Positions 1-64,000 of a DNA stretch of 64,000 nucleotides are shown here, piece by piece (the first letter of the stretch is position 1; each line of letters starts with the position of its first letter). The DNA comes from Chamaelirium japonicum. Lineage: Eukaryota; Streptophyta; Magnoliopsida; Liliales; Melanthiaceae. Location of the stretch: NCBI GenBank assembly GCA_947650365.1, contig OX393549.1, positions 35,124,910 through 35,188,909 of the forward strand. The letters run 5' to 3'. The translations under genes and the position numbers were made by a program. The notes under the pieces are model-generated. The model did not search any database, had not been told where the DNA came from, and worked only from the letters and a program-made list of their open reading frames with translations.

Positions 1-393
1 CGACTTTCGATGCTTGCACCAAGCTGTGGTGTCTCCTGAGGTTTGTTGTGAGTCTTGTGACCTCCACTTATATGAACCAAATAAAAATAAAAAAAAGACT
101 GAGAATCAAGTGTGATCATAACTGTCTAACCAACTATGAACGCTAATTTAAGGTCACTTTGTCAGTCTTGGCCTAACACTATTTATATATATCTATGATT
201 TCCTTTGTGGGTTTTTTTTTGGATGGAGATTGAAATTTTAAATTCCCTGGATGCACTCATCTCTCATCTCCCATTTTTTCTTCTCTTCTATCTCAAGTTT
301 TGAGGTCTTAATGGGCCAAGAATCAGTCTTGGGCCTTTATCTCAGTCTTGGCCTGCTAGTAGTTAGGACTGAACTATCAGTAGGAGAGCCTTA
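1..393. other. AT-rich intergenic sequence, no gene seen
   Basis: I see no coding region, RNA gene or repeat boundary here. The sequence is AT-rich with short T and A runs. It ends at the TTA target site of the Tourist-like MITE that follows. Confidence 0.5.
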
Positions 394-719
394 GAGCATC
401 TCCAACCGACTCCTTCCCAAGTGGAGTCAATTTTAGCTCCCATCTGCCACATGGGATAAGAATCGATAGAGTTTTGTATGCCCTCCAACCGACTCCTACC
501 TCCCTCCCATCCCCAAATATCACCAGTTTTTCTTTCCTACATGGGCGGACCCCATATGGGAGGCACTTTTTGGCTCTTGGCAGCAAGGAGGGATTTCCAG
601 CTCCTACCGCCACGTAGGATAGGTAGGAGCCGGTTGGAGTGGGTTTTCTATACTACAAGACAAAAATGTTTGGTGCCACATGGGATGGGAGATGGGATAG
701 GAGTCGGTTGGAGATGATC
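394..719. mobile_element. Tourist-like (PIF/Harbinger) MITE, 326 bp
   Basis: The left end reads GAGCATCTCCAACCGACTCC. The right end is its inverse with one mismatch, giving terminal inverted repeats of about 20 bp. The trinucleotide TTA lies on both sides (391-393 and 720-722), which is the target-site duplication typical of PIF/Harbinger MITEs. Further inverted copies of the 'ccaaccgactcc' core lie inside. Reading frames across it are by-products of the repeats. There is no transposase, so it is nonautonomous. Confidence 0.85.
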
Positions 720-814
720 TTACTGGGTCCAGGCTATGGTTATAGCGCTCCATTGACTTTTTCTCCCTTTTAATTAACAAAATTATTTTTTAAATAACAC
801 AAGTGCCCTTGATA

Positions 815-1850
815 ACAAATGATACTTTTCACTGTAGCAAAAAGTAACAATATGCAAATGTTACTCTTTAGTTACTGTACTCTAGAAATTATTACTCTTT
901 GTTACAGTGAAATCATTGTAGCATATACAGTGACTGCTACAGTGATTTCATTGTGGCAAAGAGTAACAATCTGCAAAAGTACTAGGAGAAAAGAGTAACA
1001 ATCTGCAAAGGTTACTCTTTAGTTACAGTACTTTGTAGAAACTTACTCTTTGCTACAGTGATTTCACTATAGCAAGTTTAGTGACTGCTACGGTGATTTT
1101 ATTGTATCAAAGAGTAACAATCTATAAAAGTACTATAACAAAGAGTAACAATCTACAAATGCTACTCTTTAGCTACTGTACTCTGTAGAAAATTATTCTT
1201 TGTTATAGTGATTTCACTATAGCAGATATCATGATTGCTACAATGATTTCACAGTAGCAAGGAGCCACAATCTGCAAAAGTATTACAGCAAAGAGTAACA
1301 ATATGCAAATGTTACTCTTTAGCTACAGTACTATGCAGAAAGTTACTCTTTACTATAGTGATTTCATTGTAGCAAGTATAGTGACTGCTACAATGATTTC
1401 ACTTTAGCTAAAGAGCAACAATCCGCAAAAGTATTGTAGCAAAGAGTAACAATCTACAAATGTTACTTCTTAGCTACGGTACTATGTAGCAAATTATTTT
1501 TTGCTATAATGATTTCATTGTAGTAAATATAGTGACTGCTACAGTGATTTCACTGTAGCAAACAATAACAATATGGAAAAGTACTGTAGAAAAGAGTAAC
1601 AATCTGCAAATACTACTCTTTTGCTACAATACTTGGTAGAAAGTTACTTTTTGCCACAATGATTTCACTATCGCATATATAATGACCGCTACAATGATTT
1701 CATTGTAGTAAATAGTAACTTTCTACAAACCATTGTAGCAAAAAAGTAATATTTGTATATTGTTACTCTTTGCTACAATGAAATGCTACTCTTTTTTGTA
1801 AAAATGTTACTCTTCATGCGATTTGGTAAAATGTTACTTGTTATTACATA
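815..1850. repeat. Palindrome-rich tandem array, ~150-bp period, about six copies
   Basis: The phrase 'gtgactgctacagtgattt' and its variants recur near 930, 1080, 1230, 1380, 1530 and 1680, giving a period near 150 bp. Each unit carries both 'gttactctttgctacagtg' and its reverse complement, plus the palindrome 'gctacagtgatttcactg', so a single strand could fold extensively. The copies are diverged. No coding potential is seen. The 3' flank (about 1790-2010) resembles 13310-13525, so the array probably expanded inside a dispersed element. A satellite seed and a foldback transposon both remain possible. Confidence 0.8.
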
Positions 1851-2029
1851 AATGTCACCCTTTATATGATTTGTCCATTTGTATGTAAGGATAAAATGAA
1901 CATTTTTCAAACGACGGAACCTAACGCTAAAGTATTTTTTTATCTGTCTTTATCATTAAATATAATTTGTTTGAAAGACTGTAGACCAATTTGTCTTTTT
2001 TTTTAAAAAAAAAAATTTATTCATACCCC

Positions 2030-3530
2030 AAAACTATTTTGCGTACTCCGTTTCCTCCCAAAAAATTGATTCCCACCTCGTTCCTCCACCTGCCTCCTTC
2101 CTCCCTTTCCATATCTTCAGAGAAGTAACCGTCGGAGCTGCCACAACTTCCCCTCTTTCTCCATCACTGTTGGAGCCCTAATTCGAGACCTGATCAGAAC
2201 CTCCAAGTCCTCGACAATCTTCCATGTGACGTCGTGGGCGATGCTGTGGTTGGGCAACGCAGCCCAGGCGTGGGTGGATCTTTGGTCAGGATTGGGGCGG
2301 CAGAACGGACGAGGTCCACCGGCAGAGAGTGCGGCAAAGTCGTGGTGGGCCAGGTCCGGAGGAGGCCAAGAAGCAAGATATCGATGGAGGGTTCGGAGAT
2401 GAAGTCAGCGTAGGATTAGAAGACCTTGTCGAGGATGGATGAGATCTGAACGGGGCTGAAGTGGAAGCTGGGGTTGACGGCCGCGACGATCGCAGGTGGC
2501 GGCTCCGACAATGATGGAGGAGGAGAGAGGAAGGTGGGGAATCGATCTTTTGGGTGGAAACGACACCAACCAACCTTTATGTGCTAGACATTCGTTTTCC
2601 ACCGCCGGGTGACTCGTTCGAATCCATCCGATTGAAGACCCGAGCGCCCGACAACCAGCAGACAACTGGGCCCCCCACCGCCCAGCAAGGCCCGTGAATT
2701 GCCAGCCTAGCCCAGCCTTCATGCAGAGATCCACCACCCGCGGTCCTTTCAAAGCGTTTGGTTACCAGACATCCAGTCTGGCCCAAAGTCTCAACCCGCC
2801 AGCTAATGCTATTAATGCCCGAAGGGCCCATCAGTGCAAATGATCTCATTACTATCAGACTGAGAGGTCGGGATTAGACGCTTGCTTGGGCCTTGGCCCA
2901 CCCAACCACATGCAAAGGCTCCACCTCTCGCTAGGTTGCTCCCTCTCAACATATGGGCCCTTCCTGCCTTGACAACATATTCGGTTAAGCTGTAGGATAA
3001 ATATAGACTATGGATGAAAATGCCCTCCATATTATTTTGAATTTTACCGAAATGCCATTAAACCTAACCAAACCTTCTACCTCCTGCCACCGCCAAAGTT
3101 GCTACTAACCAAACCTCCCGCCACCAAACCTAACCGATCCTCCCTAAACCTAAGATTTATAGGCAATATGATGAATCCTAGACTTAGAGCAAACCTAAAT
3201 CGAACCTTTTCTTCTTGTCTTCGATGCTCGCCGTTGGCAGCGGTGGCGAGCAGCCGTAACTCGGGAGGGGGACCAATCGGAGGTGGGCGAGTGTGGTTCA
3301 CCGTCGGGGGACCTCGCAGCGGCCTCCTCCGCCACCATTGCTCGCGCCCGCCTCCACCACCGTTGCTTGCGCCCGCCACCGTCGATCACCACCCTGCTGC
3401 TCGTGCTCTCGAGAGAGAGATGGGAGATGGAAACGCCAGATGATAGTTTTGAATTTCTCGAGACCTAACATCAAAGGGGATATCTCGCTGTCCTGTACCT
3501 TTGCAATTTATTATGTCGGGGATTAGTCAC
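2030..3530. other. GC-richer stretch without a recognisable gene
   Basis: Several short open frames overlap here on both strands (for example 2405-2752 minus and 3099-3443 plus). None shows a domain I recognise, and competing frames are equally long, as expected of GC-rich noncoding DNA. The minus strand at about 2190-2500 reads in a gene-like way but carries a stop, so a decayed host gene fragment is possible. Confidence 0.3.
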
Positions 3531-4051
3531 CAATTAACCCTAAGATAAAGATGTGTCGAAAGCTCTTCGGCACTGATGAGACCACAACTGGGTCATGAGC
3601 ACACTGGGTCGACGTTCGTCTCCTGGGTCAGACAAGGTCATGTATGGGTGCACCGGGAATCCTTGTGGGCTAGCTTATAGTGTCCATGGCCTGTGATTCA
3701 GACTACTCAACTAGTTGGGGAGCCCACAGACAAAGCTACTGCGCTTTATTTCAGGCTAACCTGACCGTGTTCGAAGCAATGAAGTCGATGTTGACGATGG
3801 CTTCGAGGAGCATCGCATGTGGGTGCCAGACATGCTGTGAGTTTGAATTTGTCATGGAGTTTGCATACGTTACATGTAATTAAATCCTGGCAAAAATAGA
3901 TATTTTGCATGATATTTTGTGAAATATCTTGTTTTTTTTTTGCGGAGTCTTTGCGTCAAATGATCAAAAATTGGCAAAAAAAAAAGAAGATTTTTTATGA
4001 TTTATCTCGAGATTTCATTCCTTGGATGTAAGTAGCTAGGCACGAAAGATG
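3531..4051. other. Intergenic sequence, nothing recognised
   Basis: I find no gene, repeat boundary or RNA gene. The stretch ends directly at the left LTR of a TRIM element. Confidence 0.4.
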
Positions 4052-4928
4052 TGTTGAATAGTCCTGCTTCGATATATCTGTTGTGCTCTACCCTTTCTAA
4101 GAGATTAGCCTTTTGGAGAGATGGGGTGTTCTAATATGGTATCAGAGGCGGGTCTGACGTCTCTTGCTCTTGCTCCAGCTCTGGATGTGCCCCCTGTGGA
4201 AAAAAGTTATGATCGTCATAAGGTTTTTCGTCAACAGTCGACATAATTTAAGTGTGGTACACTGTAACGTGCTGAGCTATCACGTAGACACTATTTGAAC
4301 ATCAAGAATAGAGTAAAGAGTAAACACAAGATGTGGTAACAAAGTTCGATCGAGGCCTATGTTTTCGTACGGTAAGACACAACATTGAATCCACTATCCC
4401 TGAAATGTAGAGTGACATCGACGTGCCGAGTGTCACTTATACGAGCTATCAAAGAAGTGGGAGAAGTTGATGTTTGAGCTCTAGAAATTGAGAATTTGAT
4501 CCGGGAATAATAATTCTAGGCTGGATATTGTGTCGGCTCTGTTATTTATAAAGGTTTGAAAATATTCGGATCCAGGGATGGTTTTTGTAGGGCAATTATC
4601 AGACCCTGGACAGTCGTCGTGGGCCCCAAGCGACGCTAGCGGGTCCCACCGATGTCCTCGTGGGCCCCTAGACATGGCTGGCAGGTCACCCTATTGTCAT
4701 TGCGGGTCATAGGCATGGTCCCACTACCGTCGCTGTGGGCCTGCGAGTGCCTTGGTCAGATTTTGTACCCACACCCCCACCGATTGTGCCTTGCCAAGCA
4801 TGTTTCGAGTGAGGGGGAGTGTTGAGCAGTCTCGATAAGGGGGGCACCTATAGGCAGTTTAATAATACCCGCTATGCTCTACCCCCCTTTCAAGAGATTA
4901 GTCTTTTGGAGACAAGGGTGTAGTAACA
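4052..4928 (+). mobile_element. TRIM-like nonautonomous LTR element
   Basis: The two ends share an LTR-like sequence starting TGTTGA and containing 'agagattag.cttttggag' (about 4052-4136 and 4820-4928). Just inside the left copy is 'tggtatcagagg' (4137 onward), matching the initiator-Met tRNA primer-binding site. Just before the right copy is the purine tract 'gagtgaggggg'. The ~680-bp interior has no protein domain. The left LTR looks internally deleted compared with the right. No clear target-site duplication was found. Confidence 0.7.
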
Positions 4929-5864
4929 TGACGCATTCCATGTAGTTACTTGTTGCCCCGTAGCGGAATCCTCAAGATGAACAAGAGACAAATAATCACA
5001 AAGGCACTATGGAGCAAATAGTCCCACATCAGCTAAGAGGTGGGAGTTTCACATCTTCATATACTCGTTGCCCCCTTCCCCTCCCCTCCCCTCCCCTCCG
5101 ATATAAATTAGTCGAACAGGATGCTAAATAGTCCCGCCGCCAAGACGAAAGAGAAACTCGTTGACATGCAACCGCAGTTAGCCATCCAAATTCGACTCAA
5201 ACTCCACTCAAGCACCACTACGCTTCCATTCAAACTCTTAGTCCTAACCAATATGAAAGTGCTTATCACGCAAAGTCTCCAACACAACCTCCACATAACA
5301 AGTGCGATCCATGACTCGAAGCCAATAATGTTCCCTACCTCAAATCGAAAAGCAATTAAGTTGACCAATATGATGCATCAAGTGTTTTCCACAAAAAAAA
5401 AAAATTTGATGCACCAAGAACATTGGTGTTCCATCCCTCACTTGGCTTTTCAGCTCAAGTAGCCATTGGGGGGTGCTGAGAAAAAAAAAAATTTAGCCCC
5501 CATGCCTTGGAATAGATTACTACTCACTGCTTCTTCTTTACATCATCATCTCAATGCCTCTTTGTTGTAAAGAAAGTTCGCATACAAAAGATATATAGAA
5601 ACGGCACCGACGATATTATACTCCGCTCGTGTGCTCTGGTCTGTCGATTATAAATTAAATAACACAAAGGACAAGAATCCACCATGGAGGGACGATGTTG
5701 CATAAAGCATGGCATGCTTTTGTCGGTTGTGTTAATAGTTTTTTGACATTAGCGTGAAGGAAGGTGAACCATCTAAAGTTGAATCGCATGATGTTGAGTT
5801 ATCTGCGAATAACTTTCATTGCAGACCTAATCCATAGGTAGTCTTGAAGAAAAAAGGGTGGGGA
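4929..5864. other. Intergenic sequence with a short CTCCC minisatellite
   Basis: A (CTCCC)n tract lies at about 5076-5099. A nearby 'atagtcccacatcagctaag' (about 5018) recalls TRIM LTR starts, but no partner copy or boundaries could be set. Overlapping frames at 5108-5462 on both strands match nothing I know. Confidence 0.4.
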
Positions 5865-6591
5865 TATATATAACCCTTGATTTGATCTAGGCCACCTCCA
5901 CCTATATATAGCCCATAGCTTATTACGGGTTACTGTATACAGCCCACCTACTCGAGGCCACCTCCACCTGTGCATGATTTTGCCCTACCTTCTTTCTCCT
6001 AGCTCCTCTTTACTCCTCCCTACTCTGTCCCCCTCCTCCTTTCCCTCCAACGTGCTCATGCTGCCCGCCGCGCACGGCCACCTATCGTCCACCCTTGTCT
6101 GTTGCCGCCTATCCAACTCGCCGTCATCTTCTATTCCTCCTCCTCCTCCTTCCTCCTTTTATTTCCCTCCTCCTCCTCATTTTTCCTCCCAATTTTCTTC
6201 ATCCTAGCCTCTTTAGGCGTTCGGTCAAGATGTCCAAATGCATCTACTATACGTGCATTCAGCTAAGAAGTCTAAATGCACAATTGATGTATTTGGACTT
6301 CCTAGCTGTACGTAGATGCATTCAGCCTGTACGTAGATGCATTCAGCTTGGTTTGATCGAGTGTCGCTATTTTAGGGGGAAAAGAGGAGGAGGAAGAAGG
6401 AAAGAAGATGAAAAAAAAGGGGAGGAAGAGGAGAGAGGAAGAGGAGAAGAAGGAAGAAGAGAGGAAGAGGAAGAGGAAGAGGAAGATGAAGGGAAGGAGG
6501 AGGAGAATTGAAGGAAGGAGCCGATGGTAGTGGGTTGCCGGCGGCAAAGGCGGGAAGAAGGGAAGGAAGAAGAAGAATGGAGGAAGAGAAA
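5865..6591. repeat. CT-rich/GA-rich foldback-like element
   Basis: The left half is strongly pyrimidine-rich (about 5980-6200) and the right half purine-rich (about 6375-6590), so the strand could fold back. Repeats of 'gtagatgcattcagc' lie between. The left end (about 5870-5975, containing 'ggccacctccacct') is matched in inverted orientation at about 18850-18990, so two members of one family are in the window. The long acidic or Leu/Ser-rich frames are low-complexity artefacts. A Helitron adjoins at 6592. Confidence 0.55.
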
Positions 6592-6766
6592 TCTATACTA
6601 TATACTAAAATGGAAGCCTCTCTCCCGTGTTGTGACACGTGGACGTCATTTAAAGAGTTAGAATTCTTCTTCCATATGTGAACGCGGCTCTCTTTTAAAT
6701 CCATTTAAAAACCTACCATAAAGATGATAAATTTTCATTTAATGGCATTTAATGGTCATTTGATGT

Positions 6767-6817
<51 letters not shown>

Positions 6818-6930
6818 ACAAGTGAATCACACTCACTTCAGATTTCACATTTCTTCGAACAGTTGTGATGTCGTCTTTGCCAAATGGCGTGCATCAAGCA
6901 CATTCGGGCATTGCCCGGGTTTCTTACTAG
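6592..6930 (+). mobile_element. Nonautonomous Helitron, copy 1
   Basis: It begins TCTATACTATATACTAAAA after an A and ends CTAG followed by T, the A|TC...CTRR|T rule of Helitrons. About 10 bp before the end is the hairpin CGGGCATTGCCCG. A (CT)n run fills 6773-6816. A second copy with the same ends lies at 32810-33154 inside the MULE transposase gene. No Rep/helicase is encoded. Confidence 0.88.
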
Positions 6931-7432
6931 TAAGTAGTAAGACGAGGGTTGCCTATAGATGGGGGCATTTTAGTCTTTCGACATCTCAAGTTATTTCTAT
7001 TTCATTTTAGGGTTGTCTTCAATCAGACTGAAAGCTACTTATAGTTATGGATGTAATCGATATAAATTTAATTTAATTATTAGAGGGTTGCCTAGAGTAA
7101 ACCGAGGATTTTATATAGCCTCACTCGAGAAAAAAATTGACGACCAGAATTATGACTAGCCAGTGGCTTTGCGCCACATATGCCACAACGTACCCCAATG
7201 ATTACTACCTCCTTAGCCCATTCAAATTATGTCAAGCGCTTGCTACATGCCATGTAAGAGATTTTTAATTCCTTTTGTGTGGCCATTAGGTCGATTACTT
7301 TTCTATTAATGAAAAACCAGATTGGTTGATTGCTTGAGTTCTGCTAGGTACGATTGTACTCTCATGTAACGGTCGATGGTCATAACTCATAAGAAACCAA
7401 GTGGCACATATTAAATGTATCCGTAGCCATTG
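6931..7432. other. AT-rich intergenic sequence, nothing recognised
   Basis: No gene or bounded repeat is visible between the Helitron end and the CACTA-like terminus at 7433. Confidence 0.45.
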
Positions 7433-7599
7433 CACTACAACAGATCTGGTCTAATTCAGTGGCCAAAAATTGCTCGTCTTAATCGGGGGCCTGGCCGTCG
7501 ATTATCGCCAACCCCGCCGGATCGATTTGATGTCTTTTTCGGCCATTGGGTGACGGCAACCAATTTTGCCAGTCACTAAAGAACTTTTCTATTGTGTTG
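7433..7599. mobile_element. Possible miniature CACTA-like element
   Basis: It starts CACTACAACAGA, the classic CACTA terminus. It closes with 'cttttctattgtgttg', an imperfect inverse of that start. The interior of about 165 bp has no protein. The ends are imperfect and I see no clean 3-bp target duplication, so this is tentative. Confidence 0.42.
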
Positions 7600-7687
7600 T
7601 CGTAGGATAAGGTTTGAGGAATTTGTTGATAAACCATATATACTTGGCGGTTCTTGATGAATTATGCTTTGATTAAGTATTTTATAG

Positions 7688-7868
7688 GAGAAAATGATAT
7701 TCAATCCGAAGGTTTTTTCAATTTTGCCGATCAATTGACGTGACAAACTGCAATTGGTGTTGTTAAAGATTTTAAAATCACTAGTGGGTTTCAGCCACAA
7801 GTTGTACGCTGCCACATCAATCGGACCGATGAAATCAGCACAAACCTTGGGGCTGAATAGCATTTCTC
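7688..7868. mobile_element. Foldback MITE, same family as 19045-19226
   Basis: The left arm begins 'gagaaaatgatattcaatcc'. The right arm ends 'ctgaatagcatttctc', its diverged inverse. Length (181 bp), end sequences and the inner 'cgaaggttttt' motif match the better preserved element at 19045-19226 (182 bp). Flanking 'attttata' and 'attttcta' could be an 8-bp target duplication with a mismatch. Confidence 0.7.
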
Positions 7869-7881
7869 ATTTTCTAATATC

Positions 7882-8377
7882 TTTCCGTGGATGTAATCCT
7901 GACTTTAGATAAACCATGTTAAAAGGAAAAAAAAGTGCTATATATGACATGGCTTGGTGTACGGCTTACTTTTCCCAATAATGAGAGAGAGAGAGTACAA
8001 GAAGGGATCTCTTGGTTCCTTCTTTTTTGTCAAATTATAATTTTTTTTCTTTTGTGAAAATTGCAGCATGATCCATTAAGTTGTGATGTAAATAAAATAT
8101 TACAGAAATTACACTTTACCCTTTTGAAGTTTAGCTCAAAAGCACTTAACCCCTGTAGTTTATTTTGTTGCAAACCGTTCCCTAAAGTTTGAAATATAAG
8201 CACAATACCCCTTTTATCAACTACTTAATTTTCTTATTTGGTAATATTTATCCCATCAAAACTGAATTGAAGGGGTAAGTTTTTTTACCCGTAGGGGGGG
8301 TTAAGTGTTTTTGAGCTAAACTACAGGAGGGCAAAGGATAATTTACCCTAAAATATTTTAATTACAATTCACAAACA

Positions 8378-8446
<69 letters not shown>

Positions 8447-8949
8447 GTTTCCGTGGATGAATTCTGGACTTTGGATAAATCATGTTAAAAGAAAAATAAA
8501 AGTGCTATATATGACGTGGCTTGGTGTACGGCTTACTTTTCCCAATAATGAGAGAGAGAGAGAGAGTACAAGAAGTAATCTCTTCGTTCCTTCTTTTTAG
8601 TCAAATTATAATTTTATTTTCTTTTGTGAAAATTGTAGCATGGTCCATTAAGATGTGATGTAAATAAAATATTGGAAAAATTACACTTTAGCCCCTTAAA
8701 ATTTAGCTCAAAAGCACTTAACTCCTGTAGTTTATTTTGTTCCAAATCGCTCCCTAAAGTTTGAAATGTAAGCACAATATCCCTTTTATCAACTACTTAA
8801 TTTTCTTATTTGGTAATATTTATCCCATCAAAACTGAATTGAAGGGACAAGTTTTTTACAAGTAGGGGGGTTAAGTGTTTTTGAGCTAAAACTACAAGGG
8901 GCAAAGTGTAATGTGTAATTTATCCTAAAATATTTTAATTATAATTCAT

Positions 8950-9010
<61 letters not shown>

Positions 9011-11101
9011 GTTTCCGTGGATGTACTGCGGACTTTGGATAACCCATGTTAAAAGAAAATAAAAGTGCTATATATGACATGGTGACTCGGTGTACGGCTT
9101 ACTTTTCCCAATAATGAGAGAGAGAGAGAGAGAGTACAAGAAGGGATCTCTTGGTTCCTTCTTTTTAGTCAAATTATAGTTTTCTTTTCTTTTGTAAAAA
9201 TTGTAGCATGGTCCATTAAGTTGTGACGCAAATAAAATATTAAAAAAATTATACTTTGTCCCCTTCAAGTTTAGCACAAAAGCATTTAACCCCTTAATTT
9301 ATTTTGTTCCAAATCGCTCTCTAAAGTTTGAAATGCAAGCACAATACCCCTTGTGTCAACTACCTAATTTCCTTATTTGGTAATATTTATCCCATCAAAA
9401 CTGAATTGAAGGGACAAGTTTTTTACTCGTAAAGGGGGTTAAGTGTTTTTGAGCTAAACTACAGGGGGCAAAGTGTAAGTTATCCTAAAACATTTTAATT
9501 ACACTTCACAAACAATAAAGAGAGAGAGAGAGAGAGAGAGAGGTGTTTCCGTGGATGTATTGCGGATTTTGGATAAACCGTGTTAAAAGAAAAATAAAAA
9601 TGCTATATGACGTGGCTCGGTGTACGGCTTACTTTTCCCAATAATGAGAGAGAGTACAAGAAGGGATCTCTTGGTTCCATCTTTTTAGTCAAATTATAGT
9701 TTTCTTTTCTTTTGTGAAAATTGTAGCATGATCCATTAAGTTGTGATGTAAATAAAATATTAAAAAAATTACACTTTGCCCCTTGAAGTTTAGCTCAAAA
9801 GCACTTAACCCCTTAGTTTATTTTGTTCCAAATTGCTATTTAAAGTTTGAAATGCAAGGACAATACCCCTTTTGTCAACTACTTAATTTCCTTATTTGGT
9901 AATATTTATCCCATCAAAACTGAATTGAAGGGGCAAGTTTTTTACCTATTGGAGGGGTTAAGTGTTTTTGAGCTAAACTACAGATGGCAAAGTATAATTT
10001 ATCCTAAAACATTTTAATTACACTTCACAAACAATAAAGAGAGAGAAAGAGAGGTGTCTCCGTGGATGTATTGCGGACTTTGGATAAACCATGTTAAAAG
10101 AAAAAAAAAAGTGCTATATATGACGTGGCTCTGTGTACGACTTATTTTTTCCAATAATGAAAGAGAGATAGAGAGAAAGTACAAGAAGGGATCTCTTGGT
10201 TCCTTCTTTTTAGTCAGAATATAATTTCCTTTTCTTTGGTGAAAATTGTAGCATGGTCCATTAAGTTGTGATGTAAATAAAATATTAGAAAAATTACACT
10301 TTACCTCCTTGAAGTTTAGCTCAAAAGCACTTAACCCCTACTTAACCCCTGTAGTTTATTTTGTTCCAAATCATTCCCTAAAGTTTGAAATGTAAGCACA
10401 ATATCCCTTTTGTCACCTACTTAATTTCCTCATTTGGTTATATTTATCCCATCAAAACTGAATTGAAGGGGCAAATTTTTTACCTGTAGGGGGGGTTAAG
10501 TGTTTTTGAGCTAAACTACAGGGGGGTAAAGTATAATTTAGCCTGAAATATTTTAATTACAATTCACAAACAATAAAGAGAGAGAAGGTGTTTCTGTGGA
10601 TTTATTTTGGACTTTGGATAAATCATATTAAAAGAAAAATAAAAGTGCTATATATATGACGTGGCTTGGTGTACGGCTTGCTTTTTCCAATAATGAGAGA
10701 AAGAGAGAGTACAAGAAGGGATCTCTTGGTTCCTTCTTTTTAGTCAAATTATAATTTTCTTTTCTTTTGTGAAAATTGTAGCATGGTCCATTAAGTTGTG
10801 ATGTAAAAAAAATATTAGAGGAATTATACTTTACTCCCTTGAAGTTTAGCTCAAAAACACTTAACCCCTGTAGTTTATTTTGTTCCAGATCGTTTCCTAA
10901 AGTTTGAAATGTAAGCACAATATCCCTTTTGTCAACTACTTAATTTCCTCATTTGCTTATATTTATCCCATCAAAACTGAATTGAAGGGGCAAATTTTTT
11001 ACCTGTAGGGGGGTTAAGTGTTTTTAAGGTAAACTATAGGGGGCAAAGTACAAATTACCCTAAAATATTTTAATTACACGTCACAAACAAGAGAGAGAGA
11101 G
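7882..11101. repeat. Six-copy tandem array of ~510-565-bp units
   Basis: Units start at 'tttccgtggatg' near 7882, 8448, 9012, 9546, 10057 and 10591. Each carries in order a 'cttggtgtacggcttacttt' segment, a short (GA)n, 'acaagaagggatctc', a T-rich stretch and an internal inverted-repeat module. The first five units end in a (GA)n tract, very long in units 1 and 2. The internal module runs from 'gaagtttagctcaaaagcac' to its inverse 'gtgtttttgagctaaac' (about 8097-8357 in unit 1) and looks like a MITE fixed in the unit before amplification. Frames at 9068-9277 and 10628-10918 are repeat products. The array ends about 160 bp from the SAUR stop codon. Confidence 0.9.
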
Positions 11102-11258
11102 TAATAAGAAGCCCATATTTCTCATTAAATCAGAGATGTCAAAGGGGTGGCGCCATCGCCCGCCGCTCGGGATATACAAATGCGACCCAGAAAAAAGTCT
11201 CTTAATGGGTTTTGAGTCAGACACATAGGGAGAGGGAACAGAGAGGGGGGTTTGGGGC

Positions 11259-11576
11259 TCAGGAGATGAGCATGGAGGTGAGGGAGCGGAAGGCGAGCTC
11301 CTCGCAGGGGATGGTGAGGCCCATGTCGTGGTCGAAGCCGAACTCCTCCTCGGCCCGCCGGAGGAGGGACTGGAACTCCGGGTGGGCGAGCAGGGAGATG
11401 GGGACGATGAAGCGGCTCCGGTTCTCCCCGACGTACACCGCGAAGTGGCCCTTGGGCACGTCGAGGGGGAGCCCCTCCTGCTCCTCGCTGTACTTCCTCC
11501 CCAGGCTCGAGCACCTCTTCAGTATCTGCTTCAGCACCGCCGCTTGCGGGAGCTTGTTGGACTTCCTCACAGCCAT
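11259..11576 (-). CDS. SAUR-family (small auxin-up RNA) protein, 105 aa
   Basis: This is a complete intronless frame starting at [11 protein letters not shown]. The SAUR core fills residues 37-100: '[16 protein letters not shown]' (37-51), '[18 protein letters not shown]' (55-72) and '[18 protein letters not shown]' (76-93). Length and lack of introns are typical of the family. SAUR proteins as a family bind and inhibit PP2C.D phosphatases, which activates plasma-membrane H+-ATPases and promotes cell expansion; that role is inferred from family membership. The N-terminal 30 residues are basic. The codons are very GC-rich, unlike the AT-rich flanks, as is common for monocot SAURs. Upstream lie a CT-rich leader and a TATA box; downstream lies the six-copy tandem array. 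The exact SAUR paralogue cannot be told by eye. Confidence 0.95.
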
Positions 11577-11611
11577 TAGATCAAGCAGCTAGAGGAATTT
11601 TTAAGAGAGAG

Positions 11612-11691
11612 AGAAGGTGTTGGGTGGTGATGATGAGAACTGAGAAGAGAGAGAGAGAGAAAGAGAGTGTTGGGTGGTGGTAATGAGAACT

Positions 11692-11731
<40 letters not shown>
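11612..11731 (-). repeat. CT-rich leader of the SAUR gene (GA microsatellites on plus)
   Basis: Between the SAUR start codon and its TATA box are three (GA)n runs on the plus strand, each preceded by 'gtgttgggtggtg..atgagaactgag' or a variant. On the gene strand this is a CT-rich 5' leader, common in plant genes. The repetition suggests slippage or short tandem duplication within the leader. Confidence 0.7.
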
Positions 11732-11733
<2 letters not shown>

Positions 11734-11765
11734 GGGTGGTGATGAGAGAGCTGGTGAGGGGGGCT

Positions 11766-11774
11766 TATTTATAG
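11766..11774 (-). promoter_or_regulatory. Probable TATA box of the SAUR gene
   Basis: On the minus strand this reads CTATAAATA, about 190 bp before the SAUR start codon, leaving room for the CT-rich leader. A TGTCCC variant of the auxin-response hexamer occurs further upstream (about 12077), but a hexamer alone is weak evidence for auxin control. Confidence 0.6.
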
Positions 11775-12019
11775 AGGAGAGTGAAGGTGACAGAAGAAAG
11801 CAGGAGCATGTGGTCGGTTGTACCACTTGTACGTTGGGGCTTGTGGTTTCTGGCGGAATTTTACGTGCTGGCCCGACCCTTTTACTCTCGATGCTGATCT
11901 CCTCAACTACAAACATGGCCCCCGGTCGGGCCGGCTCGGGTCGATCATAACTGCAAAACAGTATCTTCGGTCCTGTTTCGTACATCTAATTAAAAATATA
12001 TAGTCCTTTAACTTAGCCA

Positions 12020-12226
12020 CCCCGAACCGCGGTGATACCGTGGTTTGGGTTCTGACCATCGACACCTGTTAGTTCTGTCCCAAAGGACGGTTCCGGATCA
12101 ATGTTGAGATCTACATGCCACCGAAAGGACCTCACGGAGCTCCTATCATAAGGGCTGAGTGATCAAACAGGTGGGGACAAGTGTCATTGGTTGGACCCCG
12201 AACCACGATGATTTCGTGGTTCGAGG
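12020..12226. mobile_element. MITE in the upstream region of the SAUR gene
   Basis: About 45 bp at the left (from 'ccccgaaccgcggtgat') returns inverted at the right (to 'gatttcgtggttcgagg') with several mismatches. Each arm is itself partly palindromic ('aaccgcggtgataccgtggt'). Length is 207 bp. I could not settle a target duplication or superfamily. It lies about 250-460 bp upstream of the SAUR TATA box. Confidence 0.65.
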
Positions 12227-12801
12227 CGAATATTTTAAGTCATTCGAATTAAAAAGAAATGCCTGGAGCCACACACATATATATTTTTGAGAAAACTAAT
12301 GTTAAGCCCTTCAAGCATATTATAGAGAAGGACTAGTATAGAGATGCTTTAGCGTTAGGTCCTTTCGTTGGCTGTGGCGGACTTATTATTTTTTTCTCAT
12401 AGGGGGCATAAATATTAAAAAGTATTTGGCATCACTGCCTCGCAACTGGAGGCTTTGACTGGCGGCGTGACAGAGTGACGGTGTTCCTACCCTTCCTTCG
12501 AGCCCACGGAGTTCTTCAGATATTTGGGGCCATACTTAGCCGACTCGGTCGGGATGCACGGGTTGAGAATAACAGATCGGGTCTAGTTTTTTTTTTCAAA
12601 AAATTTTATACATACCCCCAAAAACTTGTAAATATGTCCCGATTCCCACTCGATTCTTATTCACTTACAAAATTCGTTGTTAATTTAACCATTTTTTATA
12701 CCCCATATCCCAAGTCATGCCCTAATTAAAATAGGGTTGAAGTTGAATGACATAAAACTTGATTAAAAATCGAGATGAACTTCGAGCTTGGCAGAGCTTC
12801 A
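12227..12801. other. Intergenic sequence, mostly unassigned
   Basis: Nothing coding is convincing. The motif 'ctttagcgttaggtcctttcg' (about 12347) is the inverse of 'cggaacctaacgctaaag' near 1915, so part of this stretch probably belongs to the dispersed element around the first tandem array. T-rich and A-rich runs lie at 12585-12610. Confidence 0.35.
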
Positions 12802-13234
12802 CGGATGTTACAAAATGGTATCAGAGCCGGTTCTCCTCGCTATGGGGGGGTCTAACCCTACACGAGGACGTGTAGCCCTAAGAGGGGTGGATTGTGACGA
12901 CCAAGATCCAATAGGCCAATAGCCAAGAGCCAAGACTCCTGAGGCGGGAATGCCAAGATGGATGAGGTGAGGTGAGGTGAGGTGAGGTGTACAAGGCCAT
13001 GAGTTAGCCCCACATCGCCTGGAGAGAAGGAGATCATGAACTACTTATATAATTTCCCCTCCCAAACATAGAAGACGCGTTTTAAAACCGTGCGCCGCTA
13101 CGGAATTCGTAAGAACTCCGTAGTTAAGCGTGCTCGGGCGAGAGTAGTATCAAGATGGGTGACCACCCTGGGAAGTTCTCGTGCGGGCACGGGCAAAGTG
13201 GACAAAATCTTGTGTGTTTGGGGCGGATGTTACA
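12802..13234 (+). mobile_element. Cassandra-type TRIM retrotransposon, 5' LTR almost lost
   Basis: The intact right LTR runs 12893-13234, starts TGTGACGACC, ends GATGTTACA, and contains a 5S-rRNA-like segment, the hallmark of Cassandra. The primer-binding site TGGTATCAGAGC is at 12816-12827, and the purine tract 'taagaggggtgga' precedes the right LTR. Only about 80 bp lie between. Left of the primer site just 'cggatgttaca' of the 5' LTR remains, so the element is truncated. A (GAGGT)n run sits in the LTR at about 12963-12990. It encodes no protein and would depend on another element's enzymes. Confidence 0.9.
13089..13192 (+). ncRNA. 5S rRNA-like segment inside the Cassandra LTR
   Basis: The stretch contains 'agaactccgtagttaagcg', 'gggcgagagtagtat' and 'gatgggtgacc', the recognisable order of plant 5S rRNA including the A-box, intermediate element and C-box of the internal RNA polymerase III promoter. 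The 5' quarter is poorly conserved. It belongs to the LTR and is not a functional 5S gene; there is no tandem 5S array. Pol III transcription is a family property, not shown here. Confidence 0.88.
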
Positions 13235-13309
13235 AAATGGATCATAGCAGCAAGAAAGTGAAGATACACACAGATAACTTCTTCTCCACCAACAAAAATT
13301 GAACTCACT

Positions 13310-13525
13310 ATTTTTCTCTATTATAAATAGTTACTTTTTATTACCGAGATGTTACTATTTATATGATTTCCTTTATTATTAAGATGTTATTCTTCATGTG
13401 ATTTTCTTGTACAGCTGCATCTAGATCGAGCTAAAATGGACATTTTTCTATCGCTAAAGTATCTATTTGCTATCTTTATCGCTAAAAATAATATCTTATA
13501 AGGACCTATCACTAATTTGCCCAAC
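13310..13525. repeat. Dispersed repeat related to the flank of the 0.8-1.85 kb array
   Basis: Sequences such as 'gatgttattcttcatgtgattt', split here as 'atgttattcttcatg' and 'gtgattttc', and 'atcgctaaaaataatatctt' parallel 1800-2000 in the same order. The 150-bp tandem expansion is absent, so this looks like an unexpanded relative. Boundaries are uncertain. Confidence 0.45.
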
Positions 13526-14319
13526 AAATTTATCAGTGTAGTGAATAAGAGAACAGAGAAAATGTGAACCGGAGGTGAATTCAACACTTCATATCTTATT
13601 TGTTTTTCGTCGGAATTCAGCGATTCTGGATGTGTTACGATCCCCATTTAATCATCAATAACATCGTCTAGAGTTGAGGGGGAAAAAAAATTAAAGCCAA
13701 CACCAATATACAAGCTTGTAGAGTATGTATAAAATGTTAATCTTTTTTTTTTCCCAATGTGGGGGGGCTTGAGCCCCCACTGGGCCCAAGGTACGTAGGT
13801 TCGCCCATATTCGTTGGAATTGGGAGAAAGTGGTCAATGGTCGATCCAATGATTTTTTTTTGGTGATATCAAGATGTGCTAGTTTAGCTGGTAAAGTTTC
13901 TTGGTTAGCACGAGATCATCTGAGATTATAACTTCAAGTTAAATGATAGGTGAAAGCCAAAACTTAGTCATAATTGTCCGTCACACCTAACCCTAATCGA
14001 TGAATTGCACTCGATCAGCCCCGATCGGGATGCAAAAGAATGGATATGAATCAGTTTTGTCTTAAACTTATCTAGGTTTTAACCTCTGAGAATTTGCGCC
14101 CAAAACAATAATTGTAGTATCACTCATCAGAGAATAACAATAATTTTGCCTTGGTTAATTTCTCCTTTTGGCGGTTTGAACACGGCCTCCCACTTTCAAA
14201 TTTTTCCGAGATTCAGTTGTCTTCTTTCAAGTGTCGATCACCTCGGCTACAATTTTGTACCAAATATATCCCAGATCAAACTTATTCCTTTTCATTAACG
14301 GAAGCTATAGGGATATACA
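13526..14319. other. Intergenic sequence, nothing recognised
   Basis: I see no gene or bounded element between the dispersed repeat and the TRIM element at 14320. 'gggggggcttgagccccc' at about 13764 is an isolated short hairpin. Confidence 0.4.
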
Positions 14320-14646
14320 TGTTGAGAGAATGTCTCACATCGGATGATTAGGAGGCCGGTGAGATCCTTATAAAACTGTTGAGACCTCAACCCTTGATTT
14401 GGGTTTTATGGTTTGAGGATTTTTTACATGGTATCAGAGCTGAGCCATCACATCCACCTGCCGAGTGAGAAGATGGGGGCACAATATTACTACATAACAC
14501 GGACCAGAAGAAAAAAATCCGGCCTGCACATAAGAGGGAGTGTTGAGATAATAGTCCCACATCGATTTATTAATTAGGAGGTCGGTGAGAACCGAAAGTG
14601 CTACAACCTCAACCCTTGACCCGATTTTGTGGTTAGGGGAATTTCA
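14320..14646 (+). mobile_element. Short TRIM element, 327 bp
   Basis: Two diverged LTRs of about 106-109 bp (14320-14428 and 14541-14646) start TGTTGAGA and share 'cctcaacccttga'. The primer-binding site TGGTATCAGAGC follows the left LTR directly (14429-14440). The purine tract 'aagagggag' abuts the right LTR. Only about 112 bp lie inside and no protein is encoded. 'ggatatac' lies close to both outer ends but not flush, so the target duplication is uncertain. Confidence 0.88.
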
Positions 14647-15113
14647 AGAGGATATACTATGAGATAAGATCAGTCTTCACTGTCCATCCTGTGCTTCCAA
14701 CCGATTCAAATCATCCATAGATCTTCATTTTCTCTCTCCTCACCTTCCCAGGCGGTGACATTTTATGGGCGGGTACCAGCGGGCCGCAACTGAAAATGCT
14801 TGGCCAAACATTTAATTTCTCATACTTTTCAAACTCTTATCGATGTTTTTTTTTTTTGGAGGGATCTAACGGTCAGTAGATCATCTGTTAGTTCTTAGAA
14901 TACATGATGGACCAAAGTTGGAATCTATCTTGCCTGTGATATTTTTATTTTTTTTGAACCCACCATAAAAGTAAGAGCCCACTGTATTTTATATTTTTTG
15001 GTAAAAAAACATACACTAACATGCCCACTCAGCCAAGAAACAGAATCAATGGCTTCCCCTCAACCAAACGTGACCCATACCATCTAAATATACCAGCGCT
15101 TGACGATCCAGGT
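14647..15113. other. AT-rich intergenic sequence, nothing recognised
   Basis: I see no gene or bounded repeat. Confidence 0.4.
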
Positions 15114-16939
15114 GTTAGGATTAATATGTTCTTCATGCCAATTCCAACAATGACGATACTTGATTATGATTACATCACTGATACTCACACACCATAGTAC
15201 ATGAGATGTATAAATCCACTAGTCTACATTAGTGTAGTCGAGATGACTCAGGTATGAGGATGAGATCCGCATATAGGAGCTGTGGGTCACTGTACACACT
15301 CATGTAGGCTCGCAGTCGGTTACTAGACTAGACACCTAGTTTGCAAGACTGTAGCACACTAACCTTCTTCATAGGAGAGATGATCTATCTCGACCATCGG
15401 TATGAGATACCAAGTCATGTAATGTTGATGTAGCCGGAATGTATCGAACAGAATCAACAGAGGAAACTGATCTTAACACTTGTCACTCAAGACCATAGAA
15501 CCTTTACTGCTAGTTTACTAGAACCATAATCCTATGATGTGTTGTGAACTCTTAGTTTATTGTTCACCACTCTGATCACCTACCAAATAGTGTGGTCTAT
15601 CACAGACCTAAACCTGGGTAGATTGGATGGTTTACATTAGGCTTTAGGGAACGCAAGCAGTCCGTAGGAATTTCATATTCCCTTAGGGGAACTAGGTGTC
15701 TCATTGAGTGACTCTCATGAAGGGTTGATCAGTAAGGCAGGCCAGTTGTACTCGTACTAAGATAGTGATCACAAAGCTTTGAGAAGTTAGGACTCAGGTG
15801 AACTGATCTGAGAGGGATAGTCGGTACTGACCTCAGTTAGTTTCATGGACACCGGATTGGAAGGGTTCAAGTGCAGCATAGCAGGGTAAAGGGTACTCAT
15901 ATAATTACTAATAATCTCAGAGTACAGCAGTGTCTAAGCAGTGGTTATAGACATTGTTCACTGGTATGGCCTAGGCCATGGCACCAGTAGGAACCAAGGT
16001 TATCAGGTTCCCAAAGATTCCAACTCCTAGACACCACTAACAGCTAGCGAACCTAATTCAGTGTCGTTAGGGTTTACTGATAGTGGGTAACACCACGAAG
16101 ACCGGTAAACCCAGGGACAAGTGGATCAGGAGTTATAGCTTGGGTTTACCTAAGCGGTTCCTTTCTAGGGCCCTCACACGAAGGAAACCTAATTTGACTA
16201 GGATTCCTCAGTGGGACCCACCTGGTGGGCCTAGGCTCATGGAATGAAGATATGAATATTGATGTGTGAAAGTTAGTCATGTGTGATCTCTATAGTTTCC
16301 TAGGATCACTGGGTCTTGATTATGTTGACTTTTTTTCCAGAAAAGTCATAAGTGTCCATTAAAGGCTAAGTTGAACCTCGGACATTATAGAAGAAGTCAT
16401 TGGAGCCTAGTTAAATGGACATTAATGACTTCCTTAAAATATAGGAGGTGCTATAAGTACCCGGGATGGAGTGCGACTTTATCTTCTTATCTGGTCGACA
16501 TCCTGGTGGACTAAGGAGATAACCCATGAGTATAAGGGTATTATCGTAATTGTCTGAGGTGTTGACAGATAATTAATTATTTATTTTCTCTTACTGGTTG
16601 CCTAATTGGACTAAGAGAAGCCATGGCTCAAGTTAGGGTTTGACTGCAGTCAAATCGGGCTAATAAGTGCACAAGCCTTTCTTGACTTAAGTGGGTGCCA
16701 GAATATGCGGTTATAACTTGGGTGTTGTTGGCTGGCCCCTGTGGGTCCTACCTATGTGAATTTCGGTGAAGGGATAAGCCCTATCCAAAATTCACTAATG
16801 GATAAGATCCATAGGAGGTTGAGAGGATAGAGATTCAAGGGATCTCTATTCTTTCAAGATAGGAAATCCCTAAAAGGGATTTCGGCTTATAACTAACCCT
16901 AGCTGCCCCCCCTTGACCCTAGACCAAGCAAAAATCATG

Positions 16940-16983
<44 letters not shown>

Positions 16984-17430
16984 TGAGAGGTTCGGCCAAG
17001 AAAGAAGAGACGAAAAGAAAGAGAAAGAGAAAAAGAGAGAAGAAATAAGAGAAGGAAGAAAGGTCTTCCTCCCCTTCGGACTTCCACACAATGAATCTGT
17101 TCGTCTTCATCAAGCGTTCTTCACGAGGATTTAGGAGAAAGAGAAAATTCCCACAAGTAGACCATCGCAGCTCATGTGTGTCGGATAGGCGTTGAATCAA
17201 GATGATAGCGAGATTACAACTTCATCTTCAATCTTCGTCTTCATCGGATTTACAATCTTAGGCATCTATAAGTCCTAAGAGGTAAACTTCTAGTAATCCA
17301 TAGATGATGGTAGCCATTAGAATTAATTATTCTGAGACCATGATAATTCATAATTAATTATTATCTAGCTATGGTGTGAATTTTGTTTTGATCTGACGCG
17401 GAAATTTTTGCATCTCGACTTTTCGCTGGA
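15114..17430. mobile_element. Probable solo LTR or LTR remnant, related to 47850-49660
   Basis: It starts TGTTAGGATT, a common plant Copia LTR start. Over its first half it parallels 47850-49660: 'aggtatgaggatgaga' with 'cacatataggagg'-type text, and 'gactgtagcacac' with 'gactatagcac'. It has no protein domain over 2.3 kb and contains a (CT)n run at 16940-16982. The right end is not fixed; it may end near 'tgacgcggaaatttttgca'. A solo LTR is the simplest reading, but a paired LTR or clean target duplication was not found. Confidence 0.4.
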
Positions 17431-17433
17431 TAG

Positions 17434-17790
17434 TCAGAACCCTAATTCATACACTTTCTTTTGGGTGACGAAACACACTTCCGCTGCACGCTCGGACCAA
17501 CACCGAGGTAGAGCGTTGGAGAAGACATAACTGGTACCAGTCCAACACGCAGTACCAGCCAGCCAATCTGCCATAGTGTTCCCCTCCCGATAAGCATGTG
17601 AAATGGCTCTGATATGTCCACGGTATTTGATACCACAATCTACCAAATAGAGTTAAATGCACCCCATGGGATTTGCCACTTGGATGTGATCTCAATTGTA
17701 CTTCCAACCTGCTTGAGAAACGAACTAATTTGGTGTCTCTTACCTAAGGTTACATATCACAACCGTCCTATGGTAGGCAACCTGACAGGT
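17434..17790 (-). pseudogene. LINE-type RNase H fragment
   Basis: One minus frame reads 'RAISHAYREGNTMADWLAG', the C-terminal 'H..REGN..AD.LA' signature of the RNase H domain in plant non-LTR retrotransposons. Upstream text continues in other frames ('SKWQIPWGAFNSIW'), showing frameshifts. No reverse transcriptase or endonuclease domain is adjacent, so this is a dead 3' fragment. Confidence 0.75.
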
Positions 17791-17929
17791 GAATGATACT
17801 CATCCCTAACTGACGGTTGTGCCAAGTCATGTTACGTATGGGATGCCATATGAAATCATTACTCGTCTTTTCTTTTGTTTTGTACTATTTGTGAGCTTGG
17901 TAGGAGTGAGAGATAACATGTTGTTGGTT

Positions 17930-18473
17930 CACGAGTTTGACAGTCGAAAAGGACCAAATGCATCTACAATACATATAGTCATTGGAAGTCGAATGCATTC
18001 CAACAATCAAATGGAATATAGATGCATTTGTCCATGGTGGCCGAATGCATAGAAGGTACACTCGCCCTAGAATGGCAAAGTGACCCTATTTCTAGGAGGA
18101 GGAGGAAAAAGAAGAGAAGAGAAATATGAGGAGCAAGATGAAGGGAGGAGAAAAATAAGGAAAGTAGGAAGGAGGTGATGATTGGATGGGGCTGAATGGC
18201 GATGGCAGGTGGCGATATACACGGACACATGTGAGGAGAAAGAAGGGGAGGAAGAAGAAGGAAAAGAAGGGAAGGAGGTGATGGGTGGATGGGGCTGACG
18301 GATGACGGTAGTCAATAATATACATGAACATAATTGAGGAGAAAAAAGGGGTTTCCCTTGGCAAAAATCTGTGTTCCCTTTAGATGAGGTTATCTTAGGC
18401 AAAACGTGGGTTGTACTTGTGTACAGTGCCACCCTTAATAGAATTCAAGATAAACGTGCAAAACTTTGTTGTT

Positions 18474-18554
<81 letters not shown>

Positions 18555-18995
18555 GTTATGTGCATTCGGACTTGGTGGCTGAATGCCCCTTATGTGCATT
18601 CTACTGGGATGGCCGAATGCACAAAGGTGCATTCGGACTGGTATGACTGAATGCTACAATTTCAAGGAGGACGGGGGGAGGGGGGAAAAGGAGGAGGGAG
18701 GAGAGAGGAGGAGGAGAAAGAAGAAGGGGACGAGGAAGGGGGAGGCAGCGGCGGCAATGACGGGTTGGATGGGCGGTAGACGATGACACGCAGCACGAGC
18801 ACGAGGGAGGGATAAGAGGAGGAGGAGGGAGGAGGAAAGAGGATAGGAGGAAGCAGAGAAATCATCCATATATGTGGAGGTGATCTAGAGTGGGTGGACT
18901 GTAAGCAGCAACCCGTAATAAATTATAGGCTATATACAGGTGGAAGTGGCCTAAAGCAAATGGAGGGCTGTGTATAGCCAAACCCTAAATGTAAA
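17930..18995. repeat. GA-rich foldback-like element, relative of 5865-6591
   Basis: Long purine-rich blocks (18090-18340 and 18660-18850), 'gaatgca' motifs and a (GA)n microsatellite (18478-18551) recall the element at 5865-6591. The right end (about 18850-18990) is the inverse of the left end of that element. All long Ser/Leu/Pro frames here are low-complexity artefacts. Confidence 0.5.
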
Positions 18996-19044
18996 CTTGA
19001 GAAAGGTTTCAAAGAGATCAATATAAGGAAGTGTATAGTAATGA

Positions 19045-19226
19045 GAGAAATGCTATTAAGCTCGAAGGTTTTTCTGATTCCGCTCAGCCCGACTGACCTG
19101 CCCATGTACGAGTGGTGGGGGAAGAGATTTACATGTCGCTAGTGAGATTCAACCACCACTCGTACACGGCCACGCCAATCGGGCTCAGCGGAATCGGAAA
19201 ATCCGTGAGGCTTAATAGCATTTCTC
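19045..19226. mobile_element. Foldback MITE, 182 bp
   Basis: The left arm 'gagaaatgctattaagctcg' and the right arm ending 'gcttaatagcatttctc' are inverse over about 75 bp, including 'gattccgctcagcccga' and 'gtacgagtggtgg'. The central spacer is only about 30 bp. A diverged relative of the same length sits at 7688-7868. No protein is encoded. Confidence 0.85.
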
Positions 19227-19249
19227 AACTGTTATATTTAAGGTGGTAG

Positions 19250-20103
19250 GTTGATTTAATTGACCAATGGGTCGCACTCCAAGGACACAGCACCTCCCCA
19301 TGTTCTGTGGTCAGGATTCAGAGGTGGTGAGCAGAGTGGATCACACACAGTAAAATCTGAGAAACTATGGATGAGCTTCCCTGTCCAAAAGGGCCACCAA
19401 AGCAACAATAAAAGAGCTGCAAGAGTATAAAGAGGGTGAGGTCCACAACCCCAACAGGTAGGGCACTGACCAGGAGATCAACCAGCCAACATCTCTTGGT
19501 GAGCCTGACACCCCCCACATCTCTGTTTTGCACATGATGGCCATGTTACCTTGGGCCCCCCCATAGCCCTCACATGCCAACAGAACCAGGCTCCAGGCCC
19601 CATTGGTATCATCTCAAACAACTCCTACTACCCCCCCCCCCCCTTCAAGACTTCCATGACACAGCAACTACCCTACTGACAGATACAGCTAAACTCCCAA
19701 CTCCACCAGCCAAGCAAACAAGTCATTTTGTGGGGGCTCGGACTGCTCTAGTAACGAAATCGGCCAGTAACAGACCAGTTCTGTAGCACTCAGGACCATG
19801 CGATGTGGAAGCAATGGCCACGATGCACAAGGGCACTTCCACTAATAGCGGTCAGTGTGTTCATTATGGCCGCTGATTCCGCGCGTAGCAAAGTGGAGCC
19901 CGGAAAATCGAGGGGATGTCTTTTTTGCAAGGAAGGGGCAGCCAACAAAACCCTAACAAATTTGGTTGCAAACAATGTCTGTAGAAAGATGGAATGTTGT
20001 TTTTTGGGAATTCCGAAAGGACGCCGAGGATTATCAGACACACGATCAATACGGATTCATCGGAAGGAAGAAAAGGGAAAGGGTTTGTGCGATCACCAAA
20101 TTG
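19250..20103. other. Low-copy-looking DNA without a recognisable gene
   Basis: Minus-strand text at about 19870-20100 resembles a plant 5' leader ('gttagggttttg') leading to a short frame, MNTLTAISGSALVHRGH..., that ends after 24 codons. Its 'catggtcc' could be a splice donor. Downstream exons could not be found. A C13 run lies near 19630. Host origin is a guess. Confidence 0.25.
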
Positions 20104-20427
20104 TAGGACTAGCAATTCTAGACCCGACACGAAATTAGCAGGCTTGGATTAAATGGGTTTGGATCATAAACAGGTTGACACGACTAATCCGATTAATAAA
20201 TGGGTCAGGTCAGGGTGGCTTCAGGTTTGGGGCACATCTGTCATTAACCCGTTTATCAGGTCGGGTTAGGTGGGATCGAGTCAACTGAGTATGACCCATG
20301 GTAAGGGGCCTTGCCAGGTCTATTTGTTTGTAAGCAGGTCAGGTATGGATTTAGGGTTTAGACACGATTAGTTAAACATGTCATGTCTGGGTCTAGGGGT
20401 TCTGGACACGACCCATTGCCAGCCCTA
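20104..20427. mobile_element. hAT-like MITE, 324 bp
   Basis: The ends TAGGACTAGCAAT and ATTGCCAGCCCTA form imperfect terminal inverted repeats. The flanks CCAAATTG (20096-20103) and CCGAATTG (20428-20435) match at seven of eight bases, the 8-bp duplication of hAT elements. Inside are repeated 'gacacga..cc' and 'acccgttta' motifs. A related fragment lies at 46440-46572. Confidence 0.78.
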
Positions 20428-20832
20428 CCGAATTGGGTCCATTACCCGAAGGTTTTTGGTACACCTCGCCAATCTCCCAAAAAAAAAAAAAGGGATGATG
20501 TAGTCTACACCACAATGGGCTCTCGCTGATACGAGATGGCACGTAAAAACAGTAAGAATGTTCGACGGGAGATTTTCCAAGAGGGAGGTTGTAGTCGAGC
20601 CCAATGTTGTTCCTGACTAGAACAGTTCGACAACTTGTGAAAGCGAAGACGGAGATTTGTGTGAACCCTCATCAATCTCTAGCGGCGATGCATACTGTAG
20701 ATGATTCTGGAAATTACCAATCTCTAGCGGCGATGCATATTGTAGATGGCACGAATAGATACCGGTGCTAGTAATCATATGATGACGTCTCGGGCGTCGC
20801 ACTCTTACTGCTGGCCAGAACAACCCAAAGGA
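20428..20832. other. Left flank of the MULE, original continuation of the PPR 3' region
   Basis: Before the MULE inserted, this DNA adjoined 61812 and so lay downstream of the PPR gene. It carries a 46-bp-period tandem duplication containing 'caatctctagcggcgatgca' (about 20671-20748). No gene is recognised. Confidence 0.5.
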
Positions 20833-20841
20833 GGATTACAT
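20833..20841. repeat. 9-bp target-site duplication, left copy
   Basis: GGATTACAT here and again at 61812-61820, flush with the two MULE ends. The match is exact. Confidence 0.95.
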
Positions 20842-20999
20842 GAGGTTTTAACCAAAATGACCCTCAACTAACCTATATTGATCTAACTGACCCTAGATTT
20901 CAAAGATTTACTTTTGTGACCTTTTTTTTTTTTTTTGGACGACTTTGCCGCCGTGAATATCATCCGCTTTGAAGAGGTGCAGTGCAGCTCGAGGGTTTC
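20842..20999. repeat. MULE left terminal inverted repeat
   Basis: It runs from 'gaggttttaaccaaaatga' to about 'cgagggtttc' and is matched in inverse at 61652-61811 with scattered substitutions and a T-run length difference. Shared landmarks are 'aactaacctatattgatcta', 'caaagatttactttt' and 'ggacgacttt'. Confidence 0.93.
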
Positions 21000-21761
21000 T
21001 ATTTTTTCTCTGAGTTTTTCATCCGTATCAAAGAGAAGAGAGGGAGGGAGAGAGGGAGGGAGGAAGAGATAAAGAGAAGAGAGAAAGGGAAGGAGAGATA
21101 GAGAGAGAAAGGGCACATCTTCTTGGGGCGGAAAAGCTATCTACAGCGGCAGAGGAGTAGGAGCATCGCCGCCGGACTACTCTCTCTCACCTGAGGAATG
21201 TGGAAACCCTTTGTGAGGAATTGATCTACAGCAGCAACATCGTCATCGGACCCCTTCTCTCTCATGGTCTCACCCTTGATATTTTTTCGTTCTATTCCTC
21301 TTCAAATGCTATAATTTCCTTAAAATTTTTTTTTAAAAAATTCTATAGAAAAATTATAGGGTATTTATTTATCTATGATTAAACATTTGTGTTGTATGGT
21401 TTCTTAATGTTATTTGCATAACCCATTTGTGGAATTATGGTACGTGATTAAGCCTCCGCTTCATCTTACTCCAATATAGTGATATTTTTGTCGACCTTCG
21501 ATATCGATTCTCTCAGCATCCGGTGAAACTTTCTCCGACAATCACTTCGGGTGTTTTCATCCCGGCGACGACGAATTAATGACTACATAATTACATGTTT
21601 CGATTCAACCCTAATCTCTAGGAACCCATTGAATTGCTAAATCCTAAATCCCACATTCGGGAATGAGCTAAATATTGGTTATGTATCTATATATTATGTT
21701 GCTTGCACATTTCTTTAATGTATCGTACTAACTAATTTTAATATATTTATTTTGTTTGCAG
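21000..21761 (+). other. MULE 5' leader region
   Basis: A GA-rich tract (about 21028-21115) is followed by AT-rich sequence ending in 'tttgtttgcag', a good splice acceptor for the first recognisable transposase exon. Promoter elements were not identified. Confidence 0.5.
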
Positions 21762-22207
21762 CATACCACCATGGATACAACATTGCCCGTATTATGCGTT
21801 TGCGATGGAGATTTAGTTAAAGATAATGCTAAATATAAGTACACTGGTGGAACAACAAAGACGTTTTTTATGCCTCGTTCGTCTTCTTTTGATCAACTCA
21901 TTGATCTTATATATCGTTTTATGAATATTAAGAAAGATGAATATAATATCTCTATCAAGGTGGTATATCCTAGTACGGTCCCTTGTCCACCTGTCAAGAT
22001 TTTGGATGATGGTGACGTTGCTTTATTTATTGCCCATAGTATTCGTAACGTGAATAATTCAAATATTCTGTTGCTAGTAAGTAGAATACAAAAATGTCCC
22101 ATTTCACGTCATATCTTTCAAACAACTCTGAAGAGAAAGGTACCTGAAATCTGTAGAGAACGATCGAACGTTTGCAGGAAGAAATCAAAAATTCCTCCAG
22201 TTGTGAA
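21762..22207 (+). pseudogene. MURA transposase, N-terminal exon (PB1-like domain)
   Basis: The exon follows 'tttgcag'; a start codon at 21771 opens MDTTLPVLCVCDGDLV. The block with 'YTGGTTKTFFMPRSSSFDQL', 'DEYNISIKVVYP' and 'ILDDGDVALFI' resembles the PB1-like N-terminal region of many plant MURA proteins. After 'KKSKIPPVV' the frame is cut by the left Copia LTR. It resumes at 32037 with NAEDSPSRRDSSY, keeping frame once the Copia element and its 5-bp duplication are removed. There are no stops in this exon. Confidence 0.82.
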
Positions 22208-24158
22208 TGTTGGAATTGGATCCGCTTATCAGAGTCGCAGCGGAAGCAAAAGATAGATCCGAAGATCATACAGTGTATGTTTCATTACAATTAATTCTAC
22301 AAAACAATCTACATGCATATCTATGATCTTAGCATATGTGCGGACACCCTAGAGGCATACTACGATCTACGAAAAACATGCATGCATCTAGTTAGGTGTT
22401 TAGAATCATCATACCTTATAGATCTATGATCCGGAGAGAACGGAACGATGATGAACCGCACGTGAATCGCAAGGGAAGCTGTCGGATAGCACATTGTCCT
22501 TTGCGAATTGAGGAATCCTCGAAATCCCGTCTCTGAGTGCAAGGATTATGAGCCGATAGAGGAATTCATTGCGAAGACGATGGCGAGCCGCAAGATCTCC
22601 TCTTTCTCTTTCTTTCTTCTTCCTTCTCCTTCCTTCCTCCTTCTTCTTCCTTCTTCTTCCTCTTTCTTCCTTGGCCAAAACCACAAAGAGGAGGAGAAGG
22701 GGGAGGGTCGGATTTTCTGGAGAGAGAGAGCACTAAGGCCGGCCCTCCCTCTCCCTATTTCTCTTATAGGGCCGGTCCCCTATTACTTCAAGGAAACTAG
22801 GGCCGGCCCCTATTAGATAAGGATAATAGGGGGCGGTTTTTAGGGTTTCAGGTGTCTATCGTGAAGCCTGGACGAAAACGCCCTTCACGAAAAGTGAAAC
22901 ACTGCGAGAGAGATTGAGTGAGGTGCGCTACTCGGAATCGAGTTCCGTCAGTGCCTGTGAGCTCCTAGAATTATTCTGCTCATTCTAAGATTCATATTCA
23001 ATATGTCCTGAGCCATATTTCAGTATTTACCAAAATACCCCTACGGCCCGTAACACATGTAAATTAGGTTCTTAGGCTCCGGGCTTGCGCTTCATCGCGC
23101 TACTTCGCATCCAACGTATCCAACCAGGTCGGGGAACAATTCCTATACGCAATGACAGGGTGGAACCTTCAGGGTTCGGGATCTCTAGCTCCAATCGGAT
23201 CCCTGATTAACTGTTCCGGTGACACACCGAAAGTTCCGTTAATCAGCCCTAATCCGATTAACCCGCGTAGCTACCTAGAGTGCGACGCGAGTTGAACTCT
23301 AGTGATCCAAAACTTATGTTACTCCCTCGTAACCCTGTTCTCTACTATACTCCGATAATCCTTAGTCCCTCCTATTACTGGTGCCATGATACGACTCGGA
23401 CGGTGGGGAGCACCGTCAGATCCCGATCGATCATCTAACTAGGAATTGATGACTTGTCATCTATAACACCACACACCTTCCGGTGCTATGTCTAGCACCC
23501 AGAACATCGTCAGTCATACTGACAACCACCAGGCCTAGGTTAACTGTGTGGACAGATTGACTTATCAAAATGCACCCATCCAACACTGGACGTCGGATAA
23601 CCTGTAGGGATTACATATCACTCAAGCGCCAGCCGGGTAACCCAACGTACCGTGGTATTGGACTATGGAAGGTCCGCACACGTTGGCACATCAAAGCACT
23701 ACACAACTGGTTGGCCTAATGTACATGGTCCCTTAGGGTTAAAGATATATTATCTATAGTAGTAAGACGGCTTATGCATCAGTGTCTGAATCACTGAACT
23801 GTGCATCGTCTTGGTTCCTGTTCAACACGATCATCGTGCTTGGTCAGGTGAATGGGAATCTCGCGTTCCTATGGTGGAGACTTCACCACATCCTCTACCT
23901 GCCAACAGCTTGTTCTCGGTGAAGCGACTATCATCACCTAAGCTGTGAACTAGTTCTAGGTCTACACATAACTGGTCCACTGGGTCTCCCAAGCATGGAT
24001 CCACTATGCGCCTCAGTGGCCTACTGTGTTCCCTAGGGTCCTTTATTATATATGTATTAATATATACCATAGTAGTATTCTAATTAAAGCAATAACCAAA
24101 GGCATCTTTATTAATGTTAATACAGAAAATCCACGCTAAGGACACACGAGCTACAACA
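22208..24158 (-). repeat. Copia 3' LTR (left copy)
   Basis: It starts TGTTGGAATTGGATCCGC and ends GAGCTACAACA on the plus strand. The inner side is 'ctcccacttggcc', the inverse of a purine tract, as expected for the 3' LTR of a minus-strand element. All short frames inside are incidental. Confidence 0.93.
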
Positions 24159-24172
24159 ATCTCCCACTTGGC

Positions 24173-27100
24173 CTAGCGGGGAACAACAGTTTTAACTCCC
24201 ATGGCATCCACGTGCTTCTCAAAAGCCTTGGTCGGTAACGCCTTTGTGCAAGGGTCCGCCATGTTATCTGCAAATACCACCTGAGTCACTGTAACCTCCC
24301 CTCGCTTCTGCAAGTCCCGGATAATATAGTATTTCTGCTCGATATGCTTGCTCTTCTGGTGATATCTTGGCTCCTTGGATTGTGCTACCGCTCCACTATT
24401 GTCACAGTAAAGGACAATAGGATCTTGAGCTCCCGGTACGCATCCTAGGTCCGTGAGGAACTTTTTGAGCCATACCGCTTCTTTAGCTGCTTCGCACGCC
24501 GCAACGTACTTAGCCTCTGTCGTCAAATCCACGATGCATCCCTGCTTTACGCTCCTCCAACTAACAGCTCCTCCTCCTAATGAAAACACAAACCCTGATG
24601 TCGATCTCTTGGATTCCGGATCTGACGCAAAGTCAGAATCCGTAATCCAATCGGTATCAGTTCCTGTGAAGAGTAAACTAACTCATAATCTCTCGTCCTA
24701 CGGAGATACTTGAGTATACTTTTCACAGCAGTCCAGTGTCCTGAACCCGGATTTGACTGATACCTGCCTATCATGCCTACTACATAGCATATATCTGGTC
24801 TCGTGCACTGCATAGCATACATCAGACTCCCTACAGCCGAAGCATAAGGTATCTTCTGCATCTCTGCCCTCTCCTCAGGAGTCTTAGGACCCTGATCCTT
24901 GGACAACTTCATTCCATATCTGAATGGAACCAGTCCCTTCTTGGAGTTGTGCATACTGAATCTGACCAAGATAGTATCTATCTAGGCTGACTGTGACAGT
25001 GAGAGAGTCTTATTCTGGCAATCTCGAGTTACCTTGATCCCCAGAACATAACTCGCTTCACCTAGGTCTTTCATGTCAAATTGAGAGGATAACCACACCT
25101 TCACTGTAGACAACGTTCCAACATCGTTTCCAATGAGCAGGATATCGTCTACATAATACACTAGAGAAACTACTGCAGACTTATCGATCCTTTTATAAAC
25201 ACATGGTTCATCTACGTTCTGCTCAAATCTATAAGACTGGATAGCCTGATCAAAACACATATTCCAACTTCTGGATGCTTGCTTCAGTCTATAAATGGGC
25301 CTTTGCAACTTGCACACCAGACTTTCCTGACCTTTTGCGACAAAGCATGGAGGCTGAGACATATAGATGTCTTCTTCCAAATCCTCATTGAGGAATGCGG
25401 TCTTGACGTCCATTTGCCAGATCTCCTAATCATAATGGGCTGCAATGGACAAGAGAATCCGGATATACTTAAGCATAGCCATTGGCGAAAAGGTTTCGTC
25501 ATAGTCGATCCCTTCTCGCTGGGTATAACCCTTAGCGACTAATCTAGCTTTGTAAGTCTCAATGGTACCATCCGGACCTCTTTTTCTTTTATACACCCAC
25601 TTACACTCAACAGGTTTAATGTTGTGAGGTGGTGTTACAAGTGTCCAGACCGAGTTTTGGGACATCGATGTCAGTTCTGCCTCCATGGCTTCCTGCCATG
25701 CTGCATGGTCAGAGGATACCATCGCTTCGTCATAGTTCAGAGGATCATCCTCCTGAAACTCTGGATCTACCATAAAGGCTTCTCCAATGTATCTATCAAG
25801 AACACTTGTGGTCCTCCCACTACGACGAGCCTGCAGTGGTTCCATAGGAGTCGATTCTACAATATCGTTTATCTTAGTGGTATCGGCTCCCACTATGTTT
25901 TCTGTCTGCGTACTCTCATCAGTACCAAGCAATTCTTCAAGAACTACTTTACTGGTGGGCTTATGGTCTATTAAATAATCATGCTCCAGGAATACGGTAT
26001 TTGTCGAGACGACAACCTTTCTATCCTCAGGGTCATAAAATAAACCACCCTTTGTCTCTTTTGGATACCCAACGAACAGACATACCTTAGTATTTGACTC
26101 CATCTTATCTCGCTTGTCCTTCCACACATGTGCTGGACAACCCCAAATCCTAAAATGTTGTAGGCTTGGCTTTCGCTTCAACCACAACTCCCAAGGAGTT
26201 AGAGGTACTGACTTTGATGGAACAAAGTTCAAAGTATATGTTGCCGTCTCTATGGCATATCCCTAAAAACTAGATAGCAATGTTGTATAACTCATCATAG
26301 TCCGAACCATGTCTAACAAAGTTCGGTTTCTCCTCTCAGATATACCGTTTTGTTGTGGTGTCCCTGGTGCAGTCAACTGGGATACGATCCCATGCTCACG
26401 AAGGTACCCAATAAATTCATCCGATATGTATTCGCCTCCTCGATCCGATTGAAGAGACTTGATACTCTTACCCGTCTGCTTTTCTGCTTCAGCTCTGAAC
26501 TCCTTGAACTTATCAAAGGATTCAGACTTTCCCCGTATTAGGTATATGTATCCAAACCTCGAGTGATTATCCGTGAATATGATGAAATACTCGAAGCCTC
26601 CTATAACACAGACACTTATGGGCCCACATATATCAGTGTGTACCAACTCTAAAACCTCCTGAGATCTGCTATCTTTGGCTTGGAAAGATCTTTTAGTCAT
26701 CTTGCCTTCCAGGCAAGACTCACACGTCGGTAGGTTTTCTGAAACATCTGGACTTAAAAGTCCTACCTTAACCAACCTGTGAATCCTATATGAGGCTATG
26801 TGTCCAAGCCTTAGATGCCAAAGGAGTGTTGGATTATCTGAGGGATTTTTCCTTTTAGATGAATTAACCACATAAGCTTCAGTTATGTTATCCTGCTTAT
26901 GATTGGAGTTAATTACATAGAGACCATTATGTATCTTTCCCTTACAAACAAAAGAACTATTCAATTTAATTGACACACCAGAAGCATCAAATAAAACTGA
27001 AAAACCTTCATTATTCAATGAGGAAACAGAAATTAAGTTTCGTCTCAAGGACGATACATAAAGTATGTCTCTAAGTAATAAACTTTTTCCATTAAGAAAC

Positions 27101-27290
27101 TACAAGACGACATCTCCAACTACTTCAGCCTCTGCCACGGCTTCAGTTACCATGCTTAGGATCATCTCCCCATCACCCAGTTTTCTTGTCTCCTTGAACC
27201 CCTGCAAGTTATTGCAAGCATGGTTAGTGGAACCAGAATCCACAAACCATGAAACTGGAGAACAACTGGATGCTACAAGGGATTACACTA
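24173..27290 (-). pseudogene. Copia pol: protease, integrase, reverse transcriptase, RNase H
   Basis: In minus order the recognisable parts are: the protease site 'WFVDSGSTNHACN' (about 27250); the gag-pre-integrase zinc site 'HLRLGHIASYRIHRLVKVG...CESCLEGK' (about 26800-26700); integrase 'HTDICGPI', 'FTDNHSRFGYIYL' and 'ERRNRTLLDMVRTM'; reverse transcriptase '[19 protein letters not shown]' and the catalytic 'YYVDDILLIGND' (about 25140); and RNase H 'TTEAKYVAACEAAKEAVWL' (about 24510). The integrase and RT segments are separated by stop codons near 27105, 26260, 25425 and 24980. A frameshift near 24590 separates RT from RNase H. A complete set of domains with so many breaks marks a decayed full-length element. 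Confidence 0.93.
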
Positions 27291-28170
27291 TATGGATTTG
27301 AGATATACCTATCTTAGCCTTCTTGGGAGCCGCACGGCAGTCGCCCTTCCAGTGCCCCTTCTTGCCGCATCGGAAACATTTTCCTTTGGGCTTCACCGGA
27401 CCATCCTGCTTAGGAACCTGCGACTGCACCTGGACCATCTTCACGGGCTTCTTAGACTTTTTTTTATGAAACTTGTCTTTGGCTATTAGAAAAGACTTCC
27501 GCTCTACGTTCAGGGATTGGGCTCCTGCCTTCATCCCGTCCTCTACCGCCTGGAGCGCTGCTAGGAATTCTGCGTTAGACATCTCCAACCAGTTAAGATT
27601 AAAGTTGGTAACGAAGCCCTCAAACGATCCTGACAAAGACGCAAGGAAAATATCGGTCTGGATCTCTGCATCCAAGATGACATCAAAGGAACCAAGCTCA
27701 TTCACATAGCCAAACAATTTCAGCATATGATCCCGAACTAAAGTCCCCCCTGCCATCTTTGTGGACACCAATTTCTTGATGGTCAGGTAACGAGTTACCC
27801 GACTACGACCCTCGAACATTTCATTTAAATAGAGCATCATGTCTGAAGCGAAGGCCATGGATTCGACTTGTTTTTGAAGGACGGTCTACAAGGATGCCAC
27901 TATGTAGCACTTGCATATCTCATCAACATCTAGCCAGTCTTTCCATTCCTTCAATTGTGCCTCAGTAGCACTTGGTCCCGGCATGGCCGGTTGAGGGGTG
28001 CTTAGGGCAATTGTATGTTTGCCAACCCTTAGGACGAGCATTAGGTTACGCTTTCAGTCCTCGTAGTTTGGTCCCGTAAATTTGTTATCATTAAGGATGG
28101 AGGCAAGGGGGTCAAGCTTGGTTATGATTTCTGTAAACAATGGTTTAAAGCAAAAATTAAGGTCTACCAC
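27283..28170 (-). pseudogene. Copia gag with CCHC zinc knuckle
   Basis: The N-terminal part 'ILNDNKFTGPNYED' (about 28090) is followed by a stop where a Trp is usual, then 'TEAQLKEWKDWLDVDEIC' and a second stop near 27885. The rest is open from MAFASDMMLYLNEM to the knuckle 'CFRCGKKGHWKGDC' (about 27370-27330). This is the nucleocapsid-like protein that packages the element RNA. Breaks show it is not functional. Confidence 0.9.
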
Positions 28171-30066
28171 AATCTATTTTATGGAATTTAAAAAATAGAT
28201 AATGTTTACTCCAGCCGCTATGTCTTCACTACCTCAAGTGGAGACATCCAGGAATCTAAATTCCCTGGGCTCGAGCACTAAGACTATCGGTCTTGAATTG
28301 GAGACAGCATCTCGGTGAGAGCATGCAACCGCTTCTACCAACGGGGTTTTCACGACCCAGTCTTCATCAGAATTACCCATGATAAACTGAAAGACCTCCC
28401 AGTCTCCTTTTTGGCCAGCTTTATGTGACCCGCTTGCGCAGCAACAACGGCTTCACACAAGCTTTCTGATGCTTCCCACAAATCTAGGTGGTGTCGGTAA
28501 GGGGGTTCATAGGCTCCCGCGGTGTAGGAAAAAACCGTCACCCACTGCCACCGGCATCCTCCATGTCCCGAAGGAAACCACTAGGCGAACCAGTATGGAA
28601 GGAAACACAGCTCTCACCCGGTGGGAATATCAAACTGCGTACCTCCCACCCTGACCCTTAGCCGGTTGATTGTGGAGGCCAGGGGTTCCCCTTTGGAAGA
28701 AACCTCTTACACATCCCTTCTTTATGAGGTTTTATGCATATCTAGAAAGGTCAAGGCCTCCTAGACTTAGACCCTGGTCTACCGTGGTCCCACTAGGATT
28801 ACAAACCTTCCCGCAAAACATTAGTATCCTTGGAAAATATCATAGTCCCTACCTCGAATACTCAGCTTTCGCCTTTCTTGCAAGAATCACATTACATATA
28901 TTCCAAGGATCCTGATACCTCACTAGTTTGCCCATAATCCTAAGATCTGGAGCCTAGCCTAAGGTCAACGTGGAAAGGACTCTCACTAGAATGACGCCTC
29001 GTTCACAATTTGATGCCTGATGTCATAGTAGACATCATCTCATTATAGGTTTCGATGCTGGCCAAATAGGGACAGCCGACAACCTCTACCGGACCTCAAC
29101 CTAATGGTGGCATAACCAAATCGTGATGAGTTCACACTACCATCAAACGTCAACTAGAAACGGGTATCACTTAATGGAATTCTAACCTAACTTGGTCGCT
29201 AGGACCATATGGGGAAAGGGGATCCCACTAGGGTTATCATACTTCTTATTAGGACATTAGTTATCTCTTAACAAATCTAACACTACGTCTATCTCGGTGC
29301 ACAGTACTTGGCTACTTGAACTACCATGAGGGCGGTTACCACCTTTCCTTTTAGCTATCCACCGGATTCGTACGTGTTAGAACCATATAGAGACACCGAT
29401 GAATCCATAAGTTAAGTACTAACCCTAAGCCTGATCTAGAGACAAACTCACAAGCAAGATAGATAATGAAATTATCATCGGGGTTATCTAAACACTACGT
29501 AAAGAGAATCAACATAAATAGCATCCAAACTGAATCAAGTCCAGGGTCTAACCCCTGAACCTGAATAGCAGAGCCAAGATATCCTGCTCTTCTGTTCTGC
29601 ATGATTTCTGACGACGATCCCGATCATCGTCAATGTGCACGCTTTCGCCGGGTCTTTGCACTCCATGGTACCGCTTGCCCGAACCGTGGATGTAGCATCA
29701 TCTCCTTCTTCCTGTGACCGAAAAACTAACACGCTCCGAGCAAGTGCTCGTTCGTGTACAATTTTGCTAGAAAGAAAAGGAAACAATCCTAGAAACATGA
29801 CCAGGGATCCGAGGGTGGTCAACCTCCACCCTCGCCCATTTAGAACCTAAAAATCCACAAGCACAATAATAATCAATGCAAAATTAAATCCGGGGTCCGA
29901 CCCCCAGAGGCATGCAATCACAGATTACTATTCAGTGCGGTACCTGCAAAAAGACGATACATAGCACAATCTATATTCATGATCTACGCCGAACCCCAAC
30001 GAAAACATATGCCATCATATATTCACATGATGTTTTTACGAATTCATGCATGAAACATACACCAAA
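28171..30066 (-). other. Copia untranslated leader (about 1.9 kb)
   Basis: This is the stretch between primer-binding site and gag. No conserved protein is seen in either orientation, and the short frames are not convincing. Confidence 0.55.
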
Positions 30067-30082
30067 GCGTGCTCTGATACCA
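30067..30082 (-). other. Copia primer-binding site
   Basis: On the minus strand it reads TGGTATCAGAGCACGC, complementary to the 3' end of initiator-Met tRNA, two bases inside the 5' LTR. This fixes the element orientation as minus. Confidence 0.92.
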
Positions 30083-30084
30083 TT

Positions 30085-32036
30085 TGTTGGAATTGGATCC
30101 GCTTATCAGAGTCGTAGGGGAAGCAAAAGATAGATCCGAAGATCATACAGTGTAAGTTTCATTACAATTAATTCTACAAAACAATCTACATGCAAATCTA
30201 TGATCTTAGTATATGTGCGGACACCCTAGAGGCATACTACGATCTACGAAAAACAAGCATGCATCTAGTTAGGTGTTTAGAATCATCATACCTTATGGAT
30301 CTATTATCCGGAGAGAACGGAACGATAATGAACCGCACGTGAATCGCAAGGGAAGCTGTCGGATAGTACCTTGTCCTTTGCGAATTGAGGAATCCTCGAA
30401 ATCCCGTCTCTGAGTGCAAGGATTATGAGCCGATGGAGGAATTCGTTGCGAAGACGATGGCGAGCCGCGAGATCCCCTCCTTCTCTTTCTCTCTTCTTCC
30501 TTCTCCTTCCTTCCTCCTTCTTCTTCCTTCTTCTTCCTCTTTCTTCCTTGGCCGAAACCACAGAGAGGAGGAGAAGGGGGAGGGTCGGATTTTCTAGAGA
30601 GAGGGAGCACTAAGACTGGCCCTCCCTCTCCCTATTTCTCTTATAGGGCCGGTCCCCTATTGCTTCAAGGAAGCTAGGGTCGGCCCCTAGTAGATAAGGA
30701 TAAGAGAGGGGCGGTTTTTAGGGTTTCAGGTGTCTAACGTGAAGCCTGGACGAAAACGCCCTTCATGAAAAGTGAAACACTACGAGAGAGATTGAGTGAG
30801 GTGCGTTACTCGGAATCGAGTTCTGTCAGCGCTTGTGAGCTCCTGGAATTATTTCGCTCATTCTAAGATTCATATTCAATATATTCTGAGCCATATTTCA
30901 GTATTTACCAAAATACTCCTACGACCCGTAACACATGTAAATTAGGTTCTTAGGCTTCGGGCTTGCGCTCCATCGCGCTACTTCGCATCCAACGTATCCA
31001 ACTAGGTCGGGGAACAATTCCTATACGCAACGACAGGGTGGAACCTTCAGGGTTCGGGATCTCTAGCTCCAACCGGATCCCTGATTAACTGTTCCGGTGA
31101 CACACCGAAAGTTCCGTTAATCAGCCCTAATCCGATTAACCCGCGTAGCCACCTAGAGTGCGACGCGAGTTGAACTCTAGTGATCCTAAACTTATGTTAC
31201 TCCCTCGTAACCCTGTTCTCTACTATACTCCGATAATCCTTAGTCCCTCCTATTATTGGTGCCATAATACGACTCGGGCTGTGGGGAGCATCGTCAGATC
31301 CCGATCGATCATCGAACTAGGAATTGATAACTTGTCATCTATAACACCATACACCTTCCGGTGCTATGCCTAGCACCCGAAACATCGTCAATCATACTGA
31401 CAACCACCAGGCCTGGGTTAACTGTATGGACAGATTGACTCATCAAAACGCACCCATCCAACACCGGACGTCGGATAACCTGTAGGGATTACATGTCACT
31501 TAAGTGCCAGCCAGGTAGCCCAATGTATCGTGGTATTTGACTATGGAAGGTCCGCACACGTTGGCACATCAAAGCACCACACAACTGGTTAGCCCAATAT
31601 ACATGGTCCCTCATGGTTAAGGACAAATTATCTATAGTAGTAAGACGGTTTATGCACCAGTGTCTGAATCACTGAACTGTGCACCGTCTTGGTTCCTGTT
31701 CAACACGATCATCGTGCTTGGTCAAGTAAATGAGAATCCTGCGTTCTCGTGGTGGAGACTTCACCACATCCTCTACCTGCCAACAGCTTGTTCTCGGTGA
31801 AGCGACCAGCATCACCTAAGCTGTGAACTAGTTCTAGGTCTACACATAATTGTTCCACTGGGTCTCCCAAGCATGGATCCACCATGCGCCTCAGTGGCCA
31901 ACTGTGTTTCCTATGGTCCTTTATTATATGTGTATTAACATATACCATAGTAGTATTCTAATTAAAGCAATAACCAAAGGCATCTTTACTAATGTTAATA
32001 CAGAAAATCCACGCTAAGGACACACGAGCTACAACA
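30085..32036 (-). repeat. Copia 5' LTR (right copy)
   Basis: It has the same start and end motifs and nearly the same length as 22208-24158, with scattered substitutions. It is followed at once by ATGAATGCAG, the resumed MURA reading frame. Confidence 0.93.
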
Positions 32037-32809
32037 ATGAATGCAGAAGATTCTCCTTCCAGGAGAGATTCATCTTATCTACCTTCAATAGATATTGGTG
32101 GTAGCATTGAAAATGTATCTTCTGTACAATGCACTCAGAATGGTGAATCTCATGGAAAGAAAATTCTCGAGAACACTTTTGTGGATGATATTAGGTGAGA
32201 CTGTTACTTCTGTTTAAATGTAAAATATTTTTAGCAACTTATAATTTTTGTTGCAATTCATGAAATCCTATACTTGCAGGTTTTTAAATGATGATGTATA
32301 TTGTGGCATAAGTGATGTGAAGTTTACCATAAACCTCAATTCATATCCAACTCCTCACTCGGAGGCAGAGGTTAGCCTATATGCAGATCCACTTCTTCAC
32401 CTAATGGTAGATCTTAACACAGAGCCTACGTACAGTGGTGATGGATGCACTGCACTAAATGCATTACTGTTTGGCACTCCAAAGAAAAATATATGCCCCA
32501 AGACAGTAGAGTCTTATCCAAATGACTCTCCAAATCAATCACTTAATAATTCTCTAATATCTTCATCGACCATCTTTAGGTAAGTATAATATGGTGAATT
32601 GTTGTAAAAGTTTTCTGTATGATAAAACTACTTCTATTTTTTCTTATTATATAAACTTTGTAGGTCTTCTTCACAAAGTCCAAAAAATGACATGGTAAAA
32701 GATCATCCTCAAAGTTTGAAGAATGATTTGGTGAAAGAAGAGATTTTGGAGAATCGAAGCTGGATTGTGAAGGCACACAATAAAGAGCATCTTTCTTGCT
32801 TTGAAGATA
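32037..32809 (+). pseudogene. MURA transposase, middle exons
   Basis: Three coding blocks lie here. The first (32037-32194, NAEDSPSRRDSSY...) ends at 'attag|gtgaga'. The second (32280-32579, FLNDDVYCGISDVKF...) follows 'acttgcag' and ends before 'gtaagtat'. The third (32664-32809, ending HLSCFEDI) follows 'ttgtag'. The splice sites are canonical and the frames open, so the original gene had introns in this region. The third block is interrupted by the second Helitron at 32810. The blocks are the variable linker between the PB1-like and DNA-binding regions. Confidence 0.75.
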
Positions 32810-32984
32810 TCTATACTATATACTAAAATGGAAGCCTCTCTCCCATGTGACACGTGGACGTCTTTTAAAGAGCTAGAATTCTTCTTCCATGTGTGAACGT
32901 GGCTCTCTTTTAAATCCATTTAAAAACCTAACATAAAGATGATAAAATTTTATTCAATGGCAATTAATGATCATTTGATGTTCA

Positions 32985-33042
<58 letters not shown>

Positions 33043-33154
33043 ACAAGTGAATCACACTCACTTCAGATTTCACACTTCTTCGAACAGTTGTGATGTCGTT
33101 TTATCAAATGGCGTGTATCAAGCATATTCGGGCATTGCCCGGGTTTCTTACTAG
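32810..33154 (+). mobile_element. Nonautonomous Helitron, copy 2, inside the MURA gene
   Basis: It starts TCTATACTATATACTAAAA after A and ends CTAG before T, with hairpin CGGGCATTGCCCG at 33129-33141 and a (CT)n run at about 32984-33041. It is closely similar to copy 1 (6592-6930) apart from small indels. As Helitrons make no target duplication, removing it should restore 'gaagata|tatacatt' in the transposase exon. Confidence 0.9.
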
Positions 33155-33439
33155 TATACATTAATAGTGGTTTCCAAGAAAAAATAAAATTCAATGATGA
33201 TTTTTATAATCTTGAGATTCACCAAATATTCAAGGACAAGACAAGCATGATTTTTCTTCTAAATAAGTATATCATGGAAGCAAACATTGAATATATGGTC
33301 ATAAAATCAAGCAAAACACGGTATACTATAAAGTGCAAAAGGGAAGGCTGCCATTGGAGGTTGCATGCATCAAAGTTGAATGGAACTAAAATTTTTCAGA
33401 TTAAAACATTAGCTCCCGTGTACAATTGTTCATTGCCAC
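33155..33439 (+). pseudogene. MURA transposase, DNA-binding-region exon
   Basis: The frame reads 'INSGFQEKIKFNDDFYNLEI', then 'NIEYMVIKSSKTRYTIKCKR' and 'GCHWRLHASKL'. These match the MuDR N-terminal DNA-binding family pattern, with C...GC.WR. It ends at NCSLP where the gag-only LTR element begins (33440), and continues at 42240. Confidence 0.82.
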
Positions 33440-34044
33440 TGTGGGTGCAAAAATTGTACCGGACCGGATCAGAGCGGCATGGGCCCGTGCAATGGCCCAA
33501 GTGGGTAAGCCCGCCCGGGTTCATGGGCCCACTCTACGGGGCTCGCAGATCAAGCCTTCCCCTTATTGGGCCCGAACAACGGCCCAATAAGGGCCCAGCA
33601 TGGAGGCCCAGAACCAGTGCCACGTCATCATCACCATGTCATCACTGCTATATCGGGCACGTGCCTACGCTATAAAAGGACCCCCAAGGCATCCAGGAAG
33701 AAGGTGGGTCATTCAATCAGAGGAGGAGAATTCCAGAGCAAGTGCTAGAGCTCAATTCTCTCCTTCTTGTTCTTTTCTTGTTGCTCCGTGCAACCCCCAC
33801 TGTAAAAAGCTTTCCTCGGCCTGTCGAGAGAACGCTTCCCCACCATTTACTCAAATTATAGTGAAGATCAGGTGGCACCTCTCGTCCAGAGACGTAGGTC
33901 GTAAGACTGAACTTCGACAACAACTTCATGTGTCTTCTCTCTCCTTCTCAACTTTCTAATCTCTAACATACAAACAATATAATTCAATCAAGGCTGTGGG
34001 GCGGGATTCCCGATCAAAGGCGGCTCGAAAATTTCCCCCCCACA
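33440..34044 (+). repeat. TR-GAG 5' LTR with TATA box
   Basis: It carries 'gctataaaagga' at about 33670, a good TATA box, and 'cactgtaaaaagctt' downstream. It starts TG and ends CA, and is paired with 41630-42234. Confidence 0.93.
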
Positions 34045-34182
34045 ATCTTTGGCATTATCTGTGGGATATCGATAGTGGTCTTAACCACACCTCTACCGAC
34101 TCCTATTCAGCTTGTGGTGACGAGCCACAAGTCCTCCTCCAAATCAACCTCAACGCCTTCATCACGCCGACATCAACTCGCT

Positions 34183-35838
34183 CAATGGTGAAGGCCAGCA
34201 CCAACCCACCAAAGGCGGGTGCTGACCGGACAATCGACGTGCTAATCGAAGAAGAACAAGAAGTCTCAGTTGCAACCAACCGAAGAAATATTCATAAGCA
34301 ACTGGGGCCACAAGGAAGTCATCCGGGAAGCCGCAGCAATCGGTAGGACCCACCATTCCCGAGGCAACGATCTGGCAAAGAGCACGCCACCCAAGGAGAC
34401 AACAGTTCAGCTACATACCAAATTTTGGCTGCTGATTTCCAGCTACTGAACCTCCTCAAGAGGAACACAGCCCTCGAGCAAGAGAGGGATTCCCTAAAGA
34501 AGGCGGCTGAAAGAGCGGGGGTTGTGGCCCACAACTCTCTAGCTACTGATGAAAACCAACCAAGGACTCGCCCGGCCGTGAGTCATCATCTTGAAGAATC
34601 ACATGTGCCGAAAATTGAGAGGCGTCAGGTATCCACACAAGCACCAAGGCAAACGGTGTGGGATTGCCTCAACGTCGATGGTGCGCCAAGCTATCGCCGA
34701 GAAGGATCGCCTCAGTCAATAGGGTTCACTGGATGTTCTATCCCTTCACACATGAAAGCAACAGATGCCCGCGAGCTGCTCGACCGACTAAGGCATACTG
34801 CCGACGTGGGACGCCGCCATCAAGACCGTAGGTAGCTAATCACCTCGGTGGGGCCACTATATCCCAAGGTTCTTGCAACACCATTTCCTATAGGTTGGCG
34901 AACACCGAGCCTGCCAAAGTTCAACTGCATCCAGGGAGACCCTACTCTCCATATCCTAGCCTACAAGCAGGCCCTGACGCCCTACAAGTATAAGAACCAT
35001 GTTCTCTGCCGTATGTTTGCGGGAAGCCTCGAGGGATCTGCCCTCGACTGGTACTACACACTGCCTACCGGTACGGTGGCCATATTCAAAGAGTTGGCTG
35101 AACTCTTCATGGACCATTATCGGCTAAACTTAAAGCCGAAAAAGAGGATGGATACACTCTACCAGCTGAAGATGGGCTCCGACGAGTCTTTAAGGAGCTT
35201 CACGATGAGGTTTCATAATAAGCACTCTGAGCTCACCGGTCGCTCCTATAATGAGGAGGCCATCATGCTGGCATTCCAGAATGCTATCTGGCCAGAGCTC
35301 CACGTCTACACCGACTTCATCCGGCATCCTCCCAGTAACTTGGAAGCGATGTTTAAGCGCGTACAGCGGGAGATAGAGGTGGAAGACAATCAGTAGGCCA
35401 GAAGACTACGCGAGCCCCGCAAGTCTTGTGACTCCCGACATAAGAAAGATGATGAGGCTCCGAATGAAGCACCCTACAAGAAGTCTGCCCATGCCACGTC
35501 CGACCAAAAGGCCCAGGCCAAAAGGTACAATGAAGATCCGAAAGCCCCTCCAGCAGAAAAGAGGCGAACTCCAAGGGAGCAAAGGGTGTTCACTGAGCTG
35601 AACACCTCCATTGAAGACATCTTCGCCTACTTGCAGAACAAGCCCTTTTGCAAATGGCCACAACCTCTCCCTCCAAATTCTGACCATGCGGGATACGCCA
35701 GCCTACTGTGAGTTCCATCGCAGCCATGGCCACCCAACCTCTACATGTCGGAAGCTAAAGCATCACATCGAAGACCTGATCCAAGAAGGGCGGCTCGATG
35801 GCTACCTCGCTAACAAGAAACCAGGTCGAGAGAAGTAA
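34183..35838 (+). pseudogene. Gypsy-type gag (Retrotrans_gag) of the TR-GAG element
   Basis: A start at 34183 opens MVKASTNPPKAGAD. The capsid-like core at 34848-35396 reads 'FNCIQGDPTLHILAYKQAL', 'SLEGSALDWYYTLPTGTVA', 'FKELAELFMDHYRLNLKPK' and 'LRSFTMRFHNKHSELTG', the Retrotrans_gag pattern of plant Gypsy elements. At 35690-35810 'AYCEFHRSHGHPTSTCRKLK' matches the CxxH..GH...C motif that follows gag in such elements. Three in-frame stops (34344, 34833, 35394) are all TAG, and a frameshift lies near 35640-35690. No protease follows. The protein would package element RNA; this copy is broken. Confidence 0.88.
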
Positions 35839-36013
35839 AGGCAGCAGCAGGGGAGAAAGAAAGTCAACATAACACGTAGATGCATAATCATAACGTCCGT
35901 TGGGCAACCTCTGAAAAAGTGTAACTGCAACTTTGTTATATCAATAAAGTGTCTTTTTTTCTCAAAATCAAATCTCTTGAAGTTCAATTCCACCATATTA
36001 AGGCATAAAAAAA

Positions 36014-36785
36014 AGGGCTCCTGACAACCCAGGTCAACCAAAGACCTTCGATTCCGCCCATTCAAGTCGAAAGCTCGAAGATAAGTCGGCTACGCCCTCT
36101 CGAGGCTAAAGTCCGATAAAAAGGCTCCTGGTAACCCAGGTCAATCAAAGACCTTCGATTCTACCCATTCAAGTCGGAAGCTCGAAGGCAATTCGGCTAT
36201 GCCCTCTCGAGGCTAAAGTCCGATAAAAAGGCTCTTGGCAACCCAGGTCAACCAAAGACCTTCGATTCCGCCCATTCAAGTCGGAAGCTCGAAGGCAATT
36301 TGGCTACGCCCTTCAAGGCAAAAAGTCCGATAAAAAGGCTCCTAGCAACCCAGGTCAATCAAAGACCTTCGATTCCGCTTATTCAAATCGGAAGCTCGAA
36401 GGCAATTCGGCTACGCCCTTCAAGGCTAAAGTCCGATAAAAGGCTCCTGGCAACCCAGGTCAACCAAAGACCTTCGATTCCGCCCGTTCAAGTCGGAAGC
36501 TCGAAGGCAATTCGGCTACGCCCTTTCGAGGCGAAAGTCCGATAAAAAGGCTCCTGGCAACCCAGGTCAACCAAAGACCTTCAATTCCGCCTATTCAAGT
36601 CAGAAGCTCGAAGGCAATTCGGCTACGCCCTCTCGAGGCTAAAGTCTAACAAAAAGCTCCTGGTAACCCAGGTCAACCAAAGACCTTCGATTCCGCCCAT
36701 TCAAGTCGGAAGCTCAAAGGCAATTCGGCTACGCCCTTTCAAGGTGAAAGTCAGATAAAAATGCTCCTTACAATCCAGGTCAAAC
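36014..36785. repeat. TR-GAG tandem array 1, ~106-bp unit
   Basis: 'ggctcctggcaacccaggtc' recurs near 36015, 36121, 36230, 36337, 36441, 36547 and 36655, with a degraded last copy at 36761. Each unit holds 'caaagaccttcgattccgcc' and 'ggctacgccct'. It begins about 175 bp past the gag end. No coding meaning is seen. Confidence 0.93.
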
Positions 36786-36851
36786 TAAACTATCAATTAT
36801 ACTCATCCGAGGCGATGAGAATAAGTCCAAGGCAGACGTCGCCGCTTTGAC

Positions 36852-37785
36852 ATGCACCAAGTTCAAGGAGACATCCTTGGCACTCAAAGACAAAGTCCGA
36901 TTCGACCAATGCCTCGGCACTCTACAAGCCCAAGATCCAGCCCTTGGCACTCGAAGACAAAGTCCGAGGCGACCAATGCCTCGACACTCTACAAGCCCAA
37001 GGCCCTACCCTTGGCACTTGAAGGCAAAGTTCGAGGCGACCAACGCCTTGGCACTTTACAAGCCCAAGGCTCAGCCCTTGGCACTCGAAGACAAAGTCTG
37101 AGGCAACCAATGCCTTGGCACTTTACAAGCCCAAGGCACAACCCTTGGCACTCGAAGACAAAGTCCGAGGCGACCAATACATTGGCACTCGACAAGCACA
37201 AGGTCCAGCCCTTGGCACTCGAAGATAAAGTCCGAGGTGACCAATGCCTCGGCAATCTATAAGCCCAAGGCCCTGCCCTTGGTACTCGAAGACATAGGCC
37301 GAGGCGACCAATGCCTCGGCACTCTATAAGCCCAAGGCCCTGCCCTTGGTACTCGAAGACATAGGCCGAGGCGACCAATGCATCGGCACTCTACAAGCCC
37401 AAGGCCCAGCCCTTGGCACTCGAAGACAAAGTCCGAGGCGACCAATGCCTCGGTACTCTACAAGCCCAAGGCCTAGCCCTTGGCACTCGAAGACAAAGTC
37501 CGAGGCGACCAACGCCTCGGCACTCTACAAGCCCAAGGCCTAGCCCTTGGCACTCGAAGATAAAGTTTGAGGCGACCAATGCCTCGGCACTCTACAAGCC
37601 CAAGGCTCATCCCTTGGCATTCGGAGACAAAGTCCGAGGCGACCAACGCCTCGGTACTCTACAAGCCTAAGGCCCAGCCCTTGGCACTCGAAGACAAAGT
37701 CCGAGGCGACCAACACCTCGGCACTCTATAATCCCAAGGCCCTACCCTTGACACATAAAGATAAAGTCCGAGACGTCGTCGCCGA
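36852..37785. repeat. TR-GAG tandem array 2, 67-bp unit, about 13 copies
   Basis: 'cttggcactcgaagacaaag' recurs every 67 bp with few changes. As 67 is not a multiple of three, all frames cycle through the repeat, which explains the long repetitive frames on both strands; none is a gene. Units contain 'cctcggcac' and its near-inverse. Confidence 0.93.
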
Positions 37786-38165
37786 CATATTGGCATTCGA
37801 TCAAAAGTCCAAGCTTAGACTTGTCACTCAGGTCCAAGCATTAGATTGTCAATGGCCATCACCTTTTATCGACGACTAACGGTTCCAAACCAGTCAGGGG
37901 GTGGTTGGTCTAACTCTGTCAGTGCGTGCCTCCACTTTGGTGCAGTCAACGGTGGGTAACACAGGATAAAATGGTGTTTCCTTGATCCTAGCCAAGTCAA
38001 CACCCTCTCGTGACCGTAATACCTGGCGAATACAGTAACCAGGTGCGGTAGTACATTGGGTGAAAACTGGCTGGCCATCATGCGGCGTCATCCTTGATTA
38101 TCTCTAAGAAGCCCCCTCGAATATAGCATTGTCCCTTGCCGACATCCCCGCGCACCAGCGTTTTA
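37786..38165. other. TR-GAG internal spacer
   Basis: Unique sequence between arrays. 'gaatacagtaaccaggtgcg' here is echoed near 38816 ('gaatacagtaactaggtgca'), hinting at an older internal duplication. No domain is seen. Confidence 0.5.
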
Positions 38166-38168
38166 CCG

Positions 38169-38235
38169 AAAAAGTGTCGGTTTCAAATGGGGCTGAAATT
38201 CAAAAAACACACTATTTTCAATACCGACACTTTTT
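38169..38235. repeat. Hairpin with 13-bp perfect stem
   Basis: AAAAAGTGTCGGT (38169-38181) is the exact inverse of ACCGACACTTTTT (38223-38235), with a 41-base loop. It sits immediately before array 3, whose units also hold short inverted arms. Confidence 0.8.
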
Positions 38236-38249
38236 GGCCTCTTCTAGCA

Positions 38250-38602
38250 GCCCCCCCTTGGTTTCGCACAAAAACCAAGTAAGGGGGGGTGTTACACCAT
38301 CAGCTACAACCAACCCTCGGTTTCGCATAAAAACCGAGTGGGGAGGGGGTGATGGCACACCATCAGCTACAACCACCCCTCGGTTTCGTCAGAAAACCGA
38401 GAGGGGGTGTGTGTCGGCATCAACAAGCAGCCCCTCCTCGGTTTCGCAAAAAAACCATGTGGGGAGGGGGTGCGACGGCACACCATCAGCAGCCCACCCC
38501 TCGGTTTTGACAGAAAACTGAGAGGGGGCGTGTTCGGTATCAATATCAACTCACCCCGTGGTTTCGTCAGAAAATCGAGAGGGGGGTGCTCGGCGTCATC
38601 CA
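38250..38602. repeat. TR-GAG tandem array 3, ~60-bp unit, six copies
   Basis: Each unit has 'ctcggtttcg' and the inverse 'aaaaccgag' around an A-rich centre, then a G-run and 'ggcacaccatcagc' or a variant. Each unit can therefore form a small hairpin. Confidence 0.88.
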
Positions 38603-39389
38603 AACTTATTAGTCAATCCAATTCAAGTGGCATTCGCACACAAGGATCAGCCAAAGACGAAGAATTATCTTCCATTGGGTTCGTTGAATAGCATCTCAAC
38701 CAAACCTATTGAGTTGGCTATACAAACTTCACAAGCAAAATTCCTCCTTCTTATCTGGGGGTGGACTCGTGGTAACCGCCGCGTTATCGCTGGGGCCCGA
38801 CTGTAGTCCCTAGTGAATACAGTAACTAGGTGCAGTTGGGTGTCGAACAGAGACGGATGAGTTACCACGTATCGATGCCTCTTCAAGACGTGTGTAGGAC
38901 ACTCGGCCAATGCGTTCTTTAGAGTCATCTCTTTATGAAGGTGATTACCGAAAAAGTTACTCGTCAAGGTGTATGATGTTTCACGTCCACTTTGACTGGT
39001 TTTTCGGCGCCTACACAACGACACCTTATACGCACTGATCCGACGTGCATATGAAAAGTTATAACTGTCGGAAGTTTTTACTCTTGTCCGAGACTCACTA
39101 GTCCGCCGCGTCCGAGACTTCCAAATTGTCTTTGACGACTTTGCCATCACCACCTATCCTACGACACCAAATTTCTCCGTCGCCATCAAGAAGTTAAGCG
39201 AGTAGCCGAGCGCTCCTGATTCCTCATCGCCAAGGTCGAGCAGGAGAAGCTTGCCGCCATCGTCCGCACCGAGGTTAAAGAGCGGGCCGACCACGTTAGC
39301 ACATTGTTGGGTCCACCCCTCGCATGCACCCTTGTTGTGCAGATGACACAAACAAAGAAGAGAGGGAGTGGGTCTGACCCATCCCCCGC
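38603..39389 (+). other. TR-GAG internal region, possible decayed frame
   Basis: Around 39210-39300 a plus frame reads 'LIAKVEQEKLAAIVRTEV', coiled-coil-like text reminiscent of extra Gypsy frames, but it is broken. Nothing else is recognisable. Confidence 0.35.
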
Positions 39390-40166
39390 GTGCGCCTTCG
39401 TCGGGCAGTCGGCACGAGCAGAGGATAGAAGGGGAAGGGTCCTGACCCCTCGCGTGCTCGCCGCGCATCGCAGCCTGTCCAACCCCACGCTTGCCTTCCT
39501 CATCGCGCCGCCGACCGCCGACCGCCGACCGCACCCCGCTACCCTGCGCCCGGAGCAGCACGCCGACCGCGCCGGGCGCCCCGTGCCGCAGCCAGCCCGC
39601 CTACACCGCTGCCCCGCGCCACTCCGGCCTCTGTGCCGCCTGTGCCCCGGCCTCTGCACCGCTCGCGCCCCGCGCACGCCGCTGCCTCCACGGGCCAAAG
39701 CAAAGAAGAAACACAGAGAGAGAGAGAGAAAGAAAAGAGAGAGAGAGAGAGAGGGACGTCTGCTCTCCCACCGAAGCCAAAGAAGAAAAAAAAAAGGGGG
39801 GGGAGAGGGACGGCCCACAGCCTCCCTCTTCCTCTTCTCCTTTGATCCAGTCGGGAGGGCCGCCCGACTCGCGCTCGCAGCCCCCCTCTCCGATCCGATC
39901 GGGGCCAGCCCCCCGGCCCGCGACCGGCCGCCGACCGCCGCTGCTCCACCAGCCTCCGCAGCCCACGCCGGTTGAGGCCCGGACCCCGTATGTGCCTGGC
40001 CTAGATTCCGCGCCCACCACTACTCCGCTAGCCTCCCCAGCTCGCCGACTACGTTGCCCCATCGGCCTTCATAGCTCGCCGCCTACGCCGCACCACCAGC
40101 CCTCGCAGCCCCGCCCTCGTCTCGCACCATCTTCCATCTTTCATCTCTATCACCCAAGTCGGAACA
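39390..40166 (+). other. GC-rich block upstream of the CDT1 fragment
   Basis: This block is much more GC- and C-rich than the rest of the element, with (GA)n at 39715-39755. Long frames exist on both strands, all Pro/Arg/Ala-rich and mutually overlapping, as expected of GC-rich noncoding DNA. It runs directly into the start codon of the CDT1 fragment and may be its captured 5' leader or promoter-proximal DNA; that is inference. Confidence 0.45.
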
Positions 40167-40800
40167 ATGGAATCCGAAATGGGATTCCTGACCTCGTCTC
40201 ACAGATCGAGAGAGAAGCCCTCTCCACCGATCAAATCCTCGCCCATGGCGGCCGATCCGTCACTGGTGAAGGCCACACCCTCGGATCGGATCGCGACACC
40301 AGAGAAGCGGATCCAGCCGTCACGGCGGGCCAGGAAACGGAGCGTGGCCTTCTCGGTAAGGGAGGTGAATAAGATTGCTCTCACACTTCAGAGACCCGGC
40401 AAAGGGTCCATAGATCGGCCGGGTCTTGCTAGACCCGATGATCCCCTTTTATCCACGGAGGAGAAACACCGACTCCGGATCTGATTCGATCTCCAAGGCC
40501 TTGAAGGCTAAAACCCCTGCCAAGCTCCCGGAAAAGTATGAGACACTGGTAGAGTTTTTTTAATTCCATGGAGAGCTCGATTCAATTGCTTCGGTTGAAG
40601 GGATCGATGTCTACATTCCCTAATATCTGCACCAGTATTCAGCATCTGACCGAACGGAGGTTCACTTACGGGCATCTAGCGCAACTGAAGCACATCCAGC
40701 CCGAAGCGATTTTGATTAAAAAAGTGATCTTGCTTGATGAGACTACTTGCTGTATGAAGCCAGAGCTTCAGATTGCTCTGCAAACCGGTACGATAGGGGA
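40167..40800 (+). pseudogene. CDT1: Captured fragment of plant CDT1 (replication licensing factor)
   Basis: From the start codon at 40167 the text reads 'KATPSDRIATPEKRIQPSRR', then 'ARKRSVAFSVREVNKIAL', matching the conserved N-terminal motif of plant CDT1 (RNRSVALSVKE in relatives). After a frameshift near 40480 it continues 'LPEKYETLVEFF'. After another in a T-run at about 40555-40562 it continues 'SSIQLLRLKGSMSTFPNIC', 'HLTERRFTYGHLAQLKHIQP' and 'DETTCCMKPELQIAL', the geminin-binding/winged-helix core. CDT1 loads the MCM helicase at origins; this copy lacks the C-terminal MCM-binding half and is broken, so it encodes no working protein. It stops where tandem array 4 begins. Introns are not apparent in this span. 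Confidence 0.92.
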
Positions 40801-40825
40801 CGGCATGAAGCGAAAAGAAGGAAAA

Positions 40826-41520
40826 TGGGTCTCGGTACCCTCTCGGCATCCTCTCGGTCGGGAAAAGGGAAAAGGGTATCGGTACCCTCTCGGTATACTC
40901 TCGGTCGGGAAAAGGCAAAAGGGTCTCGGTACCCTCTCGGTCGGGAAAAGGGAAAAGGGTCTCGGTACCCTCTCGGTATACTCTCGGTCGAAAAATACAC
41001 TAATTTTTCGAGAACGCCTCCTCGCAAAACCGAGACTTTTTGGCTCGCACCAAAAGGGTCTCGGCGTCGGCATAAGGCAAAGGAGTCTCGGCATCCTCTC
41101 GGTCGGGAAAAGGCAAAAGGGTCTCGGTACCCTCTCAGTATCCTCTCGGCATCCTCTCGGTCGGAAAAAGGCAAAAGGGTCTCGGTACCCTCTCGGTATA
41201 CTCTCGGTCGGGAAAAGGGAAAAGGGTCTCGGTACCCTCTCGGTATACTCTCGGTCGAAAAATACACTAATTTTTCGAGAACGCCTCCTCGCAAAACCGA
41301 GACTTTTTCGCTCGCACCAAAAGAGTCTCGGTGTCGGCAGAAGGCAAAGGAGTCTCGGCATCCTCTCGGTCGGGAAAAGGCAAAAGGGTCTCGGTACCCT
41401 CTCGGTATCCTCTCGGTTGGAAAACACACTGCTTTTTTGGAAACGCCCATGTGCAAAACCGAGACTTTTGGGCTCGCGCCAAAAGGGTCTCGGCATCGGC
41501 AGAAGGAGACTCTGCTAATA
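40826..41520. repeat. TR-GAG tandem array 4, complex repeats of 'ggtctcggtaccctctcgg'
   Basis: Short modules ('ggtctcggtaccctctcggt', 'cgggaaaaggcaaaaggg') are arranged in larger blocks. One block of about 250 bp, containing 'tttttcgagaacgcctcctc' and 'aaaaccgagac', occurs at about 40985-41065 and again at 41255-41325. A shorter variant is at 41425-41475. The long frames on both strands here (for example 41714-40743) are repeat products. Confidence 0.9.
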
Positions 41521-41629
41521 CGAACCGCGACACCAACGGCCCTTGCCAACCATGCCAGAATCCTAAGGCGTTTGCACCTTGGAATCCCAGCCGACCCCGG
41601 GGGTCCTGACCCGACTGAGAGGGGGTAAC

Positions 41630-42234
41630 TGTGGGTGCAAAAATTGTACCAGACCGGATCAGAGCGACATGGGCCCGCGCAATGGCCCAAGTGGGTAAGC
41701 CCGCCCGGGTTCATGGGCCCACTCTACGGGGCTCACAGATCAAGCCCTCCCCCTTATTGGGCCCGAACAACGACCCAATAAAGGCCCAGCAAGGAGGCCC
41801 AGAACCAGTGCCACGTCATCATCGCCACGTCATCACTGTCATATCGGGCACGTGCCTACGCTATAAAAGGACCCCCAAGGCATCCAAGAAGAAGGTGGGT
41901 CATTCAATCAGAGGAGGAGAATTCCAGAGCAAGTGCTAGAGCTCAATTCTCTCCTTCTTGCTCTTTTCTTGTTACTCCGTGCAACCCCCACTGTAAAAAG
42001 CTTCTCTCGACCTGTCGAGAGAACGCTTCCCCATCATTTACTCAAATTATAGTGAAGATCAGGTGGTACCTCTCGCCCGGAGACGTAGGTCGTAAGACCG
42101 AACTTCGACAACAACTCCATGTGTCATCTCTCTCCTTCTCAACTTTCTAATCTCTAACATACAAACAATATAATTCAATCAAGGCTGTGGGGCGGGATTC
42201 CCGATCAAAGGCGGCTCGGAAATTTCCCCCCACA
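41630..42234 (+). repeat. TR-GAG 3' LTR
   Basis: It matches 33440-34044 end to end with about 20 substitutions by eye. It is preceded by 'gagagggggtaac' (purine tract) and followed by the GCCAC target duplication. Confidence 0.93.
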
Positions 42235-42239
42235 GCCAC

Positions 42240-43710
42240 AGTGTGAGGTTGATCATCAACATACTACTAGTAGGTTGATTAGTGAGTCTGTAAAGGATCG
42301 ACTTGAAGCATATGTACTTTACACACCAAAGACGATTATATGTGATGTTCAGAAAAAGGTTTGGTGTCAAAATTAGTTGCAGAAAAGCATGGAAGGCGAG
42401 AGAGATTGCTATTAATAAGTACGGGGATCATATAAGGACTCTTATGCATTGCTTCCTATGTATTGTGATCAGCTCATGAAAATGAATCATGGGACTATTG
42501 CAAAAATCCAACGAGAATGAGGTAGGTTTCTTCGTTTGTTTTTGGCCCTTGGTCAATGTATTAGAGTTTATCGAAAAGGGTTGTTAAGGCCAGCGATAGC
42601 TGTTGATGGATCCCCATTTAAAGGGAAAGTATAAAGGGACACTTTTCCTTGCCACTATTTTGGATGGAGATAACCATATATTTCCTATTGCACTTGGCAT
42701 TGGAGAATCCGAGAATAACAACAGTTGGAATTAGTTCTTGACACAGCTGCGTGATGCATTATGTATAACAGAACAGATGATGAGAAACTTGGTTATTATA
42801 TCAGATCGTCATATGGGTTTATTGTCTCAAGTTCCAGTAGTCTTTCCACATGCTTACCATGGATATTGTACATTTCATATATCTCAAAATATGTTTTCAA
42901 AATTTAAGCAACCACGGCTATACTCATATTTCTACAATACTGCCAAGGCAACAAGGCCAACAAAGTTTTATTCATTAATGGAGATCATTAAAAAAGTCAA
43001 CAAAGAGGCATATGAATGGCTGAACAATATTGATAAAAAAAGATGGACTACGGCATTTTTTCCCAGAAGACGGTACAATATTATTACCACAAACTCTTCT
43101 GAAAGCTACAATAGTGTTCTGAAAGAAATCAGAGAATATCCAATTACAATGATTATTGAGGAATTTCGATTAAAGCTACAAGGTATGTGGTTCAAGCGAC
43201 GAAATGTGGCAACTGCTTTGACAACCATACTAACTACTTGAGCTGAAAAAGAGTTAGCATCAGATATGTCACATGCTCGTGACATAAGTTGTGATCCAAT
43301 TAATATTGATGAGTATTTCGTTAGATCATTGCATCACCATGATCATGTGGTGTTGAGTAAGGGTATGTGCACTTGTCGTAAGTTTGATGTCATGGAGATG
43401 CCTTGTATTCATGCCTTAGCTGGACTTGCGATTTACAAAATAGATCCATATAAGTACTGTGCATATTTTTACTCTGTTGATAATTATCGAAAAACATATG
43501 AAGAGTCAATCTATCCAGTTGGAGACAAAAGTTAATGGGAGGTACCAAAGTTGCAGACTTCTAAAAAATTTATTACCACCGATGATGAAAACTCCAGCAT
43601 GAAGGCCAAAGAAGAAGCGGATACTCTCTCAAGATGACGAACATAGAACAGTCAAATGTGGTAGATGTAAACGGACGGAGCATAATAGAAAGTCCTGTAA
43701 GTTTTCTATT
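42240..43710 (+). pseudogene. MURA transposase, catalytic core, SWIM and CCHC zinc fingers
   Basis: The text resumes after the LTR element: 'EVDHQHTTSRLISESVKDRL', then 'GVKISCRKAWKAREIAI', the MULE linker. The catalytic region has 'AIAVDGSPFKGK' with the first Asp, 'LATILDGDNHIFPIALGIGE', 'VIISDRHMGLLSQVP' with the second Asp, and 'YHGYCTFHISQNMFSKFK'. The SWIM finger is 'CTCRKFDVMEMPCIHALAG' (about 43370-43425). A CCHC knuckle 'CGRCKRTEHNRKSC' follows at about 43650. A frameshift lies near 42625, Trp-to-stop changes near 42735, and more stops near 43240 and 43535. The gene is dead but complete in domain order. No mudrB-like gene was found. Confidence 0.92.
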
Positions 43711-44249
43711 CCACAGGGAGATTAACATATGTAGTTCAAATAGTGGTGTGGTGAAAAACTTCTACTTTGTGCGTTGTAATTATGGTGTGGAAAACTTTAA
43801 CTTTTTGTGTTGTAATTATGATGTGGAAAACTTCTACTTTTTACGTTGTAATTGTGATATTGAAAACTTCTACTTCTATTGGAAATATAATGTGAAAAAT
43901 ATTGGTGGGCTGTAATTGTGATGTGGAAAACTTTTACTTCTTCTATTGTAATTATGATGTGAAAAATTCTACTTTTTACGTTGTAATTATGATGTGGAGA
44001 ACTTCTACTTCTTCTATTGTAATTATGGTGTGAAAAACTTCTATTTTTTATGATGTGAAAAACTTATACTTATTGTGTTGAAATAGTGGTCTGAAAAAAT
44101 ATTGGTGTCAATCATAAATTGGTGAGTTGTAATTGTGAAAATCTTTTAGTTTTAATGGTGTGAAAAACTTATACTTATTGTGCTGAAATAGTGGTCTGAA
44201 AAATATTGGTGTCAATCATAAATTGGTGGGTTGTAATTATGAAAAACTT
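43711..44249 (+). repeat. Degenerate AT-rich repeats after the transposase
   Basis: Irregular repeats of 'gtggaaaacttctac' and 'gttgtaattatg' every ~40-60 bp fill this stretch, probably the transposase 3' tail. Frames across them are not conserved. Confidence 0.65.
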
Positions 44250-45000
44250 CTACAGAAATAAGACTCTGAATGTATACTCCTTGAGCATTTATGGAGCATA
44301 TAACAGCTCCAATGCATGTAACATATCATACTCCTAGATCACAAAAATAATATTGAATGTCTACTCCTAGAACATGTAATATGCTCCACTTATGCTCCAC
44401 AACAGTGATATCGCTCCACTTTAAAAAAGCTCACAAGATGTTGTTTTTTCGGCATAAAAATTTACACCAGTTCTTATAATTTCTGAAAATTTTTTCATCA
44501 TAAGTTCATCCACAGTTCTATCTTCAAGCTACAAAAATTGGACAAACGGGACATGATTTTTGGTTTACCTAAAGCCAGAAAGAGAAGAAATAATTTAAAA
44601 CCTATAAAACATTTAAAGGACAAAGAAGAATATACAGTTAAGTATGATCAATTGTTGTGGAGCATATATGTCACTGTTGTGGAGTATGTGATATGCTCCA
44701 GAAGTACAGAAGACAGACTGCTCACAACTTAATGTCACTGTTATGGAGCATATTACATGCTCAAGGAGCATATGATATGCTCCAATATGCTCCACAAAAG
44801 TAATAGCCAGCTGAGATATATGGAGCATATTATATGCTCTATATATATGCTCCACACCAGTAATTACCAGCTGAGATATATGGAGCATATCATATGCTCC
44901 AATATGCTCCACACCAGTAATAGCCAGCTGAGATATATGAAGCATATTATATGCTCCACACCAGTAATTATTAGCAGCTGAGATAAATGGAGCACATCAT
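44250..45000. repeat. 'GGAGCATAT' palindromic repeat cluster, left copy
   Basis: Many copies of 'tggagcatat' and 'atatgctcca', in both orientations, make local palindromes. The segment 44260-44400 ('gactctgaatgtatactcc' through 'gctccacaacagtga') is matched in the same orientation at about 57220-57380. The part at about 44650-44760 is the inverse. All reading frames here come from the repeats. Confidence 0.85.
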
Positions 45001-45450
45001 ATATGTAAGATAAAAATTTAATTTTAAAATGACTCTAAATCCCATGTAAGATGAAAATCTGTTTTTGCAAAATAAACCCAAATCCAACACATAGTTGGAT
45101 TTTAAAAGAAAAACTATCAAATTTTAAAATCAGCTTTGGAAAAAACCATCGGTGTTGGAATTGGAAAAAACCATCGAATTTTAAAATAAAACTTAGATTT
45201 TAAAGGAAAAACCACCGGTATTGGATTTGAACTAATACCAAGCATAATCCAACTCTATGTTGGATTTGGGCTCATTTTCCAAAATCAGATGTTCATCTTA
45301 CATGGGATTTAGAGTCCAATTTGAAAATCAAATCCGAGAAGCATCAGATCCAAAACATGGACAATGCTTTCTTTTAAAATCTGATTTTGAAATCGAATTT
45401 TCGATTCAAAATGTCAATTTAAGAATTCGATTCAAAATGCTACCTTGTAT
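45001..45450. repeat. Low-complexity 'aaatctgattttaaaat' repeats
   Basis: Many short variants of 'gattttaaaatc' in both orientations. Similar text follows the second 'GGAGCATAT' cluster (57770-57960), so the two repeat types form a composite block present twice in the MULE. Confidence 0.7.
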
Positions 45451-46434
45451 GAAGGAAAACTGAGCCCATATAAACGATCCTCATTTGGAAAAGGTACGAG
45501 TGTCCAAACAAGAGTTCAAAGCAGTCGTTTAAAGTCACAGCTGGAGTTATTAAAAGACGGCTTTTAACCGTCATGTTTTGGTGCCCAGGTAAAAAAAAAT
45601 ATAAACAGAAATATGACAGTACTATAAATAAAACAAATATTAAACATCTGTGGATGCAACATATATACAAATTGGCCTATAAACATATACAACAAATCCA
45701 CATCACATTCAATACATTTCTTAGAAAAAACCATTCAATTCATTCCCCACATCACATTCTTCCCATATCACAGATTAAGAAATATCCATATAAGTAGACA
45801 TTTCAACTATCATGTCTAAAAAGAAACTATTTAAGTAGTGTCTTATATCCATACATCCACATTGTTCACCTTCTATAAACATTGTTTAAAAAACAACTCA
45901 TCACATTTAAAAGCCAACACTATGATGATATGTAAGATATAAAGTTAGACGGCCACACTATGATCTCGCCGGGCATACGATCCCCTAGAGTGGCGCCTCC
46001 CCCATCAAACAAAGGAGTATCGGTATTTCATCTAGTACAATCTCAACTTCTAGACTCAATTGTTGAACCCAGAGCTGCGCCAATGACCTTTCCTATAGCA
46101 ACGATCGCCTTCTGAAAATTTTTCAACAAACATACACCAATCCGTATTGGTGGTGAACTCGGTCATTGCGATGCCTGCAAAAGTCAACAAAAGTATATTA
46201 GCAAGTATAAATTACTTCAAATGTGGTATTAGAATAGCAAGTAGAGAATACTTCAAATGGTGTATTAGATTCGTAAGTAGAGACAGCTAAGGTTCAATGA
46301 TATGAAATCTGCAGTGCTAACAAACGAAAAAAAAAATAACAAACAAATCCAGATGAGTTGATGAGCATAACAGGTAGTCACATGAACAACAATTGTATAT
46401 TGAGTGATGTGTAGGTAACATATGATAGCTTCAT
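45451..46434. other. AT-rich MULE interior, mostly unassigned
   Basis: No protein domain is recognised. Minus-strand text around 46020-46170 ('KAIVAIGKVIGAALGSTIE') follows a possible splice acceptor and may be a further exon of the Transposase_24-like fragment upstream of it in gene order. Confidence 0.35.
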
Positions 46435-46439
46435 CGGTC

Positions 46440-46572
46440 TAGATCTGACCCGTTTATTAAACGGGTCTATCGTGTCGACCCGTTTACGATCCAAATCCGT
46501 TTATCCCAGACCCAGACCCGCTAACTTTGTGTCTGCTCTGCCGTGTCGGGTCCAGAATTGCCGGCCCTAGTT
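46440..46572. mobile_element. Fragment related to the hAT-like MITE at 20104-20427
   Basis: It contains 'acccgtttattaaacgggtc', 'cgtgtcgacccgttta' and ends 'attgccggcccta', matching the right end of the MITE at 20104. The left terminus is not clear and no duplication was set. Confidence 0.55.
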
Positions 46573-46649
46573 TGGTAACAAAATGAAATTAATAACGAAA
46601 CTATTATTTTAGTTGGATAATAACGAAATGAAATTAATAATATGTTGAT

Positions 46650-47092
46650 TTTATTAGTACCGAGTGCTGGCTAGAAGTTGGAGTGGGAGCTGTCCCATCC
46701 TTTCTTGTATGCGTTGCGAGGAATAACGTCGTTCTATCCATCGAAATTTCAGGATTGTCCTTCATCTATAAAAGATCAAAGACATACAATTAATGAAGAT
46801 GACAAAACTGTTGCCATTTATTCACATTTATAGTTTTACCAGCTCATCTATGTTCCACTTTACACATTTCCGATTATCTATAGAACCAAAAACTAAACCA
46901 TATTAAACTCTCATTATACAATTGATATTAAAAATATTTTTGGCACCCAACAAACATTGAGACCATTTTTTATCATGAACTCACCATCTCCATCGTCACT
47001 CTCAGACGAACTTCTATAAGTTTCAGGGTCATGTGGAGTATTATGCTCATCTAGTGGTGGTGTTGAGGATGTTGTAGCGTACGACATATATC
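46650..47092 (-). pseudogene. Fragment resembling a Ptta/En-Spm transposase (Transposase_24)
   Basis: One minus exon (47092-46985) between 'ttttcag' and 'gtgagt' reads 'GYMSYATTSSTPPLDEHNT' and 'PETYRSSSESDDGDG'. The next begins at about 46765 after 'tttatag' and reads 'EISMDRTTLFLATHTRKDGT', like the 'LF..TH.RKDG' motif of plant Transposase_24 proteins. It may be a relic CACTA fragment or part of the MULE cargo. No CACTA ends were found around it. Confidence 0.5.
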
Positions 47093-47199
47093 CTGAAAAT
47101 GGTCACATAATAAAATAGTTAAGATAATGAAATATTATAAATCCAGTTACATATCCATAGTAAATGCAACACTTAGACTTTACACAAGAAGTTGACCTC

Positions 47200-47845
47200 A
47201 TGGCAAACAGTGGCCACAAACGTACACTAAAGAAGCTCACCACACACTAGACCCCATACCACAAAGAAAGTGAACTAAATAGAAAGAAAAAAATGGTGTT
47301 GGGGTGCATGCAATAGTCTCCATTTGCTCCAAGAGCACAAGAGCAGCAAGACATCATATCTCCATGCACCAACAACATAATCTACACTAATATCAGTAGA
47401 TATTCTGCAAAATTGTTGCAGTCTGCACTCTACAAAAATCTGCACATGGCAGAACTGATAAAATCTGCACAAGCTCAGCCAACCCATACAATGTTGGAGC
47501 AATTCTTCTAACAGTTCTTCTCCGTTAGTAATTACATTAAAAAATTTATAAAAAAAAATAATGTGGAATGCTGCAAGGACCCATTCTCCTCAATGAGACT
47601 ACTGCTTCCCCACCACCTAGCAATTGTCGACAAAGAGTTCACCCTTGCCCCTATATTTCTCGGTCGTTCACTTGTCAAGGCGCTAGCCTCCTTTGCTCGT
47701 CGCCTCCTTTTAGTTAGGGATGGTGTTCTACATACCAATCGCTTGTCACTTTTGACATTACTAATGAGAGCTTCTTTTTTATGCATTATACATTGTCACA
47801 CCTATTCACTATTGCATGAGATGCATAATAGTCCAATAAACATAA
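47200..47845. other. MULE interior, unassigned
   Basis: Overlapping frames on both strands at 47532-47850 match nothing I recognise. Confidence 0.35.
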
Positions 47846-47849
47846 CATA

Positions 47850-49660
47850 GTACCTTAGGTATGTGGATGAGAATCACATATAGGAGGTCTAAACTTACCA
47901 GACTATTATGCCTGATAAGGTTTGTAGTTTGAGATAAAACTAAACACACTATATGTAAGACTATAGCACGGTTTGTCTCGATCATCATAGTGGTGACTTC
48001 GAGTTAATTGTGTTGATGTATTTGGAATGCAATACTTCATCTAAATGATTGTCATGTGATGATGTGTTGCTCATCTACTGATTGCATAGACTCTAAATTC
48101 TGAGATGTTCATGAACTCAAGTCTTGGTGCCTGTCACTTGGACTTACAAACCAATGAGACCAACTTGTTGGTCAATACCTATGATCTTGGGTGGCTTGCA
48201 CTACGTACTATGGAACACCAATGTTAACTCTTGGGAGTCGGGAAAAAGTTGGCAAGGGAAAAAAAACAGAAAAAAATTGGTAAAAAATTGATAAAGTAGG
48301 TAATAATTAGATATATGTATTCTAAAATTTTTATTTTTTTGCCAAAAATCGGGAAAAAGACGGAAAAAAAATGCGCCATTCGCGATTAACACGTGTAATT
48401 CGTGATTTTTTCAAAAAATCCCGACTTATTCCCGTAGCAAACGTTTAAAACACGACTTTTTCAAAAAGTTGACGATTTTGGTAACACTGGGGAACATACG
48501 TTTTTGATGAAAAAAATTGTTTTCATTATTGATCATGAGGAATGAGAAGTTGTAACTTATGGACACGAGTTACATCGGACACTAGGTGGGACAGTTGTAT
48601 CTCCCGATCAACACTTATGGATATCGGTTTGGAAGGGGTTTATATACAAGTAGGGAAGGGCATTTGTGTAATTTTCAATTACCACAGATTGCGATCATGG
48701 TATAACAGTGGTTTGAACCATGATTAATTAGATAAGGATGCAGTCATTAGGTGAAAAGAAATCATAGTCCAATTGGAGCTAAAGTGTTGAGTCCTAACTG
48801 ATTCCGACTCCTAGCCTTTGATAGTGGGCCGACATACTAGTCCTAGTCTGAGTAGGACTATTAGCCATGAGATTTCTCATTCTAACTGGAGTCCTAATTC
48901 AACTAGAATTAGAGTCCTAAAATATAGGGATTTATCTACATACCTTGAGTCCTAATCCTATTAGTATTCAGATGGAAACTGTAAAGAGTCCAAGTGATCT
49001 TCTAAGTACCCTAAAGTCCAAAGCCTGCAAGGAGACCCTGTTCCATGGTTTGTGGGAGCCCATGGACTCCCACAGGTGCTGGCCATAGAATCTCTGGAGT
49101 CTTATTTAATTAAGACTCCAAAAGTCAAGATTAGTGTTTATCCATAACTCGGAATCAAAACCCGAGAATAACTCCTCTTAGGGTCGGCCAAGTAAGGAGT
49201 TCAGGTGCCGGCCATAAAGAAGAATTCCAGCAGGGTAAATCCCAAGGGTTGATCATAGAGGAACGAGAAAAATGAGTGATTCGGATCCGATAGAAAACAT
49301 GAGTGATTCGATCTTCCATTGCGCCTAATAACTTTCACTCTACGGCTTATCCACAACTCGGAATCAAAACCCGAGAATAACCCCTCTTAGGGCCAGTCAA
49401 GGGAGCCTTATAAGGACTTCAAGTGCTGGTCATAAAGAAGAATTCTAGCAGGGTAAATCCCATGGGCTGATCATAGAGAAAGGAGAAAAATAAGCTCCCA
49501 CAAGCTCCAAAGGTCGTGCCTAGTTCGAGTCGAGGAAGATAGGACTTGTCTTCTCGAGGTTGCAAAACATATTCTCCATAGGTATTTTATTAAACCTATG
49601 AGGTATCATCTCTCATAGTCCTAAGATTAAAAAGTTTTATTCTTGTTCATTTGTTCATCA
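47850..49660. mobile_element. LTR-like remnant related to 15114-17430
   Basis: It shares ordered motifs with 15114-17430 and has no protein. Its second half contains an internal duplication: about 49140-49275 ('actcggaatcaaaacccgag' through 'tgatcatagagg') returns at about 49345-49490. 'tcggatccgatagaaaacat' through 'gcgcctaataactttcac' occurs at about 49280-49338 and again at 49660-49725. Confidence 0.4.
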
Positions 49661-49729
49661 TCGGATCCGATAGAAAACATGAGTGATTCGATCTTCCATT
49701 GCGCCTAATAACTTTTCACTCTATGCTAC

Positions 49730-51570
49730 GAGGTTAATCATCTCCTCCATACCCTTTGTCCCTCCATCTAGCTTTGACTACCTTCGTCCCCTACTTTCTA
49801 CTTTAACGTACATCTGCACAATTACTCAATGGAGATCATGCACGTGGCCAAACTCCAACAACCCCATGTACTATGACTATCTATCAATGACTTGGTCCTA
49901 GGCAAGAAGCATTTTAATTTTAAAGGACCAAGATTATTGGAGGAATCATAGTTTGTCCTCCATTTATTCAACAAAATATCCATTGAAAGGGAGGAGATGA
50001 TTGCCTCATCCATCAGTTTTTCAACAGAACAAAATATAATGTAAAAATGATTTAAAAAAGCTATACCTAAAACATGGTTTGTAAAAATCCACCAACAAAA
50101 CTCAATTTCGAACAACATGATTTTACATTGAATAACCAAACAAGGCTTTAAGATGTGCATAAGAAAAGCAAGGCCTTTAAGATGTGTGTAAGCAAAAGGA
50201 GTGGAAGTACCATGTAGTTACGTTGTGACGATATGTGTGAATTACAAGTTGCAGTAGGCCTAAAACAATGCTTGGGTTTGAACATATCTTGACGAATTGA
50301 TTATTGACAAGAAGGTTAAGGCACCATAAGGGATAACAAGAGGATACAATAGAAGAGATTAAAACAATGGGAAAAAAAGGCTTTGAAGAGTATGAGTATA
50401 GTAGTCAAAGCAAATCAACATGATTACATAAATGAAATAAGGCTGTTGATTCACCAAAAGAAATATATAAAAAAAGAAATAAGGCTATCAAATCTGATGG
50501 GCATGGGTGTTTAGGCTTGTAGTCGATTGGTCAACATGGATATTTGTAAATTCAAGGTCATGATATCAAAACCCATGGAGGAAAAAGGTAAAAAATACGC
50601 AATATAGCAATCTCCAATCAAATCTACAATTGAACGGAAAGATGATACACATAAACAAGAAGCCTGATTACCTTCTATCTAGGGTCAACTATATGAATCC
50701 CACTTCATCATTTGCTCCTATACCTGGCCAAATCCTCCATGACAGAAATAATCATAAAAGGCCCTTTTTATAACTTCCAATTAAGTCCTATTTGGTCTTT
50801 ACAGCATTGTTTGCCCTTCAATCTAGATTTTATTAATAGATGGACAATTTTTACATTCATATAGTGATGTTGATTTGCATGTTTCAAAATGTTGGTAATA
50901 ATGAGGGTGCAGACACACTATGGGCATAAGTGCTTTTTATGAAGTGGTATTACTTTTTATAAGTGCTGATTAAGTTGATATGACAGAGATAGATATGAGT
51001 TATAGGAGGTTGAAGAAAGTCACAAACAAAGGGATCGAGAACCAATCAGATAGCATGTTTACGCCCATAAAAGAATAAAGATGTTGGAACGGTTAGAAAG
51101 CTAATAAAAAGATGGTTGGAAATGATTTAAAGAAGCAGAAGATGTTTAAAGTGGATGTCCTTGATAGGAAACAGATGATGGACTCATAAGGATTAATCGG
51201 AATCTATAAAAAGGGCATGTGGTTCATGATTACAACAATTAGGCCGCCGCATAGTATCTTTAACGACCAAAGGAAAAAGGGTGGACATTAACAAGCATCA
51301 TCAGCTTTTAGTATGGTCACTATGTGGTACCTGCTTCTGCTTCATTGAAAATAAGAACACCCAATAACTCTTAAAGCTCACATGCAGTTTCAATCTTTCA
51401 GATATGACGTTTCAATTTTCTTCACAAACACGAATGCACATTCATAAAGTACCCTTATTTTTCTTTTTGTTTATGTCATGAAAGTGTTAAGTGGAACATA
51501 AGCACAAAAGATTCACAAACAGAACGAATTGGATCACTGAAATTGTCAGGAGTTTAGAACACTAAAGTAC
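49730..51570. other. MULE interior, unassigned
   Basis: One minus frame (50160-49822) is moderately long but matches no domain. The rest is AT-rich with no bounded element that I can support. Confidence 0.35.
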
Positions 51571-52325
51571 CTCTAGAACCCGTTTGCCTCTAAAACTCAA
51601 CTGCCCATCACGAATCTCATGTTTAAGAATATTTACAAGATCAATGGAACTTTCCCAGCATTTCAGAGACCCTGCAAAAGCATAAGATAAAATCTGCAAT
51701 GTCACATCTTCTGTCATGCTCGCTTACTCACACTATCGAACTATCGACATTGATCAGTAGTTTTCCAGAACTCACCATCAGATTTTGAAGATATCGTCTC
51801 TGAACTAGAAAACCCAATGATATCAGCCACACTGACTCTTCCCTATATATAGATATATATAAAAATAAAGCATCAATCTACAGGTAATTGCCTACAGAGT
51901 ATCAGAGTTAACTCTTAACAGGATGAATAACAAAGAAAGATTTATAAAGCCAATCCCAAATAGATTGGACAAGGCCTGAAGGTTGTGGATATATTTAACA
52001 TCAAGCAAATAGAAAAGGTTCAGCTGTAAGAGCATCCTATTCCCCTCAATGCAAGAGCTTAACCGCCATTTGGTGAATATATGTTGCCGCCATCATTTCT
52101 CTTACAAGAATTCACCTACTTAAAATGACCATGTTATTTGCGTATCTAAGGCTGGCAATCTTGTCTGGTATCGAATTAACCATTCTTAATGGATTTAAAT
52201 TTAGTTGGTAAGATGGAAATATTTCAAGACATAGAGTTGAGTAACAGGTTAGTAGCACATACCTTGAAGATGTTGATACCTTGCAAGTCAACATTCTCTC
52301 CAGCATACTTGTAGGGGTGAGCATT
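51571..52325 (-). pseudogene. Exons of a METTL18-type methyltransferase gene (captured fragment)
   Basis: Three minus-strand exons have good splice sites and keep one frame. The first (52325-52263) reads 'AHPYKYAGENVDLQGINIFK'. The second (51842-51776) reads 'GRVSVADIIGFSSSETISSK'. The third (51671-51571) reads 'LKCWESSIDLVNILKHEIRD' and 'GQLSFRGKRVLE'. 'CWESS.DLV..L..E...G.LSF.GKRVLE' is the segment just before the SAM-binding 'LGCG' motif of METTL18-like (protein-histidine) methyltransferases. The next exon, with the SAM pocket, is not found, nor is the N-terminus. It therefore looks like an internal piece of a host gene carried by the MULE, introns included. Confidence 0.72.
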
Positions 52326-52439
52326 CTGTAAGATGGCCAAATTGAAATAAAACCAAGTTGTCAGGGGAAGGAAACACATACTCGATTTACTTCTAAATTG
52401 ATGAAATCCCTATACAATATTTGTGAACAAATAAGTTGG

Positions 52440-52710
52440 TAAACCATAACCATAACCATCAAGCCATGTCCCATCTACTTGGGGCCGGCTTTATGAATCA
52501 TTCTTCGCCAAATATTTCAATTTAGGGCTATATCTGTTATCAATGAAAGTTTTTTCATATCTTTTCTAACAACTTCCATCAATGTTATTCTAGGTCTTTC
52601 CCTCCTCCTTGGACTTTCCACTTAAGTTTGGGACCTTCTCCTTATCGAGCTGCATCTACTCTAGGTTGCACATGGCTAAACCATCTTAACCTATACTCAT
52701 CACAGAAGTT
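52440..52710 (-). pseudogene. RTE-type LINE 3' fragment
   Basis: The plus strand holds 'cccatctacttggggccggc', a familiar RTE LINE/SINE tail phrase. Minus text 'RWFSHVQPR' with 'KWKVQGGG' resembles the C-terminal end of RTE reverse transcriptase, with stops and shifts. It is similar to 59060-59470. Confidence 0.6.
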
Positions 52711-53626
52711 GGTAAACATGGAAGAATAAGGGAAGTAAACACAAAAGGTTAATGAATTGGTAAAGATGCACTAAACCTGAGAAGATGGCACTTAAAGCAT
52801 GAAATTTCAAACAAAATGGACTCTTAGCCATTTAAAGTTGCAAATGGATTCCCAAACAATTTGAAAGTCGATGAAAACTGAAAAATGGATTTTGAGTGAA
52901 GATTAAAAACAGGACCAAATTACCACATATATCACATGATTCACATCACACTAATCCTACAAACAATGTTGATACCACTGCTGCCCAGACATAGTTATAT
53001 CGAAACTCGATCATACATCATTCCTCCAAACTTATATGTCGAAAAATTCTATTTATTTTCATATGATTGATATAATCCACCTTTTTTATATAATCCACCA
53101 TTCAGCATTCGAAGTACACTAAGAAATAAATGTAATAGATTATTTCTATACAATTTAACGAACGAGGTTATGTAATGGAATTGGTATTGTGTTTAACTCA
53201 CAAAGGTACAAAGTTGTGGGCACATTTTTCTTAGTGCAAATAACATGGTCTTACATTTCGAAGCACTAGGTCCACCAGATGCAATTGTGAAGACAAATGC
53301 TACAATGTACAAAGTCCGGGCTAAGGCAGATCTCGTCACCAGTTCAACGGGACTGCCCATTCGATGGTTGTCCATAAGAAAATGACCAGCCAACCGATAG
53401 CAAAGGTGCAAGCCTCCAATTTCAGTATCAACTAATTGCTCAAAATAAATATTGACAGAAAAAGAGTTCATTACCCATCAGTTTGAAATTTCTTTAAAAG
53501 TGCTTTATAGTAGAAAGGTAATATGAAATATTCACAAGTAGTTCCAAAAAGGAGTGTCATAAGTCCATAAAATTGGCTACAAAGAATGAAATCTTACATT
53601 ATCCCAAACCCTAATACTTTAAGATG
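52711..53626. other. MULE interior, unassigned
   Basis: A minus frame at 53471-53193 is open for 92 codons but resembles nothing known to me. The stretch could be intronic to the captured gene fragments on either side. Confidence 0.35.
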
Positions 53627-54330
53627 GCCTCCTTCCATTAAGAGCAGGAATGTCAGGCCTGTATGGTGACATCTGAGAATAACCATGACCTGGAGACAAA
53701 GACACCAAAGCAACCAAGATAAATAATTTCTAATAATAAGTGGCAAAAGAATTCTAAACACCCATCACCTATCTTGCAAATCAAATTACCTGGAACTGAA
53801 CATCCAGATGGCATAGAAGAATGCATAGGAGGATGAAAACGCATATTATTAGAAGATGGCCTTTCTATGTTTGACCTTGAAAATCCTGCCAAGAAAAACT
53901 TTCAGATACATCTAGTAATTGGCCATCTCAAGGCTACATTTTTAGGCTAATGCCACTTCTCTCCTCTCTTTCATGGGGAAATGGACTGCTTTAATAAAAA
54001 AACGATGCACATGAAAATACACTCCATCAGAGAGCGTGATGGATATGGAACAATCCAGACATGGACAATTTATATAGGTTTTAGGTCTCAGTAAACAAGG
54101 TTTCCCAAAACATGATGTTCGTTCACTAGTAAAAATATAAAACATACCCTCTTGAGAGAATGGCGCTCTACCCCCACCTACCCAAGTGCTATTCTGATCA
54201 TTTGGACTGTAATCTGTAGAATGCATCATCCGACGGTCATCGGAAGCATAATGCCCCCAACCATTAGGAAGAGATGCCAAGGGGTAAAGCTTGTATGGTT
54301 GCTGCACATTTTGCCTTCACAATAGCCTTC
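53627..54330 (-). pseudogene. Last exons of an unrecognised host-like gene
   Basis: Three minus blocks have canonical splice sites. 54310-54147 reads 'QPYKLYPLASLPNGWGHY' and 'WVGGGRAPFSQEG'. 53887-53790 reads 'FSRSNIERPSSNNMRFHPP' and 'MHSSMPSGCSVPG'. 53692-53627 reads 'GHGYSQMSPYRPDIPALNG' and ends RRPS-stop. The composition (Pro, Ser, Gly, Tyr, Asn) suggests a disordered C-terminus. I do not recognise the protein. Upstream, 54540-54310 may hold one more exon with a stop before the join. Confidence 0.5.
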
Positions 54331-55343
54331 ACATTCGAGAAACGATTTGATGGTTCTGTTGCAGAAGGAAGAGAGCATTTTCTAAAGAACTGCTAGTTTC
54401 AACTAGCAATTCATTGCCATTACCCTTGCAGAAACCTCTAGGAAGATCTTCTTCATCAGATAAGCAACATACTTGCATGGATGCAAATGATATGTGAAGT
54501 GGGAACTGCAGAGCTAAAATTAGAAAAAATCATGGGTCAATTACAAGGACTTAAGCCTTAAAAAAATCAGAAAAGTAAATACTACAATTGCAATATTGAA
54601 ATATCCATGCAATTTATAATTTAGTTTGCAGGATTTTTATTTGTCAAAGATAAGTTATTCATTAAGGGAGAATACTCTTCTTCGCAGGGAGTTGAAGATC
54701 TTAAGTACAAATGAAAATAATCCACCCATCTAAACCCGTTTTTGCAAGGCAGTTCACCTCCTTAGCACATAAATCAAACATGTGAACATTTCTTGCCTTC
54801 ACCCGCAAAGAAATTGTCTGATTTCCTTGATCAGGGGCTGTAGCCTCTGAGTCACCTTTCCAATGCTGTGTAGAGAACACATCAAGACCATGCTTTAAAG
54901 GGAACCTTGTTTCAGCGAGGTAGCATCGACAATTTTGGTCTAGGCAAATGATAGCAAAACAAGATTATGATCCTTTCCAAATAGCATTCCAAAATGAAAC
55001 CGAGAGATTGGCTTCTCGGAAAGAATGGACTCATTGTTATGAAATGTACAAGGAGAAGCATCACATGGGAACACAAACTAACTAACGAAGCATCACAATG
55101 CAATTTTGAATCTTATCATTTAAAGACTAGTTTGCAATTTATCCTGTCCAAGAACCTTTTGTTAGACTAAACATATTTAAAGATCATGGCCCACAGACTA
55201 ACATCCACCAACTCAATGAAATGATGCCAAATGTTAAGCAACATTATAAAATTGTCGTCTGCAGCGTGGAGACCTGCAATACTAGTTTATGCACTTTTTT
55301 CTCTAACTCGATTATTCTTTTACCCTTCCCCATCTCTTCTCAC
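54331..55343. other. MULE interior, unassigned
   Basis: Minus text near 54840-54740 ('GNQTISLRVKARNVHMFDLC') is open and gene-like but not recognised. No Ulp1 protease His-Asp-Cys pattern was found here, although it would be expected downstream of DUF1985 in intact relatives. Confidence 0.35.
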
Positions 55344-56838
55344 CCTTAGGCTGAACTGCATCAATCATCACAGAAGGAAATGGACGACTATGCTCATCAT
55401 CAATTTTAAGCTTTTTTCCCTCAATGTCAGGCTCCATGTCCCTCTTCTGTAAAACATACTTTATCAGATCTTCATTCTCATATTCATCGCTAGCTGACTC
55501 AGATTCTGCCAATGAGTGAGATTGCATCAGTTCATCCTTAGTCCACTTCAAATCTTTAACAATTTCAACCTAAAAAATATAACACAATGATATTGATTAG
55601 TAAATATATATTTCAAAATGAAGGACAATTACATAAAGAAAAAATACTTACATCATCCATCTCCAATAACGTTGCTACTTCATCGTACTTGTAATATGCA
55701 AAGTTGTACCAACTGCAAATCCTTGGAATTTTGGGATCCTTCAACTTCGAAGCACAAGCACGACCCAACTTGGGAATCTTTTTAAGTACCCAAGACTGTC
55801 AATATCAAGTTTAATATGTTATAAGAAAATGATTGACAACTACGTAGAAATACAAAGTTTAGAAATCAAATTATATACCTGGAAAGCAAGCACGCATCCA
55901 AATACAGTATACTTGATTGGATTCTTATCATCCTCTAATGCTCCTTCCATGCCTGCTTTCAAGGCATTGTAGCATATGTTACCCCATGGGTAAGCATTAA
56001 ATACCTCAAGATTATCCACCAAAGCTAAGAAGTGCATAAGTATGTTATTAACATTATTGGCACCAAGAACGTAACTCTCCAAAATTAGAATTAAAGTCAA
56101 CTTCAAAGCATCCTCCAAATTTATTTTCTGATCCTCAAAGTGTTTAACCTTGTCCCACAACGTTGCCTGTGTAATCTTATTTCCAAAGAATTTCCGTAAT
56201 CGTGGCTTTTGTTGTTGTGGTAGTCTGGGTAGCTTCGGGCCTTTCATATATCTTAGGCCCGTCTTTGCAGAGAACTCAGCAACTGTAAATGTTAACTTTG
56301 TATTTCCTATCTTGAATGAAATATCATCATCCTTCACTCTATGCTGAAGGAAGTAGTGAGTGACCATCGGCAAAAACATTGTCCCTGATGACTTCATACT
56401 CAATAAATGGCCAAAACATGACCTAGAGAGAAAATCCAATGCATCTGAGTTGTTCTTAAAAAGATCAACAATTTTCTCTATATAATAGCTCGTGCACCTT
56501 CTAACAGGTTTGGGCATCTTCTCAACTTTCTGTACTGCAAGTTTGGGCTTTTTCGTACCTTTTTGTCCATCTTCTTCAATTGACTCCATTTTCTCTTTTG
56601 ATATTTTTTTTGTACTAGATGACGGAGCTGCCCTCTTGCTTTTGAATGATGTCGGAGTGGATTTCTTCTCTTCTTCGTTATCAACTTACAACTTTACTTT
56701 CTTCTTTCTTTTCAGTTCTTCACTAAGGGACGGAGGTACCTTTGTCTTCTTTTTTTGAGATGTCATCAGCTTTTTTATAGGATTCTTCACTGGTAGCATA
56801 GAGGACGTCGTCCTAGCACTCCTTCTAAGTGGAGAATT
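55344..56838 (-). pseudogene. DUF1985-type gene of the MULE (Ulp1-associated family), truncated
   Basis: The first visible exon (56838-55879) opens 'NSPLRRSARTTSSMLPVKNP', has a Lys-rich N-terminus with one stop near 56690, then the DUF1985-like domain: 'DALDFLSRSCFGHLLSMKSS', 'FKIGNTKLTFTVAEFSAKTG', and 'LILILESYVLGANNVNNI' with 'YPWGNICYNAL'. Exon two (55795-55652) reads 'SWVLKKIPKLGRACASKLKD' and exon three (55569-55344) an acidic tail. All have GT-AG splice sites. In plants DUF1985 is commonly joined to a Ulp1 cysteine protease domain carried by MULEs. Here no protease domain is seen, so the gene is truncated or the domain lost. Its function is unknown. Confidence 0.78.
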
Positions 56839-57135
56839 CTACATACCAATAGCAAGCAACACAAAAAACTAATTAGAAAAAAAAACACATGAGAGTTAAA
56901 CTACAAATTTTTATGACAACATCGACATATGAGAAAAAAACACATAACAACATAGGCCACAAATGTGGGATTTATGATTTCACAAATCGATTAGTTTTTA
57001 GAGATTAGGGTTGGAGCATGTACCTCTTTAGCCATAATTCCACAACTAGGCTATACAATGAATATCACGAAATCCTACAACACAAACAGAGAACCTGGAT
57101 CAAAAGATACTCGATAAATTTTCATAAACTTGAGA
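56839..57135 (-). other. Upstream region of the DUF1985 gene
   Basis: AT-rich sequence with possible leader exons on the minus strand, but no start codon that I can support. It ends at the second 'GGAGCATAT' repeat cluster. Confidence 0.35.
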
Positions 57136-57780
57136 AAGAATACAAAAATAAAACTCTGAATGCATACTCCTTGAGCATATCACATGCTCTTGTAATATAT
57201 ATGCTCTACTCCTAGAGTACAAAAATAGGACTCTGAATGTATAATCCTAGAGCATTTATGGAGCATATAACATATCCAATGCATGTAACATATCATACTC
57301 CTGTATCATAAAAATAAGACTGAATGTCTACTCCTAGAGCATATAATATGCTCCACTTATGCTCCACAACAGTGACATGTTGTGAGCAGTCTGTCTATTG
57401 TACTCCTGGAGCATATCACATGCTCTTATAATATATATGCTATACTCCTGGATTACATACTCTAGGACTCTGAATGCATACTCCTGGAGTATTTATGGAG
57501 CATATAACAGCTCCAATACATGTAACATATCATACTCATGGATCACAAAAATAAGACTGAATGTCTACTCATGGAGCATGTAATATGCTCCAATTATGAT
57601 CCACAACAGTAACATTATGTTGTGAGCAGTTTGTCTACTGTACTATTGGAGCATATCATCTGCTCTTGTAACATATATGCTCTACTCCTGGAGTACAGAA
57701 ATATGACTCTGAATGTATACTTCTAGAGCATTTATAGAGCATATCACAGCTCCAATGCATGTAAATCTGATTATTAAAAT
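57136..57780. repeat. 'GGAGCATAT' palindromic repeat cluster, right copy
   Basis: About three diverged ~225-bp units, each with 'ctctgaatg.atactcc', 'tttatggagcatataaca' and 'tgttgtgagcagt.tgtct'. The unit at 57220-57380 matches 44260-44400 in the same orientation. Short frames here are repeat products. Confidence 0.85.
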
Positions 57781-58555
57781 ATGATTTTAAAGTCTGATTC
57801 TAAAGAAAAATCTGATTTTAAAATCCGATCCAATACCAGACCATCAGATTTTAAAATCCGATAAGCATCAGAGTTTAAAATCTGATCCAATACTTCAGAA
57901 TTTAAAGAAAAATCTGATCCATTACCCCGAGCATCAGATTTTAATAATATTTTTCTTTTAAGTCGTAGTGGATTGACAGACTTAACTTTTATCAAATAAA
58001 ACTTAGGTGCATTGCTCATATGCATGTTGGTTTTTAAATTTTTAATACTAAATGTGACTACTTGTTATAGGAGTGACAATTGAAGTTCATAATAGTTATA
58101 CTTGTGTATGTCATACCTTAATCATTTATACGTGTAGGTCAAATTTGATATAATAATTGAGTTGGCATATGTATATATGTCTATTGCCTAATTGCCTACT
58201 TCAATACCTAAACCGCCTAAACCCACCTGATTTGCCTAAAGGAGGAATCATTACAACATTGATGGGAAAACAGGTCAGAGCTACCATATAATGGATCAAC
58301 CGATATCCTCATTTTTAAATCTTATCTTACAAGTTATTAAAAGAAAGGGGAAGAGTATATTTTCGAAATTTCAATATTACCCCATACCAAGAAATAATGA
58401 AACACAAACTTGGGGAATTCATTAGTTTCGATTATTTTTTTCTCCAAGAATTTGAACTTTGGTTAATTTATTTAAAATTATTTCTAGTCTTCTAGATTAG
58501 ATACTTTATGCTCCACTAAGTTTATCATAATATACTTTTATTTAATATTATTCGC
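57781..58555. repeat. 'gattttaaaatc' repeats, then unassigned AT-rich DNA
   Basis: To about 57960 this is the same low-complexity type as 45001-45450. The rest, to 58555, shows nothing recognisable. Confidence 0.55.
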
Positions 58556-58559
58556 ATTG

Positions 58560-58830
58560 AAATCCCAAAATCAAAGTATCAATCACGGTATCAGTCGGCC
58601 TTGAACCGGTATGTATCGGTTTGTAAGGGCCAATACCTATTAAGCTTTTTTAAGGGGAGAGTAAAACAAAAATCTAACTTATACCTATCAGTATCGATCG
58701 TACTGGCCGGTACGACCTTCAACCAACCGATACGTACTAGCCAAGTATCAAGATAGGGGACCAATATGGTCTTGGTCCATCCAAAATCGTACCAGTATAG
58801 GATACTTTTGAATCCTGCCAAAATATTGGA
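58560..58830. repeat. Dispersed repeat with 'cggtatgtatcggtttgta' motifs
   Basis: Related motifs occur direct and inverted ('accaaccgatacgta', 'ggtacgaccttcaacc'), suggesting a small foldback element. Ends and target duplication are not determined. Confidence 0.4.
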
Positions 58831-59059
58831 GTTTACACAAAATATTATATAATGTTTTGCTATTTTAGGGTTTCTTTTATCAATTTCATAATCATATTAA
58901 CCTACTGATGCAAGAGACTATAGGGCATTGGAAGGTTTAGGTTTTATGAGAATTTAGATTGATTTCTAATATCGGAAACAAAGATTAGAGCGAGTATGAT
59001 CTGAATTGTGTATCACGAAGACTGGTGAAAGGTTAATTAAAATAGATTGGATGATAATA

Positions 59060-59470
59060 AGTATTGGGATTGGCTTTATGAATCCTTCTTCGCAATTCAT
59101 TTTAATATAGTGTTACATTCATTGTCAATGAAATCTTTTTCATGTCTTTTCTAACAACTTCCATCAATATTATTTTGGGTCTTTTCCTCCTACTTGGACC
59201 TTCCACAATAATCTGAGATCCTCTTCTTATCGGGACCATGACTATTCTACATTGTACATGCCCAAATCATCTAATTTGTACCCATTATCTTGTCCTCATT
59301 TGGTGCCACTCTAACACTTCCACTAAAACACTCATTCCTCTATCCCTCCTAGTTTTTGCGTACATCTACCTCAAAATCCTCATCTCTACCACACTCGTCT
59401 TATAAGCTCGAGCTCTCTTGGCCATAATTTGAACCATATAGCATTGTAGGCCTTATTGTTGTCTTGTAAA
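59060..59470 (-). pseudogene. RTE-type LINE reverse transcriptase, C-terminal fragment
   Basis: Minus text reads 'EMRILR.MYAKTRRDRG', '.FGHVQCR' and 'ILMEVVRKDMKKISLT' followed by 'RRRIHKANP', the ordered end of plant RTE reverse transcriptase. Several stops are present. The plus-strand tail near 59065 ('ttggctttatgaatcc') matches that of 52440-52710. Confidence 0.75.
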
Positions 59471-59870
59471 ACTAACTTAAAGGCATACGTCAATTACATA
59501 GCACTCCCGAAGCCCCTCTCTATTACATCCAACAAACTAACTACATTTGTAAAAAGGCTATATGTAAAAGACAATGGAAGTAGTATTCAATGTCTAATCA
59601 TGGCACCAACATGTGGTGGTAAGTTCTTGAACTTTGAGGACAGTGGAACCATAAGAACACAAAGGTTAGTGTGGCAACAACTGCACCCAAAAAATAACTA
59701 TGCCTTTGTAAAATATATTGAGAAAAAAAAAAGAATGTAGGATTAATACTACAAGTGATTCTTGGAAGTAGCTATGTCTTTTTAGAGTCTTCGAAAGAAA
59801 GGAGATTGGTCAAGTATGCTACTATCTTGGTAAAAAAGTTACTAATTTAAGAAGGGGTAAATCTGATGCG
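59471..59870. other. MULE interior, unassigned
   Basis: No gene or bounded repeat is seen. The frame at 59456-59740 overlaps the LINE tail and is not supported. Confidence 0.4.
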
Positions 59871-59899
59871 GAGAAATCAAATAATTGCTTTTTTCGCAA

Positions 59900-60370
59900 G
59901 TTTGACTTACACCCCCATAACTATATGGTATTTGGACATACCCCCGAAAGTAATCATAATTAGGCATACCCCCAAATTTGAGTTAACACCCCCAAATTTG
60001 AGTTAATATTTAGTTAGATATGTGTGTGTGTGTGGGGTATTTGGTCAGATATATTTAGTCAGATATGTGTGTGTGTGTGGGGTATTTGGACATACCCCCG
60101 AAATCAATCATAATTAGGCATACCCTCAGTGGCGGATCCAGAAACTCCAAAATTTAAAATTTTGGAGGGGCTATATGTAAAGAGTTTTAAAACAAATTTA
60201 AAACCTCAAAGAGGTTTTATTGAAATTTTACCAACTTTGGGGGGGCCACAGCCCCCATCAATCCCCCTTGGTTCCGCCCCTGCATACCCCCAAATTACTC
60301 TATTATATCTAGTCAGATTTGTGTGTGTGTCTGTGTGTGTGTGTGTGTGTGGGGGGGGGGGGGGTTCAAA
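59900..60370. repeat. Duplicated 'catacccccgaaa' block with GT microsatellites
   Basis: 'tatttggacatacccccgaa' followed by 'aatcataattaggcatacc' occurs at about 59930-59970 and again at 60083-60125. (GT)n runs lie at about 60020, 60070 and 60320-60350, the last followed by a G-run. Confidence 0.8.
60127..60282. mobile_element. hAT-like MITE, 156 bp
   Basis: The ends CAGTGGCGGATCCAGA and TGGTTCCGCCCCTG are near-inverse. The flanks CATACCCT (60119-60126) and CATACCCC (60283-60290) form an 8-bp duplication with one mismatch. It inserted into the 'cataccccc' repeat block. It encodes nothing. Confidence 0.85.
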
Positions 60371-61390
60371 AATTTTGCTTTATTGGCTCAAATAAGAAGT
60401 ATAGAAGCTAAACCCACAGATGCTCCTATAGATGTAAAATGCTATCAATGTGTGATAGAAAGTCACTGAAGAAAAAAGAGGATATCAAGAACTTGTAGAA
60501 AAACCTATTCACCTAATACTTATTCATCTAAATAAAAATATCAAATATCACCATTGCCATTAGCTTGCCAGTATTTCATGCAAAAACATAGAAATCCTCA
60601 TTAGACTGTGTCAGACACCCTACAAAAGCTCCTAGCAAGTTACGGATAAAACATATTCATTTGATAATGCAAGCTAATAGGATGCATAGGGGTGGTTCCC
60701 TAATATATAGATCTACAATGGAATATTGTGCGTATGTGAGAGGGAAAACTGTCGGATGGAAAAGCAACAAACAAGATGATGGCTAAATCAAAATTTATAG
60801 CAACAAATAGGGCAATGGCTCATACAGATTGTAAGTTGATATGGAGGAAAATATTCCTACTCAAAAAGATATATATAATATATTGCAAAGAAGCCATTGC
60901 AAATTTTCTAAGATACCCAAGACAGTTTCTATTACAGGTGATTCAACATTTTCATGAATGAATGGAACACAAAAAATCGATTGCAATTTTGTCACAAACA
61001 GAGGCTGTTTTAAGTAAGAATTGTTCTAGCAAAATTTAAAGCCCTCACTATGACTCAATTCATTTATAAACAACAAAAACAAAAGGAAACATTATCATAC
61101 CGAATTCAGAGCAAGGGTATGGACTTTCGGAGGGGATGGAGTATGGAATGGGAGAGGATGGGCTATTTTTTTTTTTTTTTCTCGGTAAGTATATGCTCCA
61201 ACTGAATGGAGCATATACTTCAAACCCATCCAGATATTGGAGCATTCAAAAAGACTAAGATTATATTCAAAAGGCATCTAAAGCCTCCTTACCCTAGATT
61301 ATCAAACCAATCAAAACCCTTAATTTTGCATTAAAAAAATTTAGGAATGGAAAAAATAAACAATGTAATATACAAAGAATAACGAAAAGA
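60371..61390. other. AT-rich MULE interior, nothing recognised
   Basis: No gene is supported. Near 61187-61240 'gtatatgctccaactgaatg' and 'gagcatatac' form one more palindrome of the 'GGAGCATAT' type, close to the right MULE end. Confidence 0.4.
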
Positions 61391-61651
61391 ATTTGGATGT
61401 GAAGATTACCTGCAATGGAGATCTCCCTCTCTCTCTCTCCGCTGCAGATGCACTCAGGGGACGGAGCGGTCGCCGCTCACACTCAGGGGATGAAACGGCT
61501 GGCGCTCAAGCTCAAGGGACGGTGCTCACGCTCAAAAGATGGTATGGCCGGCGCTCGAGATCTCCCTTTCCCCCTCCCCCCCCCCCCTCTCTCTCTCTTC
61601 TCTTTGTTGCGGATGGAGAACCCTCGAACGGCACCTGAGAGGAAAACCGGA
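61391..61651. other. MULE right subterminal region
   Basis: CT-rich tracts, a C-run (about 61576-61586) and imperfect 'ggcgctcaagctcaaggg' repeats. GC content is higher than in the preceding DNA. It leads into the right terminal inverted repeat. Confidence 0.5.
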
Positions 61652-61811
61652 AACCCTCGATCGTTGCCTGAGCGCGCCTCTTCAAAGGGGATGAAATTCG
61701 CGGGGACAAAGTCGTCCAAAAAAAAATTTATGGTTAGAAAAGTAAATCTTTGAAACCTAGGATCGGTTAGATCAATATAGGTTAGTTAAGGGTCATTTTG
61801 GTTAAAACCTC
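61652..61811. repeat. MULE right terminal inverted repeat
   Basis: Inverse of 20842-20999, ending 'gggtcattttggttaaaacc' plus TC. It is flush with GGATTACAT at 61812-61820. Confidence 0.93.
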
Positions 61812-61820
61812 GGATTACAT
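61812..61820. repeat. 9-bp target-site duplication, right copy
   Basis: GGATTACAT, identical to 20833-20841. Confidence 0.95.
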
Positions 61821-61876
61821 GACTACTTTCTCAAACACTTTCAATCCATGAAAGTGGTGTTCCATCTCTTCAGTCT

Positions 61877-63712
61877 TCATTGGCATAATTCATCAGGTAC
61901 TGCCTCACTTCCTACCAACTTTGACAGCGCCCTCAGATCTTCCAGTATCCCATAAATCTCCTCAGTACTCCGATGCCTTGAATCTGATGAGACGAACTTG
62001 ACAAGCTGGGAATCCAGTTGGACCCAACTACAACCCGGCAGCTTCCTCAGGCCCCCCATCGCTCTCGCCAGCCGCTTCAATCTTGCAGCATCTTCCCACC
62101 TCCCGACGGCCCCGTATATGTTCGAAAGCACCAAGTAATTAGTCACTTCCTCCGGCTCGAGCCTTACAAGCTGATTCATGGCATGCTCGGCCAAATCGAC
62201 GTTCCTGTGAACCTGACACGCCCCAAGAAGCGTCGTCCAGATAACACAGTCGGGTTCCATTGGCATCCTCCCTACGAAATCCAATGCCTGATAGAGCAAT
62301 CCAGCACGGCCGAGGAGGTCCACCATGCATCCGTAGTGCTCGATCCAAGGGGTCATCGCATAATCTTCTAACATTGATCTGAAGTATGCGAAGCCGTCGT
62401 CCACCAGACCCATGTGCACACATGCAACCAGAGCTCCAACGAATGTGATACCATCGGGCCTCTCTCCCAATTCCTTCATCCTGTCATAGAGCTCCAACGC
62501 CTCCTTGCCCCGTCCGTGCACCCCCAACCCTGCAATAATCGAATTCCATGTGATCAGATCACGCGAATGCATCTCGCGGAACACACCCACCGCGTCGTCT
62601 ATGCGGCCGCATTTCGAGTACATGTCGATGAGCCCGTTCCCGACGTATAGGTTCCCCTTGAACCCATTGCTCTCGGCATAGGCATGGATCAGTCTTCCCC
62701 AGTTGAGAGCCCCCAACTTTGCACAGGCGGACAGTACGGCCACAAGAGTTGCGTCGTTGGGCACGACATCGGACGGCATCCGACGGAAAGCACCCAAGGC
62801 ATCAAAGAACCGACCAGAGCGAGCGTAGCCTCCGATGAGGCCGTTCCATGAGAAGGCATTCCTTTCGGGCATTTCCTCGAACAGCTTCTCGCACGCCCTG
62901 AGGTCCCTGCTGTTTGCGTAGCCAAGCAAGATGGTGTTCCAAGACATGACGTCGCGGTCCGGCATCTGGGCAAAGAGCTCCCTGGCCGCAGCCATTTCCC
63001 CGCATCGAGTGTACCCGGAAAGGATGGTGTTCCACAAGACAACATCGCGCTCTGCCGTCCTGTCGAAGGTCTGGCGCGCGGAGATCAGGTCCCCGATCGA
63101 GAGAAAGGCTTCGACGGCAGCTGTTGCCGCAACCACACTACTCCTCACGGGCATATCAGTGAGCACCTTGTGCACCGTATCAATGGACCCGCTGCTCGAG
63201 TACACGCCGATCAGCGCAGGAGCTATGAAGGCATTGGATTGTAGGCCGGTCTTGATGGTGAGGCAGTGGACCTCCTCGCCGACACGCATCGGGGCGGGGA
63301 GCCGGGAGCAGGACGCGAGCACCGAGGGAAGGGTGTAGCGGTCGGGCCTGACGTCGCTCCTCCTCATGCGATGGAACAGGAGCAAGGACTCCTGATGGAG
63401 TCCGGCTTCGGTGTAGCCACGGAGCATGACGTTCCAGAGGACGGTGCTGCTGTGGTCGAGGACGCGGTCGAACCATCGGCGGGCGGACTCTGGGCTTCCG
63501 GATCGGAAGAAAGCGGCGGAGAGCTTGGGGGCGACGTAGGGGTTGTGATGGAGGCCGTGGGCGATGATGTGGGCTTGGATCTGGTGGAGATGGCGGGGTG
63601 ACCACCTCCTACATTCGTCTCGTAACAGAGAGATCACCCTCTCTTCCAGTTCCACCACTCCGCCTGCAAGTTTGGGGCTGAATGGGACTTTCCACCCCCA
63701 AACCACAGGCAT
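61877..63712 (-). CDS. Pentatricopeptide-repeat protein, PLS class, E subgroup, 611 aa
   Basis: This is an intact intronless frame from MPVVWGWKVPF to DELCQ-stop. PPR motifs run from about residue 55 to 480, with repeated cores such as 'VLWNVMLRGYTEAGLHQES', 'RDVVLWNTILSGYTRCGEM', 'RDVMSWNTILLGYANSRDL', 'RNAFSWNGLIGGYARSGRF' and 'NGLIDMYSKCGRIDDAVGVF'. The E-type tail follows ('PDCVIWTTLLGACQVHRNV', 'NYLVLSNIYGAVGRWEDAA', 'LPGCSWVQLDSQLVKF'). There is no DYW deaminase domain. Family members bind organelle RNA and direct C-to-U editing at specific sites, often with a DYW partner in trans; the target here is unknown. No organelle signal is obvious by eye. The GC-rich third positions resemble the SAUR gene. 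The MULE begins about 57 bp beyond the stop codon, so the natural 3' untranslated region is split from its continuation at 20832. Confidence 0.95.
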   Translation of the reverse strand: MPVVWGWKVPFSPKLAGGVVELEERVISLLRDECRRWSPRHLHQIQAHIIAHGLHHNPYVAPKLSAAFFRSGSPESARRWFDRVLDHSSTVLWNVMLRGYTEAGLHQESLLLFHRMRRSDVRPDRYTLPSVLASCSRLPAPMRVGEEVHCLTIKTGLQSNAFIAPALIGVYSSSGSIDTVHKVLTDMPVRSSVVAATAAVEAFLSIGDLISARQTFDRTAERDVVLWNTILSGYTRCGEMAAARELFAQMPDRDVMSWNTILLGYANSRDLRACEKLFEEMPERNAFSWNGLIGGYARSGRFFDALGAFRRMPSDVVPNDATLVAVLSACAKLGALNWGRLIHAYAESNGFKGNLYVGNGLIDMYSKCGRIDDAVGVFREMHSRDLITWNSIIAGLGVHGRGKEALELYDRMKELGERPDGITFVGALVACVHMGLVDDGFAYFRSMLEDYAMTPWIEHYGCMVDLLGRAGLLYQALDFVGRMPMEPDCVIWTTLLGACQVHRNVDLAEHAMNQLVRLEPEEVTNYLVLSNIYGAVGRWEDAARLKRLARAMGGLRKLPGCSWVQLDSQLVKFVSSDSRHRSTEEIYGILEDLRALSKLVGSEAVPDELCQ

Positions 63713-64000
63713 CAGATGAGTGATGGCACCTTGGGAGATGAAACAAGGCCACTTGGAGGCATGGATAGCAGCTCACAGCACCTAGATCCGGTTGAGATGG
63801 AAAGCACTGCACGCCGATTCTGTTCTGTAACACGGAGAACAAGCGGCGAGTTCCCCGTGGATGGATACCGGTTGGAGTGTTCCTTCAAATCACAAACAAT
63901 GTTACATGCTTCAAATCACAAAATATCTCCTCAAAGAAATAGAAGCAACAGTGCCGGTGAAAAGACAATGCAAAAGAACCAAATCGCATACTGAATCATT
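63713..64000 (-). other. Upstream flank of the PPR gene
   Basis: It holds the leader and perhaps the proximal promoter of the PPR gene on the minus strand. No clear TATA box was found. The window ends here. Confidence 0.4.

Follow-up and report, generated by a model that had tools for sequence, protein, structure and literature searches.

How a fragment of the replication-licensing gene CDT1 came to lie between the long terminal repeats (LTRs) of a retrotransposon is the question raised by the 64,000-nucleotide stretch of Chamaelirium japonicum DNA analysed here (the window, C1:35124910-35188909). An earlier note, made from the letters of the window, had proposed capture of the gene piece by a gag-only LTR element, and the analysis bears this out: the donor gene was found, its introns are absent from the piece, 12 copies are found within one family of elements, and the window element represents one insertion. 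It is very probable that the segment is a 5' fragment of the spliced host CDT1 mRNA, which was copied into the element by template switching and then multiplied with it.

As shown in Table 1, the element is bordered on both sides by the same five-base target-site duplication and lies between domains of an interrupted gene. Rejoining the flanks without one copy of GCCAC gives an open frame of about 90 codons across the joint; the target duplication and the open rejoined flanks thus identify the 8.8-kb unit as a single insertion into a MuDR-type transposase gene, and the content between the element ends must therefore have arrived with the element or entered it later. A TATA-like motif, CTATAAAAG, was picked out by eye within the 5' LTR. 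The two LTRs differ at 26 of 604 aligned bases, with 24 of the differences being transitions (K2P 0.045). The substitution rate in grasses is 1.3e-8 per site per year, at which this difference corresponds to about 1.7 million years, or to about 3.5 million years at half the rate.

Table 1. Features of the LTR element, its captured gene pieces and its flanks in the window.
Feature	Position	Strand	Remark
MuDR transposase DNA-binding domain of interrupted gene, left side	33223..33402	+	PF03108, E 1.5e-13
Left target-site duplication GCCAC	33435..33439	+	
LTR element	33440-42234	+	8.8 kb
5' LTR, 605 bp, TGTGGG...CCCACA	33440..34044	+	
gag reading frame	34836..35396	+	PF03732, E 2e-8 (Pfam), domain at 34836-35393
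Tandem array, 107-bp unit	36011..36783	+	
Tandem array, 67-bp unit	36875..37772	+	
Tandem array, ~60-bp unit	38254..38585	+	
Captured prohibitin (PHB3-type) fragment	39065..39306	+	one frame change and one stop
GC-rich element-family segment separating prohibitin and CDT1 blocks	39442..40100	+	
CDT1 5' untranslated leader, 66 nt	40101..40166	+	starts at donor's predicted transcription start
CDT1 exon 1, coding part	40167..40535	+	donor comparison
CDT1 exon 2	40536..40656	+	joins exons 1 and 3 without introns
CDT1 exon 3, truncated within exon	40657..40823	+	3' junction ambiguous by a few bases
Element-specific 3' repeat array	40818..41506	+	
Polypurine-rich tract ahead of 3' LTR	41617..41629	+	by eye
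3' LTR, 605 bp	41630..42234	+	
Right target-site duplication GCCAC	42235..42239	+	
MULE transposase domain of interrupted gene, right side	42615..42890	+	PF10551, E 3e-19
PPR gene with E motif, open 631 codons	61880-63772	-	only clear host gene among ten scanned frames

TR-GAG elements are defined as having LTRs and a gag domain without other domains (PMC6022998). In Pfam searches of the window element, no pol domain (reverse transcriptase, integrase, RNase H) was detected in the plus frames of 35701-40166 at E up to 0.1 or in the gag-region frames of 34347-35708, and the minus frames of 35701-41627 gave only weak matches under the curated cut-offs; the plus frames of 40811-41629 and 34045-34346 lay outside the scan. 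The LTR pair, and gag as the only domain in the scanned parts, support the classification as a non-autonomous TR-GAG element, as the earlier note had named it. That note had also placed the segment far from any host gene; the one clear host gene among ten outside frames scanned with Pfam is a PPR gene about 19.6 kb downstream. The window also contains a copia-type element at 24985-27885 (-), whose gag, integrase and reverse transcriptase pieces have broken frames, an open frame with a DUF1985 domain at 55843-56685 (-), and an inverted repeat at 45031-45316 with 71-nt arms of 90% complementarity, adjoined by direct repeats of about 60 bp at 44765-44956.

The open piece at 40556-40810 matches the CDT1 family PF08839 (E 1.3e-8, 35.7 bits, cut-off 22.6), and the N-terminal piece at 40167-40481 has no Pfam match. 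All three PDB matches of 40559-40810 up to E 10 are CDT1 chains, with weak E-values of 0.53-1.3. What settles the identity first read from the sequence is the donor gene, which this genome contains in intact form. The two frameshifts that had been noticed are likewise real and correspond to a 5-base deletion and a 1-base insertion relative to the donor. The limits first assigned, 40167-40800, enclose genuine CDT1 sequence, but the true extent is 40101 to about 40823 and includes 5' untranslated sequence; the geminin-binding core that had been called readable is recognised by PF08839, but only about its first third was captured (profile 12-65 of 170), and the combination of a complete geminin-binding domain with an open frame, as in a functional CDT1 gene, is absent from the piece. 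The 5' junction of the block is ambiguous by about 8 bases, and its 3' border lies in exon 3, where donor, element copy and repeat resemble one another. The CDT1 piece has the same (sense) orientation as the LTR and gag, and the element holds no antisense copy of 39001-40830. No relative turned up in viral contigs scanned with the LTR start and with the gag and CDT1 pieces, or in prokaryote genomes scanned with the CDT1 piece, as expected for a plant element.

Copies and donors were sought in the whole assembly (1.52 Gb, 3,253 contigs). The PF08839 profile gave 11 matches, all above the cut-off, and a DNA search with 40167-40810 gave at least 19, which come from copies, the donor and a paralog. 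The intact donor CDT1 gene lies near 35.89 Mb on C2 (C2:35890562..35889701) and matches 40167-40810 in three pieces at 94-96% identity; over the full block, its pieces align to window positions 40101-40541, 40536-40657 and 40656-40823 at 92.4-95.9%. The paralog, at C2:13780420-13782078, also matches in three pieces and is 81-92% like the fragment. Two donor introns, of 111 bp (GTAAGA...GTTCAG) and 103 bp (GTACCA...TAATAG), are exactly missing from the element copies, so the source was a spliced mRNA, not genomic DNA. CDT1 homology begins near C2 position 35890622, 60 donor bases upstream of the ATG and 29 bp downstream of a donor TATATA, a distance from which the start of the block is predicted to be the 5' end of the mRNA. 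The GC-rich segment at 39442-40100 was considered as a CDT1 promoter and rejected; it has no match to the donor locus, and parts of it recur at many other places.

At least 12 element copies carry CDT1, two of them partial, and one of these (on C10) is split into two pieces. All 12 lie in the context of the same element family, the C10 copy having been checked at its 5' piece. K2P distances are 0.041-0.066 to the donor and 0.022-0.057 among the copies (mean 0.039), and 23 fixed differences in 719 columns separate the donor from the 12 copies. In the tree the copies form one clade with support 100/95, the bootstrap being not fully settled, and no well-supported branching order is seen inside it. 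We read this as one CDT1 capture followed by a burst of copies. Frameshifting indels relative to the donor are present in 12 of 12 copies, and an in-frame stop in two. The dN/dS values against the donor are 0.40-0.68, and the pooled pN/pS among copies is 0.60, a value from a simple method that is no test of selection and is not separable from neutral decay with transition bias. The copies are read as decaying, and the fragment itself is most likely just carried along in decay, with no function as a protein.

A second host gene, absent from the earlier note, lies in the same element upstream of CDT1. Two adjacent pieces in different frames, compared with 177,635 PDB sequences up to E 10, matched prohibitins in seven of seven and two of two cases, with weak best E-values of 0.027 and 0.041; when the pieces were joined, all eight matches were prohibitins, the best at E 4.5e-9. 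Pfam gave no Band_7 match for the pieces, single or joined. A longer stretch, 38603-39151 (with X at stops), gave three weak PDB matches, of which only one is a prohibitin, and 38601-39062 gave none. The genome's own PHB3-like genes match the fragment at the DNA level at 76.7% and 73.2%; K2P to a genome gene is 0.21 (230 columns; 25 gap columns), and the local alignment scores 241, whereas 200 shuffles reached 73 at most. The identification as prohibitin follows from the PDB matches together with the genome's own prohibitin genes, whose frames have no intron in the matched stretch. Judged by its divergence, the prohibitin capture is older than that of CDT1.

The prohibitin block offers a common reference point within the family. 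Of the 85 first-look candidates from a genome search with 39040-39320, 40 gave scored matches, and the sequence after the prohibitin block was read in 32 of these 40 loci; with the LTR, the number of first-look candidates was 3,703. CDT1 follows the block in eight of these, adenosylhomocysteinase in three, and YSL, a RACK1-like WD40 gene, PDX1 and HD-ZIP IV in one each; the repeat array follows directly, with no insert, in five, and the remaining 12 carry an insert matching none of the gene probes. All 15 assigned inserts are on the element plus strand, in sense. Among the other eight scored loci, five adjoin known inserts by their coordinates (CDT1 on C12 and C6, adenosylhomocysteinase on C7 and C11, YSL on C4). 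The open frames of seven probe-negative loci (L036, L058, L060, L061, L063, L065, L067) gave no Pfam match at E 0.001 to 0.01; L039, L062, L064, L066 and L069 were outside that scan. Long inserts following the prohibitin block are shared within two sets of sister elements, one comprising L058, L060, L061 and L062 and the other L063, L064, L065, L066 and L069.

The assigned inserts were characterised by Pfam and by comparison with likely donors. Adenosylhomocysteinase is matched by PF05221 (1.4e-102), YSL by PF03169 (6.4e-66), the RACK1-like insert by WD40 (7e-18 and 6.7e-22), and PDX1 by PF01680 (1.6e-77); within these families, we take the genes to be YSL, RACK1 and PDX1. The HD-ZIP insert itself is blank in Pfam, and it is 96.3% identical over 593 bp to a gene with homeodomain, START and PDF2_C domains; its name therefore follows from the homeodomain and START domains of the likely donor. 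PDB matches of this insert were set aside, as they look like chance matches of a simple stretch. The PDX1 locus has only a truncated prohibitin match, separated from the insert by about 900 bases of other sequence. In all, the family carries pieces of at least seven host genes, prohibitin itself and six others that follow the old prohibitin block, and likely donors were found for six of the seven (PDX1 is left out, and for prohibitin these are the nearest genes only).

Adenosylhomocysteinase provides the closest parallel to CDT1. Its five copies, at 99-100%, run through 831 bases, in which the element has an exact join where the best donor, on C134, is split by an intron of about 1.1 kb (borders AAG/GTGAGA and ACAG/TTTGAC). 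The capture starts near position 402960 of C134, 79 bases upstream of the ATG, 33 bp downstream of a TATATATA TATA motif, and ends within the coding region, after which come family repeats and LTR sequence; this 3' sequence matches that of the window element (82% for repeats plus LTR, 87% for LTR plus gag start). No intron interrupts the matched part of the likely donors of the YSL, RACK1 and HD-ZIP inserts (for RACK1, of the match presumed to be the gene), so that the intron-loss test applies to CDT1 and adenosylhomocysteinase only. The YSL and HD-ZIP inserts begin inside the gene, as presumably does the RACK1 insert, so a start at the predicted mRNA 5' end is seen in two of the five inserts judged (PDX1 left out) and is not general.

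Several further observations concern these sister elements. More distant intron-free adenosylhomocysteinase groups of different extents, at 78-90% identity, occur at C5:43066732, C1:103675924, C2:95350469, C11:40552755 and about eleven more places, and may perhaps be older or independent captures of the same gene. At C11:40264556-40271539, two adenosylhomocysteinase-bearing elements form a tandem pair with a spacing of about 6.7 kb and seem to have one LTR in common. In L049 (1597-3279; C3, near 25.10 Mb), an open frame of 561 codons, reaching the edge of the fetched stretch, spans prohibitin, an intron-free part of the YSL transporter and element repeats, and possibly encodes a chimeric protein.

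The following course of events would account for the CDT1 block. CDT1 mRNA may have been packaged together with element RNA; reverse transcriptase, proceeding from the 3' side, would have switched at a short similarity from the element repeat array to the CDT1 mRNA, run to its 5' end, and then returned to the element RNA. Because the scanned parts of the element contain no pol, the enzymes must come from elsewhere, presumably supplied in trans by an autonomous relative. The analysis turned up no partner carrying pol; a larger sister at C1:34.53 Mb, considered for this role, showed only gag in the 6 kb read. Since first-strand synthesis starts from the 3' side, entry at the repeats and exit at the mRNA 5' end would in this order give the shapes of both the CDT1 and the adenosylhomocysteinase captures. 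The element carrying CDT1 would then have multiplied, and the same family would have repeated the process with other host mRNAs in one region just after the prohibitin fragment. Template switching fits the exact removal of introns from two independent captures, the sense orientation, the incomplete mRNAs and the borders against element repeats.

Two other origins of the block have to be weighed against this. A processed CDT1 pseudogene made by a LINE and inserted into one element that later multiplied would equally lack introns, as any retrocopy does, and would agree with the single origin of the CDT1 copies. LINE retrocopies, however, usually show the opposite truncation, with the 3' end kept and the 5' end missing; the block retains the 5' end without the 3' end, breaks off within exon 3 and is followed at once by element repeats, the joint having no poly(A), and the same region of sister elements contains five other assigned host genes, which makes this origin improbable. 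Capture at the DNA level, by recombination or by an event of the Pack-MULE or Helitron type, might be suggested by the position of the element in a MuDR-type transposase gene, such transposons being known gene captors; yet it is contradicted by the exact loss of both donor introns, and the block lies between LTRs and is common to 12 copies at other places, so that we give this origin almost no credence.

A separate matter is whether the captured pieces are retained because they act, either through small RNAs lowering CDT1 expression, an effect that the earlier note had raised as a speculation on antisense or small RNA, or as a chimeric protein. Among the 701 donor 21-mers, 396 are found in at least one of the 12 CDT1 copies, one sister copy has the long open frame through prohibitin and YSL sequence, and small RNAs on LTR-captured genes have been reported in rice and sorghum (PMC3726574). 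Against this stand the frameshifts in every CDT1 copy and the stops in two, the sense orientation with no inverted copy in the element, and a pN/pS that neutral decay would also give; retention for such a function is unlikely.

Template switching onto co-packaged mRNAs, the preferred reading, has been described before; the novelty lies in a family that has used one capture region repeatedly. We tentatively suggest, while holding it to be somewhat less probable than its negation, that the stretch from the prohibitin block to the 3' repeats is a capture-competent region favoured for switching onto host mRNAs, which would make the family an RNA-level gene-shuffling platform. If so, its output would be comparable to that of Pack-MULEs, with spliced gene parts exported in sense, sometimes in long chimeric open frames, and with the capped mRNA end reached at least sometimes. 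Should transcript data bear out the starts at mRNA 5' ends, this would suggest run-off from the end of the mRNA as one template-switching route in plants. Plant LTR gene capture has so far been documented mainly in genome-wide catalogues, and with donors, intron-free copies, insert-free sisters and six assigned inserts at one region together in one genome, the mechanism can be put to the test: the points at which reverse transcriptase quits the element RNA and returns to it, the choice of mRNAs, and the frequency of capture. The CDT1 copies are also well suited to the question of whether a replication-licensing gene is influenced in its expression by numerous near-identical fragments of itself.

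In maize, 425 intact LTR elements with gene fragments, representing at least 189 captures, have been reported, and under the conditions of that survey no element held more than one standard gene (PMC2774510), whereas the window element carries two host genes, prohibitin and CDT1. For rice and sorghum, 672 and 1,343 captured genes have been reported, some with small RNAs and many of them pseudogenes (PMC3726574); the word CDT1 is absent from the main text of that report. The gene fragments in LTR elements of maize, rice and sorghum are captures as well, by the hundreds (PMC2774510, PMC3726574). Among the top-ranked literature there is no capture of CDT1 or prohibitin by an LTR element, though the supplementary gene lists of the surveys may hide a case of CDT1.

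LTR-mediated retroposition by template switching was reportedly described by Tan et al. In this process an LTR element takes up a copy of an mRNA, frequently a partial one, through switches where the two are similar over a short stretch (PMC5408686), and template switching is also treated in PMC13317346. Compared with that process as described (PMC5408686), one region of one plant family is reused here, and two captures begin at the predicted mRNA 5' end. Compared with TR-GAG elements, the window element is distinguished by its 8.8 kb with long tandem arrays and host inserts. The maize element Bs1 is an LTR element with parts of three host genes (PMC13317346, PMC5408686, PMC7264820), and the window element resembles it in carrying pieces of several host genes, at least two (prohibitin and CDT1). 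Unlike in Bs1, the pieces vary among sister elements at one region, gag is retained in the window element, and one capture, that of CDT1, is present in at least 12 copies. Like Pack-MULEs, which are transposons with pieces of many host genes (PMC13317346), the family has collected several; unlike them, it belongs to a different class of element, and what it captured was spliced RNA, not genomic DNA.
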